From Polytrichum commune (Eukaryota > Streptophyta > Polytrichopsida > Polytrichales > Polytrichaceae): a stretch of DNA of 64,000 nucleotides. Shown in pieces: positions 1 through 64,000 of the stretch. Within the stretch, counting starts at the first letter, position 1, and every line of letters begins with the position of its first letter. The stretch spans positions 69,044,033 to 69,108,032 of the forward strand of contig OX485804.1 in assembly GCA_950295325.1 (NCBI GenBank). Reading direction: 5' to 3'. The position numbers were made by a program, and so were the translations under genes. The notes below the pieces were generated by a model, which worked only from the letters and a program-made list of their open reading frames with translations, searched no databases and had not been told where the DNA came from.

Positions 1-1939
1 GTGGAATAATGTCCCTCCCACATGTATACTTTGTAAGCCAACTTTTTAACCAAAATATTCTTTTGTACATCAACGTGGTATTAAATGGGCTACATTGAGT
101 GCCCCCCCCCTCCCCATGGGAGCTTATTGTGGACCTCTCTATCAGAGGAAATTGAATTGAGGTGATGCTATTTAATTTTACCACGTCAGAAGTGATTCAT
201 CATTATCTATTCTAGAAATAGCAAATTCCTTAAAGACAATCTAGTAGCTATTAAGGATTTATGGGTGGGCAATCTTAGGCAACTGTGACAATGGTGACGA
301 TGTCAATAGAACGGTGTGGACGTTGGGGCAATCACACGAACCAAGTTTCTTTTAGGGGAAGGAAGGGGGGGGGGGGGGAGGGCGACTAAAGAAGGAGACA
401 TGGTGTGGAATGTATACCTATTATTTGTAGACTCAATGTATTGGCATACATTATAGGCTACATAGGAGTGATGATCATATTCATCATAACATCGACGACT
501 TTACAAAACCAACTACCCACATGGGTTTACAAGAGAGGCATTATTTAAAGGTAGAAGATAATGCAAAATACACGTAGCTACGTGGTGTTAAATTACTTCA
601 ATTTGTAGATATACAAGGATGTGTCTAATACAATAAAAGATGAAGCTTATGCTTTGGGTTAAAGCCATCATGTTTTGTTAGATATATGTATGTCAAGCAT
701 TCCATTTTATCATATTCCAACACATGTGAACACTTGAGGTTGTTTATTACTTATAAGTTTGTACATGTATCTTTATTTTGTGATCTAAACCTTTGGGTGT
801 TATTTTGGGGGCAACACACACACCATTATATATATATTCAACTTCGTGCTCACTATGTGTGCACTCCCATGTGTTTTCAAGAATCACAAGATGAAATATG
901 AACCCAAATACAAATACATACTCTATATAGTTGAAGAAATACAGGAGCCCCCACCATCCAAAACCTCGACCTCTTGAGCCTACATTCTCTTCTTTGCATC
1001 TCAATTTACAACCTCAAGCCTCGGGGGGGGGGGGGTAGTCATTGGTTGGAGTAGCAATACACGTGCGAACAAATGATAGGGTATTTTAAAAACATGGGGG
1101 CTAAAAATTATAAATGGACTTAAGAGTAATATAGGGTATCAAAAATGGCACTCGACATCTTTAAAGTACTATAGGGTATGAAATAATAGGTAATTTGGAA
1201 TTATAAGTAATGCAAGCCATTTTTCTATTAACCCAAAGTAGAAATTTACATAATGATAGCATGTGAAAAAAAAAAATTGAAAGTAATACCCCCCTATAAA
1301 ATAGTGGTTGTTCGCACCTATATCCTTAACTTTTTAACACACTGCCCCCCCCCCCCGAGCCTCAAGCACCAAAAGAGTACAATCATAGATCGAGATATGT
1401 TCTTTGCTACACTATATACACTATAAAGTTGTGTGTGGTCCAATTTGTACCCTCAAATAATTAGCTATTAATGCAAGCCTAGATAAAGGTAGATAGTTCA
1501 CCCATAGTTCAACAAAGACATGAATCCCTCATCATTGTCCCTTACCATCCAAAAGGCTTCACTCTTTGAACCCCATGCATGCACTTTTATCTCTCATCTC
1601 CACAATCACACTACCCTCAACTTAATTCATCTTAATCGGATCCCTATTAAACTCATTTGGAGTCATGAGCTAATTTTGGCGCCAAATTAACCAAAAATAT
1701 ATAACCTATAAAGCACATGATGGATATTACGAGGTGTTTTGTTGGATGAATGAGAAATATGCACACACACAACACGTCAATTCCAAAACACAATTTCAAT
1801 TCCCTCAACTATCTAGTATTTAAATACAAGTATGCCTAGGTAAAGATGGATACTTCACCTTTAAGTTAGTTTAACAAGGACATAAACCCCTCATCATCCA
1901 AAGGCCTCTCTCTCTCTCTCCCTCTACTCACTTCCCTTA
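1..1939. other. gene-free AT-rich stretch
   Basis: I see no convincing coding exon here. The stretch holds long single-base runs (G runs near 367 and 1023, C runs near 1344) and a short CT microsatellite near 1904. The first bases of the window resemble part of the foldback element at 2.6-2.8 kb, so the left edge may lie inside another copy of it. Confidence 0.5.
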
Positions 1940-2442
1940 GGGCCACTTCACACACGAGATTGGGAGCCCGTGACCATTACACGTCAAGCGCTCTCATTGG
2001 TGGAAAAGGCGGAGCCAATCCAAGTTCGCTTCACACTACACTTGAGGGACCAACGGAATATGTGAATGCAAGATGGATGTAAAGTCTACATGGATTCCCA
2101 CATGGCATCAAATGGATCATGTTTCATGGTCACTTGGACTATTTTCCAAAACCACCTCTTGGAAGTAGGCCTAACACAAAAACGGGAGACCATGGCACTC
2201 CGAAAATCTCACCACCGTTGATTTATTACATATATTATCATGTGTGAGGACCCCGCAAGAATATAAATTCTTGGAATAGCATTTGGTTGAGGGCTTGGTT
2301 ACATATAATGACTTCATAGTACACTTGAGGGCCCGTGACCACAACACATGACTTTGGAGATGACTTGGGTTGGCCTTTGGACACTTCTTTGGGCTCTCAC
2401 AGTTTCATGGTCATGGTTGTTAGCTTGTGTGTGAAGGGGCCC
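1940..2442. mobile_element. Tourist-like (PIF/Harbinger-type) MITE, copy 1
   Basis: The 503-bp segment begins GGGCCACTTCACACA and ends with the near-inverted TGTGTGAAGGGGCCC. It is flanked on both sides by TTA (1937-1939 and 2443-2445). A 3-bp TTA/TAA target duplication with G-rich terminal repeats is the signature of Tourist-type non-autonomous elements. It has no coding capacity. The interior (for example the GTGACCAT and TCTCATTGGTGGAAAAGGCGG motifs) is shared with the copy at 13.9 kb. Confidence 0.8.
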
Positions 2443-2635
2443 TTAACTTCATTGCTCTCTCAACTGCACTACCCTTAACTTCGTTAATCTCAACTAGACC
2501 CTACTAACCTCATTTGGAGTGTATGAACTAATTCTGGTGTCAAATTAGAATAAAACTCTAAATTACATACTAGTTGAAGATGTATTTGTTGGTTGAATAG
2601 AATTGCGCACATAATTAACAATTTAATTTCAGAAC

Positions 2636-2783
2636 ACAAATTCAACACAACATTATTCATATCCACGACAATGTTTTGTGGGGTTGACAATATTCCCACA
2701 TTCACTCTGAATGTGGGGATTATGTTGTGGAATAATATTAGCCCCCACATAACACTATTATGGATTTGAATAATGTTATGAAT
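2636..2783. repeat. foldback (hairpin) element with ~70-bp arms
   Basis: The left arm (about 2636-2706) is an imperfect inverted copy of the right arm (about 2708-2783), with almost no loop. Paired blocks include ATTCCCACATTCA against GAATGTGGGGAT and AACATTATTCA against TGAATAATGTT. The open frame on the minus strand here is a by-product of the palindrome. Target duplications could not be defined. Confidence 0.7.
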
Positions 2784-3308
2784 TTCCTCAAACATCTACA
2801 CTATTATTTCGTGGTTGAGTATATTTAATGTTGTTACCACCCTATCCTGCTCAACACTAATTTTCAAATTTTTTGACCATTAGTGTTAAAAGATGTGCTA
2901 AAAGATATGCTAGAATTCTAAAATATCCTTACTAACACTAAATTCAAACGTGTAACTTCCACATATTACCATAGTTGATATTTAGTGTTTGAGTGTACAT
3001 TTAATGTTACTTACTTACTTTCATAGGGCTATTGATATTTAGTGTATGCATTCTATTGTAGATGATTAGCAAATCCAAACCGTGCTCTCTCCAACCTCTA
3101 ACTTCACGGCCCTTAATAAGTAGTCAACCTTGATTGAGCCCTACTAGACTCATTCAAAGTTTATGAGCTTTTTTTATGTCAAATCAACCCCCAAAAAATT
3201 ACCTCCAAACGACATACCATTTCAAAGACATTTTTGTTGGATGAATGAGACATACACATATAAACAACAATTCATTTTCAAAAACAAATTTTAAACTCCC
3301 TCAAGTTA

Positions 3309-3672
3309 CTGCACTAAATATGATATTTAGTGTCACCAATTCTAATCATCTTGCTCAACACTAATTGTAAACCGTGGTATAATGTCACCAACACTAAATG
3401 CTAAACCAATATTATTTGTCATTCCTTGTAAATTTTTTGGGGGGATTATAAATTTGCAGTGTTGTAATTAATGTCGCTTACCATGTGATTTTTCATCCAA
3501 ATTTCAATCATCCATGACAATATTTCATCACAAGTTATTGACAAGAAAAGGTAGGGTATTGGCCAATGGATGAACTCATCCATCATCCATGACGATATTC
3601 GTTCACTAATTCATACGAAAGTGTCATCAGAAAAGTTACCATAGTGACATAAAATATCAAGTTAAGTGTAGT
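3309..3672. mobile_element. MITE with CACTA-like ends, family A copy 1
   Basis: The left end reads CACTAAATATGATATTTAG and the right end, inverted, gives CACTTAACTTGATATTTTA. The interior is clearly related to the element at 12.4-12.8 kb, sharing the CACCAATTCTA, ATTATTTGTCATTCCTT and TGATTTTTCAT blocks in order. It is about 365 bp and non-coding. It ends about 230 bp before the RAF1-like start codon and so may contribute promoter sequence. I could not find a consistent target-site duplication. Confidence 0.65.
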
Positions 3673-3901
3673 TCAACAGCGCTACGAGCCCCTCGTCAAC
3701 ATTCCTGAATGTCATCCAAAAAGCCTCCTCACTCTCCGACCTCCACATCTCTCTCTCTCTCTCTCTCATCGCCACAGCTTCACTGCACTGCAAAAACTTC
3801 GCCAAACCTTCTTGCACTTCCACACTCGTTGCACAAAAATCATTCCGAAGCTCGCTTGAGGGAGTCACCTCCGAACGACGCTACAATTCTCGAGCTAAGT
3901 T

Positions 3902-6900
3902 ATGGAGCAGTGCTGGGCGCTGGCTGGGATGGAGAGCGCGGTGCTGCTGCGAGCTGGGAGGGGCGGAGTGGGATGCGCAAAGCCACTAGGGAGAGGAGGA
4001 TTGGGATTGAGAGTGGAATGTGTTTCCAATTTCAACAGATTCAAGACCCCCAACAACCAGAAGAGCAGCAGTAGCAGCAAGGCGGAGGAGGAGACGAATA
4101 AGAAACGTGCGCCGGTGCGGTTGCCTGGTGGTCGCCAGCTGCCCACGTATGGCAAAAATGCTTCCCTGCAGAAGTCCAACCCAGGGTTGGGACAATTCAA
4201 ACCGCCTCAGCTTTTCGGTGGGTTATGGCTGTCTACCTATGTGCAAGTGATTGTAATTGAATTTAGGATGTTTTTTGATGCGTGGGGGAATTGGCATTTG
4301 TGGTACTGTGGAGTTGTGTTGTTTTGGAGCATCATGACGGTGTGGTGAAGGATGTGTTCTTGGATGTGGGTCCCCTGAATTCTGGGTGCTGAAAATTCTG
4401 GAAATTAAGTGCAATTCATGGTGGAGGTGTGGTCTGACTCTTCTGTGAATGGCAGCTCAAATGAACAAGTATTTTTTCGTGACCACATATTCAAACACAT
4501 CCACCTCATTCAGAAAAATAGTGTCATATTGTGCAACGTGTCTATTTGCAAAAGATTGTCATTGAAGTCATGTTTGGCATTTGAGGGATTGTGGAGGTCT
4601 GTTGCTTTTGAGCGTCACGGTGGTGTTGTGAAGGATGTGTTCTTGGATGTGGGTCTCTTGGTTTCTGGGTGTTAAAAGTTCTGGAAGTTAAGTGCAATTC
4701 ACGGTGTAGGTATAGTTTGACTCCTTTGCGAATGGCAACTCAATTGAATACGTTAATTTTTCTGGGAAGAGATGATGCCCTCCACCCAAATTTTTGTAGG
4801 CTGAACCACACATTCAAACACGTCCACCTCATTCAGAAATTAATGTCATATTGTGCAACATAGAATTTCAAAGTTCTTTGATGATGTGCATAATGTCTGC
4901 CCGATGGAAATTATGTTAGATAAAACGGCCATTGGGTCAACCCGGCTTGTGGCGGGTGTCCGCGACCTGGGTCAACCCAATGGCCATCATCTAATGTGTA
5001 AAATACTTCTGGGCAGTCCATGTTCGATATTGATAGCCATCCGTGTTGTCTTGCATTAACATAAACATGGGTAAAGAAATAGTGAATCGTGTGGCTGTGG
5101 TGGACGTGAATAACATTTCTTCAGTATTGTGAGAGGCAGAGAGCAGGTGCATTTGAGGAAAAGGCATGTCTGACTGCAATATTAGGTTATACAGGGAGGG
5201 CAGTTTGGCAATTGTTTGAGTCCCTTGCATCATTCATAAATGAATGCGGTTTAAATTTGCAATTCTAGGCATTCTCCTGTGGCTTTTGGACGAGTTTGCT
5301 AAATTTGGACTACACTCCAGGACCACCGGTGGAGTACGACCAAGAAGTTGACACTGCCTCTGCCGACACAACTATCGAGCAAATCAGAGAGGGGTTAGTT
5401 AAATCTCAACTTTGAATGTCTTCTGGCATACTGGATGGCTTAAACAATTGACTTTAAGTGATCGTGCAACTCTGCTAAATGTTGCTGCTCATTTTTTGTT
5501 CATGTTTATTGCTGGTGGCCTACAGTGTAAAGTGAAAGTCACCATTGCAAGTGAAAGTCCCATTTCTTTATGGATTTTATGAAGGCCCGGTCACACAGAG
5601 CTCAAGCTTGCAAGGTAGATGGGCCAAGGTTAAAGAATTGGACCCTTACATGTGCCTAGAATTGGTTCCTCCTTATTTTGGATTGAAAATATAATATTCC
5701 AAAGCCGAACTTGGAGACAATCGGGCTTGAAAATTCTACAAGTTGAAGTTCGGGGTTGAACTTGAAATGCCATTTAAACAAGGTTGGAACCAACCTTGTG
5801 ATGGAGCTCCACCATTGTAGGCGCATCTAATAATTTAGGGCTCAAATCTTTTACCTTGGCCCACCAAGCTCAACCTGTGTATGGCAAGGGCACAAACATG
5901 TAATTGCTTAAGTTATCTGCTGGCAATGAAGTGTTCATACTCAGTTTAATAACATTGAATACACTAAACTGTTTTAGTTGAACATATATCAGATGATATG
6001 GGTATGAAATAATATTGCTCCACCCTGTTGCGACATATTCCTCTACTGAATTAGCTTTATTATTCTCTCTACATCACCAGATATTGCACACTTGAGTTAG
6101 AGGCTGTGTAAGCATTTTTGGGGCATTTCTTAGGTTGCTCGGTGTCAAAAACCCACTGTCGGGGCCTATGGGGGGTCACTCCTTTGTAGAGACTTGAACC
6201 ACCTGAGCTAAATGGGCATTTTGAGGGGGCTTATGAAGTAATGCGCATATTCGTGGGATGTTTTGCAAATTTGATGAACATTTTTGAAATGTACCTAGTA
6301 TATTTACAAAATGGATTTCTAATACCCTAATTCTTTCTAATACTTGATAATATCTACTTTGAAACATCAAATAGGACTGTATCTTTTGTAAATTACTGCG
6401 TTTTCTAGTGGAACGGCGGTGACCCCCGAGCAAAAGCCATGGTCGCTGACTGTGTTTGACATCATGTTGATGTATAAGCAGATTCGGGTCATGGCAAGAG
6501 AGAGCAGCTGGCATATCGGAGTTGCAGAAGTTGGGAATGGGAATGGAGGATATATACGAGAAAGCCTTTGTGGCGGCTTCGACACAGACAACCATGGTGG
6601 TAGCTGCACAAGTGAGTCTCCGGTACGGAACCTGTGGGGACCTTCAATTGAGAGTCTTGGGAGTTGCAGCAGTTTAATATTAGCTATAATTTGATGTCAT
6701 AGCTCTACCATTTACCTACCTCCACTGCCCACATGTTTCAGAGGTCTAGTTTAAAATCTGGAAGTAAGTCCTCCTACATAATTTCTGAGGGGCTGCTAAG
6801 GGTCATCTCCTTCAATTTTTTTACTATCCATCATCATCTGGCAGTTAAACTTCTATCCTCACGGGACCCATCTCTCTCTGCTCTTAGGACACAGCTGTTT

Positions 6901-9900
6901 TGCAAATCAAAATAGAAACTTTGCCGATGTTGGTGAAGCTTTCGCGAGTATCTTCAAGTATCTCATTGGCCGAGCACGTCCATGTACAGTAGGGGGGTCA
7001 ACATATCAGAGAGTAGTTTTGCTTTGCTGTTCAACATGCAAGCTGAAATATGATTGTCCTTGCACTTACCCATTTTCAAAGTTGCATGGTTGGATTTATT
7101 GAACTTTACATCTTGAGATTTTGGAAAATAGAAAATCAATTTAAAAGTATGTAAACTTGGGGCAAGATGTGATTAAAAAGAATATGCCAACTTGAAAAAA
7201 ATAATTTAAAATACAACAATCTCGGGTCCACACCAACATGTTTATAAAATTCAAGTTTCTCCCCCTCAAATGAAAGTCAATTTCTGAGTTCCGGAATAGA
7301 GAGGTGGTGAAGTCCCCATTAAACTTCAACTTCCTCCTACGATGCAAGGAATCTTAAGGGTTACCCCTACTTGTTTGGATTTTGTATAATGAAAAATGAG
7401 CAGATAGGAAAGTAAGTAATAGGTAGGCGGCAAACCAAGGAAACGGTGGGCGGGGTGGGCGGAGAGGGATAGGGTCCTTCTGCATGACTTGTCCCTCGTC
7501 AGGAACGTGGCGTGCACAATCCTCTCTGCAAGTACTCAAATCTTCTTTGTTGCTTTTTGGCTATTGACTTGGACTTGGACGAACATTTGAGCCAAGGGTT
7601 TTGTAGATTCTTTGGGTCACCCTTGCAAGTGACTACACTAAACATAATATTTAGTGTCACTACTGGAATTATGCAATGCTATATCTTTTTACTATAGATT
7701 ACCAAGTAAGTTGTTAATGTTCTATAATGTTCAAACAACCAATTTGACATATGTTGGTAAAAAAGTACATCAATAGTAAAAAGATATAGTGTTGTGTAAT
7801 TCCAAATAGTAAGTGACACTAAAAATAATATTAATATATAGTTTCTTAAGCCTCGCACTTGTGATACAGTGCTGAAGGAAGACTGACTGGTGTTAGGACT
7901 TAACATTAAGCCGTAAACTTCCAGTGAATTTGTTTTTGTTATTGAATGTAGTCTCAATCTTGATGTGACATCTAGAAATTTATCCTTTCTTATCCTCCAC
8001 TCAGGTCAGACCATTTTTCTTAATGAAGTGAGGGCAAGGAAAGGCATGACCTAAATACTGTGGGCTGGGTTCAGGTGTTTGACTCATTGGTGCAGGTAGG
8101 CTGTCCTCCAGAATTGCTAAGTTGGTTTGACGAATCAACAATTGATGTTTTGTACGCACTTCGGACACTCTCAGCCAACCAGCGGAAGGTATACTCTGGG
8201 CTCAATATCACATTGGAGTTGAAACTGATAAACCTGGTGAAGGCAATGGTTTCCACTTGGCAGTTTCTTGGGGGTATGCCAATAATAATAAGAACAGCTT
8301 CCTGAGGAATGAGTGAATGAGGGCCTCTTCACCTATGCGCTACTCCCACCTTTTGGTGGGAGGGTTATGTAAAAGATAATATGAAGCTGTGCTATTAACT
8401 GCTTTGCAATTAGCTAGGTGAGCATAGTTGTGACCAACTGAGCCTAGAGCTTTTTAATTGATGGAGTTGATCAGTGGGAAGCAGTATCCAAGGCCTTAAG
8501 TCAAATCCCATGGGAATTCCGAGGTTTAGCCACTCAAGGCCATAATAATATCAGAATGGGTGACCTTCCTTTGCACTTGATTTTCAGTGCACCCTCTCAT
8601 TATTATCCACCCAATCATAGTGGGGATATCTTTGCGAATGGGATGTCTTCAACCAACCATGTGGGAAACTAGAGGTTTGCCTTTGGAGGAGATAAGTATT
8701 TTGGGCTTGTCCATGCACATTTAAGGTGTTCATCTTTGAAGGAAGGCAACATTCTTGGGGGTCACTCTATTTTTTGTGATGCCCGTTTTGGAGTTACACA
8801 AAGAATCATACCAACTTGAAGATGAAGCAACAACATAATTCACGCTAATGACAGGATCGAAGTCGTCTCTTTTTTTGCAAAGCAATTAGAGATTGATAAT
8901 CCTTGACTTTGCCACCAGCCTTGAGTTTTCCTCAGATGAGTGTGCTCAAATGTGATGGACCAATGATGTCCATGAGAATCTAGTTGTGTGCATTCATGCA
9001 AGCTTTTTAGAAATTGTTTGCCTTATTTCTATTACCAATCTCAGCCTGGATTATTATGCCTTCGCATCAAGGTTTAACCTATGCTATTCTGATGCAGCTG
9101 GCGGCTGAATACGTGAAACAAAACAAGTTGGAGGTAGGGGGAGCGCAAGAGCTGGCGAGAGCTATTAAGGATCATGAAAGGAGGCCTCAAGGGCGTGAGG
9201 TCTGTTCTGAAGCTATCAACCTCTGATTGTTATAAAGAAGAGCCATGAGTTTTCCTTTTTCTGAACCTGAACCATTACTCTCTCTCTTGCCACCTCTCTC
9301 AGGCAAGAGAGAACTGGACATAACCAGTTTCTGGGGATGTCTCACTGTCATGGAAATTTTTGGTTGGGTAAGAGCAGCAGGTTATATCCCGTAACGTGGG
9401 AGTTCCCCTGCTCAAGTCTCTGCCCCAAAAACTGTTCGCCTGGTTTGTAGAGACAACCGCACCAGTTTAACCAACTTAACCATTGATAGGAGTTCGATAG
9501 TAGTTTGACTAGAAGTGACCGGGTGAATAAGTGATAGAAGTGGCAAGAGAACCATCAATAGAAGTGACAGGGTGATCAATTGACTCCCAACATTGATGGC
9601 TTGACATTTTTATAACACCGGTTATGTTGGGTTACTGTTTTGGGGATGCTTGTTATGGCTGGTAGCCTTGGCATAAGTGACCATAACTGGGCTCCTAAAA
9701 AGAGTTACCCAATTCATGACCATTTTGGTGCCCTTCCTTTAAGCCCTCCATTTCTGGAGATCGATGGTGTAGATTGAGGGCGGGAGATGACGAGGGTTAT
9801 CCTCTAGGGAAGGCATCCTCGTCCCCACTCCCAAAACACCACTTCAGGTGTCAAATGGTTATGACCTGAATGAAGAAGGAGATGGAAGATGCATTTAATC

Positions 9901-10652
9901 ATGGAGTACATGGGACTGCTTTAAATAACTCATTGGAATCTTGTAATGTAGTTGGAGGGCACATTCTCTAGCATAATGTACATCTGCTCTTTACAATAGT
10001 TGCAATTTCTTCTATAATGTTCCATTGATTTGTGCAATCCATAGCCGTTGATCCTTGGCCTAGATGAAATCATTTGGATCAACTCATGTAGCCCTAATCA
10101 TGGATGACATCCATGCCTCATGAAGAGTTTTATCTTAATTTCTTTACGCTAGAGAAGGCCCTTGGCCTGCGTGAATCACGTAATGCCTTGGGCCTTATCT
10201 TGTACTGAATTGGGTTGCACTGAATAGGGTTTAGGGTTGTACTGAATAGGGTTGCCAGCTTGTTTGCGCATGTTCACCATTGAAAGAAGGCAATAGTCTT
10301 TAGGACCCCTTGATTCTTGCGATGCCTGTTTTGGGATTTACATATAGACTTGGACCAACTTGAAGATGAAGCAACACCATAATATATGCTAGTGGCAACA
10401 TTGGAGTCCTCTTTCTTCTTCTATTATGCTGAAGATTGACATTGCATGACAATCATGAACAAGAGAAGTCTCTCATGTTCTTCATGTGTTTTGCAGGGCT
10501 TCACACCAGTACCTGGGGACTGCCTTGCATTCAGCATGCACAGAGCAGCTGGTGAGTCAACAAATGCAGAGGAGAGGAGTCTATTTGTAGAACGGGGATT
10601 AAGCGTCGCGGTATCTGATTCAGCCAAGGACAGATTCTCGGAGTTTTTGTGA
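3902..10652 (+). CDS. RAF1-like: Rubisco accumulation factor 1-like protein (alpha domain only), 6 exons
   Basis: The exon model is 3902-4217, 5321-5393, 6482-6611, 8075-8188, 9098-9199 and 10497-10652. Phases agree throughout, giving 296 aa. An in-frame ATG at 3929 is an alternative start. RAF1 is a plastid chaperone acting on folded RbcL during Rubisco assembly. The N-terminus is a basic Ser/Arg-rich transit-like region. The order of blocks then follows the RAF1 alpha-helical domain: FGSWQERAAGISEL, VVAAQVFDSLV, ELLSWFDE, LYALRTLSANQR, GAQELARAIKDHERR, PGDCLAF, and a final Leu/Ala-rich helix ending SEFL. Typical RAF1 is about 450 aa with a linker and C-terminal beta domain for dimerisation. 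Here a stop follows the alpha domain. The exon 2 acceptor and the exon 5 donor (GTCTGT) are the weakest junctions. RAF1 homology is recalled from family knowledge, not searched. Confidence 0.72.
4262..4862 (+). repeat. tandem duplication (~300 bp unit) inside intron 1 of the RAF1-like gene
   Basis: Two direct copies lie at about 4262-4545 and 4570-4862. They share GTGAAGGATGTGTTCTTGGA, TTCTGGAARTTAAGTGCAAT, and CATTCAAACAC followed by CCACCTCATTCAGAAA and TGTCATATTGTGCAAC. The second copy has an insertion near 4770-4800. No coding role is evident. Confidence 0.75.
4926..4985. repeat. GC-rich perfect hairpin in intron 1
   Basis: GGCCATTGGGTCAACCC is repeated as its exact inverse GGGTCAACCCAATGGCC around a GC-rich spacer of about 25 bases. 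A TTAGAT motif flanks both arms in inverted orientation, so the foldback may extend further. It is unusually GC-rich for its AT-rich surroundings and may be a short foldback transposon or a structured intronic RNA. Confidence 0.7.
7640..7832. mobile_element. foldback MITE in intron 3 of the RAF1-like gene
   Basis: Arms of about 55 bp at 7640-7696 and 7773-7832 are imperfect inverted copies. They share AATATT, TTTAGTGTCACT, GGAATTA and CTATATCTTTTTACTAT around a spacer of about 75 bp. The outer sequence (CACTAAA followed by ATATTTAGTGTCAC) resembles the ends of the family A MITEs at 3.3 and 12.4 kb, suggesting a related internally deleted element. Confidence 0.75.
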
Positions 10653-10689
10653 AGAGCTGACATGATTTTTGATGACTAGATTAGGTATT

Positions 10690-12070
10690 GACCCAATGAG
10701 GCGCAAAGAGTGTATAGTGACCCAATGTGGCAATATTCTTCCACTTTGCTCTCAGAGTGTTGCAGAGCCTGCTTCTCTGCAATGTGCACACTCTAGAAAA
10801 CTTTTCACAACACTTGGAGCTAGAAAATATTTTGAGATGAGGGAGCAGAATAGAAGATCTAATCTGCCATGTCTAAACCACTTGAATCTATTGCCAATGT
10901 AGTACACGTTTGATGATGAGGGACTATCAATGTGGATGAAACTTTCAACATTGATCGTTATTGTTTCTTCTCAGAGTTTTGCAGAGCCTGCAATTCCTCA
11001 ACGTGTGTAATTCATTTTTTTCCATAACACTTGGAGCTCAAAAATATTTTGAGGTGAGGGATCAGATTAGAGGATAGAAAGTTGTTACCCAACACTTGTA
11101 ATCTTCAGAAATGCAGTACAAGTTTGATGCCGAGGTACTATCAACTACTGTCAACATCGATTGTTACTGTTTCTTCTCAGAGTTTTGCAGAGCCTATTTC
11201 TCCTGAATGTAACGTATTTTAGAAACTTTTCATAATGCCTGGACCTAGAAAATGTTTATGAGGTGATGGAGCAGATTAGAGGATAGAAAGTCGATTTCGA
11301 ATACTTGAAATGTGTTAGCAATGCAGTACAAGCTTGATGACAAAGGTACTATCAGTGTGGATGAAACTGTTAACTTCAATTGTTACTGTTATTTCCCAGA
11401 GTTTTGCAGAGACTGCTTTCACCTCAATGTGCGTATTCTAGAAAATTCTCTTGGACCAAAACACTTGGACCAGAGAGAATGTTCTGAGGTGAGTGACCAG
11501 ATAAGAGGATGGAAAGTTGTTTTCAAACACTTGGATCATTAAGCAACGTGGTACAAGTTTGATGACGAGGTACTATCAATGTGGATGAAACTGCTAACTT
11601 CAATTGTTATTGTTTCTTCTGAGAGTGTTGGAGAGCCTGCTTGTCCTCCATGTGTATATTCATTTTATTATTTCGTAAACACTGGGACCTAGAAAATAGT
11701 TTGCGGTGAGGGAACAGATTAGATGACAGAAAGTCATTTTCAAACACTTTAAATCTTTTAGCAACGCAGTGCAAGTTTGATGACAAAGGTACTATTGATG
11801 CGGATTGAAACCGTCAACGTCAATTGTTACTGTCTCTTCTCAGAATTTTGCAGAGCCTGCTTTCGCCTCAATGTGCGAATTCTATAAATTTTCATAACAC
11901 TTGGACCAGGGAGAATATTTTGAGTCAAGGGAGCAGATTAGAGGATAGAAAGTTGTTCTCAAACACTTGAATCATTAAGCAAAATGTGGTACAAGTTTGA
12001 TGACAAGGTACTATCAATGTGGATGGGATTGTCCACATTGATTGTTACAGTTTCTTCTGACCATGCGAAA
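10690..12070 (+). repeat. tandem array of ~217-bp repeats, six to seven copies
   Basis: The marker sequence CAGAGTTTTGCAGAGCCTG or a close variant recurs near 10753, 10970, 11177, 11395, 11618 and 11838, with a diverged last copy near 12054. Spacings are 207-223 bp. Each unit also carries ACAAGTTTGATGA, a GTACTATCAATGTGGATGAAA block, and a TTGTTACTGTTTCTTCTCAG segment that looks like a polypyrimidine tract with splice acceptor. The array begins within about 50 bp of the stop codon of the RAF1-like gene. No unit holds a conserved open frame, so I do not call it coding. Confidence 0.85.
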
Positions 12071-12408
12071 GTTGCTGTCGAAGCTTCCCGCATGCTCGTG
12101 TATGATAGTGACTTCAATCAGATAACTCGTCATCAGAAAAGACCTCATTGTGCACAGGAGGATCATCAGCCATTATATCATGCTGACCAGATCCCCCAAG
12201 AATTGAAATAACCCATGATTAGTTAGGAGGTCAGAGTAGGCGTAATCCAATTGTTTCCACTCTAAAAGACAAGTAACACATGTCATCATGTGATTGGCTG
12301 TCTCTCTTGAAATGTGACATGGAAATCACTTGTTTTTTATACAACAATGTGTTGATGATCTGACCCAGTATAGTAGTGTGTCTACAGTCCTGTTCAGTTT
12401 CTTCATAC

Positions 12409-12779
12409 ACTAGATATTGTATTTAGTGTCACCAATTCTATTTGCCTTGCTTGATACTAAGTGTAAACCGCCCATGTAGTGTCACTAACACTAAATGTAT
12501 TCCTTGTAACCTAACATTATTTGTCATTCCTTCTAATTTTTTTTGGGCATTATAGATTTACAATGTTGCAATTGTTGTCACTTACTAAGTGATTTTTCAT
12601 TCAAGTTTTAATCATCCATGACTTTATTTCATTATAGAAATGTTAGGATGTAGAATATATCAAACTAAAAGCAAGTTGGGGTCATAATATTTGTAAACTT
12701 ATTCATAACAAGTGTCATCAAAAAGGTTACAACAAGGACATAAAATACCATATGACATCAAAAACAATGTTTAGTGTAG
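12409..12779. mobile_element. MITE with CACTA-like ends, family A copy 2
   Basis: The left end CACTAGATATTGTATTTAGT pairs with the inverse of the right end (CAAAAACAATGTTTAGTG). The interior matches the element at 3.3-3.7 kb over most of its length. The 371-bp element is non-coding. TA flanks both ends here, but that is not repeated at copy 1, so the superfamily stays open. Confidence 0.7.
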
Positions 12780-13913
12780 TTTGGGCACTTAAACCCTTGA
12801 GTGCCTTAGAGACCATTTTTAGTCTCTCCTGCACCTTTGCAAGCGAGTTGGGGGTTCAAGAATAGCTATGATTTGGTTGAATATATTTTTGTAGGGTAGG
12901 GTGGAGGCTTGAGGTTTAGTTGAGCCCACACTCGTTGCAAGGAGGCCGACCGTTTGTTTTTAATGGCTTGTCAAAGTTAGGCACACCACACTTGTGTAGT
13001 GCAACGAGAGCCAAATACAAAGGATATTGACACACAAATGGGGCCTAATAGTTTGAGACATACATGGTGTTTTTTCTTTGAATCTTTGAGTCTTTGACAA
13101 AAAAAAAACTAAATAATGTGCAAATTATATTCATGTAAAATATTTTCAGATGGTGCCCTTTAGAAGATGTCCAATTAGATATTGTAAGCTTCATTCAAAG
13201 CACCGACTGTATAGATTTGTGTACCAATCGTTTATGAACAACTGTATCTTAAGCAACTTTCTCTTTCATAAAGAGGAACATTTTTATAACATATTTTGAA
13301 ATAGCTCAAAACCCTAAAGTGTTTAGTTAGACTTGTGATTAGGGGTGCCTTTATTTTTAATTTATTTTAGAATATGCATTTAAAAATACTCAACAAATTT
13401 TGAGGCATTTTTTTGTGTTTTTTATAATATAAATTCACTACTACAGTCAGTCCAAGCCAGTATAGACACGGGAAACTTTGCCAATTGTTCCATATTACCA
13501 TATAGCATTAGTACATCCAAACTCAATGGCAGTGCCTGAGCCCCAAGCCTTGCCACACAAATTGACAAATAATGGAATACAGATTTTGCATCGGGGGACG
13601 AGCCAAGCGCAATCTTGGATCAATACTTGGACGGAGAAGAGCTCGAAGAACTGATCTTGGAAAAGGGGAATATTTTCGACAATGATTTGCCATAAAGGAC
13701 CTCACGGATTGATGTCTTCGATGATTTTCAATTGAAAAACACTACAAATGTTTTATAATGCATTTTATAACACCGACTCCGACCTCTAGAATAAAAAATG
13801 TAACACTACTTGTGATACAATTCTTCAAAAGTTTGAAACCCCTTGATTATGTACGCATGACAAATATCTTGAAAAGTGTTGAACTTTATAGTACAGTAGC
13901 GACTGATGATAAC
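12780..13913. other. intergenic stretch without recognised feature
   Basis: AT-rich sequence. I see no exon with plausible splice signals, no terminal repeats and no tRNA-like folding. It lies between the family A MITE and the second Tourist-like MITE. Confidence 0.5.
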
Positions 13914-13916
13914 TAA

Positions 13917-14430
13917 GGGCGACTTCACACATGAGATTGAGGGCCCGTGACCATTGCACTTCAAGCACTCTCATTGGTGGAAAAGGCGGGGCCGGTCCAA
14001 GTTCACTTCACACTACACTTGAGGGACCAATAGAGTATGTGAATAATGCAAGATGGATATAAAGTCTACATGGCTTTCCACATGGCATTCCACATGGCAT
14101 CAAATGGATCGTGATTCATGGTCACTTGGACTCTTTTCAAAAACCACCTCTTGGAGCAAGGTCAAACACAAAACTGGAAGACCTTGGCACCCCAAAACCT
14201 CACAACCGTTGATTTATTATAATTTAAAATGTTTGAGACCCCGCATGAATAGGAATTAGCATTTGGTTTCGGACCCGGTTACATATGACTTCACACTACA
14301 CTTGAGACCCATGACCACACTATATGATTTTGGAAGTATCTTGGGATGGCCTTTGGACACTTCTTTCGGGCTTTCACAATTTCATGGTCACAACCCGGTC
14401 ACAACTCTTGGCTCATGTGTGAAGTGGCCC
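13917..14430. mobile_element. Tourist-like MITE, copy 2
   Basis: It begins GGGCGACTTCACACATGAGA and ends with the inverse CTCATGTGTGAAGTGGCCC, flanked by TAA on both sides (13914-13916 and 14431-14433). The 514-bp interior is closely related to copy 1 at 1940-2442, including the repeated CACTTGAG motifs and the ATGGATCxTGxTTCATGGTCA block. It is non-coding. Confidence 0.85.
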
Positions 14431-15689
14431 TAAGATGTACTCTTATTTATTTTTTAGCACAAATTTTGAGACCGTAGTAGGGCCAACTGGTCCCGCATAG
14501 TAAATTAATCACAAGAGTCCTACAAAAGGCCTGAATTTTACATTCTATTTATGTTTTTTGAAAAAAATAAAAAAATGACAAAATAAGAAATGTCGTCATG
14601 GAGTTTTAATTAGTGTTAGTAAAAGGCACACACACACGCACGATTCTCAAAGAGATTGCTCGAATATCTTGAAACATGGGATTTGGAGGCACTTTCATAA
14701 ACAATAATTAGTTCCTTACTAATCAAACGATGTTGAGCAATGTTGATCTTGAATTCATATTTCTAGACTCCGAATTAGTGTAGGACAACCATGGGGAGGT
14801 CCATGTGAAAAAATCATTGAACCATGATGTAAGAAAAGATAAAGGGTGCTTTTAATTCAAAAACAAAATAAAAATTATACAAGTTTTGGAATTACTATAG
14901 CTTGGATGAAATGCCCCATGCAATATTATATCAGATAAGATAGGATGAAAAATATAGGTAATATCTAATTTGTATTGATAAAGCAAGGTTTATTATATTT
15001 AGAGGAATGAAGAATTTATGCGAGGTTCAATGAATGTCTTTGGATTGGATGAGAAGTTGTCTCAATTGACTAAAGTCCATCAAACTTAGATGTTGGCAAG
15101 CTTGGGGTGGTCACTGAGAGTTTTGAGATAATGATGCAACCATGTACCCTTCAATTTTATTTGCATGTACAGTTGATGTATTGTTGTCATTTGTATATGG
15201 ATTAACATAAATTCATGTCAAAATTCCAATATTTTGATAACTGATACAATTTACAAACAAACTATAATTTATAAAATAGAATCATGATGTAAATTATATT
15301 TACCTTTAGGGTCTTGAATAATACCTCAAAGCACCAATTTATCTACTCATAAGTTGCCAAATATTCAGGAAAAAAAAGATAAACAACTCATCTTTAATTA
15401 ACCCCCGACGGCATGTGATTTACAAAAATAGATAGCTTGTGATCTCCTTGTGAGGACAACCCTCCTCAATGACAAGTTTTCTTATTATCTATGAACTTCC
15501 ATGCAATAAATTTTTGTTAATTTACAACATCTCCCTTGCACTTGGTTTAGATATGAAACAGACTGAGTTTCATGATGATTGGAATCTTAACAAACAACCA
15601 AAACGACACAATTCCCTAAACTCCATACATAGGTTTTAAAACTATAAACATCATCGCACAATACTCACCGTAATGGACGGGTGTTGTGC

Positions 15690-16260
15690 ATAGGAACACG
15701 TAGCCCTAATTATATACAAAACCACCCACATATTAAACACGAAAGTTTACAAGAGATTTGCATATGGTATGTGCGTATTAATATTCAACTACTTTTCTTA
15801 ATCAGATAACTATATTTGAATGGTGTACAACTTGGTGGGGATAAAAAAACAAACACTATAAAGATAAGTGTTTACATAAGATCGGACTATGTTTTCAAAT
15901 CTTTCTAACTACTCCACATTCGATAGTGAACACAATCTGAAGACTGACGATGCATTTAGTCAAGGAGTCTACATACACGCACTTCCACTGACTATAACTA
16001 AATGAGAAGAGATCCAATTTTCAATCCAATTTTTGTCGATGGGTCAAAGCAAAGAAAAGAAAAGAAAAATTAACATTGGATAATCTGACGTGAATTTGAG
16101 CTTGTTAGTCCTACTTTGCTGAAGAGTCCCCTCGATGCAAGGCGGTGCCCACCAACTGATGCTTCACTAAAGATGTGCCAGTGCAACATAAGTTCGTTGT
16201 GTAAATTCAATGGGTAGAAGATGGAGAACATGAAAACCGAACCAAATAACACCCACATAG
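15690..16260 (+). repeat. dispersed repeat family B, copy 1
   Basis: This segment is diverged but colinear with 48780-49130. Shared blocks include AACTACTCCACA, TAGTGAACA, a CATGCACG/CACGCACTTC block, GATGCTTC, and GTAGAAGATGGAGAACATGAAAA. Shorter relatives lie at 36050-36400 and 43880-44230. It has no recognised coding domain or terminal repeats. It may be a remnant of a larger transposon. Confidence 0.5.
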
Positions 16261-16439
16261 CTTTAAAGATTTTTTTTAAAAAATAAAAAATAAAACATGA
16301 AATCCATTTGAAACTTTTTCCCACAACTCATCATGCGGGCAACTTTAGCACTTTTTTTTTCGCACAATTGGAAGGCAATCGGGTTCACTATGTAGACTCG
16401 TGGATAATTATGAGTCAGCAAGCCTCAAAGTGGCAGCCC

Positions 16440-17723
16440 CACTACAGTTCCAGATCTAGGAAACATTCCGCCTATCAGGGGGACCAGAATCTACCAATCT
16501 TCCAAATATCTGCCACCTGGATCTAGGCAGAGGCCTGATGTCTCCTGGACTGAGATCTACGAAAATGGATTTATTTGGACCTGACATCTAGGTTATCGTG
16601 AAATATCTGCTAGTCTTCGCTGGTGGCTCCGAGCTCTCGCAGCGACGCTATGGCGATGGTGGGGTTCGGCCACCCGTGCGGGAAGGAAAGAAGCAGGTGA
16701 GCTCGTTCAGGGAGATTGGGGACGCGGCCGAGTGGATGACACATCGGAGACTGGACGGCCAAAGGTGCGAAAGCAATTCTCGTGAGCTCGGATCCTCTCT
16801 AGCTCATTTGGCCATGGTTTGAGCAACCTCCGCGACACAAGGGTTACAAGGATTGGGGTGCCGGTGCTTCTTTTCGGGCTGTTTGTTAACAAGTTTTGTG
16901 GTAAGAATCGGCCGGGGAAGCACTTGGGACAAGCAGGCGCTTATGTGACGTGGTGTTTGGAGTTTCGGTTTGTTTAGTTTTTCCCCCCTTTTCAACGTGT
17001 CCCCGTTTAGACCTGGAGATAGATGGAAGGGGTTGGTCGCATTTAGCTGAAATAAAATGTAGTATTTCATTGTTTGTCGTCGTGGTTGTGTTGAATTTTG
17101 TAATAAGTTGAATTTGACCAGAAGGCTGAGGTTGGCGAGGTGCGGAAAGGTTTAATTGGTTATTTCGTGCTCCTGTTGGAGGATGTAGAGTTTTGTGGCT
17201 GAATTGATTCAATCTCTACTGCATGATGTAGCTTTAGGTGCTTCTGTTCAATTTTGTGAAAGAAGTGCGAATGGATCAGGATAGTATTCAGAGAACCTAC
17301 CAAGCCACAAGCTATTTTTCATGTTTGTGAACATTTAATTCTTGTGGTTTGTGTTCGGTAAATCTTCTTTTTCCACGCATGATTAGTATGGCGTATGGAA
17401 GGTGGTTTGGTATAAGGTGACCTGGTGAGATAGAGTTTCGGGAAGTCGAAGCTCTTTCAGGTTGTGAGCACTGGATGCGCCACAGCTTGCATAAGAGAGT
17501 CGTATGATACTAGGATTTGCGTGTTTTTCTAGTGTTTCTTCAGTGGTTTCATCGAGGGTTCGAGTACGCGAGTCAATTTTCTTTGAGGATATACTAAGTG
17601 AAGCATACGGAGGAGGAAGCTGAGGATTTGAAGCTGGCATTTGTGACAGGAGGCGCAGGTTTTGAAGAAGCGAAGGGAGGAATTCTTTGAAGATTACAAG
17701 ACTGAAGCAAAAGTAGTGAAGCT
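16440..17723 (+). promoter_or_regulatory. EXECUTER 5' region (promoter/5' UTR), duplicated at 36.7 kb
   Basis: About 1.3 kb upstream of the EXECUTER start is recognisably duplicated at about 36725-37881. Landmarks common to both are TCTTCxCTGGTGGCTCC, GCGATGGTGGGGTTC, CCACCCGTGCGGGAA, GTTACAAGGATTGGG, TTCTTTTCGGGCTGTTTGTT and GGAGGAGGAAGCTGAGGAT. A short upstream ORF starts at the ATG at 16648 or 16654 and its beginning (MVGFxHPCGKE) is partly kept in the duplicate. AAGCAG|GTGAGC near 16692 could be a 5'-UTR splice donor. The transcription start itself is not identifiable by eye. Confidence 0.5.
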
Positions 17724-20700
17724 ATGGCATCAATGGCAGTGAAGGTTTCACCAATGGGTTTACTAGGTGGAATGGAGCTTCATCCTTCGGCTAGTGTCAA
17801 AACTTCTGCCCACAGACCTTACAAAGGCCAAATCCGTCAACAGTCTTTGTCTATATCAGGCCACTATATAACCCAAGAGGCTCCAGTTTCTAGGACTCTT
17901 GTAGTGAGTAACCCATCACAAAAAAGAGGTAAAGTAGTTGGGTCGAACAGGCCAGACAGGAGGTCGAGGGCTTGCAGGTCGTCCTCAGTTAGTTGTAGAT
18001 GCTTAGGGTCTGGGGAATTTGGTAAGGGCGATGGTGAGAATGAAGTCAGGAAAAATCATGACAAGACCGGAGAGAATGCTGGGACTTCAGGCGGTGAGGG
18101 TCAACCGAGACAGAAAAAGAAGCAGGTAAGCAATTACTTGTCTCGAAGATAACAAGCCAAGTGGGCTAATTATTGTACCAGAGATTTTGAGTTTCTCCAT
18201 TATTTTCCATTTGAGACTGGTCTTTTTTTTGAAACTTTATATTTATTTGAACCTGGACACTGTTGTCTTATCTCAACTGAACTACCTTCAAGTTAAGATG
18301 AAGGAATCACTAAGCAGTGTATCACGTCCCTCACATGTTTTGTAAGAAAGGAGACCTCTTTTTACTTCATAAGGACGTTGGACAGAATATGTAATTGACA
18401 GCTTACTCTACGTAGATGTCATGGAAGGTGGCCTCTTGCATGCAGATTTTTGTGGATGGCCCCTGGTCAAATTGCTTGTCAAATACCATTTGGCTATTGC
18501 TGCATCTTTGATTTGTTTCCTATTTTATTATAGTTGCTGATTGCTTTCTTTTGCTTGCTTTGGATTGAGTATGCAACTCCAAATTCTTTAGATTAATGAT
18601 CTCTCTTGATACTTATTTTGTGGTTCAGTAGTTACCTCCATCTGCAAGTGTTGTTTGAATCTTGATTCTTACAAGCATATAAACTTTGCTTCAACACTTA
18701 ATTTTGTGGGGATATTGAAGCCTTCCTTATTTAATATACTAAATGGGCATTGCAGGCAACAGCAGTCAAGATGGGAGTGCCTTTTCGTGAAATGATGCTT
18801 ACAGCTGGGCGAAGGCTACAGGACTATTTAGAGAGTTATAAGCGTTCCAAGATGGAGGCAAGGATGGAAGACAATGCAGAGTCTGACAAGACGAATGAAC
18901 AGGAGAGTGCCTGGGAGCAGCTACAGAAAGTTTTTGCCGAAGTCGATGAGCGCCAAAATCTGGTCAGACAATTAAAGGTAAGTGTCTGGTGTGACACATT
19001 GCCAGTTTTTACTAGGAGGTTTGGGATTAAAATGCATGTTGTTATATGTAGAGGAACATAATCAATCCCTTAGTAGGGACTTTACACTCAGCATTTTCAG
19101 TGTCGTCAATTCAATGGGCTACTTTGGATTTTCGTCAAAGACAAGTCAGACATGGAAACCCAATGTTCTAGGTATGTGAAGTTGAAATCAAAATGAGATG
19201 ATATTTTTCTCATTGGGATTATATTCTGCTTGCAGCTTCAAATGGATGAGGCAATTGGTATTGAGGATTTCAAAGAAGCCGGCCGACTGAAGAAAGCATT
19301 GACTTCTGCGATGGCAGAGGACCTTGTTGCGAATGTGATGATTGAGCTGAAGGTGAGCACCATTCAGATACTTGCTGTACCTGTTGACTGCGTAGATATT
19401 GTTTGGGAAGCAAGTCATACTCATTGATCTGTTCCAAAGGTAGATAAAGTGGCTTTTTGCATGGGTTTTATCCCAACAGGGTTTTTTCTTGGTCATGGAA
19501 GGACAAAAAGACCACCATTAGTTGTCAAACATGATATATACAAGGATATGAGTTGTCATATGCAGTTTGGCTTGCTAATGTATACACATCTGAAGAACCA
19601 TATCATCAACCCTAGTGACTGGTTGGCCAAGTGCATAAAATACAGAGGATTATAGATTTTTAGAATTTTGTTGTCTCAGAAAGCTTTGGAGGAGGAACGT
19701 TATGACGCTGCTGCTCAAATATGTGACAAGGCTGGTGCTGGACTTGTAAGCTTCCTGAAGATTGCCGTCTGTTTTTTGTTTTGTTCCAGTGTCATGGCTG
19801 AGTTCATGTATCTTTAAGAAATTTTGGAAGACTTCGGCTATTTATGACAATCATTTACGTGATTGTGCACAAGTTGTAGGGGCCAATTGATGGTGAAATT
19901 GGGTTATGTGCATATATTGGTGTCTTCTCTAGTCCACATAATGTTAGGCGACAAGGACTGTTTTGGTTGTGCTTATTGCTCACATTGAATGTAACTTTTG
20001 GTCATGGTGGAGACAGCCTACTATAGTGTTTCTGAATCTTATTCTGCTGTTCTGTTGGCCAGGTGGGTTGGTGGGCAGGTGTGTCAGAAAGTGGCAGTGA
20101 TCCATATGGTCGAATTATCAATATTTCTCCTGTGGAAGGCAGATTCATAGCAAAGGGCTACAGTGCTAGGTGGGGACAAGTTGATACTTTCTGTAGTAGA
20201 TAGCTGCTTAATTTATATTTGCATACGAATGGATAACCTTGACTAGCCACAGATTTCATCTTTTGTATCAAGAAGTTTTTCTTTGCAAGTGGTATGAGAA
20301 GAGAGGGCAAGGTGTATAGGTCATCATACCAAGTTTACACTAGGAGATGGCAGATATTTAGTCTTGGGTCAGATTTCTAATTGGTAGGCTGAATGTGAGT
20401 TTCTTGTGCATGATGTTGTTCCAGGCAACTAGCTTTGGCAGCTGCAGGAGTCCCTTTATTCGAAGTTTTCCTCACTAAGGATGGAGACTCACAGTATCAA
20501 CAACATGCTGTTTATCTTCAAAGAGATGGGAATGGGACAGCAGATTCAATTGTTGGGTTTAGCAAGGATGTTCTTGATTTTGAAAACATGTTGGGGGCAG
20601 CTAGCAAGGACATGAAGCTCGAATTGGATATATTGGAGGAGAACTCTGATGAAGGAGATGAGAAACAAATGGATCTTGAGGCAATGGAAGAAGGAATGAA

Positions 20701-23700
20701 TAAAATTCTCAATTTCTTGAAGGATCGAATGCCTGATGTGAAAATGAAAGTCTTTCAGGTACATGTGATTTTAGCAGGCTTTGTAAAGGATAAGTCAATT
20801 TTTTTTTCTGGAGGTCCTTAGATACCAGGCCTGTTTGTTGAACATGGGCGTCCTGTATTTTAGCTTGCTGTGTTCAAGACGGGAAGCCCATGGCTGATTC
20901 TTAATTGATGAGTTTTAACCTCTTCAATCTTCCTTGTTATCACACAGGTAATTGCCAATGGTAAAATGGAGGCTGACCTGCCCAAAATAGTTGAACAGCT
21001 GATGGAAGATGCTGAAGATGAGCTCCTGAGGCAGGAAGAGTTGGCCGATGTTGGCAGCAGTGGCTCCAGTTTTGAAATCATCAAGTCCATTGATGAGATC
21101 CCGCCTGCTGGAAATAGCACTTTTGACAACTCAAGTGAAAATGACGTTGGAATGTCCATGGGAGATATTTTCAGCAATCCTGTCTATGACCTTCCTTCCA
21201 GGGTTCCAAATCGTGTACCTGCCAGAATAGAACACATAGACCGGGATACATTTCTCTTTGAAATCCAAGACCTGCCTGGCGGTGCCTCGTCAGCTCCACC
21301 CCAAGAAATCCGTTCTGTTAAGGTGGTATCTATTGCTGCAAAGCCGACTGCTGATGCTATTTCTAGTGATGTGGAAGAAGTGCTGCGGAGTGTGGGTCAA
21401 TTGCTGGTGGAGGTGAGTATTTTAGTTTTCCCATTCTTTCCCAGTTGCAGTGTTCAGGATAATTTATTCTCTACCCTGGACGGTCTCAATTATATGTCAT
21501 TTGAAAAGATTTGAAGACCTGACAAGAAGGTATGGGCAGTGCTGAATACATTTTGCCAAGTAGGACACCAAATTCCATGAGGTGGCATCTCAATTAATTT
21601 GAAGTTTGTGCTTGGGAGCCATTGATGTCTCCAACATTTGACAAATTGGATTTGACCGGTTCTTCATGATTATTGGCAATTTCTGGTTTGTCCTTAATAT
21701 TTAGTGCCCATCTACACCCAGCATGGCTGTTGTAAGTTGCGTTTAGTTTCTGGCACATGGGTCTTATTTTGTGTATCTACACACAATACGGCAGAGAAAT
21801 AGGCAGCACTAATCACATGCTCTTATTTTCAGCAAGCAATAATCTGCATATTGTGTTATGTTTTCCTCAGAATTTCTTTGAAGTCCTGATCATGCTAAAT
21901 TATCAACCTCAAGCCTTGTCATGAACCTGATTTAATGTTTACATTTTCAGTATTCTTGCTACTCCAGCATGGTGAAGCTCATCAGTTTATGGATCTCTAC
22001 AGGAGGGTGACGCTGTGGAGTTGGAGAACTCAAGCAAGGATATTACAGGCATTTTGCAGAGTGCAGTAACTCGAGCTCAGCAGAGGCGCGGTCTTCTGAA
22101 GAAGACTTTATTTCATAGGATAGACCTCTCGGGAACAGGAAATGATCCATTTTCTGGTAAGTTCATTTCACTTCGTTCATGAATTTGTACCCAGTTGCTT
22201 TTTCAAAGAACTCGAATCTCATGCCAATTAGGGCTGCCAAACATATCTCTTATTTTTGGTCTTGACACGGCTTTGTGAAATAATTATGACTTTGAGTATC
22301 CCCAGATATCTGATTGGTTCATGGTATATACTGTTGGAAGACAAGAAATTGAAGTCTACAGGAAGTGATGTTGTTGACATCGTTTGGAAATGCCATGTCC
22401 TGAAACAGCATAATCGCACTTCTTGAAGATGCAAAAATTGCATAGCCTTGTTCCTAGACTTCCAACTGCCAACTTTGGCTTATCAGAAAACAATCATGAG
22501 CATGATAACTATCTTTGTTTTTGTAAGTATCAATTGTTTGATATTTAGATGGATACCTCTAACTAACTAGATAGGCTCCCGTTTCCAGGTTTCTTTCAAG
22601 AACTGATTATCACAATTAAAGAGTAGCTTCTGGATTGCATCGTTGCTGAGTAGAGCTTCTTGTGCAGGACTATATATTGGGTCACTAGGACCTCATACTG
22701 CAGAGGTTGTGCAGTTGCAACGGAAGTATGGTGACTGGCAAATAGATGGAGTGAATCCCAATGGCCAAGAATTACAGTTTTTTGAGTATGTTGAAGCCGT
22801 GAAGTTGACTGGCGATGTCAATGTTCCTGCTGGGCAGGTACCCACCTCATATTAGAGTCTACTTCAGATGAATTTTGCATTGTTACTGTATGGCCTAAAT
22901 CCTCCAAGTTAGTAAAGGTGGGTTATTTTGTAGAGAGACACAATGTGAGTGCAAGTTTTAGTATTTGGGGATATGTTTCATACAGCATAAGTCAGATTTT
23001 GGCACAAGTATGATAACTCTATTCAAATGTTCACATTCATTAGTCAACCATAGAAAATTGTGCTGTTCCAGAACAGGTGTAGTCTTCCATTATTATATGA
23101 TAACATAAGGTTACCTGGATGCAGCAGTTATATTGAGGTTAAGATGGTTTTTTTTCACAGGTAACATTCCGTGCCAAAGTTGGAAAGGATAGCCGACTGC
23201 CACATAGGGGTGTCTATCCAGAGGAGCTTGGTGTGGTAGGATTCTGCACTTTGATCAGTCGAACTTGTATAAGAGTTATTTTTTCTGCACATGGACTTCA
23301 TCGTGGTAATCAATATCAAAGCTTCTTTCTCATTGTAAATATGTCTTGAAGTCACCTTCCTGATAAGGCAATTCTGTCTGATGGTTAGGTTGCTAGATAC
23401 AAAGGACAGGCGAGGATGGCTGAGCCAGGCTTTAAAGATCCAAGGTGGGTGGATGGTGAACTGGTACTTCTGAATGGCAAGGTAAAGATCACCTACAGAT
23501 ATTCTGGACCATTTCTTGAGTACAAATTTTGCACTACCAAAGAGCGCTTCGCTCTCATACTCTTGATAGTTATTTTTCGGTGTAGATAGGCTTGTTGTCT
23601 CTCACGTGTTTAATTTGATTGTTAAAGTGTCAATGTCATCTTGTTTTGGAAGAATCAATATGGTCTCATGTCTTTGTAATTGTGACATTGTTTGTAGATA

Positions 23701-23919
23701 GTTGGGATTTGTTTGAAACGATAGAATGCTTTTGCAACACCTATCTTAACGTAGTCATGTTATAGGACCCAGTAATTTCAAGCTTTGTTGGATGCTAAAC
23801 TGCCCATTGTATGTCACATGCAGGGAGGTCCAACAAATGGTGCGGAGCTCGGTTTTGTCTACTTGGGTCCAGGAAGTCATTTTCTGGTGCTTTTTGGCAA
23901 GCTAAGGCTGAAGAACTGA
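17724..23919 (+). CDS. EX: EXECUTER protein, chloroplastic (singlet-oxygen retrograde signalling), 12 exons
   Basis: Exons are 17724-18125, 18756-18977, 19236-19352, 19680-19745, 20063-20169, 20425-20758, 20948-21412, 22003-22156, 22668-22837, 23161-23235, 23389-23481 and 23824-23919. All junctions are GT-AG and in phase, giving 766 aa; Arabidopsis EXECUTER proteins are roughly 650-690. EXECUTERs sit at thylakoid grana margins and pass on singlet-oxygen signals. Residues 1-60 are Ser-rich and transit-like. A UVR-type motif follows ([18 protein letters not shown], residues 209-226). The DUF3506 singlet-oxygen-sensor region spans roughly residues 270-766, with [38 protein letters not shown] and [16 protein letters not shown] blocks. 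Trp724 lies 42 residues from the C-terminus, matching the position of the oxidised Trp643 of Arabidopsis EX1; that correspondence is inference. I cannot tell EX1 from EX2. Confidence 0.93.
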
Positions 23920-26037
23920 GTGGTCAAAGGATTTGGGGTCCAAGGATTGTAGTTTCCATGGTACTCAAATGAGAAGTCGTTGCCAAAGGCTACTCAACAG
24001 GTGAGTAGTAGGTTGAATTTGACAGGATGTTTTTACTGGTCTACCTTTGCAGTGGAGACCTGGAACCAGAATAAGGGCGTCATCAGCCCAATAAATCCTG
24101 CAACAGCCAAAGGCACTTTTACAGGAGGAAATCAAAATATATAGGGACAGAACTAAATGTTTCTCACAGACGGTGTTAGAGCCAGATGAGACAAAGCAAA
24201 AAGGAGCCAGGAATGGTCCTTCCCTTTTCGATCTCTATTGTAACCCCTCCAAATTGTATAGTAGACTTTCTTGATCAACATAGCTTTCTCAGAATTAGTA
24301 GGACACAACAGTGTTCGTCAATTTTGTGGTATTTTTGTCCCTTTGCGAGTCAAGGAACGATTAGAAAGGTGAGCTGCACTATGCTCTATTATTAGTCATG
24401 ACATAGACTTGAGCAGAAGGGGCGAGAATTATACCAACTTTCAGGGCTTGATTTGCAAAAAGCCTTACAAGTTAGCGAGTGTACTTTTGATAACCTCATG
24501 TACTGATTTTCCAGTAATCAATTTTCTCAAGATCCTGAGTGTGCCCGTCACATATTTTTGAAGGGTTTCTAACCCCGACATGCCTCATTTTTTATATAAT
24601 TTTTGAATCTCACAAAATTACGATCATGTGCAGTGGTATTTAACCCTTAATGTCCATATAGATCACATTCTGGTTGCCCCATTATTCCTTCAACCCTCAG
24701 CACAGGTTGGAGGTTTGTTTTGCAAAGAGAATATGTTTTCGGGGGAATGTGCAAGGTTTACTTCATAATGATGTTTGAAAGTGGATTTGAGTTTACTATT
24801 ACTACTGATGGTTTTCCATTGAGCTCACAAGCAACCTCCCAACAGGTGAACAAATTTCCCAATGCAATTCTTATATTCATGGAAATTGTTAACTTTCAGT
24901 TTGTGGATGGTGTTTATCTTCAAAGAAGAGTTTTTGGAATTATTTTTCTTCATTCACAAAAAGAATGAAATAAACTAAAAAGATGGATATGCTTAATTTT
25001 CAAAGCATTAAATTTAAATATTTCATGAAAATTGCAAGTTGTATCATTTTTGGTGTACATATTACCAACATGATAATGTATGAAGACAGAAACATAGAAC
25101 CAAAACATCGTCTTTGATGATTTGCAAGGCAGGTTTTCAATTTCATATGCGAATGTTGTTCACACTATATCAATGATCATATTCTTTTATGCGTTCTAAA
25201 AGATGTCATAGGTCTTCATAAGATGTTCATTGTCTCTATAAAATATCCAATCAAGTTACTGTCATTTCTATTTTTTGAAAATTTTCTTAAATTTTTGCTT
25301 AACAAATGTTGACATGAAGCTCATGACATTGTATATATAGAAGGCCCTACCATATGGATGTGTTCTTCAACTTTGTGTCAACAATTTTGCTTTATTCATG
25401 TTTTCATAGTGCAAGCTTGTAAATCCCGCTTCGTAACCAATCTTGTTCAATAGCGTACATAAAATTAAAGGGTTAAAGAGAACCATCTTTTTCAAATTAA
25501 TTGTTATTTGACAAAGGTGACATTATAAGTGTATCTCACATCTTTATTGTATTTCAATGATAGTAAGACTAAAAGTACATCATGATGGTGTCAAACTAGC
25601 TAATTCCTTAGAGCGACGGAGTGCAGTAAACCTCTATAAGATAAATGCTAATATTAGTTTGATTGTCCAATTGTTTCAAAGACTTGAGACTCCTTAATAC
25701 CACATTCTCAAATAGTGATTAAAACTCCCCCTAATGGAGTTATTGTAAGGGGGCACTCCAACACAAAGTGTGCCTTAGTTTCACCTCCATTGTAAGAGTA
25801 GTCGATTGTTGTGGGGTTTCAATGGCAAGTCTATGATATGAGGTGTGGTGATTGCGTGGTGGATGATGCATTGTGTCAAAGGTTGCTGGCTCAAGTGCAA
25901 TTCGCATTCATATTTGACGATATCTTGGCAAATGTGTCTGATATGCCAAAAGTTGCCGAGTTCAACAACTATTTTGAGATCACGGCACAATTTTTCCTTG
26001 CATGGATTTTCCATCACTTGTTCAACCAATTTTTGCA
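23920..26037. other. EXECUTER 3' flank and gene-free stretch
   Basis: The first few hundred bases after the stop probably hold the 3' UTR, though no unambiguous polyadenylation signal stands out. The rest is AT-rich intergenic DNA without recognisable exons or element ends. Minus-strand open sequence at 25781-26074 adjoins the interrupted frame described next and might be a frameshifted continuation of it. Confidence 0.45.
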
Positions 26038-26265
26038 CTATTGTACCATTCCAAATAACCCAATTGCTGTGCAATCTAGCTGTGTTAAATACTTCCCCAA
26101 AACTCTGGGTGTAGCGGCAAGAGTTTTGTGTTGTTCCTTTGGAGCTTTTGCTTCATGAACTCCGACTAAAAATAACCTCCCTTGCTCGGGGTCGAATTCA
26201 TCAAATTGAATTACAGACTCCGCCTCCCAGTTGCCATCAAGTTCGCAGCCGGTTTGGGTTTTTTT

Positions 26266-26503
26266 TGTAGAAGACTAACTAACTGCCGAGACTAACACGC
26301 CGCTTAGAGACAGAACTCACTGGCTCGGAACATACAGTTCAAATTAAGCCTCAAATGGTCTTGGGATATATACATGGTGTTAGCCCTAATTAATTAAATG
26401 CTAACCCTAACCAGTAATCCCTAACCCTAAACTAATCCCCTACTCCTAAACCTAAGGAACTAATGTACACTTGGATGAAGCCTTGTAAGCAGATGGTCCA
26501 ACA
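26266..26503 (-). repeat. copia 3' LTR (left copy)
   Basis: A 238-bp LTR identical to the right copy except at one site (CCCTAA here, CGCTAA there, near the middle of the telomere-like segment). It contains several CCCTAAC or CCCTAAA motifs resembling teloboxes, and a TATATA-type sequence. Confidence 0.95.
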
Positions 26504-26512
26504 CCCCCTCTT
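26504..26512 (-). other. copia polypurine tract
   Basis: Read on the minus strand this is AAGAGGGGG, directly preceding the 3' LTR (which begins TGTTGG). It is the expected primer site for plus-strand DNA synthesis. Confidence 0.8.
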
Positions 26513-26594
26513 GCGAACCAGGCACTTGACTGAGCCTTAATTTAGCAGCAGTCGTTGACTTGAGAAACCTCAGAGAGAGAGAGAGAGTGACGCA

Positions 26595-27350
26595 ATGGAT
26601 CTGCGCCTGAGAGAGATTACGTGGGTTCGATTATTGTCGCTCCTGTTGTGGACGTTGTTGGTGATGCTGAAGAAAGCGATTACCCAGTTGATAGAAGTGG
26701 TTGAAAGAGGGGTCTTTGATGTGAGCACTCCGATGGCAGGAAAGAGTGACCAAGATAATTCGAAAGGGAAGGCGACATTACTACCCCCTCTGAGTGACGA
26801 ACTGGTCCTTTCGCGAATTTGGCCTTTAATGCATCAGAGAGTAAACATCTCTCTCCTGTGGAGATTGAGGAGAGTGAATAAAACATGGAAGAGAAAGGTG
26901 GGAGATTCACTGGAGTGGGCAGCTTTAGATATAGTCAAAGTGGATACCCCTGGCCTCATTCGATATTTGAAGAAAATTGGTGAACTCCGCCCTTCGCTAC
27001 GTGAACGAGTAGAGAGCGAATTGGATTCGCTTGCAGTGCTCCTCTGCGAGCATCTCTCCGATTTTGCCTCTTCGCCAAAGTTGTCTTCGTTGGATGCAGG
27101 TAGAATCGAGGTGTCCAAGGCCGTCGAAGAGGAGAGCAGGGTTGGCTCCTCGTCGAAAGGGGGTACAGGCAGTGCTGTGAAGAACAGGGGCTATGTTTGT
27201 AGGTGGATTGATTACACAGGGTTTGAGAATTTCCAGGAGAGAAGTAGAAATGAATATGACTGGAGTGAGGAAGAAGAAATCGAGGCCTATGCGTCTTCTT
27301 CTGAGAGCTCAATGAGAGCATACTATCCCCGTCATGCAGTGAGGTTTTGA
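26595..27350 (+). CDS. F-box-like protein carried antisense inside the copia element
   Basis: This is a 251-codon ORF on the strand opposite to gag-pol. It starts 92 bp inside the left LTR and overlaps the RNase H stop by 19 bp, tail to tail. The N-terminus has a hydrophobic helix (WVRLLSLLLWTLLVMLKKAI, residues 10-29). Residues about 64-115 resemble an F-box-like segment (LPPLSDELVLSRIWPLM, then SLLWRLRRVNKTWKRKV and WAALDIVKVDTPG). The C-terminal third is Ser/Gly- and acid-rich (SEEEEIEAYASSSESS). A GA repeat lies just before the ATG. F-box proteins usually serve as substrate adaptors of SCF ubiquitin ligases; no partner domain is recognised here. It looks like a captured host gene. Antisense ORFs between pol and the 3' LTR are known from some plant retrotransposons. 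Expression is unknown. Confidence 0.65.
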   Translation: MDLRLREITWVRLLSLLLWTLLVMLKKAITQLIEVVERGVFDVSTPMAGKSDQDNSKGKATLLPPLSDELVLSRIWPLMHQRVNISLLWRLRRVNKTWKRKVGDSLEWAALDIVKVDTPGLIRYLKKIGELRPSLRERVESELDSLAVLLCEHLSDFASSPKLSSLDAGRIEVSKAVEEESRVGSSSKGGTGSAVKNRGYVCRWIDYTGFENFQERSRNEYDWSEEEEIEAYASSSESSMRAYYPRHAVRF

Positions 27351-28873
27351 CTTGGCTGAGTGCAAAGATGAAGTTTGTCTCTGCAATTTTCAAACTTGAT
27401 CCTCCCTAAGGATTTAGTGAGTATATCGGCAGGTTGCTCTTGAGAAGGGATATATTCTACTTTGATTGTGTTATTTTCAACCTTTTGACGAGTGTAATGG
27501 AAGTCAATTTCAAAATGTTTGGATCTCTCATGAAATACAGGATTGTAACTAAGTTTTATACTGCTTTGATTGTCACAAAAGAGATAAGTGGGTTTGTCAT
27601 CCAAAATTCTAAGTTCTTCTAGTAACCTCCGTAACCAAATAGCTTCGCATGTACATTGAGCAAGAGCTCTGTATTCTGATTCACAAGACGATCTAGAGGT
27701 ACTAGATTGTTTCTTGGAATTCCAAGAGATGGGAGAGGTTCCAAGAAAGAAAATGTATGCGCCCACCGAAATTCTATCATCGATGTCTTGTCCATAGTCC
27801 GCATTGGTATAACCATGCAGACGATTCTCCTCCCCTTGTTTAAAAAACAAGCCCAAGTCTGGATACCGACGGACATATCGCAAAATGTGTTTGGTTGCTT
27901 GTAGGTGGGCTTCTTGTGGATTTTGCATGAACCTGCTGACTACACTAACTGCATGGGTGAGGTCAGGGCGAGTTTTGGTGAGAAAGAGAAGTTTGCCTAC
28001 AAGCATGCGGTAAAGTGTAGCATCTACAGGAGGGGTGTCAGAGTTTTTGGATAGACTAAGACCTTCAGGGAGTGGGGTCAGAGAGGGCTTACAGTCCTCC
28101 ATTTGGAAAAACTGAAGAATGCTCAGGGCATATTGTCGTTGATGCATGTGGAGGCCGGTGGCGGTGCGGTCAAACTGAACTCCCAGGTATCGACTAATCG
28201 GACCGAGATCGTTGGTCTTGAATTGTTGTTGCAAGTGGGTCTTCAGCTGGGCGAGAAGCTTGGAGTTACTGCCGGTTAGAAGGATGTCGTCTACATAGAC
28301 GAGCAGAGCGACAGTGTGGGAGCCTATATGGGCAAAATAAAGGTTAGGATCCGAGAGAGACTGGATGAGGCCCCAGGCGAGAAGTGCTGCGTGGAGGCGA
28401 GCATACCACGCCCTAGGACTTTGTTTGAGGCCATATAGAGCTTTATGTAGTTTGCAGACTAGATGCTCTTCGCCAGGTTTGGCAAAACCAGGAGGCTGGT
28501 GCATGTAGACATCTTCTTGTAGAATGCCATTCAAGAAAGCAGTGAGAACATCCAGTTGATGTAGAGGCCAGTTGAGATGAACGGCGATAGCAATGAGCAC
28601 ACGAATCGTTTCCCAACGAACAACTGGAGCAAAAGTTTCTAAAAAATCCACGCCGTCTTTCTGCTGGAAGCCTCGGGCTACAAGGCGAGCCTTATAGCGA
28701 GTAGGATTGGCTGTGGTAGTAGGTTTGATTTTGTATACCCACTTGGAGGAGATGGCCGTTTTGTCTGGAGGTAATGGAACGAGAGACCATGTTTGATTGT
28801 GATGGATAGAGTCCATCTCAGCCTGCATGGCAGACTTCCAATGGGGGTTTAGGTGAGCCTGTTGGAATGTCAA
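27332..28873 (-). CDS. pol: copia reverse transcriptase and RNase H
   Basis: This 513-codon frame holds the RT core. Markers are WKSAMQAEMDSI, WVYKIK, KARLVARGFQQ, VYMHQPPGF, LYGLKQSPRAWY, the catalytic YVDDILLTG, and RNase H signatures (SCESEYRALA, LFCDNQSSI, KHFEIDFHYTR, PADILTK). The frame is open upstream of the first Met as far as the G run at 29117-29129, where it loses register with the integrase frame. It ends with its own stop next to the opposite-strand ORF. It would normally be translated as the C-terminal part of a single copia polyprotein. Confidence 0.93.
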   Translation of the reverse strand: MTFQQAHLNPHWKSAMQAEMDSIHHNQTWSLVPLPPDKTAISSKWVYKIKPTTTANPTRYKARLVARGFQQKDGVDFLETFAPVVRWETIRVLIAIAVHLNWPLHQLDVLTAFLNGILQEDVYMHQPPGFAKPGEEHLVCKLHKALYGLKQSPRAWYARLHAALLAWGLIQSLSDPNLYFAHIGSHTVALLVYVDDILLTGSNSKLLAQLKTHLQQQFKTNDLGPISRYLGVQFDRTATGLHMHQRQYALSILQFFQMEDCKPSLTPLPEGLSLSKNSDTPPVDATLYRMLVGKLLFLTKTRPDLTHAVSVVSRFMQNPQEAHLQATKHILRYVRRYPDLGLFFKQGEENRLHGYTNADYGQDIDDRISVGAYIFFLGTSPISWNSKKQSSTSRSSCESEYRALAQCTCEAIWLRRLLEELRILDDKPTYLFCDNQSSIKLSYNPVFHERSKHFEIDFHYTRQKVENNTIKVEYIPSQEQPADILTKSLGRIKFENCRDKLHLCTQPSQNLTA

Positions 28874-29106
28874 AAATTCTGGAGAGTCCTCGAAAACGTC
28901 GGGAAGAGTCTGAAGCTGCGTCGCAAGGGCGTTAGGAAGAATCTGTAGCTGGATTTGGGCGGCAAAATCATGTAAGTGTTTGGGGAACCGCCGAACCCGT
29001 TCAGAACGTCGAGGAGGATCTGGGGCAGGAGGCGGGGAAGGAGGGAGTGATTCGGCAGGAGAAGACTGCGGAGAAGAGTCTAGAGAAGGGAGGGTTGGGG
29101 AGGAAT

Positions 29107-31122
29107 TTAGAGCCCTGGGGGGGGGGGGGAAGCAGGGTCGGCGAAAGAAGAGACTGGATTGTCGAAGGAAGAGGCTGGGTCGTCAGAGTGAGAGGGTATG
29201 TCGGGGTCGGTAAGAGCCAGACGTTCCTCTCGTCGCGTAGGAGCGGGGGTCGAGTCCAGAGGGACATCCTCCCTGACAGAAGGAGAGGTTAATTCGAGGG
29301 AGGGAGTTTCATCTACCACAACATCTCTGGAGATGAAAACCTTCTTTGTTGAGGGTCTGTAACATCTGTAGGCCTTGGTTCCCGAATCGAAACTTAGTAG
29401 TATACATTTTTCGGAGCGGGGGTCGAACTTCGACTGGGAAGGCTTGATAGTTCGAACATAGACAGGTGACCCAAAGATTTTTAAGTGGGAGATCGAAGGC
29501 TTCTTACCCGAGAAAAGTTCTTCGGGTGTCTTGTCAGGATGTCGTTTGGTGGAGCGGAGGTTGAGCAGGTCTCCAGCTGCCTTGACTGCTTCGCCCCAAA
29601 GGTGACCAGGAAGGCCCTTGTCGAGTAGCAGGCACCTGGTGATGTTGAGTAAGGATCGATTACGCCGCTCAGCTACTCCATTCCGCTGCGGAGTGTATGG
29701 TGGAGCGAATTCTCTCGCTATACCTTCATTGAGACAATAGTCTCGAAATGCAGAGGACGTATATTCGCCGCCATTGTCCGAGCGTAGGGTCTGAATACAT
29801 TGGCCCGTAGAAGTTTTGAAAGAATTGACTAAGTGTTGAAACTTAGTAAGCACTTGGCTTTTGTGGGCCAGAAAGTATATCCAAGTTTTCCTCGAAAAAT
29901 CGTCGATAAAAGTTACAAAGTATCGCGCTCCTCCTAATGAGGTCGTGCGGAATGGACCGCAGACGTCAGAGTGCACTAATTGAAGAATTTTTGTTGCATT
30001 GAAAGTTGCTTCTTTCGGCAGTTTCGTTCTTGTCTGCTTCCCCAGTTGACACCCCGTGCACACTTGTCGCGAGAAATGTAACGTTGGTAAGCCACGAACC
30101 GCTTCAGAATTGAGCATTCTTTGCATGCCCTTGGCATGGAAATGTCCTAATCGTTTGTGCCACAAATCTGATGAGGAGTGTCTTTGAACCAAGTTGACCT
30201 CTGAGTGCTGAAGTTGACGGAGGTTCGAGAGCCTGTAGAGACCTCGACCGTGTTCCCTTGAGGCAAAAGCTTCAAGTTGAAGGTTGTAGTTGTTAAATAC
30301 AAAACATCCATCAGATTTAAAGACAAGGGTTTTGTGTTGATCGGCGAGAGCTCCGACACTAAGTAGATTTTTAGTGATCCCTGGAGCGTACAAAACAGAA
30401 TTGATAGACTTTATTTCCCCAGAAGATAGCTGGAGTGCGACATTTCCGACTCCGGCAACAGAATGGCTATGGCCTCCCGCCGACCTAACTTGGGCTCCAC
30501 TAGTAGAGCGAATGGAGGTAAAAGCTGATTTTTCACCCGACACATGGTGAGTTGCTCCTGAATCCAGATACCAAGAAGCGGTGTTCTGGGGAGTTTCTAC
30601 CAAATTCAATTCTATCAAGCATGCATTGACTACCTGATCTGCGGTTTCGTGATCATCCGGAGGTTCGTCTTGTGAAAACAAATCGCTTGGCTCCTCTAGA
30701 TGATGTACTTGCCCATTCAGATTGCGTTGTCGTTGCTCGAGTAGACGGTGCTCATAATCCTTCATTCTATCTAGAATAGATCGAAGGTCGCACTCTCTTT
30801 CATAGTGACCAGGAAGACCACAGAAGTCACACTTGTCGTTTCGAGGTCGATCTGGTCCCCTGTTTCGGTACCTAGGTTGGTACTGGGTTGATGATGAGTT
30901 TCTTGGGTGTCTGGATGAAGAGCCTCCTTGGTTCTCCTGGTTGAAGGGTCTGTTTACTGAATGAGTGCCAGACTCAGAGCGCCATCTGCCGTTCGAGATG
31001 AACCTTGAGTTCTGTGCTATTGGTGAGTTGTGAGAACGTGAAACGGTCTGTGGCCGTTTGTTCCGGTCCCGATGTACAAACAGAGCTTCGCTCTCCTCCT
31101 TCTGTTCGTTCTCCATCTTCAA
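29107..31122 (-). CDS. pol: copia nucleocapsid zinc knuckle, protease and integrase
   Basis: The frame is open for 671 codons. In order it has a CCHC zinc knuckle (CDFCGLPGHYEREC), the aspartic protease site (WYLDSGATHHVSG), and the integrase HHCC region (LWHKRLGHFHAKGM, then CTGCQLGKQ). The integrase catalytic core follows (HSDVCGPF, DDFSRKTWIYFL, LRSDNGGEYTS, TPQRNGVAERRNRSL), then the integrase tail (FGSPVYVR). The frame is continuous with gag upstream apart from one TAG codon. Downstream it runs into a 13-base C run (coding strand) and terminates just after it, out of register with RT. Confidence 0.93.
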   Translation of the reverse strand: MKMENEQKEESEALFVHRDRNKRPQTVSRSHNSPIAQNSRFISNGRWRSESGTHSVNRPFNQENQGGSSSRHPRNSSSTQYQPRYRNRGPDRPRNDKCDFCGLPGHYERECDLRSILDRMKDYEHRLLEQRQRNLNGQVHHLEEPSDLFSQDEPPDDHETADQVVNACLIELNLVETPQNTASWYLDSGATHHVSGEKSAFTSIRSTSGAQVRSAGGHSHSVAGVGNVALQLSSGEIKSINSVLYAPGITKNLLSVGALADQHKTLVFKSDGCFVFNNYNLQLEAFASREHGRGLYRLSNLRQLQHSEVNLVQRHSSSDLWHKRLGHFHAKGMQRMLNSEAVRGLPTLHFSRQVCTGCQLGKQTRTKLPKEATFNATKILQLVHSDVCGPFRTTSLGGARYFVTFIDDFSRKTWIYFLAHKSQVLTKFQHLVNSFKTSTGQCIQTLRSDNGGEYTSSAFRDYCLNEGIAREFAPPYTPQRNGVAERRNRSLLNITRCLLLDKGLPGHLWGEAVKAAGDLLNLRSTKRHPDKTPEELFSGKKPSISHLKIFGSPVYVRTIKPSQSKFDPRSEKCILLSFDSGTKAYRCYRPSTKKVFISRDVVVDETPSLELTSPSVREDVPLDSTPAPTRREERLALTDPDIPSHSDDPASSFDNPVSSFADPASPPPPGL
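29117..29129. other. 13-bp G homopolymer causing a frame change in copia pol
   Basis: The G run (C on the coding strand) sits in the Pro/Ser-rich linker between integrase and RT. A one-base length change here would restore a single frame, so this may be a real slippage mutation or a sequencing or assembly error. Confidence 0.75.
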
Positions 31123-31155
31123 GGCAGTCTCCTCCGAGATCAGTTTTGCTTCTAG

Positions 31156-31776
31156 CTACTCGAAGGTTGGCAGTGTCTGGGCCGCTATTTGCATGCGTTT
31201 GAATATCTCATATTCCTTGGGAAGGTTCTTCAATGTGTAGAATACTATAACATCCTCAGGTATGTTAACTTCCACCTCTTCTAAGAGGTTCGCCACCTCT
31301 TTCACTTCAGTGAGATGGGTATCCATGGACACAGATTCAGTTTTCCGCATTGCGAAAAACTTTTCAAGAAGCATCACTCGACGCGGACCGCTATCTGATT
31401 CATAACGACTCTTTAGGCTTGTCCAACACTCATAGGGATCCTTGTAGCGTCGTAGAAGCTTAAGGGCACTATTCTTTGCATTACTATTGATAATGCTCAT
31501 AACTTGTTGGCGTGCTAATCTCTCTTCCTCACTCATGTGCTCGCTAGGTGGCGTGAGACAATAGTGGAATCTACCATCCTTTTGTAATAGACTCTTCATT
31601 CTATAAGCCCATACTCCAAAGGTACCTCCTCCATCAAGGTGGTATGATTCTGGAAGGGTGTTGTCTCCGGTCATGGTGAAACGGTGATTCCTAGGAGGTG
31701 GCGGACTACTTTCAGTGTCAGCTGGAGGAGAGTTTAGCGGCGGATTATCTGCGGTGTCAGTTTCGACGGTAGACAT
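31156..31776 (-). CDS. gag: copia gag (capsid) with premature TAG
   Basis: The frame starts with ATG at 31776. Near residue 35 it carries the capsid-type block NTLPESYHLDGGGTFGVWAY. It follows the UBN2/retrotran_gag_2 pattern with SALKLLRRYKDPYECW, LEKFFAMRKTESVSMDTHL and FYTLKNLPKEYEIF. It ends at TAG (31156-31158); translation past it continues in the same frame (LEAKLISEETAL) into the zinc-knuckle frame. So the stop is a point lesion or a readthrough codon rather than the normal copia arrangement of one uninterrupted frame. Confidence 0.88.
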   Translation of the reverse strand: MSTVETDTADNPPLNSPPADTESSPPPPRNHRFTMTGDNTLPESYHLDGGGTFGVWAYRMKSLLQKDGRFHYCLTPPSEHMSEEERLARQQVMSIINSNAKNSALKLLRRYKDPYECWTSLKSRYESDSGPRRVMLLEKFFAMRKTESVSMDTHLTEVKEVANLLEEVEVNIPEDVIVFYTLKNLPKEYEIFKRMQIAAQTLPTFE

Positions 31777-31832
31777 CTGAGAGGAAGAGACAGACAACAA
31801 TTTCCTACCTCTATACTAACTATCATGAACCT

Positions 31833-31844
31833 GCTCTGATACCA
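31833..31844 (-). other. copia primer-binding site (initiator Met tRNA)
   Basis: On the minus strand this reads TGGTATCAGAGC, directly following the 5' LTR with no spacer. It is complementary to the 3' end of plant initiator methionine tRNA, the usual copia primer. Confidence 0.92.
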
Positions 31845-32082
31845 TGTAGAAGACTAACTAACTGCCGAGACTAACACGCCGCTTAGAGACAGAACTCACT
31901 GGCTCGGAACATACAGTTCAAATTAAGCCTCAAATGGTCTTGGGATATATACATGGTGTTAGCCCTAATTAATTAAATGCTAACCCTAACCAGTAATCGC
32001 TAACCCTAAACTAATCCCCTACTCCTAAACCTAAGGAACTAATGTACACTTGGATGAAGCCTTGTAAGCAGATGGTCCAACA
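31845..32082 (-). repeat. copia 5' LTR (right copy)
   Basis: A 238-bp LTR bounded by TG and CA on the plus strand, abutting TTTTT at 32083-32087. On the minus strand it would provide the promoter for the retroelement. Only one substitution separates it from the left LTR. Confidence 0.95.
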
Positions 32083-32159
32083 TTTTTTTCCTGCTTCAAT
32101 TTTCCTTCAAAAGCTTGGATGCTCCGGTGAGGTGTTCGAGAGGCTCCCAGGTTCCATCC

Positions 32160-32882
32160 GACATCGGCCAACCCTCCCATTTCAAAAAAACTCTTGTCCA
32201 CCCTTCTCGTTGATCCGGTCTTGAAGTATTCTCTCCATCTCTCAATCACCATCTTCATCGTCATCGCTACTTTTGGACTCATAACCTTTTTGCTCCAATT
32301 TTTCTGCAACGATTTTCTCGTTGTCATGAGGAGGAAGTTCTCTCAGAAGAACTTGATTTGTCCCGCAACAGTCCCAGCATTTCCATAGCACCCTTTTTCT
32401 TTTCCCTCTCCGACCTTGCAAGTAGTGGTGTAATGGCCACTTGTTGAATTGCATATTTCACATCCAGAAGTCTGTAGTTTTTTCTTGAAGCACTTGCCAA
32501 GAGGAAGCAGGCTTTCTCTGAACTTTTTGCTCTAATTTCTCCACAACGATTTTCTCGTTGTCATGAGGAGGAAGTTCTCTCAGAAGAACTTGAATTGTCC
32601 CGCAGTAGTCCCAGCATTTCCATAGCCCCCTGTCTTTTTCCCTCTCCGACCTTGCAAGTACGTAATGGTGTACCGGCCACTCTTTGACTTGCATATTTCA
32701 CATCCACAAGTCTGTAGTTCTTCTTTGAAGCACTTGCCAAGAGGGAAGCAAGCTTTCTCTGAGTTTGCCATTCCTGCTTGACCCACCTTCTGCTGGGTGG
32801 TGAACAATGAAGAATTCCTTGTTGTTGTTGTTGTTGTTGTTAGGAGAATCGTCGTCTGCTTTCTTCTTCGTCATCTAATATA
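32160..32882 (-). pseudogene. decayed tandem copies of a zinc-ribbon gene
   Basis: Reading leftward from an ATG at 32875 (MTKKKADDDSP, then an Asn run from a GTT microsatellite, then FFIVHHPAEG), at least two and a half degenerate copies follow. Each carries pieces of the intact neighbour's pattern in shifting frames: CEICKSKSGRYT or CEICNSTSGHYTT, and KCWDYCGTIQV or KCWDCCGTNQV. Both copies share an identical LRELPPHDNEKIV tail and the same internal frame change, so that lesion probably preceded the tandem duplication. The unit is about 240 bp. Confidence 0.65.
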
Positions 32883-33009
32883 AATTGCAACAATTGTCTA
32901 AACATACGAGAAAACTCGGGAGCAGAAAAGTGAAGTGAAAGAATTGGTGTCGATTCTATATGTTTATGTGGCGCTCGTTGACTCCACTTTACTCGTTCGC
33001 TCAGTAAAC

Positions 33010-33384
33010 TTACTTTTGTGGGTTTTGCTTTTTCTTTTCTTGACATCGAAGTTTCGAGCCAGAAGAGGCCGGGCTTCTAAATTTCACTTTGAGGCGGACT
33101 TGTGTCGTCCCGTAGCAGTCCCAACACTTCCTCGTCCCCTTCTTGTCTCCGACCTTGAAAACGGTGGTGTAGTGGCCGCTTCTTGATTTGCAGATTCCAC
33201 ATTCAGTATCACAAGTTTTTCTGAGTTTTCTTTTGAAACGCTTGCGAAGCGGGAGCAAGCTGTGTCTAGTTTGGCCGTCGGCGCTTGAAGCACTTGAGTC
33301 TGTTGGGTGGTGAATAATCAAATGTTTCTTACTGTTGTCGTAGCCGATTATAGTAACACGAGCATCGCCTGCTGTCTTCGCCAT
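33010..33384 (-). CDS. small basic zinc-ribbon protein, unknown function
   Basis: A 124-aa ORF with ATG at 33384. It has an HHPTDSSAS segment, a very basic stretch (LRKRFKRKLRK), then a four-cysteine zinc-ribbon pattern, C-x2-C-x21-C-x2-C (CGICKSRSGHYTT ... KCWDCYGTTQV), and a basic tail ending NPQK. Degenerate relatives lie downstream on the same strand at 32.2-32.9 kb, so this looks like the surviving member of a small tandem family. A nucleic-acid-binding role is possible given the basic composition, but I do not recognise the family. A TTTTAC-repeat tract lies about 160-570 bp upstream of the start. Confidence 0.55.
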   Translation of the reverse strand: MAKTAGDARVTIIGYDNSKKHLIIHHPTDSSASSADGQTRHSLLPLRKRFKRKLRKTCDTECGICKSRSGHYTTVFKVGDKKGTRKCWDCYGTTQVRLKVKFRSPASSGSKLRCQEKKKQNPQK

Positions 33385-33539
33385 CCTTACAATAATATTC
33401 TCCACTTGCGTAAGCTTCCGGGAAATGTGCGGGAAAACGTTCCGGGAGAGAGATGAAATTCACAAGTAAAAAGGATCTGGTGCCATTCTGGTATTTATCT
33501 CCCCGCTCGTAACTAAGCTCACTTCTCTTGTTCCTTGGC

Positions 33540-33950
33540 TGATTTGGACTGTTACTTTTACTTTTACTTCAACCTGAACATTTACCTTTACTTTTCTTGA
33601 CATCCAAGTTCCAATTTACAGGAGAGTGTCTATTTATCACTTTTACTTTTTCATTTACTTTTTCATTTACTTTTACTTTTACTTTTACTTTTCTGGACGT
33701 CCAAGTTCCAATTTACAAGAGCATATGTAATTTTCCCTTTTACTTTTACTTTTACCTTTACCTTTACTTTTCTGGACATCCAAGTTCCAATTTACAAGAG
33801 CATATGTAATTTCCCCTTTTACTTTTACTTTTATATTTACATTTACCTTTACTTTCTGGGATATCCCAGATTCAATCTGCAAGAGTGTGTCTAATTTTTA
33901 CTTTTACTTTTCTACAAAAATCACTTCCGGCTACTGTTTATTTTACCATT
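33540..33950. repeat. TTTTAC microsatellite with embedded ~75-110 bp tandem repeats
   Basis: Runs of (CTTTTA)n alternate with three or four copies of a segment containing CATCCAAGTTCCAATTTACA followed by GAGCATATGTAATTT or a variant. It lies upstream of the intact zinc-ribbon ORF. A TTA microsatellite follows at 33957-33982. Confidence 0.8.
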
Positions 33951-33984
33951 ACTTCTTTATTATTATTATTATTATTATTATTTA

Positions 33985-36049
33985 TTGCTCAAGTTGCACC
34001 AACGGAACAAGGGTGTTACAATTCCGTCCATAAATGGATGAAAATGGTCAAAATGGATGAATTGTTTTTGGACGATGTTTGTTATGAGATTTTGGTATGA
34101 ATATCGCCACCCCCCAATAGAAAATCTCGAGGTTTTCTTTTACACTTTTTGTTGACAATATTTCGTCACAAAAAACCATTTGCACCCCCCTCCCCCCGCC
34201 CCGCTTCTATTCTAACAAATTCCGTAAAGCGCTAAGCAGGTTATGGATGAGACCATCTTCGTGAAAGTTGATTCTTCATGACCCAAGTGTTGGCAATGTG
34301 CAAAGCTAGTGAGTGCAATGAAATGAAGTAAAGTAAAAAATATGTCAACATTAATTTTGACACTAACATGATTGGGAGCCCATTCTTCCTTGCATTGATT
34401 GTGTTTTACCAAGCTTCAATGTAAGGTTACTTCATGCGTTCCTTTTCGGAAGGTGGGGTAGGTGCCGCCAACACATTGACATACATTCATTCATGACATT
34501 CTCTTCCTTGAAAGGAGGCGGAAAGTGTGAGCCTAACATTGAGAGCTAAAACAAAACCCATGAATTCCATCATGCTTTTAGGCATGTGTGCATGGAGTCA
34601 AAAAGGTGGTACTACATAACTCATGTAGAATATTGTATATATATATATACCCGCATTCACACAACTCATTCATTCAAGTCCAATATTTCCATAGTCAAAG
34701 GATTCCCGAACAACTACATAGAGTCTATCATAATACTACGTCAAATTTTGTGACTGAAAAGCCCCACTTTCCCTTTCTTATTTGACTGGATTCAAGCAGT
34801 TGTTGAGAGAAAGAAAACCCTAACAAAAAAACAAAAACAAACTACATTGTTTATGGTATTTAGTGTCATGTGCGTAATAGTGTCACTTACCCTCTCTTTT
34901 TTGCGTTGACTAGGGTATACTAATGATCAACAAACTTCATCATAAGTGTCACCTCGTGAAACTTGGCCTTCATTTGTGTTTACTAATATCTTGGCATGAG
35001 CATATTCAACATGTGTATGCATGTGTTACACAATGATCTACAAGTTGGGCATATAGGGGTTACTCTAGGCATGCGCATTTGATATGAATTAACCACAAGC
35101 ACCCTTGCAAGTCCCCCCACAAGTGTATAGGGAGCATGTTTTTATTATGGAAGGATGTAGTTTTTTTGGTTTGTTTGGAAGCCAACAACTTTCATAACAT
35201 TCTACAACTTTGAGATCTACTCAAAGTTTTACTCCCATATAACATCCACCCTTGCTACCAATGTTAGCCAAATTCGACACATTGATTCTAAGACCGTCCA
35301 TGCAAATTTGCCAGCTACACCAAAATCGAGAGCCATTGTAGCTTCTCACATTCATATTGATATTATATAGTGTTATGTATCTCTGTTAGTGAGACCCGGG
35401 CCCCGTTGAACATGCTTAGCTAGCAAACGAATGTTATGTTATAAGGTTACCAAAATAAATAAAAGATACGAACTAACAGAGTATACGAAGTTCACAACTA
35501 TTTCACATGCTTTTTGTTGTTGGTTGTGCATAGCAATGTGTAGTCCTCATATACAGTATATGAAACCGACGCACATGTTAATTGCAAAAGCTTATGAAAG
35601 CTCTTTGCATAATGATTTATTTGTCTCTCCCGAAATTTTTTTCACCACTCCTCATGAATGTAAATGTAGCACTTGCTAAGCCCATTAGACTAGATAACCA
35701 AGGAGAGGATAGTGGGTAACAAGCCGCTCTAGTGGCAAATCACCCACCTACCCAAAGGTGGTTACGAGTCATAACTAATCACCTCTTGGATAAAATGTGA
35801 ACATTGTATTCTAGATAACCAAGAGGGTTGGGCCAGTAGGAGGAGAGTGGATGACGAACCAAGGGAGCAATGAGTCATCCACATGCTCGAGTTGGTTATT
35901 AGTCATAACCGATCTTCAGCTTATGAACGTAATTTGAAAATTATGGGTGATAATATGTCTATGAATGAAAGTAGTTGATGAGTTTTGATGACCCTTCTAC
36001 TCTCAAACGAATGACCAATTAGAGTATGTGTGCCTAGTAATTCAATTAC
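33985..36049. other. gene-free stretch with a local tandem duplication
   Basis: No supportable exon. A direct duplication of about 120 bp lies at 35690-35800 and 35812-35930, sharing CTAGATAACCAAG, a GTGGxT(A/G)AC block and GAGTCAT. A fragment with TTTAGTGTCA near 34855 recalls the ends of the family A MITEs. Confidence 0.45.
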
Positions 36050-36400
36050 GCATCTTAATGGGTGCCTATATTTGAGTGGTATGTGGTTGAGTATGGTTCC
36101 AAGAACAGGAACCCAAAAGACATGTGTTTAAAGAGATTGGAGTTACATGCTCAAACTATGATACTCATTATAAGTTCTTCAAATAATCAACATAATTGGA
36201 GAGGACCTATATGACCATTTAATGAACACAAGAATCTTCACTTTGATAATGAATAAGAGAATCATGTGAGCTCCATACTTTACAAGGAACCTTGATTTGT
36301 ATTTGCTAACCATCTTGTACTAATCATGTGCTTCATATTTTAGGAGAAGTGGGATAGTTGGAAAAGGTAACCATTCAAGGCCCATCGACCTTACGAAAGG
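36050..36400 (+). repeat. dispersed repeat family B, copy 2
   Basis: Colinear with 43900-44230. Shared blocks include GTGCCTATATTTGA or GACACCTATAATTGA, TCAACATAAT, GAACACAAGAATCTTCA, and TGTGAGCTCCA. The central part matches the copy at 48.8 kb more weakly. Confidence 0.6.
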
Positions 36401-36463
36401 CACTCGGTTTTATATGGGATCATCTTTGCCTTACAAAAAACACTCGGTTACATTGATAATCTC

Positions 36464-36547
36464 AATTAGTGCGTGTTATTATTTGGAGTTACACAATGCA
36501 ATAATAGTTATTACATTGCGTAACTCTGAATGATAACATGCACTAAT
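36464..36547. repeat. short hairpin with ~41-bp arms
   Basis: AATTAGTGCGTGTTATTATT at 36464 is answered by AATGATAACATGCACTAATT ending at 36547. The inner AGTTACACAATG and CATTGCGTAACT also pair. There is essentially no loop. A small foldback element is the likeliest reading; size and pairing are also compatible with a small-RNA precursor. Confidence 0.7.
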
Positions 36548-36724
36548 TGGCACTAATGAGTTAATAAATACAGTCTAACCCCGATAATACGACACCTCGA
36601 TTATACAATGCATATCATGTTGACCAAAATTTATAGTGTTAATTTACTCCAATAATATGACTACGGCGTTTGTAATATGACATTTTAAAGCCCGATTTGT
36701 CATATAATAGAGGTAATTAATGCG

Positions 36725-38061
36725 CAGATCCAGGAAACATTCCGTCTGGATCTAGGAAGTGGCTTGGATTGGAGATCTAGGAACTGGAGTTGATTTTAAG
36801 CATGAATCTATGCTTCTGGGAGACATCTGCGAGTCTTCTCTGGTGGCTCCAAGTTCTCGCAGTGACGCTGTGGCGATGGTGGGGTTCCACCACCCGTGCG
36901 GGAAAGAAGCAGGCGAGCTTGCTCATGAGGGAGCTTGGGGATGCGGCCGAGTGGATCACATCGGAGTAAGGACGGCCATAAGTGCAGAAACAATGCACCT
37001 GATTTTTGCGTCATTTTATGCTCGTTTGGTCATGGTTTGAGCAATTTCCGTGATGCAAGGGTTACAAGGATTGGGATTTCCGGTACTTCTTTTCGGGCTG
37101 TTTGTTAACAATCTTGTGGTAAGAATCGGCCGGGAATCACGTGGAAGAATCAGGCGCGTATGTGAGATGGCATTTGGAGTTTCGTTTTTAGTTTCTCCCT
37201 TTTCGAATGTGTGCTCGTTGACACCTGGAGATAGATAGAGGGGGGTGGTTGTATTCCGCTAGACTATGCGTAGCATGGCATTGCGCTGTCGTGGTTTTGT
37301 TGAATTTTGTAATCAGGTGTGTTTGAGCTGAGGCTGAGGTTGGCGAGGTGCGGAATTGGTGATGAGGGAAAGGTTCAATTGGTTTTCCGTGTGCCTGAAG
37401 GACGATGTAGAGTTTAATGGCTGAATTGAGTCAATCTCTACTGTATGGTGTAGGTATAGGTACTTTCGATCAATCCAGAGAAAGAAGTGCGAATGGATTG
37501 GGAGAGTATCCAGAGAGCCTACGGAGCCACAAGCCTTTCTTTATAAGTCAATTTGGTCTGAGCAGATTTAACTCGGACCAGATTTAGCTTCTGAAGTCTC
37601 CGGAACTCGATTCAAGTTGTGAGCATTGAAAGTGCCACAGCTTGCATAGAGAGTCATATGGTACTAGGATTCGATGGTTTTGCCAGTGTTTGTTTAGTCG
37701 TTATTGTAAATGGTCCGAGCACATAAGTCAAATTTGATTGAGGGTATATTAATTGAAGCTTACGGAGGAGGAAGCTGAGGATCTGAAGCTGGCATTGTTA
37801 TTACAGGAGGCACAGGTTTCAAAGAAGTGAAAGAAGGATTGCCTTGAAGAAGACAAGGCTGCAGCAAGAAGTAGTGAGGCTACGGTATCAATGGCAGTGA
37901 AAATTCACCAATGAGTTCAGTAGGTGGAATGGAGCTTCGTCCTTCAGCTAGTGTCAAAGCTTCTGCTCACAGGCCTTTCAATGCCCAAATCCGTCAGCAT
38001 TCTTCAACCTTATCAGGGCAATCTTTAGCGCAAAAGGCTTTAATTTCTAGCAGTCTTGTAG
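36725..38061 (+). pseudogene. duplicated EXECUTER 5' region and truncated first exon
   Basis: This block repeats the EXECUTER promoter/leader region and the first ~60 codons of its first exon (counterpart 16440-17900). In the copy, the start ATG is ACG (37882-37884) and a one-base loss shifts the frame after the second Met. The later frame still reads GGMELRPSASVKASAHRP, against [18 protein letters not shown] in EXECUTER. Similarity stops abruptly near 38061, about 110 bp before the start codon of the next gene. The copy is dead as an EXECUTER gene, but its promoter could drive the gene behind it. Confidence 0.85.
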
Positions 38062-38171
38062 ATTTTCAGTGCTATAGTGAGGTTGAGTTCTGTGCCTTCT
38101 GCATGTAACTCTTTTTCTTTGGCTTGAATTCTACCATTTTCGTGTGAAAAGAGGATATTTTGGCCATCGCA

Positions 38172-41100
38172 ATGGAGATACAGACGATGCATTCCTCTCT
38201 CAGCAGGTTTAAACCCTCGCTAGGATCACAGACAGTTTTGAATAGCTCGTTGTGCGTGCGACGCGATTCGCCTTATAATTTGGTGGTGAGAAGTGAGAAG
38301 GATAAAAAGGGTAAGGATTTGAAGGGAAAGAAGAAAGGGCAAGGGCAAGGGGCAGGAAAATCCCGGGGCGAACCACCCTCGAAGAAGTCATCGGCTTCAC
38401 CGAAGCCTCGAGGAAATGTATGGAGTAAAGACATTGCCGAAACAGAGTACCGGTCCTTGAAGCAGCAGGAAATTTCACAGGCCCCTAAATCAAAGCAGCG
38501 GGCATCCCCAGCCGTGAAGGTGAAGGAGAGGAGAGAAGAGCCAAGGCGTATTGTTGCTCGAGATGCATCGTTTGCTGAACAGGATTTGGACTTCGGTGAA
38601 TACATTGGCATGGTGGTTTCAGGACCCATTCCTGTGGTCGTTCAACAGGTTTTGCAATCGCCGGTACACACAATAATTGCCCCCTTCTTCCTTCTCCTTT
38701 TACTCAAACATGAAGCTCACGGTGGAATTAATCCATGAGCTTCGACCTACCTCTGCAAATTGCTAAATTTGCTACGTCTTTTCAAACTGTTCTCGAAACT
38801 AACCAACAAGTTTCCAGGAACACTTTCTCAGCACCTCGCTAAAAACTGCTCATGTAGGTGGATGAGCGATGCACCTTTTAGGATTTGCTTGCTCACGTTG
38901 ATTGAGTGATGAACATTTGGGCTTATTTAGTTGTTCAAATCGAGCAACATTAAAGCCCACGTGAAACTTGTAGCTGGTGAGTTTATAGTTTTGAGTTTGT
39001 TCTTTCATCCTGAGGTGCTGAATGTTTGATGAATGTCAGGAAACAATGCCAAATCCTCTTTGGCCCACATTTGTGAGCAGCAACATGGGAGTGTGGAAGG
39101 GGGTAGGGGCAGCATTCTCCCCAATCACAGCTGAAATGGAACCGATCTCACTTGGGCTCAAGAATGAGTACCTTTATGACGCTCTTATTGACTGCACAGT
39201 GGAGCAGATCCCAGGACCGGAAAGTGACAAGCCCGGCGAGAGCTCTTTGTACCGGAAGGTCATGTGGAAGGTGGGAAACTTTGTTGGGGAGCAAGGCTTT
39301 GATGAGGTTAGTGATTTCTGGATCTCAATTTGCACAGCAGTGATTTTCAGACAGTCTCTACCTCTTCCAAAAGATTGATGTGTAATTTGAACTATCATAA
39401 ACTAAGCTTCCCAGGAGTTATGGCTTTGGTTTGTCCCCCATTTTTTTCTCCTCTTCTGAGAACCTTACTATTGGCAGCTTCAACTACAAACTGATCTGTT
39501 TGAGGAAGAGGAAGTAGAAGAGGACGCAGTTGATGGTGCTGTCAGTGTGGGTATCAACCCAATTGAGCTTGCATCGTCAGGTATTACTGAAGGTATGGTT
39601 CTACCAGAGGCTCCGGACAACGTCTTTGGTACTGTGGAAGAAACCAAGGAGTTCCTTCAAGGGTTAGAAGGTAGTGGTACAGGTCCTTACAACCCAGAGG
39701 AAGCAATTCGAGAAGGTGGGGTTTTAAGAGAAGGTGACCCAGAGTGGGAGTCTATGTACAAGGCGGGAGCAGTGGATGAAGGACTTGTGGAAGAGCTTAA
39801 GAATGTTTCATCAGGAATAAAGCTGGAAGATGATAATTGGCAAGACAGTGATGTGCCCACACATGTCCAGGGTTATGAGCCCTCTTTTTCAGGGAGTGAT
39901 GACGAGTGGAAAGATGTCATGGAGGAGGACATCATGTCTATTGAACCTGGACTTGTGTTCTTTTCGGTATGTTCACTTCTCTCAGTCTAATCGTGCTTGA
40001 TGATTCATAACCCAGAGCCACATTGCCTGGGAAATGTCTAACATCCAACTGGTGGCTGAGCTGTAGAAATTATAGTCAGATAGAAAAGCAAGGATAGGAG
40101 ATGATCTTACCAACTCAAGTTTCATGCTCTTCCTCTCTTTTTGGGAGTTTTGGTCGAAAAGCTTCTTCAGATCAGAAGCAAATTAGAGTTGCTCTAGAGG
40201 AAGGTTTTGTTTTTCCTCCCATGTTGAGTGCAAGTTTGAGGAGGATGTGTGATCCACCGCATGTGATAATGTGTAGGACGGTTCCTACTCCAGGGGTCCT
40301 ATTTCCCTCCTGCCGGATGAACTTGCTGCAAGCGAGCGAGAGTACTACAAGTCTCCAACGTTCAAAATTGAACAGGTACATGTTTTGTGCTTCAATGTAT
40401 TTACGAGGCAGAGTAAGTTCTTGTTGATCAACTGTAAGTCTCCCAAATGTTTACAAGTGATTAGTCAAAGTGGCTGAAAATTACGATCTGGGTTCATAGA
40501 ACCATTTTTGCCACACTTTTTTGACCTTGAAAGCATGATGAAGTTGATTTGCTTCACTAGCATGCTATTTTGAAAACAGGATATCCAGTCATTGTCAAAA
40601 TTGTCATGATGTCCAAAACTGGGAAGCAGTCAAGTAATCTGAGTTATGTTGCCTTGACAAATTGGAAGCACCCTTTTATATTTTTTCACATGAACCCAGT
40701 TTACTTCCTGCTGAGGGTACTGACAGGAAGACCTGATTTGCAGTGTATAGTGACGGGCAAGCACCGCAGGCTGCGTATAGTGCACACGATAGCCATTGAG
40801 GATTCTGGAGAGGCAATTCAAGTCCTGCGAGTTGCAGCATATGAAGAGCAGTGGATGGGACCTACCAATATGCAGTCAATAAGGTGAGCTGTCAAAGCAT
40901 AGTCTAGCAGTTCCTGTTCTTTTATCCTACTTGCAGCTCATTTAGACTATAAACATACGTCCATTTCTGCAATTTCCTCCGAATTTAGTGTAGAATTGGG
41001 TTATGATCTGAATCTACGCTAGCTGTAAAACCAGAGATCATTGACCTGTCAAGTTGACCACCTCACATAAAATGCTTAATGTCCTCAAATGGATGTTAGT

Positions 41101-41967
41101 GTGGCTTTGGTCAAGGGCGGCGGCATTTAGTATCTCCTCATCTCAGATATTCATCACTAGACTCCACACACAAATACACTATCAACAATATAGCACTTGT
41201 TGAATGAAAAACTATCCAGAGTGGCAATGTGCAAGTTGGTCCTAGGGATACTATGACTGATTTCTGGAGAGCATGTTTTATACAACATCAAGTTGTAAGA
41301 CAGTAGATGCACAGGTCACACGACCTACAATCCTCTCCAGAGTTTCCCTCCTAACTTAATTGCAGCGCCTCCCCAGGAAATCAATAGAGTCTTGATCTAC
41401 ACCCCCTTTGACAGACATTCTTTTTTGCTCTCTCTCTTGCCCTCTGTCTGTGTGCAGTGGCCAGGCATAGCCTGATTCTGACCTACTCCTTTTTGCAACA
41501 GTGAATCTGGTGATGTCAACATTCAGCGTTTCTCTCAGCAATCCCGAATTTGGCCCAACGAGTTAACAGGATCATGGAAGGTTTTTGAGATGAGTGCAAC
41601 TTCAATCTATCCACCTGCAGCCAGCCCCACAACACGGCCCACATACGCCTACTTCTGCCAAGAAGTGCTACAAACACAAGGCTTGCCAGAACCTATGGGG
41701 GAGTGTGTAGAGGATGAAGATGAATATGAAGACCAACAAGGTAATAGTGGGCCTGTAACGGATGATCCTACTATGTTATGGTTACCAGGTGGTATTACAG
41801 CCAGTGTAGAGGCCAAGGAGGAAGGCATATTGTCAATAGGAGTAGGGTGGTGTTATGAAGAGGGGACAATGTTTGCCATGGAGAGAGACTATGGGCCTGA
41901 TGGAAGGCTTGTAGAAGTCCGGTCACAAACAAAAGTGAAAGGAGGATGGGCTGGTGGTAGGATGTAG
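38172..41967 (+). CDS. plastid-targeted DUF3598-like protein, 6 exons
   Basis: Exon model 38172-38648, 39040-39306, 39478-39966, 40277-40375, 40744-40883 and 41502-41967; all phases agree, giving 645 aa. The N-terminus (Ser/Arg-rich, no acids for about 30 residues) is transit-like and is followed by a Lys/Gly-rich stretch. Exon 2 has NPLWPTFVSSNMGVWKGVG and AAFSPITAEMEPI; exon 4 starts DGSYSRGPISLLPDEL. The last exon has GSWKVFEMSATSIYPPA, MLWLPGGITASV and SIGVGWCYEEGTMFAMERDY. The W-x-G...SP opening and DGSYS block resemble the calycin-like DUF3598 family of cyanobacteria and plastids; that assignment is from memory. No enzymatic residues are recognised. The exon 1 donor is the weakest junction. 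A copied EXECUTER 5' region lies directly upstream. Confidence 0.78.
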
Positions 41968-42475
41968 CGATGACAACACTCTAATTTGCCTCTGTACAAG
42001 ACACGAGGAAACAATTTTGTAGACTACTGCAAGTTGCTCCTTCTCAATCATTGTTGTTTAAGTAGAAAACAGTCATCAACATCTATAGATGTTTGATGTG
42101 TCTGGCATTGTGCAGCATTTGGGGTTCTGAGAGCGCAACACGAACTAAGAACAAAACTCCAAGGATGGTCACATAATAGCTTGTATTGAGTTGACCCAAA
42201 ATTTTCTATAGCCTGTAATGTGTCTTGTGGAAATCAAGAAGCAATTTCTGATGTAATCTACAGGGTCCCTTAGGATGTCATCCTCATCACCTCATCAGAT
42301 GTTAGATGAGAAACTTTTGGTGATCCGAACTGGCCTAGGCATTCAGTTGTCCATTAGAATGGAAGGTAAGTTATACTATACTGCTGGTATCACCTTAAAG
42401 TTCAGATGCTTTGCTGACAGATAGGGTTCTATACTAGGCAATGTACGTCTGTAACTAACTTAGCAAGGATTAAGT

Positions 42476-45400
42476 TTAGTAACAGATGAAAACAGCTTGT
42501 GCATTCTGTATGGTAGAATACAAGGAAGGGTGCTGGTTGTACTCCTTGGATAGGCGATGACGTGCTTCATACACCAGTCGAAAATTGTCGATTGGCCATT
42601 TGTGGTTGTCCAAGATTTTGAGGATTGCATTCGTGAATGCACCATATGACTGCCCAGCATTTGTCTTCAAATCCGAGGCTGACTCATCGGACTGGCAGGC
42701 AGTTAGGAGAACACATCGATCAGGATGTAATTGGATACTTTGAAGCTCAGAGGGACAAAAACTTTCTGGCTGTATTGCATTGGAGTTGGAGTGGTAATTG
42801 ATCTCCCTGTACAAATCGTATTGCCTCGACTTCACGAATTGGACAGTTAACTTGTTGAATTTGTCCAGCATCCAGTTACTCCTGCTTCCTTCCTGCAAGC
42901 ACAAGCAGGTTTTGGGTCACCAGCTACCAGGGAAGCAGTTAAATCGAATACAAGAAAATTCAACTTCACAACGAACTTCTAGTATTGGAAGCAAGTACTG
43001 TGCAGTAATAACTGAAGTTGAACTCTCCGTGCTGGCAGGATACAATGAGATCACATCAGATAAGTAAAAGGGAAGTCCCCCTCACAAGGGACTTCTGGAT
43101 TGAGGCCCCTTTGCCAAAGAGTTGGGAGGTCCCCATAGGGGAGATGGTAAGCACTGAAGGTATATCTTTTCAGTGTCTTTTAACCCCTAACGGCAGAAGC
43201 AAAATCTTCTCAAAGTTGCCTACAACGTTTTAGTCCAATTCAGAAGCTTATTAAAGGAAACTGACACCTCTTATGATAGATATGACTTTATGTATGGAAG
43301 CTTTATAAATTTAAGACTGTTCACACAATTTTTTGGATGTTCATGTATCCAAATCCAAAAGATTAGAATTACTTGTGTATGCTAGTATTGTTGGGTAGAG
43401 GTGACTGCTTGGACAAAAACATCCACCTCGGTCTTTAGGGATCAAGATTGGACGGTTAAGATGTGTAGAGCCACAACCAACAACCACGATGAAATTTGAA
43501 GGCACATAATGTGCGTCGAGAAGATGTGCAAAAGAAGAAAAAAAGAAACGTAAAAGGTGACATGGAGGAGCCTTTGGATGGTATGTGTTGATAGGGGACC
43601 CTTGAGACCACCCACCTCAAAGCATTCTTTAAGTCTCATGCTTTGTCATGCATTCTAGATTATGAAAGAGATGTCATGTTCAATGTGGACCTTGCCACAA
43701 CACTTAAAAGATGGAATCCGCCATTTTTGAGAATGCAATATCTCTATTCTCGGCCCTCGGGCCGAGTTATTCCATTGCCTATGGGAATAGTAGCATGTGG
43801 AGCTTACAAATGTTTTGCTAATAACTCATGCTTAAAAACCATGAAAAGAATATGTTGAGGTTTCATCACGCCTAAGATAGATGTGCCTAGTTTGCCTACT
43901 TATCTTAATTGGACACCTATAATTGATTGGTATAACATGGTTTGGTGTGACTCAAGAACGGATGCCAAAAAGACACATGTAAAAAGGAGATTAAAACTAC
44001 ACGCTCAAAATATCCTAATCAGTCTTGGCTCAAGAGTCAACATAATCAGAAGGAAACCTCTACGACCACCTAGCGAACACAAGAATCTTCAGCTTGATAA
44101 TAAATAAGATAACCATGTGAGCTCCAGTCTTTTTTATGACGCAATCAGCTACAAGCACGATTTGGAGAATTTGCTAATCGTCTCACGCTAACCAAGTGTT
44201 TCCATTATCTTACTAAAAGTGGGAAAGAAAGAGGAAAGTATCTGAATTAGGCATGCCTACCTTATAAAACATCCAAAACAAGAGAGCATTACACAAAGTG
44301 AACAGGAGCCAGAAGAAATTTAGTGAAGCGTGTGGCTCACCTCTACCTTAAGGGCATCCAAGACTGTCTTCACTACTGCTTTGCACGTGATGCTCGCTTT
44401 GTCGGTGAAGATGGCATAAAGGTTTGACAGTATGTTGCCGACTTCCACTTTGCGCCCTGCTCGCTTGCTCAGCATGCTGGTGAGTATGGGAAGAGGCAAC
44501 GACCGATTCTTTCTGCTAATGATGGACGAGAACGCGGAGGAAGCATGGCCAGGTCCGGGACCATTGTATCCTTGATACATGGTATTAGTGTCAACGTAAT
44601 AAGGGCTGTTATTATTATACGCCATATTATCGTAGTTGATCGAAGAATACACATCGCTGGGGTCGCTTCCCCATGACCCCGTGCGCTTGGAATGCCGAAA
44701 GCCGCCTCTCGATTTCAACTTGTGATTATAATAGCCCTGGTGACTGGAGTCAGTGGGGTAGCTGTTATTGCTCTGCAACCAGCTTCGCTCCCATGGCGCC
44801 CATGCTGTGTGGTCGTGTGCCTGCTGGCTGGCAACATGGATCACAATCCACCGAGAAAAACGTGAGGCCGATGAGAGAGGGAGAGGGAGAGAGAGAATTA
44901 TCGTATAGGAGCGTACCTCTCCGATTCATCCAACATAAAAGCTCTGAAATAGTTTTGCAGCCTGGAGGTTTTTGGATTTAGTTGATTTGATATCGGGATT
45001 CGCTTTAAAAACCCCTAATTAGTCCATTCAAAGTTGTTTGAGATGAATCGTCAACAAGGTGATAGGGGGTCAAGTTCTAATGTTGGATGAATGGGAAGTT
45101 GTTGGGCATCAGAGTTCTTCGTAGAGTCCCTCAAAGTTGGACGCATCAAACCACGGTGGGTTTTGATCCTTCTTGGAGAAAACCTTTTATTAAGAGCTCA
45201 TTAGCTTGTCGTGTATTGGAGCCTATTTTGGAAACCAGGTGAAGTTTTTGGGACCTCCTTTTGCCATCTCAGAAACTTTGAAAAAAAATCAAGATTTAAA
45301 ATAGGATATGTGCATGGGACCCACTGTCACAAATCCAGATCGGCCTATGCAAGGCATCTTGGCTCACCCATCCTAGTAAGACAAGCTAAAAAGCTAGTTT

Positions 45401-48400
45401 TTAATAGCCCGACTAGTCCATTCTTTGTGTATGGTAATTTTAAGCATTGAGAAAGCTTGCGTGATTTTATATTAATTCTCATAAACTCAAGGTTTGGGGC
45501 TAAACCCATGGTTTCATCTGCTTTACTTTAAGGATAGCTCTATTATGCCCCATTAATTAGACTGGGTTTCTCCTACACAATAAACTGTGATCACCCTGAG
45601 GATCATTCGCAACTAAGAAACAATTTTACCGAATTCTCACTTAATTCGTTTACGACAATTTGCCCGCACAAAGTTATCCTATGATGAAAATAGGTGTATC
45701 TTAAACCGAGCATAAGCTCTCATCTTCAGAACAAGCTCATTCTAGGCAAGAATCTATAGGGAGCGCTTTTAAGTAAGGGTTGATTTGAGGTGTAGCTTCT
45801 TTCAAATGCGAAGCCCAATACCTCGTACCACATGTTAAGGCCCATCTTCCAAAGTAAAGTAAAAGATATACACCTATACAATGCACCCTGTATGCAGGAT
45901 TTGCAACTTTTGAGAACTATGCCTTAAGCAGTGATCGGGGAGATTTTTGGCATACTAATCGGTTGAGATCCTAGTGTTTGCAAGTCCAACCGGTTACATG
46001 TTGACATCCTTCGGTTTTCCTTTATTAAATTGGGGTATATTCTATAAATTCCTCTAAAATGATTGGTAATTTTCCTACAGTCTTGAACTTCAACCAGTTA
46101 TTTCTCAAACTCAACCAGTTCATCACATGCCAAAAATCTTCGAGGAACTGGTGATATTTATTCCAATAAGCACCACAATTAATAAGGAAATGAAAGCACT
46201 ATCCATATAAAACTTCACTTGGTTGAGACTTTATGCTGTAAGTAATGATCATCATTATTCGCACAGACTATCACGGCCTGGAAATCTTCAAGGAACTGAT
46301 GATGTTATTCTTCAATTCAACCGGAGTTTTGGTCAAAGGGTCGGTTGTTTTGCATACCACACTTTCCATGTTCGGTGAAGTTCTCAGTGCATGATTGGAG
46401 TCGGTGTTAATGACATGTTCAAATGAGTTTGACCCTCAATGAACGGATATAAAAAATTCTTCGATCAAACCTCCACACCGACTCCAAGGATGCACCGAGA
46501 ACTTCACCGAACTTGGAAAATGTTGTATGCAAAACAACCAACCCCAGACCAAAACTCTGGTTGAATAGAAGAATGACTCTATCAATGTCAGTTATAACTC
46601 GTATCACAACTAACTAATAAGGGGATGAAATTACTTTACCCATAAGAAGCTTCCACTCGTTGAGGGGAGTTACTCCGACTGGTGGATTGTTGCTGGTGCC
46701 CGTCGAACTGACCTCCACGTCGGTGTCGAGTGATACCGAACAGGTCATCTATCTTTTTTGCTGCGAAAACGAAATGCCCATGCAGCGTTGAAGGAGCATC
46801 ATTATTGGCATTCTCCTTCGTATATCTTACTGTCGGCTCCTGTTCGCATTCTCCAATCTCGACATTATTCTGTGGCAGCCAGCAGGGTGTTGTTGTTGTT
46901 GTTGTAATTAGTGGGTCAGGCTGAGTTAGATAGGATCCGACCTGCTGTTCGGCATGGGCAATCAACCCTCCGCTGTGGCAGCAATCGGCTATAAATGTGA
47001 AGGCCACCCCCTCTGGAATTTTATCGACGAAAATGCGGAAGTCATCGTCTGTTGGCAGAACACTTTGAATAGGTCAGTGTAGAGTCAATAGAGGATGCCA
47101 TTGGTAAGGTAAACCACACACCACTAAAATATGGGTGTCCATATATTAGTTGTGCTCGATTTAGGCATGTCTGCCTTACCTCATCAAATCTAGCACAAAA
47201 AAAACTTACTTATTCGAGTGAGGGTACTAGATGTCGTACGTAGTTGTTGGTCGGAACTTGTGAAAAAGTTGATGTGGTGTGAAAACATATTTCATTTCCA
47301 CACCATTGTTGAAGACCCAAGTATCTTAAACCTTTTCCGTGAATGGGCATCCTAGGCAAACTAGCATAAGTTGAATAAGCGTAAACCCAAGTTAGCGATA
47401 ACTTGATACTTACAAGTACACCACTTCAAGAACCTCAAGATCGATGTTGGATGCAACCACAAATTACCTGTGATGAGATTCATGTCTGACGGTACGATAC
47501 ACTCCTTATGGGCCGTCTGATCCCGTACCCTTTCGTCTGGAAGCTGTCAAAGCATTTCAGGAAAAAAATTCCTCAATATTTGTTTGCACTCTCTTCCTCT
47601 AGTCTCATCCTCGGGTGGCAATAATCCATAGCACCGAATGAGTCAACATCCTTAGAACTTGGTCTGGTTTAGAGCATGGTCACTATGGTCACTATTAAAA
47701 AGCACTATTGCGGAGCTGCTTATGTATTATAGGCATTTCCAGACATATATTCTCTTAAAAAATTTCTGAGCCTATATATTCTCAAATCTGCTTGGAAATG
47801 AAAATAGAATCCGAAGGGGGTCTAGGTGGTAGATCCCCTACTTTCAAAAAATTCCTTCTCGTGATTACTTGTAAGTGTTTTGACATTTGAGAGTGTATTC
47901 AACCTTTTCTCATACAAACACAAATTATGGCATCAATGGATTCCTCTCGACACCTACAGTTGCTCCTCTGTTTGTGACATTGAAATTCATTGATTTGTTG
48001 GAAGCATTAGAAGTGATGCAGAAAGAACTTCTCTTTTCTAAATGGGGGAGAGCTGCCACCCCCGGGCGGGAGTCTCTCAATTGGACTTCCTTGTCAGTCT
48101 ACTCGGTGTCCCAACCCCTCCAATTAGGTCAAACTCTGCTTAATTCGACCATAAAACAAATCCTCCACAAACCAAATCCAGCTGTTCTCTTCCCAAACAC
48201 ATTTCCATCGCAAAGCAAAAAGCATCACCACCTTCTCATGTCACACGTCACACAACATTGACGCCACCAAAGAAAACTATTGCAGAAGTACAATGGTAAT
48301 CAGTTGGGTCACCTCAAAATCTTAATTAAATTTTTGAGACAGCACATTCTAAAAAGGACTCAAATACTTTACCCGCACGCCATGTCCACTGAAATGGAAG

Positions 48401-48687
48401 ACAACCGAGTCCCCGCTCTCCAAATCCCGCAGGCTGTGGTGAAGCATCTCCCGGATGTTGGCCCCAGTGGCCAAAAACTTAGGGTCGGTTCCCGGCCTGT
48501 CGACGAGCTCACAAATGCAATCCCGCTCGAACCCAAACCGTGAAATTAGCCTCTCCCGCATACAAACTACATCATTCCAGCAGCCGTCCAGCTTGAACCG
48601 ATCGTCGGGGCAATCCGGGTAATTGCACCCCACCAATAGGGCCCTCCTCTTCATTGTCATTCTGTTGCTTGGCAGCATGTCGAACAT
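42476..48687 (-). CDS. type II metacaspase with extended linker, 5 exons
   Basis: Minus-strand exons are 48687-48373, 47543-47468, 47048-46640, 44827-44341 and 42892-42476; all phases agree, giving 567 aa. Metacaspases are Arg/Lys-specific cysteine proteases of plant cell death and wound responses. The p20 region carries KRRALLVGCNYP, the catalytic His102 in HFSGHG, KECIVPSDMNLIT-DDDFR across an intron, and the catalytic Cys154 in DCCHSGGLI. The p10 region has CVLLTACQSDESASD (Cys495) and YGAFTNAI. There is no N-terminal zinc-finger prodomain, and a long linker separates p20 and p10, as in type II enzymes. Typical type II proteins are about 320-430 aa; the excess lies in a Ser/Asn/Tyr/His-rich linker (roughly residues 170-400). 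Start ATGs at codons 1, 4, 10 and 12 are all possible. The exon 4 donor could also be 6 bp earlier. Confidence 0.9.
43880..44230 (+). repeat. dispersed repeat family B, copy 3 (in metacaspase intron 4)
   Basis: Colinear with 36050-36400, sharing GAACACAAGAATCTTCA, CATGTGAGCTCCA and TCAACATAAT. It lies in the intron between metacaspase exons 4 and 5, oriented against the gene. Confidence 0.6.
45960..46110 (-). repeat. dispersed repeat family C, copy 1
   Basis: The inverse of this segment matches 49360-49530 and 57880-58080. Shared elements are GAACTGGTTGAGTTTGAGAA, AATAACTGGTT, ATCATTTTAGAGG and GAxGTCAACATGTAACC. It sits in metacaspase intron 3. Confidence 0.65.
46303..46577. repeat. large inverted repeat in metacaspase intron 3
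   Basis: Arms of about 100 bp (46305-46407 and 46475-46575) are near-perfect inverted copies around a spacer of about 67 bp. Paired blocks include TTGCATACxACA, GGTGAAGTTCTC with GAGAACTTCACC, and GACTCCAA. The transcribed intron could form a stem of about 100 bp. The likely origin is a foldback MITE or inverted duplication; a source of small RNAs is possible. Confidence 0.8.
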
Positions 48688-48779
48688 GGTTCCACTCGTC
48701 AAGCCTCGGCCTTCTTTGCGCGTCGACCCAGTCCGTTTTGGTCTTGTCGGAAAACCTCTGATTAATTTAAAGGTGTGCG

Positions 48780-49130
48780 GGTGTTATTCGGTTACTTTTC
48801 GTCAATCGGACACCTATGTTAGATTGGTGTGTGGTTTAGGTGAGGATCAAAGAGCAAACACCATAAAGGCAGGTCGTGTTTAGAATGAGATTAGACCATG
48901 TTCTCAGATTTTATTAACTACTCCACACTCAATAGTGAACATAATTGAAGAGGACTTGGACTTGTGTATTCGGTTAAGGAATCAACAGACATGCACGTTC
49001 TATAACAGTAACTAATGCATGAGAGAAGTTCGATTTCTGTTGATGCTTCCTTGAAGATTTGCTAATGCAACACGAGTTTCCTTCTGAAACATCTATTTGG
49101 TAGAAGTTGGAGAACATGAAAATGAACTGA
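48780..49130 (+). repeat. dispersed repeat family B, copy 4 (upstream of metacaspase)
   Basis: Colinear with part of 15690-16260 (AACTACTCCACA, TAGTGAACA, GATGCTTC, GAGAACATGAAAA). It starts about 90 bp from the metacaspase start codon, so it probably overlaps that gene's promoter region. Confidence 0.5.
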
Positions 49131-49359
49131 AGAACATCCCACGTACCTTTTAAGACTTGGATCGTCAGAGAAGGTCAGCCATGTCCGAATCTTCTTTATG
49201 GCTATAACCAATGCGCTCTGTTCTGTCCTGATCCACTAAATTGATTAATAGGAGTCACGAAGGTCTTCTAAAGAAAGCTAGCCATGCTCTAGACTCTAAA
49301 CCTTCATTATAGTCCGCTCAACTTAATGGGAGTCTGGTCCTACAAATGGAGAGATTCGA

Positions 49360-49530
49360 CTGCTAGTTACAGATGAGCCGGTTGAGTTTGAGAAATAACT
49401 GGTTCACGTTCAAAGACAAATGGCCGATCATTTTAGAGGCAATCTATAGATGCTACCTTAAAAAACAAAGAAAAACCAAAAGATATCAACATGTAACTGG
49501 TCGGACTTGGAAACACTTGATTCTCGACCG
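49360..49530 (+). repeat. dispersed repeat family C, copy 2
   Basis: Direct-strand copy of the family at 57880-58080 (GTTGAGTTTGAGAAATAAC, CGATCATTTTAGAGG, GATxTCAACATxTAAC). It is about 170-200 bp with no open frame or terminal repeat. Confidence 0.7.
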
Positions 49531-50509
49531 ATTTCGCCTGAAACCTCCCGGGTCACTGGAACTTTGGTCTTCCGAGAACTTCTCTACGGCTCTACTTAGT
49601 CCCATCCAGTCCACTCAGGTATTGTAGGACTTAGATCCTCAGTGAAGGCTAATCGCTATTAAATCACTAGGTAATCATGTTCGGACCTTCTTTGCGGCTA
49701 GACTTCCTTATTATGGTGCAGTCCGCTCCGCTTCGTCCAAATGAAGTCGGACTTAATAAGTCTAAGCTGGTCCTAAGAGTAGGGAAAGAAAGACATAGCA
49801 AGCTCAATAAATGAAAGAATCTATGCTCTGAAATAAATACAAAGATACGTTTGCAGAGTCTAGCAATCTCCCGATGCAGAATTCCACTTGACTCGGCTCG
49901 GGAGTCGGGACGCACATTCGGCCATTTCTACAGAATCTGTGATTATTCCTGCCTGTTTTGTCTTGTCACCCTAACATTGCCAGCATAATGAAGTCAACAC
50001 TCTTGCAGTAATTAAAAGTAGCTTATACCATGTCGGTTGGCACGCATTCGCAACTCAAAGCAATTAGTTCGTCGGCTCCAAGCAATTAGTTCGTCAGCCT
50101 ACCAATGCAACAATTCTTCAGCTGTCAAACCCCTCTTAGATCTTTCACTTCTTCATTCATGGAGGCAATCTTGGGTTACGGCCTGCTCCTGATGAGACCT
50201 GCAACAAGACAGGTGAGAGGCGATTCCTTAGTTCCTTTAAAGTACACGATCATGGTCCCACCTCAGACTCTCATCATGGTCTTTTAATTCTCCACCTCTC
50301 CGAAGCGCACAATGACCTTACTTGTACAAGATATCTGCACGCATTCACAACCTCAGAAAGAAATTGGTTTTTCTTTTAATAAAAAAGAAAACAGAAATCT
50401 GAGCTTTCTCAGAGCCTCTGATATCCCTTACCACTACGTTTGCAACCAAACCGCAATATGATTAAGCTTATGTCCGTGACTACTTTAAAATCTTAATTTG
50501 CAAAGGATT

Positions 50510-51400
50510 TGAGAGCACACCTGAGACACATCAACTTGTGAGCAGATATGGACCACAAATGAAAACCTTGAGAATGTTCCTTGAAGCTGGAGATCACCTA
50601 CAATTCTAATCTTCTGATGTCTTTTTGCATGTAATTGGAATCAGATTGCCAGAGTTTTCTTCATCTACAAAGGCTTCCAGAACAGATAAGAGGTGCATCA
50701 ACTTGTGAGGAGATGTGGACCACAATCCTAACCATTCTATTGTGTCTAAAAGAAGGTGCTGACCCACAATTCTAATCTTCGGAGGTCTTGTTTGCATGCA
50801 ACTGGAATCAATTCCCACAGTTATCCGAAACACATCTAAGATTCATCACCTTCAAGTGAGCTACGAACTTCCTATAATGAAGATGGCGCACAATTCCAAT
50901 GCTCTTCATTCATCTCTCTCCCTGCCTCAACCTCTATTACTGCAACTACTAGAATCTAAAGTCTAACTCCACCACTTCTCCTGCAATTAAGGATTCAACC
51001 AGGGTTCTGGGATGCATGATGCGGCTTGTGGGCAGATGTACTTATGGAACACAATTCTAATCTTTCTATTGAATGCGCATCAAGAAAAAACTCGGCTCAG
51101 AATTCGTGTCTTGTGTATGTCCCTAAAAGATTCGACCCACAGTCCTAATATTTCTGATGTGCCTAAAGGACGAACATGCCCCTCCAATTCTAATCTTTCT
51201 GATGTGTTTAAAGGAAGGAAATGGCCCCCCGATTCTAAGCTTCCAACTGCCTTTTGGAGAAGATGACCTAAAAATCTAAGCTTTCTAATGTGCCTAGTAA
51301 ATGAAGAAGACGACCCACAATTCTAATCTTCCGATATCTCTTTGCCCGACGCTGTTACATGTGAAATGCATCAACTTGTGCGTAGAGGAATTCCTAGTCA
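50510..51400. repeat. degenerate tandem repeat region
   Basis: Motifs recur many times in diverged units. Examples are CAACTTGTGAGGAGATGTGGA or variants, CACAATTCTAATCTTC, TGATGTGCCTAAAGGA and GCATGCAACTGGAATCA. Units look like about 60-190 bp and are imperfect. No coding frame is conserved among units. Confidence 0.6.
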
Positions 51401-52450
51401 AAACTGTCTTGATGTCGCAAATTCCTCATCCTCGTACACCTCTCTTCCTCCCCTGGATTCTAAAGACTCCGCAACTTGTCAACAAAGACTTCTTGACATG
51501 CGACGAGCTTCTATCTGAAACCTGTGAGCACAGAGATTTCCTACATTGGTTGCATGGATGGTTACAATTCTTCCCTTTGGGTGCTTGACCTTCACTCCAT
51601 CTCTCCGAAGACCAATTCACGCTCGAATTCGTACCGACAATTCCATACAACATGCCGGGGGCATCGTCCCGGCAATTCGGTCAACGCTCCCCTTCCACCC
51701 CGCTGGGTCCACCCCGACAGGGTTCATCCAAGATGGATGGATGTGTGTGGATGGACGAACCTCTGGAGTCTTTCTCATCCATCTCCACTGCAGCTTGATA
51801 GCCCCTTTCTCTATGTATACAAGGCTACGTAGCTGAACAAATGTTTTGTAAGAAGAAGATCTTACTATATAAGGTCTAAGTATCTTTGGGTTCCGGTGTC
51901 ACCTTGGAGATGACATGTCAGTATGACTTGTTCTTTGCTTCGAGCATCGGCCACGTGTACCGATTCAAATGGATGAAGTTTGGGCTTTTTCTTTGGGATT
52001 CATTGGGATGGGATATGTAGTGGGCATGTAGTGGGTTCCCGTGAGATCTAGAAACCCTAAATAGTTATATATAGGTTTGTGGTCGATTCCTCCCAACATG
52101 AATCGATTCTAGATTTTTTATGTTGATTTCGAGGTCAATCACTTAAAATAACTATTTAGGGTTTCTCACAACCTCCATCTTCGGCTCGTGACCACGCGAG
52201 GACATGGGAGTAGATATCAAAGGTGGCACAGTTACATTCTATTGTTTTGTTGTGGATACTAGAAAGAAGAAACGAAAAGAAAAGAAAAGAAAAGGGGATG
52301 ATTGGTAGGGTTAGTTAACTTGCGGGTAGCACGACAATATGAATGGTGTGATTGAAAGTTTGGATATATCAATAAGTGAGCAAAGAATTTTAATGTCATG
52401 TGTAGTTAATTATGTGGGACAGAGCCTACAAATAGTATACAATAAATTGT
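51401..52450. other. gene-free stretch
   Basis: Short open frames near 51.4-51.8 kb lack splice context or recognised domains. An imperfect inverted pair (AACCCTAAATAGTTAT near 52050 and ATAACTATTTAGGGTT near 52147) suggests another small foldback element. An AAAAG repeat lies near 52275-52297. Confidence 0.4.
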
Positions 52451-52462
52451 GGCCAGCCAATG

Positions 52463-52610
52463 TCTACTCCCTACAAAGGGTGAAGTAGTTCTACATCTAA
52501 CGCTATTGCCCTTGGGCGTGGCTAAGGATGTTTTACGAACAGACACTTTATTCACTCCGGCCTCCTCTGTAGACCGGAGTTCTTCTTCTTCTTCTTTTTC
52601 TTCTTCTTCT
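52463..52610 (+). mobile_element. 5'-truncated SINE copy
   Basis: A 148-bp insert is flanked by a 12-bp duplication, GGCCAGCCAATG (52451-52462) and GGTCAGCCAATG (52611-52622). Its 3' part (GACACTTTATTCAC, CCGGCC, GACCGGAGTT) is the same module as the 3' part of the SINE at 58.4-58.8 kb. It ends in a TTC-rich simple-sequence tail. The tRNA-like head is missing. Confidence 0.8.
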
Positions 52611-53399
52611 GGTCAGCCAATGAGTTTGCGGTTGGGAGGCATATTTGAACTTGTGATATGTTGAGGATTCACATTCACATCTAGTTTGAATACATTCATG
52701 TCATATACCGTAACACCATAGCAAGTTCGTTCATAAATAATTCCCAAAAAAAAATGTAAAAAAACAGAAATTACAGGCAAAGAGAAACGAATAACTCTCA
52801 AATTATATTGTGATAAAAACGAAAAGACAGAAAATTAGGGCCACCACTATGTCTACAACCTGGCAACAAGTTCCACTCCCTCAACTTTCGGTGTTGAACG
52901 CCAAGCCCTGTGTCGCATAAGACCCTCTCTCGCACAACACTCTCCATCTCTCATCGCGGAGGTACTCATTCTTGTTGCAATGAGTCGGCGGCACAATTTG
53001 TGTTGGGTTTTGATGTCATTTACATCAGTTAGGGTGTATATGAGGTTGTAAGAGTTGGGTCTTTTTGGTGGAAGCTGGGGTTGAATCTATTGAGGATTGG
53101 GTTCTCCAAAACAGTGGTGGAGAAGTTGAAGTGCCATCGGCCGTGTAAGTTATTCGAACTTGGTTTTGTTTTATGTTGATTAGGGTGCCTGGGTTTGTGC
53201 TGGAAGCTTGGGATCTGACTCCTTGGATGGTTTTGTGTTGCAGCTTCACAACATACCATTGTGGAGGTATGAACGTGATTTGGCCGGTGTAACTAGAATC
53301 TAGAGTTGAGGAGTGTAGATATTTTTCTGCAAAGTTGATCATTGAGTAACAACTGTGGTTGCATCTGGCTGGAGTTCATCAGAAAATGTGTGCACATTG

Positions 53400-53755
53400 A
53401 CATAAAAGCAAATGAGAAGTGTTTTGAGCCCAGTTGGTGATTCAGATCCTGTTGTGAAAGATGAGTACAGAAGATGATTCGGAGGGTGATGTTTCGAGCA
53501 CAATTGGTGATTCAGAGGCCGATGTTGGTGATTCAGGATCTGATGTTCTGAGCACAATTAGTGATTTGGATGGTGATGTTCTCAATACAACTCCTTATTT
53601 AGATGCCGAAGCTGGTGATTTATAAGGAAGTGTTTATGCAGATGTTGATGTGGAACATGAGGCTGATGAAGATGATGATGACGGTGTTGACTACGAAGAT
53701 GATACACCTCATTTCATTGTCAATAGAGTCCCATGTGCAGCCAAATTTACATAAA
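53400..53755 (+). pseudogene. remnant encoding an acidic repeat protein
   Basis: One frame reads DSEGDVSSTIGDSEADVGDS and continues with similar Asp/Gly/Val-rich repeats, a stop, then another acidic block (DEDDDDGVDYEDD) and PHFIVNRVP before a further stop. The repeated GGTGATTCAG and GATGTT blocks give it an internal periodicity. It resembles acidic N-terminal regions seen in some plant transposases and nuclear proteins, but no domain is identifiable. I treat it as a decayed coding remnant of unknown type. Confidence 0.35.
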
Positions 53756-55926
53756 CTCTGGTGGTCGTCTTAGATGTGGGGTTGCATCCAAACTCAAGCA
53801 GTGATGTTTGGATATGATATCCACCTTTAGTAGAAGTTTGTTACTAAGTGTGAAATGTTAATAATTTGGAAGCAGCAAGCGAGACTTACTTACCCTCTTA
53901 AGCAAGATTAGGGTAATGACTTAGGTTTAAACAAGTTGGGCCGCCATAAATGGATGAAAAACGCAATTAGGATGAAATTTCTGCACATCTTTCCCACCCT
54001 AAACACGAATGATTTTTAATCCAATAAATGAGAAGACGAATTTCAAAAAAATCTATTTTTGGAATGCAAACCTTATTTTTTCAAAAAAATTAAATATTCA
54101 TGCGGCAGGTGGCGAACCTGCTATGGTGTTACGGTATATGGGCCCTCCACCTTTATTAGTTCCGAGTGGACATTTCTTGATGCATATTGTCACGGTTTCT
54201 TCTTATTTCAGGGGTGTACGTTTTCATTTGGGGAACTTCTACTTAGCATGGTGCCACCTCTTCAAGTTTGGGAAGGTTTGCAACTCCTCAAGGTAACTTG
54301 CCCTTGATTCGGAGGGGGTGCAGGGGGAGGGGAGGTGGTGTGCTTTGACACCCAGATCTAGGAAATAAATTAGAAAGGCACTAGGCTCCCAGTAGACTCC
54401 CAATGCAACGAATTATTAAGAGGGAGGTGTTGGAACTAGGTGGAGCCCATATCCTTCAAGGGAATCTAAAAGTACTTACATGGGAGAGGTAAGTAGCGTT
54501 ATTTACAACACAATCTATCTAACCATGACAAGGTATGCATGGTTTGAGAGGCAAGATGCACATGTTTCAAGGGAAAGAAAATGTCTTCCTAATTCTTTGC
54601 TACCTTGTCATAACATAAGTCATCAACTAGAATGTGCACACTCTTCTAAAAGGGGAATCATGATCGTACTAAGGTTTATTGGCCTCAAACTATGAAGGGT
54701 TAATTTCCAACCTATGTGGATGGGCTCAATTGTGACTTGCACTGACATGCACAAACATGTGCCAAGCCCACGCAGTAGGTAAGTAGGTAGGTAAGCTAGC
54801 TGGCCAATAGGGTGGTTGGAGAATTGTTTTTTTTTTTTTTTTTGGGGGGGGGAGAATGTGTGAGCTCCGGTAACCAAATCCTAGGTTTGACCCAATTGTT
54901 GGTTTGCCGCCCTTGTTAAACGAACAACGTTAAGGCTTAACACTATTTATTTTGCAAAGGTGGCCCAAAATAAGCAGTTTATGATTCTTCTAAAATTTTG
55001 GAATGTCCCGGTGCTAGGGGTGAAGCACCCTAGTTTTGAATAAGGTCATGATTGGTTTCATAAATAGTTTAATTATATTGAGGGTGCCAATTTCAAGCCA
55101 CATGATGAGATTTCCAGGAGCTGAGTTAATGTTTGATGGGTTCTCACTAATAGGCGGCAGTTTGAAGACACATGATGAGTGTGTAAGGATGAAGTAAGAG
55201 GTGGAATATCATATAGAGATAGACACCAATGGACACTCATTAATTCTAGAGTTCTATGTATGAGAATAGTACAAAATCTAACTAGAGACATGCAGTCTAT
55301 CATACACCACGCTAAAATAACACTTGGAAATTTCATAATTGTTTCATATTATGTCCAAAGCATTTATGGAAGAAAAAAATTCTACAATAGAAAATCTTCA
55401 AATGCAATGAAATTGATTTCAAAATCCAAGAAACCATGAGGCCTAAAATCTACCTAAAGTACACCCAAATGATATCAAATGATATACAAAAGTGTGCCTC
55501 ATTTTCAACCACATCATTTGTATGAGCCAACGTGACATACATTGTTTCTCTAGGCATTAGGATACTCAACCACCAGTCAATTTCAATGGCGAGTCTTCAC
55601 GAACATGTAATTCTCTACACGCTAAAATCGCTTGAGATGTAACTCTCTATAAGAGGAAAAGTCACCTCCATTTACGTTTTTACTTAAGGAATTTGGATCA
55701 ACACTATTTTGATTCTCTACCTAGCTCTCCAAAATCTCGGAGACTCCATGAACTAAAAAAGAACGAATTGTAAACAGCTCAACACTACACTATAGGATTT
55801 CCCCAAACTTAGTAGATGTTGTCTATATGATGTTGATCTCCTGTTTGTTACACACAAGCATTACCATGAACATACTAGAATCCATTTCTTCTTCTTATTA
55901 CGAGGGCTCAAATGGGAGTTAAGTCA
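53756..55926. other. gene-free stretch
   Basis: No convincing exon or element ends. A GTAG/GTAAG microsatellite (near 54775-54793), a T run and an adjacent G run (54828-54852) mark the middle. Confidence 0.4.
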
Positions 55927-56127
55927 TCACAATTTATTGCATTTGAAGTTGTGCCAGGAGAGTGCACGGGTGAAGTCTCTTCCAGCACGATTCAATGCTT
56001 GTCGTAATTCATCAACCACCTCTCGTATAGTTGGCCTCTTAATTCCTCAAGGCTCCACACTCCTCATAGCAATCTCCGCGACTTTCCCCATAGCATCTAA
56101 ATTTTTACATGATGCTCTCACCACGTG
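55927..56127 (-). pseudogene. receptor-like kinase C-terminal fragment
   Basis: The minus strand reads LDAMGKVAEIAMRSVEP, then TGA, then GIKRPTIREVVDELRQAL followed by a short tail. This is the protein-kinase subdomain XI region typical of plant receptor-like kinases (A-E-I-A-M-R-C-V-E-P ... R-P-T-M-x-E-V-V). The in-frame TGA (56047-56049) and the absence of the rest of the kinase domain nearby mark it as a pseudogene fragment. Confidence 0.75.
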
Positions 56128-56629
56128 ACGTAATACCGTAGTTCTTTAGCAGCTTGAGCACCTTTCTGCCTCATAATTAATTCAAGTGCAAAAGTAAGTT
56201 AGGCAACTCAAAAAATAATAATATAAAATTGGGTAGTTTCAAAAAAGTAATTTTAAGTAAGTTACACATTCATCCAAGTCATTCTTATGATTCGTGGATG
56301 GTTTTCTTAATTTCATATATGGTGGCTACGATTAACCTAAACACTTCCCTTGATCAACGGTCCTTACCCTGAAGTTTGTCTTTTACTTGTATGTCAGGGC
56401 TTTGCTTTGTGTGAGAGTTATACATAGTAATTTTTGTGAGAGACTATGTCACTTGCATTATTATGATTTTAGGAACTTTTTGAATATTATTTCTTTTTTT
56501 TTGGGACACTCAATGAAATGAATTTCATAGAATTTTAGGCACCTTCAAAATTAATTATTTTTTGCCCAAGCTGCTAGAGAGCTATGGTACTGTATTATAT
56601 TCTCCAGCAACCTGAGCACTATGAACTTA

Positions 56630-57114
56630 GGGGTGCTTCACACTATGGCCGAAGGTCGAGAGGCCGTCGATTTTTACCAATTGGCTTGCAAGAAACCAAG
56701 AGTTCGACCCTTCACACTAGAGGCCAAAGTCCAAAGGCTGTCACAGTTTAAAATGCTTACTTTCTGACGAAGGCAATGGGCTCTTGACGAGACTCTTGAA
56801 GGAAGTTTGGGCCATATGGGAATGAAAACCCAAACTATGGTCGAGAGGCTGTTGGTTTTTGTTAATTAAAAAAAATCAATCATTGACAAGATCTTGGCCC
56901 TTAGATTGGAGGGGTTGTTTTGGGCAAGGAATAAAGTGGGATACTCCTTTGGATTTGGTCTTTGGGCTTGGCCTTTGGAGGCTTCACACTATGCCCGGCC
57001 AAAGGCTCCACTTACTATATTTTATTTTCAGCCCATTTCTTTGAACTCTCAACAAAGTTTGGCCACTCAATCCCACAACCTCTCGACTCGGACGGCCATA
57101 GTGTGAAGCGGCCC
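56630..57114. mobile_element. Tourist-like MITE, copy 3 (different subfamily)
   Basis: Starts GGGGTGCTTCACACTATGGC and ends with the inverse GCCATAGTGTGAAGCGGCCC, flanked by TTA at 56627-56629 and 57115-57117. The 485-bp interior differs from copies 1 and 2 (it contains repeated GGTCGAGAGGC-like motifs), but the G-rich CTTCACAC ends and 3-bp duplication are the same. Confidence 0.85.
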
Positions 57115-57879
57115 TTATGATAAGCATAGAGGCATGTTAAACACAACATCCATAGCATTATTCAACCATGTGGGTGGGTTCCATGAACTTGGAATATGCC
57201 ATTTAAATATCATGTGCCACTTGAGCAAAGTAAGAATACTAATTTACTATTCACACATTCAGCTGAACTTGGAAATTTGGGTGGAGTTGTACTCCTGACA
57301 CTATGCGCAGGAAATACTATTCATCCCACGAATATTCACAAGAAACATTGGTCATCTCGGTATTATTCACTATAAGTACTATTTATAGCAACACTATCAT
57401 TGAAATACTCACACACCGACACTATTCACAATATCCTCACTATTCATACCGGCATCATTCATTATTCGTACCAGCGTCACATTCTTCTTATTTTCTAAGT
57501 TTATTCTCGTGAAGGTAAGATAGTGGAGGCCCATGTCAAATGCTAATTTAGAATGGAACACAACCATGCAGTTGAATATTGTTATGTCAATCACAACTTG
57601 TAGTAGACCTACAATAGTGGTTCAATGGTGTATCCAAAGTATGTGAATCAGTAGTTTGGTATCATGTACATTATCACAAGTTACAAGCTCCCAAGGAGGG
57701 ATTTGTGAGACCCATGTAAGTTGAAACCAAGAATGTTTGAAACCCCTTGTCCAAATTGAACATTTGTATGTAGCTACTTTGACCCCGAGATTACCATGAG
57801 AGACCTTGAATTAGTCTAGTGAGATTAAGTAGGAATAACCCAATCACAAACATGAGTTCAAGTTTATCTCAGACCTATG

Positions 57880-58080
57880 TACGGGAAGAACCGGTGGTTA
57901 GTTGCAAATGAACCGTTTGAGTTCGAGAAATAACCGGTTGAAGTTCAAGACTTCGGGAATTTTACCGATCATTTTAGAGGAATCCATAGAAGAATATACC
58001 TCAAATGAATGAAGCAAAACCGGAAGATGTCAACATATAACCAGTTGGATTTAGAATCACTAGGATCTTGACCGACTACT
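57880..58080 (+). repeat. dispersed repeat family C, copy 3
   Basis: Matches 49360-49530 in the same orientation and 45960-46110 inverted, with GAGTTCGAGAAATAACCGG, CGATCATTTTAGAGGA, GATGTCAACATATAACCAG and a TTGACCGA ending. Confidence 0.7.
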
Positions 58081-58395
58081 ATGCCCAAAAACTTGTCTCA
58101 GACTCCTTAACATGGGTGTTGATGATATCTAATTCTACATGAAGTAAACACGAGAATAAAAATAATTGTAAGATTGAGAAAAACCAGAGAGAAACTAACC
58201 CAAGTAAGAAGGCTTGATTCATTGTGATCATATTTACAGGGCAATGTAAATATTGATTCCAAGAGGACCACACCAAATCCATTAACATCATTTTTTTTTT
58301 GGATAGATAATGTGTGGAAAATTACTTGGAATGTGTGTGTGTGGGGGGGCAAAAAAAAGCATTTTCAATGTGTATGCTCTACACTTGGGCTTATA

Positions 58396-58775
58396 GATAG
58401 ATAGAATAGATAGATAGAAACTCCGGTCCCTTTTTAGCAAGGGGCCGGCGTGAATAAAGTGTCCGTTCGTAATGTCAATGGCCCGATGCCCACTGGACAA
58501 GGGGACATTGGGGCAATACTACTCTCCCCTTTCGAGGATGGGCACTATAGTGACACACCATACTAGTTCCTAGCTAGCCACTAGTGCCTTGAAGATACCG
58601 GGCATGGTATCCCCCCAAAGGGCTTTGAGGTACCCATACAACAAGGTCCAAGGACCCCCCACCATAGTTGGGTGGACTAAGGTGCTGAGCACCACGCCGG
58701 CATGGGGAATAGAACCCACAACCTCCTCATTGGGGGCCATGAGCCCTAACCACCAAGCCAAGCCCCGTGGAGCCT
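58396..58775 (-). mobile_element. tRNA-derived SINE, apparently full length
   Basis: A 380-bp insert is bounded by a perfect 12-bp duplication CTTGGGCTTATA (58384-58395 and 58776-58787). On the minus strand the head holds an A-box-like GGCTTGGTGGTTAGGGC, and about 35 bases later a B-box-like GGTTCTATTCC, as in a tRNA gene. The body continues with GCCGGCGTGGTGCTCAGCACC-like sequence and ends GACCGGAGTTTC followed by a TATC simple repeat. The 3' module is shared with the truncated copy at 52463-52610. No protein is encoded; mobility would depend on a LINE. Confidence 0.88.
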
Positions 58776-58787
58776 CTTGGGCTTATA

Positions 58788-60603
58788 CTATTATAGCAAG
58801 GTGAACTTTGATCGAGTCAATTGAATCAATAGTGTAACAAAACAAGATCATACATGTGTTTAACGATGTTATTGTAGACATTTCTACCAAAACTTGAACC
58901 AACACTTGATTTTGAATAAAAGCGTTCACAAGGTACATGATATTAAGTAGCAAACCTAAAAGGACCTTTGCTCCAAATGCATGCATTCATGTACGGTTCC
59001 TTTTTCTTCTTCTTTCCTAGCAAAGGTAGTGCTACCTTTCAAAAATTACCTAAACTATATTAAAGCTTTTAAGGTAGATGTACTTCACAAGGGTTTATAT
59101 TGATTACTCTTTGATTTTAAAGGCACATAAACTACAAAAACAATGGTCATGTGGTGGTAGAGGTTCTAAACCGGGGTAGATGTAAATCTAATATATTATT
59201 AAAAGCTATAAAGTAAGGAATTAAACATAGGATTCAAAGAATAAGGTCCACCTTAAAAACTTAGGGAGCATGCACGGTCAAGTTTACAGGAAAAAAAGCT
59301 ATGGTATACTAAAATCATTTTTGGGGTCAAATGTTTAAAAATAGTAGGAAAGTGTTGTTTTTAAGTTAATTTTTTCTTCGTGACGCCCTCTATTGTTGTG
59401 TTAGGTAGTCAAATATAGAATATGAAGATGGCATCTTCAAAACTTATGATCAAAAGCACTATTCAAAAGGTAATGGCTAGATTTGGTTTTGGATGTAGAT
59501 TTCATGACCTTAAATATTTGGAAGTTGAATTTTCTTCATATTCCTTGAATTCATATTAAACTTGAGGGCACCATTACAAAAAATTGTAGAAAACACATCA
59601 ATTTAATGTAATTTTATCATGTTTTAAACAAAATTTAAATTCAACATATCCACTTGCACACTACTTGCATCGTCTTCTAAAATATATAGACTTTTCTTGA
59701 AAATCAATTTGTCAACATTAATTACTTGGCTTTGTAGATTAGTGTGTTTTTCAAATGTGTATGATTTGTTCCTTCACAAAACTCAAAGTTAGTATATAGT
59801 TTTGAATCACTTTCACTTGAACCTCTCTAGAGATTTAGAAATTGCAATGGGATTTTTCATCCTATTTTCTCTTATCTGACTAAACACTTAAATGGAATGA
59901 TGTTTACATGCATGTAATTTAGCAAATGGAGTTTGGCCAAAATTCTAAATAAAATCCTATCATTATGGACATAAAAGTTGAAACATTTGCAAATTATTAA
60001 ACGAATTGTTCCAATCACATTTAAAAAACATTAAAATGATGTAGAAGTATGATTAAAGCTTGGCAATGCATAATAAAATGGTTGATCCACATCCATTAAA
60101 GATGTCGATCATTCAAGTAGGGCTCATACGAGCATGTTGTCTTGTGAATGCCTGTCATGTACACAAAAAATACATATTCATCAAATAAATTTGGATTCAA
60201 TCTCAAATTCAGGAATGTACATCAAAACTTACACTAGTTTAGTTCAAATTTAATCTCAGTCTTCCATATTTTATCACCACATAGGTGCAAAGGACCTGAA
60301 ATTTGGGTACCTATTGATTCTTGAATGTAGAAAACTCAATGTGAAAAAAATCTTCAACATTGTTCATAGGTTTAATATAGTATTAAAACTTATGATTATG
60401 AAACCAAAGTTACAAATATTTAAGATATTTTGAAGCACTTAAGTCGGGTAGTGTACCAATCAATCCACAACCGTCAAGAGATTATTTGTTACGGTTCTGC
60501 ACAACTCAAATACATGTAAGTCATTAAGCAACATGTACAAAATTGCCCAATAATCGATCTTTAATTTCAAAAATCACCAAATGCTTCCAATAATCATCAT
60601 CAT
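58788..60603. other. gene-free AT-rich stretch
   Basis: I see no exon, tRNA or element end between the SINE and the Ty3 LTR. Composition is strongly AT-rich with many short A and T runs. Confidence 0.5.
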
Positions 60604-60951
60604 TGTAACGTGTATTACATATTTATTGTTTATTGTTTATTTACAACCTCTCATTCAACTAGGACTCCTTTACTAGAAGACTAGAGGCGCTACCCTGAGT
60701 GCTCTAGCAGTCCTAAAGGTAAAGGGAGTTAACTAGTTGAAGCTATGGTTTTACACTTGGTTCTACCTCGTAAGTAACGACCATTAGTTAAGTGCACTTA
60801 GAATTATCCTAAAGGCATGGAGGGAGAGCTTGCTAGCATATACTTAACTACTAGTTGGAGGTGGCCTCAACTCATAGTAGTATCTAGTATATAAGCTCTA
60901 AGGTTGGGAGGAACATGCCTCTTGAATCTCATAATATTTGAGAACGTTACA
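60604..60951 (+). repeat. Ty3 5' LTR
   Basis: The 348-bp segment starts TGTAACGT and ends with the perfect inverse ACGTTACA. A TATATAAG promoter-like box lies at 60888-60895. The matching 3' LTR is beyond the window, so age cannot be judged. Confidence 0.85.
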
Positions 60952-60952
60952 T

Positions 60953-60968
60953 TGGTATCAGAGTCGGC
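60953..60968 (+). other. Ty3 primer-binding site
   Basis: TGGTATCAGAGTCGGC follows the LTR after a single T. It matches the initiator Met tRNA 3' end over the first eleven bases. Confidence 0.8.
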
Positions 60969-61313
60969 GCTCTTGTACCTTGTTTTCATTTGGGTTTTTA
61001 TTAACTTCCGCTGTGTAATTGTTATGTTGGTAATTTTTCTGGAGGGTGTTGCGATCCTAGGGGGTCGCGTCTCGCCTCGTCTCGTCTCGTCTCCTTCCGG
61101 CCTAGCAGAGGGAGGCAGCTTGCTGCCTGGGCAGTGAGCGTCGCACAGGAGAGTTACATCGTCTCCTGTGGCTCTCAGACACGAGGTTAATTTTTCTGTT
61201 GGGGAAAGCTACTGGGGGGTAGAATTGTTTTGTCTCCTGTTTTGGTTTTTATTGTACAGGACCGCGTGAGCAGTCCCGCAAATTTTTGGCATTGTATTTT
61301 GTGTGTTTATGTT

Positions 61314-62444
61314 ATGGCCATCGAGGATATGAACACTTCTGGACCGTCAAGGGAGGATAGTCCTCCCCAGGTTTTCCTGATTGGCACATCCTCTTCACCG
61401 AGTGATGCAAGTATCCGTAGTTTGGTGGTCCAAGCTATTCAGGATTACTGCAATGGGAAATTGATTGATGACTTAAGTCAATTTCAGCGTGTAGAGCAGC
61501 AAGGGGAAATAACCTTCTCGATTGTGAATACGCATTCCAATCGCTTGGAAGCATTGGAATGCCAGGTCCAACTCTTGAAGAAGTATAATGAGGGGGACCG
61601 TTCTAAGTCCACCACAGCTGCTGGCAAGCCAGAACGGTTCAAGGATAAGTCCAAAATTACCATTCTGGCTTGGCTCAACCAGATGAAAAAGTTCTTGGTT
61701 GCACGCCAGATTGCTCCTGAGGAGTGGGTCACAATTGCGTCAACATATCTGGAAACCAATGTGTCACAACATTGGGATATGCTTGCATTGGAGCTGGCAG
61801 CGGATAAGAAAGATCCGCAGCTCTGGGATAACTTCTATGATACATTACTCACTGCTTATGGCAGTGTCAATCAGGAGTTGGTAGCCCGGAACAAGCTTCG
61901 TGTTCTTAAACAGAAAGGTTCTGTTGAAGACTATGTAAATGAGTTTCAACAGTTGTGCTCACACATTACTAAAAATCATGTCTCCCGGGGAGATAAGATT
62001 AAGAGATTCATATCAGGGCTCAAGGAGGATATCCGCAAGAAGATCTTGGTGGATCCTAAGGGCGATGGTGGGCCATGGGAGGACATCAAGCGTCTCATCA
62101 ATTATGCAGTGACTATAGACGCTACGTACACACAAGATGCAAAAGAACGGGACAATGATAAGTCTCATTTTGATGCACCGGTTGTCAAGACCAGTGGCCA
62201 CACAGGGCCGATTAGAGACAACAAGTCTCGCCGCTCTAAAGGCCGCTCTTCCGCCTTTTACAAGAAGAGTAAGCATGGTAAAGGGGAGGCCCCTTCGGTA
62301 AGAAGCACTAACAAAAAGGATGGTCTTTGTTTTCAATGTCACAAGGAAGGACACTTGGCTAGAGATTGTCCTGATGGCAAGAAAAGTGCTGAGCAGCATC
62401 CTGCAAAGAAAGGCAAGAAGCCTTTTCACAAGTCCGACACTTAG
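61314..62444 (+). CDS. gag: Ty3 gag polyprotein
   Basis: A 376-aa frame from ATG 61314. It contains a retrotransposon-gag capsid domain with ITILAWLNQMKKFLVARQ, WVTIASTYLETNVSQHW, LLTAYGSVNQE and VEDYVNEFQQLCSHI. A basic linker follows, then a CCHC zinc knuckle (CFQCHKEGHLARDC) near residue 342. The stop TAG ends the frame at 62444. Earlier in-frame codons are open upstream but lack an ATG. Confidence 0.92.
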   Translation: MAIEDMNTSGPSREDSPPQVFLIGTSSSPSDASIRSLVVQAIQDYCNGKLIDDLSQFQRVEQQGEITFSIVNTHSNRLEALECQVQLLKKYNEGDRSKSTTAAGKPERFKDKSKITILAWLNQMKKFLVARQIAPEEWVTIASTYLETNVSQHWDMLALELAADKKDPQLWDNFYDTLLTAYGSVNQELVARNKLRVLKQKGSVEDYVNEFQQLCSHITKNHVSRGDKIKRFISGLKEDIRKKILVDPKGDGGPWEDIKRLINYAVTIDATYTQDAKERDNDKSHFDAPVVKTSGHTGPIRDNKSRRSKGRSSAFYKKSKHGKGEAPSVRSTNKKDGLCFQCHKEGHLARDCPDGKKSAEQHPAKKGKKPFHKSDT

Positions 62445-62473
62445 GTAGTGGGCTAGTGTCAGGACCTGTTTAA

Positions 62474-64000
62474 GTTTCGGAGGGTGTTTTTGATTTGCCT
62501 AATGATGCTTTGGAAGTGATTCAGGGCTTAGTCAATAAGCAATTTAATGTAATCGTGTCTGATATTTTGAATAAAGACATTATTTTGCCAACTCCGTTAC
62601 TCCCACTCAGTGATGTGTTAGATGTGAACTCCAAAGTTTATGGAGCGTTCTTATTGATTATACCATCAGTGGATGATTTGCAAAGTTTCTTGAGATCTTA
62701 TTTGCACGGTAAAGAGGGAGCGCCCTATGAGACCGGTGCTTGTTTTATTGTTGACAAACGTAAAGCAAAAAGTCTTAAGAGAACTTTACCAAGATTTAAG
62801 TTGATCCATCAATTTGAATCAAACTCAGTACAGTGACATGTTTATTTGGATGAACCTAGGCCACGTGTGTTGAATCAGCTCACTATGTCTTCTCAACTGA
62901 TGATGAGTTTCTCAGGGCAAGTAGCTCCTCAGGATGCATCTGTATTAATGGATAGTGCCACATCACATTGCTTTGTGAGTTCTGGTTTTGCTAAGACCTT
63001 CGGGTTAAAAGTGAAAAATGGCAGTAACACACTGGTATTAGGCAATGGTGATGAAGTCCAAACGGACGGCAAAATTAAAGTTCATGTTAGAATACAGCAA
63101 TATCAAAGCCAAATTACTTGCCTGGTGGCAAAGTTAAGTGAAGGCATTGATTTGATATTGGGCAGTGATTGGCTAGTACAGCACAAGGCACGCTTGGATT
63201 TTGCATCTGAATGTTGCGTGTTGTATAAGGGCTGCCGTAAAATGACACTGCATGTGAACCCAGTGCAATGTCAGAGTCCAAATCCCCATAGACTCACCAT
63301 CATGAGGTTCAAACAGTCAATTCGGAAGGGAGCAACGTCGTTCTTAGTTCAGTTGACTGCGGTTGGAGACGACGTAGAGGACACAATGGCAACACCTTAT
63401 GCCACAGTGTTGGAGGAATATGCTGATATTTTTCAGCCCATACCTACAGGGTTACCTCCAGAGCGGGAAATGACCCATATTATTCCTTTAGAGCCAGATG
63501 GCAAGCCGCCATTTAGGCCGATCTATAGGTTGAGTCCTCTCGAGCTGCAGGAGGCCAAGAAACAGATCAAGGAGTATTTGGAAAAGGGATGGATAGAACC
63601 TAGTTCATCGCCTTATGGGTCTCCCATCTTGTTCGTCAAGAAAAATGATGGAGCGCTGCGAATGGTGGTGGATTATTGGGCACTTAATAAGCAAACGGTA
63701 AAGAATCGTTATCCGTTGCCTCGTATTGATGATCTTTTTGACCAGTTAGCTGGCTTTACAATATTTTCATCTCTTGATTTGGCACAAGGTTATCACCAGA
63801 TTAGAATATCCGAGGAGGATGCTCCTAAGACGGCGTTTAGAACACCGTTTGGTCATTACCAATTCAAAGTATTAAGTTTTGGATTGACCAATACACCAGT
63901 AACTTTTCAAAGAGTAATGAATCGTGTTTTTCACAAGTTCATTGGAAAGTTTGTTTTGGTATATCTGGATGACATCTTAATTTTTTTAAAGAACGAGGAG
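62474..64000 (+). pseudogene. pol: Ty3 pol (protease, reverse transcriptase), partial and with a stop
   Basis: The frame is open from 62474 except for TGA at 62834-62836, and continues to the window edge. The protease site reads LMDSATSHCF (usually DSGA/T), followed by ILGSDWL. The RT shows HIIPLEPDGKPPFRPIYRLS, GWIEPSSSPYGSPILFVKK, VVDYWALNK (usually VDYRALN), SSLDLAQGYHQIRI, SFGLTNTPVTFQ (usually NAPATFQ) and the catalytic YLDDILIF. The listed differences are consistent with C-to-T or G-to-A changes. Confidence 0.85.

What the first reader, a model, noticed from the sequence alone, without database searches (positions are those of the whole stretch)
26595..27350. Young copia element carrying an antisense F-box-like, membrane-anchor-bearing ORF
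A 251-codon intact ORF lies opposite to gag-pol between RNase H and the 3' LTR, in an element whose LTRs differ at one of 238 sites. It has an N-terminal hydrophobic helix, an F-box-like core and an acidic tail, none of which belongs to a retrotransposon. This looks like gene capture by a copia element. If the ORF is shared by other copies, the family may carry a modifier of host ubiquitination or silencing. The ORF is intact while gag-pol is broken, which is odd.
Basis: partly seen in the sequence, partly recalled or inferred. Interest (0 to 1): 0.8.

Follow-up and report, generated by a model that had tools for sequence, protein, structure and literature searches.

The report
Conserved backwards gene in moss retrotransposons
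A family of recently active copia jumping genes in what looks like a moss genome carries, on the opposite strand, an extra gene kept intact by natural selection; its protein has a likely membrane-binding helix and a remote F-box-like core shared with other mobile DNA, hinting that these elements meddle with a host pathway.

Summary
Window 26595-27350 (+) is an intact 251-codon ORF antisense to gag-pol, between RNase H and the 3' LTR of a copia element whose LTRs differ at 1 of 238 sites. It is not a chance ORF. In the same genome (by PsaD, a moss), all 24 long matches (at least 190 aa) lie tail-to-tail with RNase H of one copia clade, 20 without stops; 32 of 34 RNase H matches of that clade have it; seven loci of other copia families do not. 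Most copies are 46-56% identical to it, with dN/dS about 0.1 in the N-terminal helix and core; 7 of 11 re-examined copies have identical LTRs. So it is an old, selected accessory gene of a recently mobile family. The F-box reading is plausible but remote: Pfam finds none in the copia protein. Its core is homologous to other ORFs of this genome (some beside CACTA transposase ORFs). That superfamily's profile matches the genome's own F-boxes at 93.7% probability (0 of 100 shuffles); the copia core alone reaches 7%, and the signal comes mainly from the relatives. Structure prediction was uninformative. Best guess: an antisense-transcribed, membrane-associated adaptor acting on a host factor, perhaps in silencing. 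Function is inferred.

The parts
26595..27350 (+). Antisense accessory ORF (251 aa) including stop
   Evidence: 58 matches in own genome; selection
26595..26729 (+). Codons 1-45: conserved N-terminal hydrophobic/amphipathic helix (MDLRLREITWVRLLSLLLWT...)
   Evidence: alignment A1; helix 3-44 with block pLDDT 81-95 over residues 1-40; hydropathy; median dN/dS 0.12
26772..27050 (+). Codons 60-152: F-box-like core (LLPPLSDELVLSRIWPL...LLWRLRRVNKTWKRKV..SLEWAALD) plus following helix
   Evidence: A1; superfamily and F-box profile tests; median dN/dS 0.10
27267..27347 (+). Codons 225-251: conserved C-terminal tail with the invariant triplet Pro-Arg-His
   Evidence: P245, R246, H247 invariant in 17 sequences; median dN/dS 0.24
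26266..26503 (-). 3' LTR of the element (TG..CA); lies just upstream of the accessory ORF
26404..26430 (+). Two ACCCTAA (telobox-like, name recalled) motifs in the 3' LTR on the strand of the accessory ORF
   Evidence: motif enrichment (13 in 9 of 9 LTRs, resampled mean 0.5); positions read
26504..26594 (+). 91-bp leader between the 3' LTR and the ATG; its first bases read GAGGGGG on the minus strand, the likely polypurine tract of the element
27332..28873 (-). pol 3' part: RT (RVT_2, 3.4e-75) and RNase H; overlaps the accessory ORF end by 19 bp
29107..31815 (-). gag - protease - integrase part, interrupted at about 31156
31825..31844 (-). Primer binding site TGGTATCAGAGC... (tRNA-Met type; identification recalled)
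   Evidence: sequence
31845..32082 (-). 5' LTR
26261..26265 (.). Target site duplication TTTTT, left copy (right copy 32083-32087); lies in T runs, so weak on its own
   Evidence: flanks printed

Best explanation
The ORF is the accessory gene of a clade of Ty1/copia elements in a moss: an old, vertically inherited, protein-coding gene, antisense to gag-pol, in the slot where other plant LTR elements carry antisense extra ORFs. Shown: constant position, conservation, purifying selection, recent mobility of the carriers. Inferred: the mRNA starts in the 3' LTR region on the antisense strand, 58-91 nt of leader separating LTR and ATG (10 LTRs). The protein attaches to a membrane by its N-terminal helix. 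Its F-box-like core docks on a SKP1-type E3 component or a similar helical partner, while the fast-evolving segment (153-224) and acidic tail face a host target. The most likely benefit is to weaken a host restriction of the element, plausibly RNA silencing provoked by its own convergent transcripts. The probability given is for 'selected accessory gene with F-box-derived core'; the silencing step alone I would put near 0.2.
For: All 24 matches of at least 190 aa lie tail-to-tail with RH of one clade, 20 of 24 stop-free. 32 of 34 RH matches of the clade (66% identity or more; 150 of 991 candidates scored) have an ORF match within 2.5 kb. pN 0.312 against pS 0.734 pooled over 120 pairs; median dN/dS 0.18 overall, 0.12 helix, 0.10 core, 0.67 variable part; pol control 0.047 on 6 finite pairs of 36. 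7 of 11 copies have identical LTRs, 9 of 11 show exact 5-bp target duplications. Purine at -3 of the ATG in 18 of 18 copies (three near-identical pairs among them); no ATG in the last 55 nt of leader in 15 of 17. Core homologous to other ORFs of the genome (hhalign 97.7%; pairwise 89-96%). Superfamily core against 20 F-box domains of this genome 93.7%, pairwise E 2e-7, 0 of 100 column shuffles; reversed F-box 0.1%. PF00646 is the top, sub-threshold Pfam hit of 4 of 10 non-copia relatives scanned.
Against: The copia family alone scores 1.5% (whole protein) or 7.3% (core, 1 of 100 shuffles as good) against F-box. The relatives without the copia family score 91.6%, so the signal is mainly theirs. 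No copia member has a Pfam F-box hit, and 6 of 10 relatives have none. The Leu-Pro of F-boxes is lost. No confident fold: mean pLDDT 50 and 63, no Foldseek match with E at most 0.001. dS is saturated, so the ratios are rough. No transcript data. A TATAWA motif on the antisense strand of the LTR is in only 4 of 10 LTRs (expected 2.6).
Confidence: 0.55

Rival explanations
1. Selected accessory gene, but the core is not an F-box: an independent small helical domain (for example nucleic-acid binding, as proposed for Retand TRP28), whose resemblance to F-box is convergent or accidental.
For: Copia core alone 7.3%, whole protein 1.5%; Pfam and PDB profile searches without a credible hit for the copia protein; structure model inconclusive.
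Against: Superfamily-level match to F-box 93.7% with 0 of 100 shuffles and reversed control 0.1%; sub-threshold F-box hits in 4 of 10 relatives; in the profile alignment the core spans about 40 F-box positions.
Confidence: 0.33
2. Env- or movement-like membrane protein: the N-terminal helix is the working part and alters membranes or helps particles move.
For: Conserved helix under strong constraint (median dN/dS 0.12), hydropathy near the transmembrane threshold with an amphipathic moment of 0.30-0.53 in 15 copies.
Against: Antisense orientation does not fit the usual env-like sense mRNA; the core is at least as constrained (0.10) and has relatives without the helix.
Confidence: 0.08
3. The antisense transcript, not the protein, matters (dsRNA regulation of gag-pol); the ORF is incidental.
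For: Convergent overlapping genes; a dsRNA role is discussed for plant elements in PMC7264820 (parts 1 and 2 of 3 of its main section read).
Against: Protein-level constraint, start-codon context and 20 of 24 stop-free long copies point to translation.
Confidence: 0.03
4. Chance or passenger ORF of one young element.
For: gag-pol of this copy is broken.
Against: Present beside 32 of 34 RH matches of the clade; dN/dS far below 1.
Confidence: 0.01

Closest known systems
Antisense extra ORFs of plant LTR retrotransposons (aORF-3R / eORF-3'R: maize Grande gene23, rice RIRE2, Silene Retand, Phaseolus PvRetro13); PMC7264820 (abstract and parts 1-2 of 3 of the main section read), PMC11963269 (passages)
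   Same: Between pol and 3' LTR, antisense, in most copies of a family, conserved; function unknown.
   Different: Retand is gypsy (PMC11963269) and its ORFs carry TRP28 (PF04195); the other three are gypsy by recall; Grande's protein is nuclear. Here the carrier is copia, the region between pol and LTR is under 1 kb, the protein starts with a hydrophobic helix and has an F-box-like core.
eORFs of Ty1/copia in the REXdb survey (Neumann et al. 2019, PMC6317226; passages seen)
   Same: 582 copia elements with eORFs of at least 250 codons, in 45 groups; reverse-orientation 3' eORFs were a scored class.
   Different: 'f-box' and 'antisense' occur 0 times in its main text. Supplement not read, so this group could be among the 45.
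Polerovirus P0 (viral F-box-like silencing suppressor linked to SKP1 and AGO1; PMC6410027 passages, PMC6593998 listing)
   Same: Protein of a mobile or viral genome with an F-box-like motif; a possible functional analogue.
   Different: No sequence comparison was made; P0 is an RNA virus protein; no silencing assay exists here.
VANC anti-silencing proteins of VANDAL elements (PMC5735166, PMC10398659; search listing with abstract starts only)
   Same: Transposon-encoded accessory protein that counters host silencing.
   Different: DNA transposon (recalled), sequence-specific binding; no evidence that the moss protein binds DNA.

Membership tests
Ty1/copia LTR retrotransposon (the carrier) | INT before RT-RH, copia-type domains, LTRs, target duplication, tRNA primer site | tested here: met
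   RVT_2, rve, gag_pre-integrs, Pol_BBD; LTRs and TTTTT flanks; 9 of 11 other copies with 5-bp duplications
Antisense accessory ORF of plant LTR elements (aORF-3R) | Between pol and 3' LTR, antisense | tested here: met
Antisense accessory ORF of plant LTR elements (aORF-3R) | Present in most copies of the family and conserved | tested here: met
   32 of 34 RH matches of the clade (150 of 991 candidates scored); dN/dS
Antisense accessory ORF of plant LTR elements (aORF-3R) | Antisense transcript from its own promoter (reported for Grande) | not testable with these tools
   no RNA data; TATAWA in 4 of 10 LTRs, expected 2.6
F-box protein (PF00646/PF12937) | Score above Pfam gathering cut-off | tested here: not met
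   no F-box hit for any of 17 copia-type members nor L028; none of the copia ORF places is among the 126 PF00646 matches of the genome (150 of 252 candidates scored)
F-box protein (PF00646/PF12937) | Remote homology to F-box by profile comparison | tested here: inconclusive
   superfamily 93.7%, copia core alone 7.3%; relatives without copia 91.6%
F-box protein (PF00646/PF12937) | Leu-Pro at the start of helix 1 (recalled) | tested here: not met
   copia copies have LS, LD, LN or LT; relatives L021, L023, L024, L056 and L086 have LP, L026 has LS, group C has LD or LE
F-box protein (PF00646/PF12937) | F-box fold | tested here: inconclusive
   mean pLDDT 63, no useful PDB match
F-box protein (PF00646/PF12937) | Binds SKP1 in an SCF complex | not testable with these tools
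   experiment needed
Retand TRP28 antisense ORF | Transposase 28 domain PF04195 | tested here: not met
   no PF04195 among Pfam hits at E up to 10
Env-like ORF (SIRE, Athila) | Sense orientation downstream of pol | tested here: not met
   antisense

The most novel reading that the evidence does not exclude
Moss mobile elements of at least two unrelated classes (copia on the antisense strand; CACTA beside the transposase) have each adopted a gene of one F-box-derived superfamily, used as an E3-ligase adaptor that removes a host silencing or restriction factor: a transposon counterpart of viral F-box suppressors.
Probability: 0.2. Interest if true: 0.87.

Novelty: new variant of a known kind. 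Interest (0 to 1): 0.62.

Why it matters
Antisense extra ORFs of plant retrotransposons are a known puzzle: conserved and unexplained (PMC7264820), and extra ORFs were counted far more often in gypsy than in copia elements (3,372 against 582; PMC6317226). Here a compact copia family, apparently in a moss, has one with measurable protein-level selection across 16 diverged copies, many recently inserted, and a testable biochemical hint (F-box-like core). If a genetically tractable moss carries it, the role of such genes in transposition could be tested directly. The same core next to CACTA transposase ORFs would suggest a shared counter-host module.

Tried and rejected
Chance or passenger ORF: rejected by the copy survey and dN/dS.

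Capture of a present-day host gene: none of the 24 long matches lies outside the copia clade. 19 of 58 matches lack an RH match within 2.5 kb; all are partial (the longest covers residues 1-167). Only core-level relatives were found elsewhere, so the donor remains unknown.

Direct family assignment: Pfam, PDB sequence and profile searches, AlphaFold and Foldseek gave nothing usable. VIA-align had one chain to look at (3wja, Z 3.2), which I disregard.

Antisense promoter: TATAWA no clearer than chance (4 of 10 LTRs against 2.6 expected).

Carrier of the third relative group (C type, e.g. L052-L059): the repeats share a stretch around the ORF, with tandem repeats upstream, but I could not name the element.

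No tree was built; 'clade' rests on the identity gap (34 matches at 66% or more, the others 42-56%).

Rows dropped: for dN/dS, 2 near-duplicate copies of 18 were left out, and 63 of 120 pairs had no finite or usable dS. The pol control used 10 copies, 9 shared with the ORF set, and only 6 of 36 pairs had a finite pol dS. 20 of 126 F-box matches made the F-box profile. One of 17 group C-type loci given (L056) did not fit the search pattern.

No listed title or abstract start describes a copia antisense F-box-like ORF or one in moss; each listing shows at most 20 papers, and subscription papers and supplements were not searched.

Full report
What is there. The finding lies in a copia element on the minus strand of the window, 5.6 kb between LTR starts: 5' LTR 31845-32082, 3' LTR 26266-26503, one difference in 238, with TTTTT on both sides. 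The internal part starts with TGGTATCAGAGC, a tRNA-Met primer site (identification recalled). Pfam finds the integrase domains in the 29107-31122 frame and RVT_2 in the 27332-28873 frame. The 251-codon ORF 26595-27350 runs on the opposite strand, begins 91 bp inside the 3' LTR and overlaps the end of pol by 19 bp, tail to tail. gag-pol of this copy is interrupted in gag at about 31156 and changes frame near 29.0-29.1 kb.

Whose genome. The window lies in a 408 Mb assembly with seven large contigs. An exon of PsaD matches PDB chains 6l35, 7ksq and 8htu at 187-191 bits, against 169 and less for the next single-domain chains; a three-stretch chain, 9vfj, has the top summed score. I recall those three entries as Physcomitrium patens, so I take the genome for a moss. 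Seven chromosomes would fit Polytrichaceae (recalled, untested).

Is the ORF shared? tblastn in the own genome gives 58 matches; 24 cover at least 190 residues, and 20 of those have no stop. A search with the RNase H end of pol gives 34 matches of 66% identity or more, separated by a gap from the other matches at 42-56% (150 of 991 candidates scored, so counts are lower bounds). All 24 long ORF matches sit tail-to-tail with one of these RH matches, 22 of them 8-30 bp away. 32 of 34 RH matches have an ORF match within 2.5 kb. Of the other two, one has an ORF fragment 17 kb away on the fitting strand, which suggests an insertion, and one is an overlapping opposite-strand RH match. Seven loci from other copia families (RH 44-56% identical) show no such ORF in the 1.5-2 kb examined. 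Nineteen of 58 ORF matches have no RH nearby; all are partial.

Age and activity. Sixteen other copies are 46-66% identical to the window's protein, 14 of them 46-56% (two of the sixteen are partial, and one sibling copy at 99% was left out of that alignment). Yet in 7 of 11 copies whose second LTR I fetched the LTRs are identical, and 9 of 11 show exact 5-bp target duplications. So diverged copies, each with its own intact ORF, have moved recently. Six of 34 RH matches lie in open frames of at least 1,453 codons.

Selection. Across 16 stop-free copies, pooled pN is 0.312 and pS 0.734; pS is at saturation, so the true ratio is probably below the observed 0.43. Median dN/dS of the 57 of 120 usable pairs is 0.18: 0.12 for residues 1-45, 0.10 for 60-152, 0.67 for 153-224, 0.24 for 225-251 (each part with its own usable pairs). 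The six least diverged pairs (dS 0.9-1.2) give 0.16-0.28. RT-RH of the same elements: median dN 0.15 against 0.46 for the ORF, ratio about 0.05 on 6 finite pairs of 36, against 0.21 for the ORF. The ORF thus changes about three times faster than pol but is clearly constrained. Distances of ORF and pol are correlated (r 0.53, 9 of 5000 permutations as high, 9 copies), as for joint inheritance. The start codon has a purine at -3 in 18 of 18 copies.

What the protein looks like. Residues 3-44 form one helix with hydropathy near the transmembrane threshold and an amphipathic moment of 0.30-0.53: a membrane anchor or an in-plane membrane helix; I cannot tell which. Then follow the core (window residues 61-116: TLLPPLSDELVLSRIWPLMHQRVNISLLWRLRRVNKTWKRKVGDSLEWAALDIVKV), a helix-rich stretch, a variable segment and an invariant Pro-Arg-His near the end.

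Is it an F-box? Pfam gives no F-box hit for any of 17 members, and the genome-wide PF00646 search (126 matches, 150 of 252 candidates scored) does not list them. But weak tblastn hits led to other ORFs with the same core. Group B lies upstream of an ORF on the same strand that at one locus carries Transposase_21 (2.1e-64), followed by DUF4218, i.e. a CACTA transposase (L058); the N-terminal part of that ORF is beside 3 of 5 group B loci fetched with 3 kb or more. Group C is a dispersed repeat of unknown type. L023 and L056 are single ORFs. Profile comparison links these to the copia core (97.7% jointly; 96, 89 and 95% for B, C and L023). The joint core of 36 sequences matches a profile of 20 F-boxes of this genome at 93.7%, pairwise E 2e-7, above all 100 column-shuffled controls (best 16.0 against 38.0). 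The copia core alone reaches 7.3% with 1 of 100 controls as good, groups B and C 35% and 46%; whole proteins give 1.5%, 18% and 68%. Without the copia family the relatives still score 91.6%, so they carry most of the signal; reversed F-box gives 0.1%, and 13 pol chunks score at most 13.7. Of 10 non-copia relatives scanned, four have PF00646 as top sub-threshold hit (E 0.014-0.089) and six do not. L021, L024, L086, L023 and L056 keep the Leu-Pro of F-boxes; L026, group C and the copia copies do not. I read this as a superfamily derived from F-box, of which the copia branch has drifted; SKP1 binding is open. Structure prediction did not help.

How it most likely works. Convergent genes with the start next to the LTR imply an antisense mRNA from the 3' LTR region. 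The LTRs carry ACCCTAA motifs on that strand in 9 of 9 cases (13 in all; resampled mean 0.5), but TATA motifs are no clearer than chance. Antisense promoters in other plant elements are reviewed in PMC7264820. A membrane-tethered protein with a degenerate F-box-like docking domain and a fast-evolving segment is what one would expect of a counter-host adaptor, by analogy with polerovirus P0 (PMC6410027, passages). All steps from transcription on are inferred.

Known or new. [quoted passage not shown] the review PMC7264820 names four plant families. Neumann et al. (PMC6317226, passages) counted 582 copia elements with extra ORFs in 45 groups, so this family may have been counted without description. 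I found no report of an F-box-like one in ten searches (listed under Tried and rejected). Hence: new variant of a known kind.

Noticed in passing
G000 C3:40817500-40825500 (L021, L058), L022, L026: A 196-203 aa F-box-like ORF of the same superfamily lies upstream, on the same strand, of an ORF with a CACTA (tnp2) transposase domain (domain checked at one locus); the N-terminal part of that ORF is beside 3 of 5 such loci, not found in L024 and L025.
   Followed up: partly
L052-L055, L057, L059, L076-L085 (several chromosomes): A dispersed repeat family carries an ORF with ..EYNALRLA.. and, in 3 of 4 scanned, a sub-threshold F-box hit, preceded in the loci compared by tandem repeats; element type unknown.
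   Followed up: partly
window 26481-26522 and the same place in 12 other copies: Inverted repeat across the 3' LTR / polypurine tract junction: 10 pairs, 82.9% of cells paired, 4 pairs with changes on both sides; 17 of 500 shuffles reach the covariation score, 58 of 500 the count of two-sided pairs, so support is modest.
   Followed up: partly
G000: C1 33.41-33.51, C2 47.26-47.33, C3 33.16-33.20, C4 35.46-35.51, C5 46.55-46.61, C6 25.45-25.50, C7 13.61-13.68 Mb: Among the 150 scored RH matches, those of other copia families (about 45% identical) crowd in one place on each of the seven large contigs, besides scattered copies, like the putative centromeric RLC5 of Physcomitrium (PMC7466625, passages).
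   Followed up: no
9 LTRs, e.g. window 26404-26430: Telobox-like ACCCTAA motifs in every LTR tested, all on the strand of the accessory ORF.
   Followed up: partly
window 32286-32744 and 33550-33940: Direct repeats outside the element: pairs 237-240 bp apart and a 4-copy array with 79-97 bp spacing.
   Followed up: no
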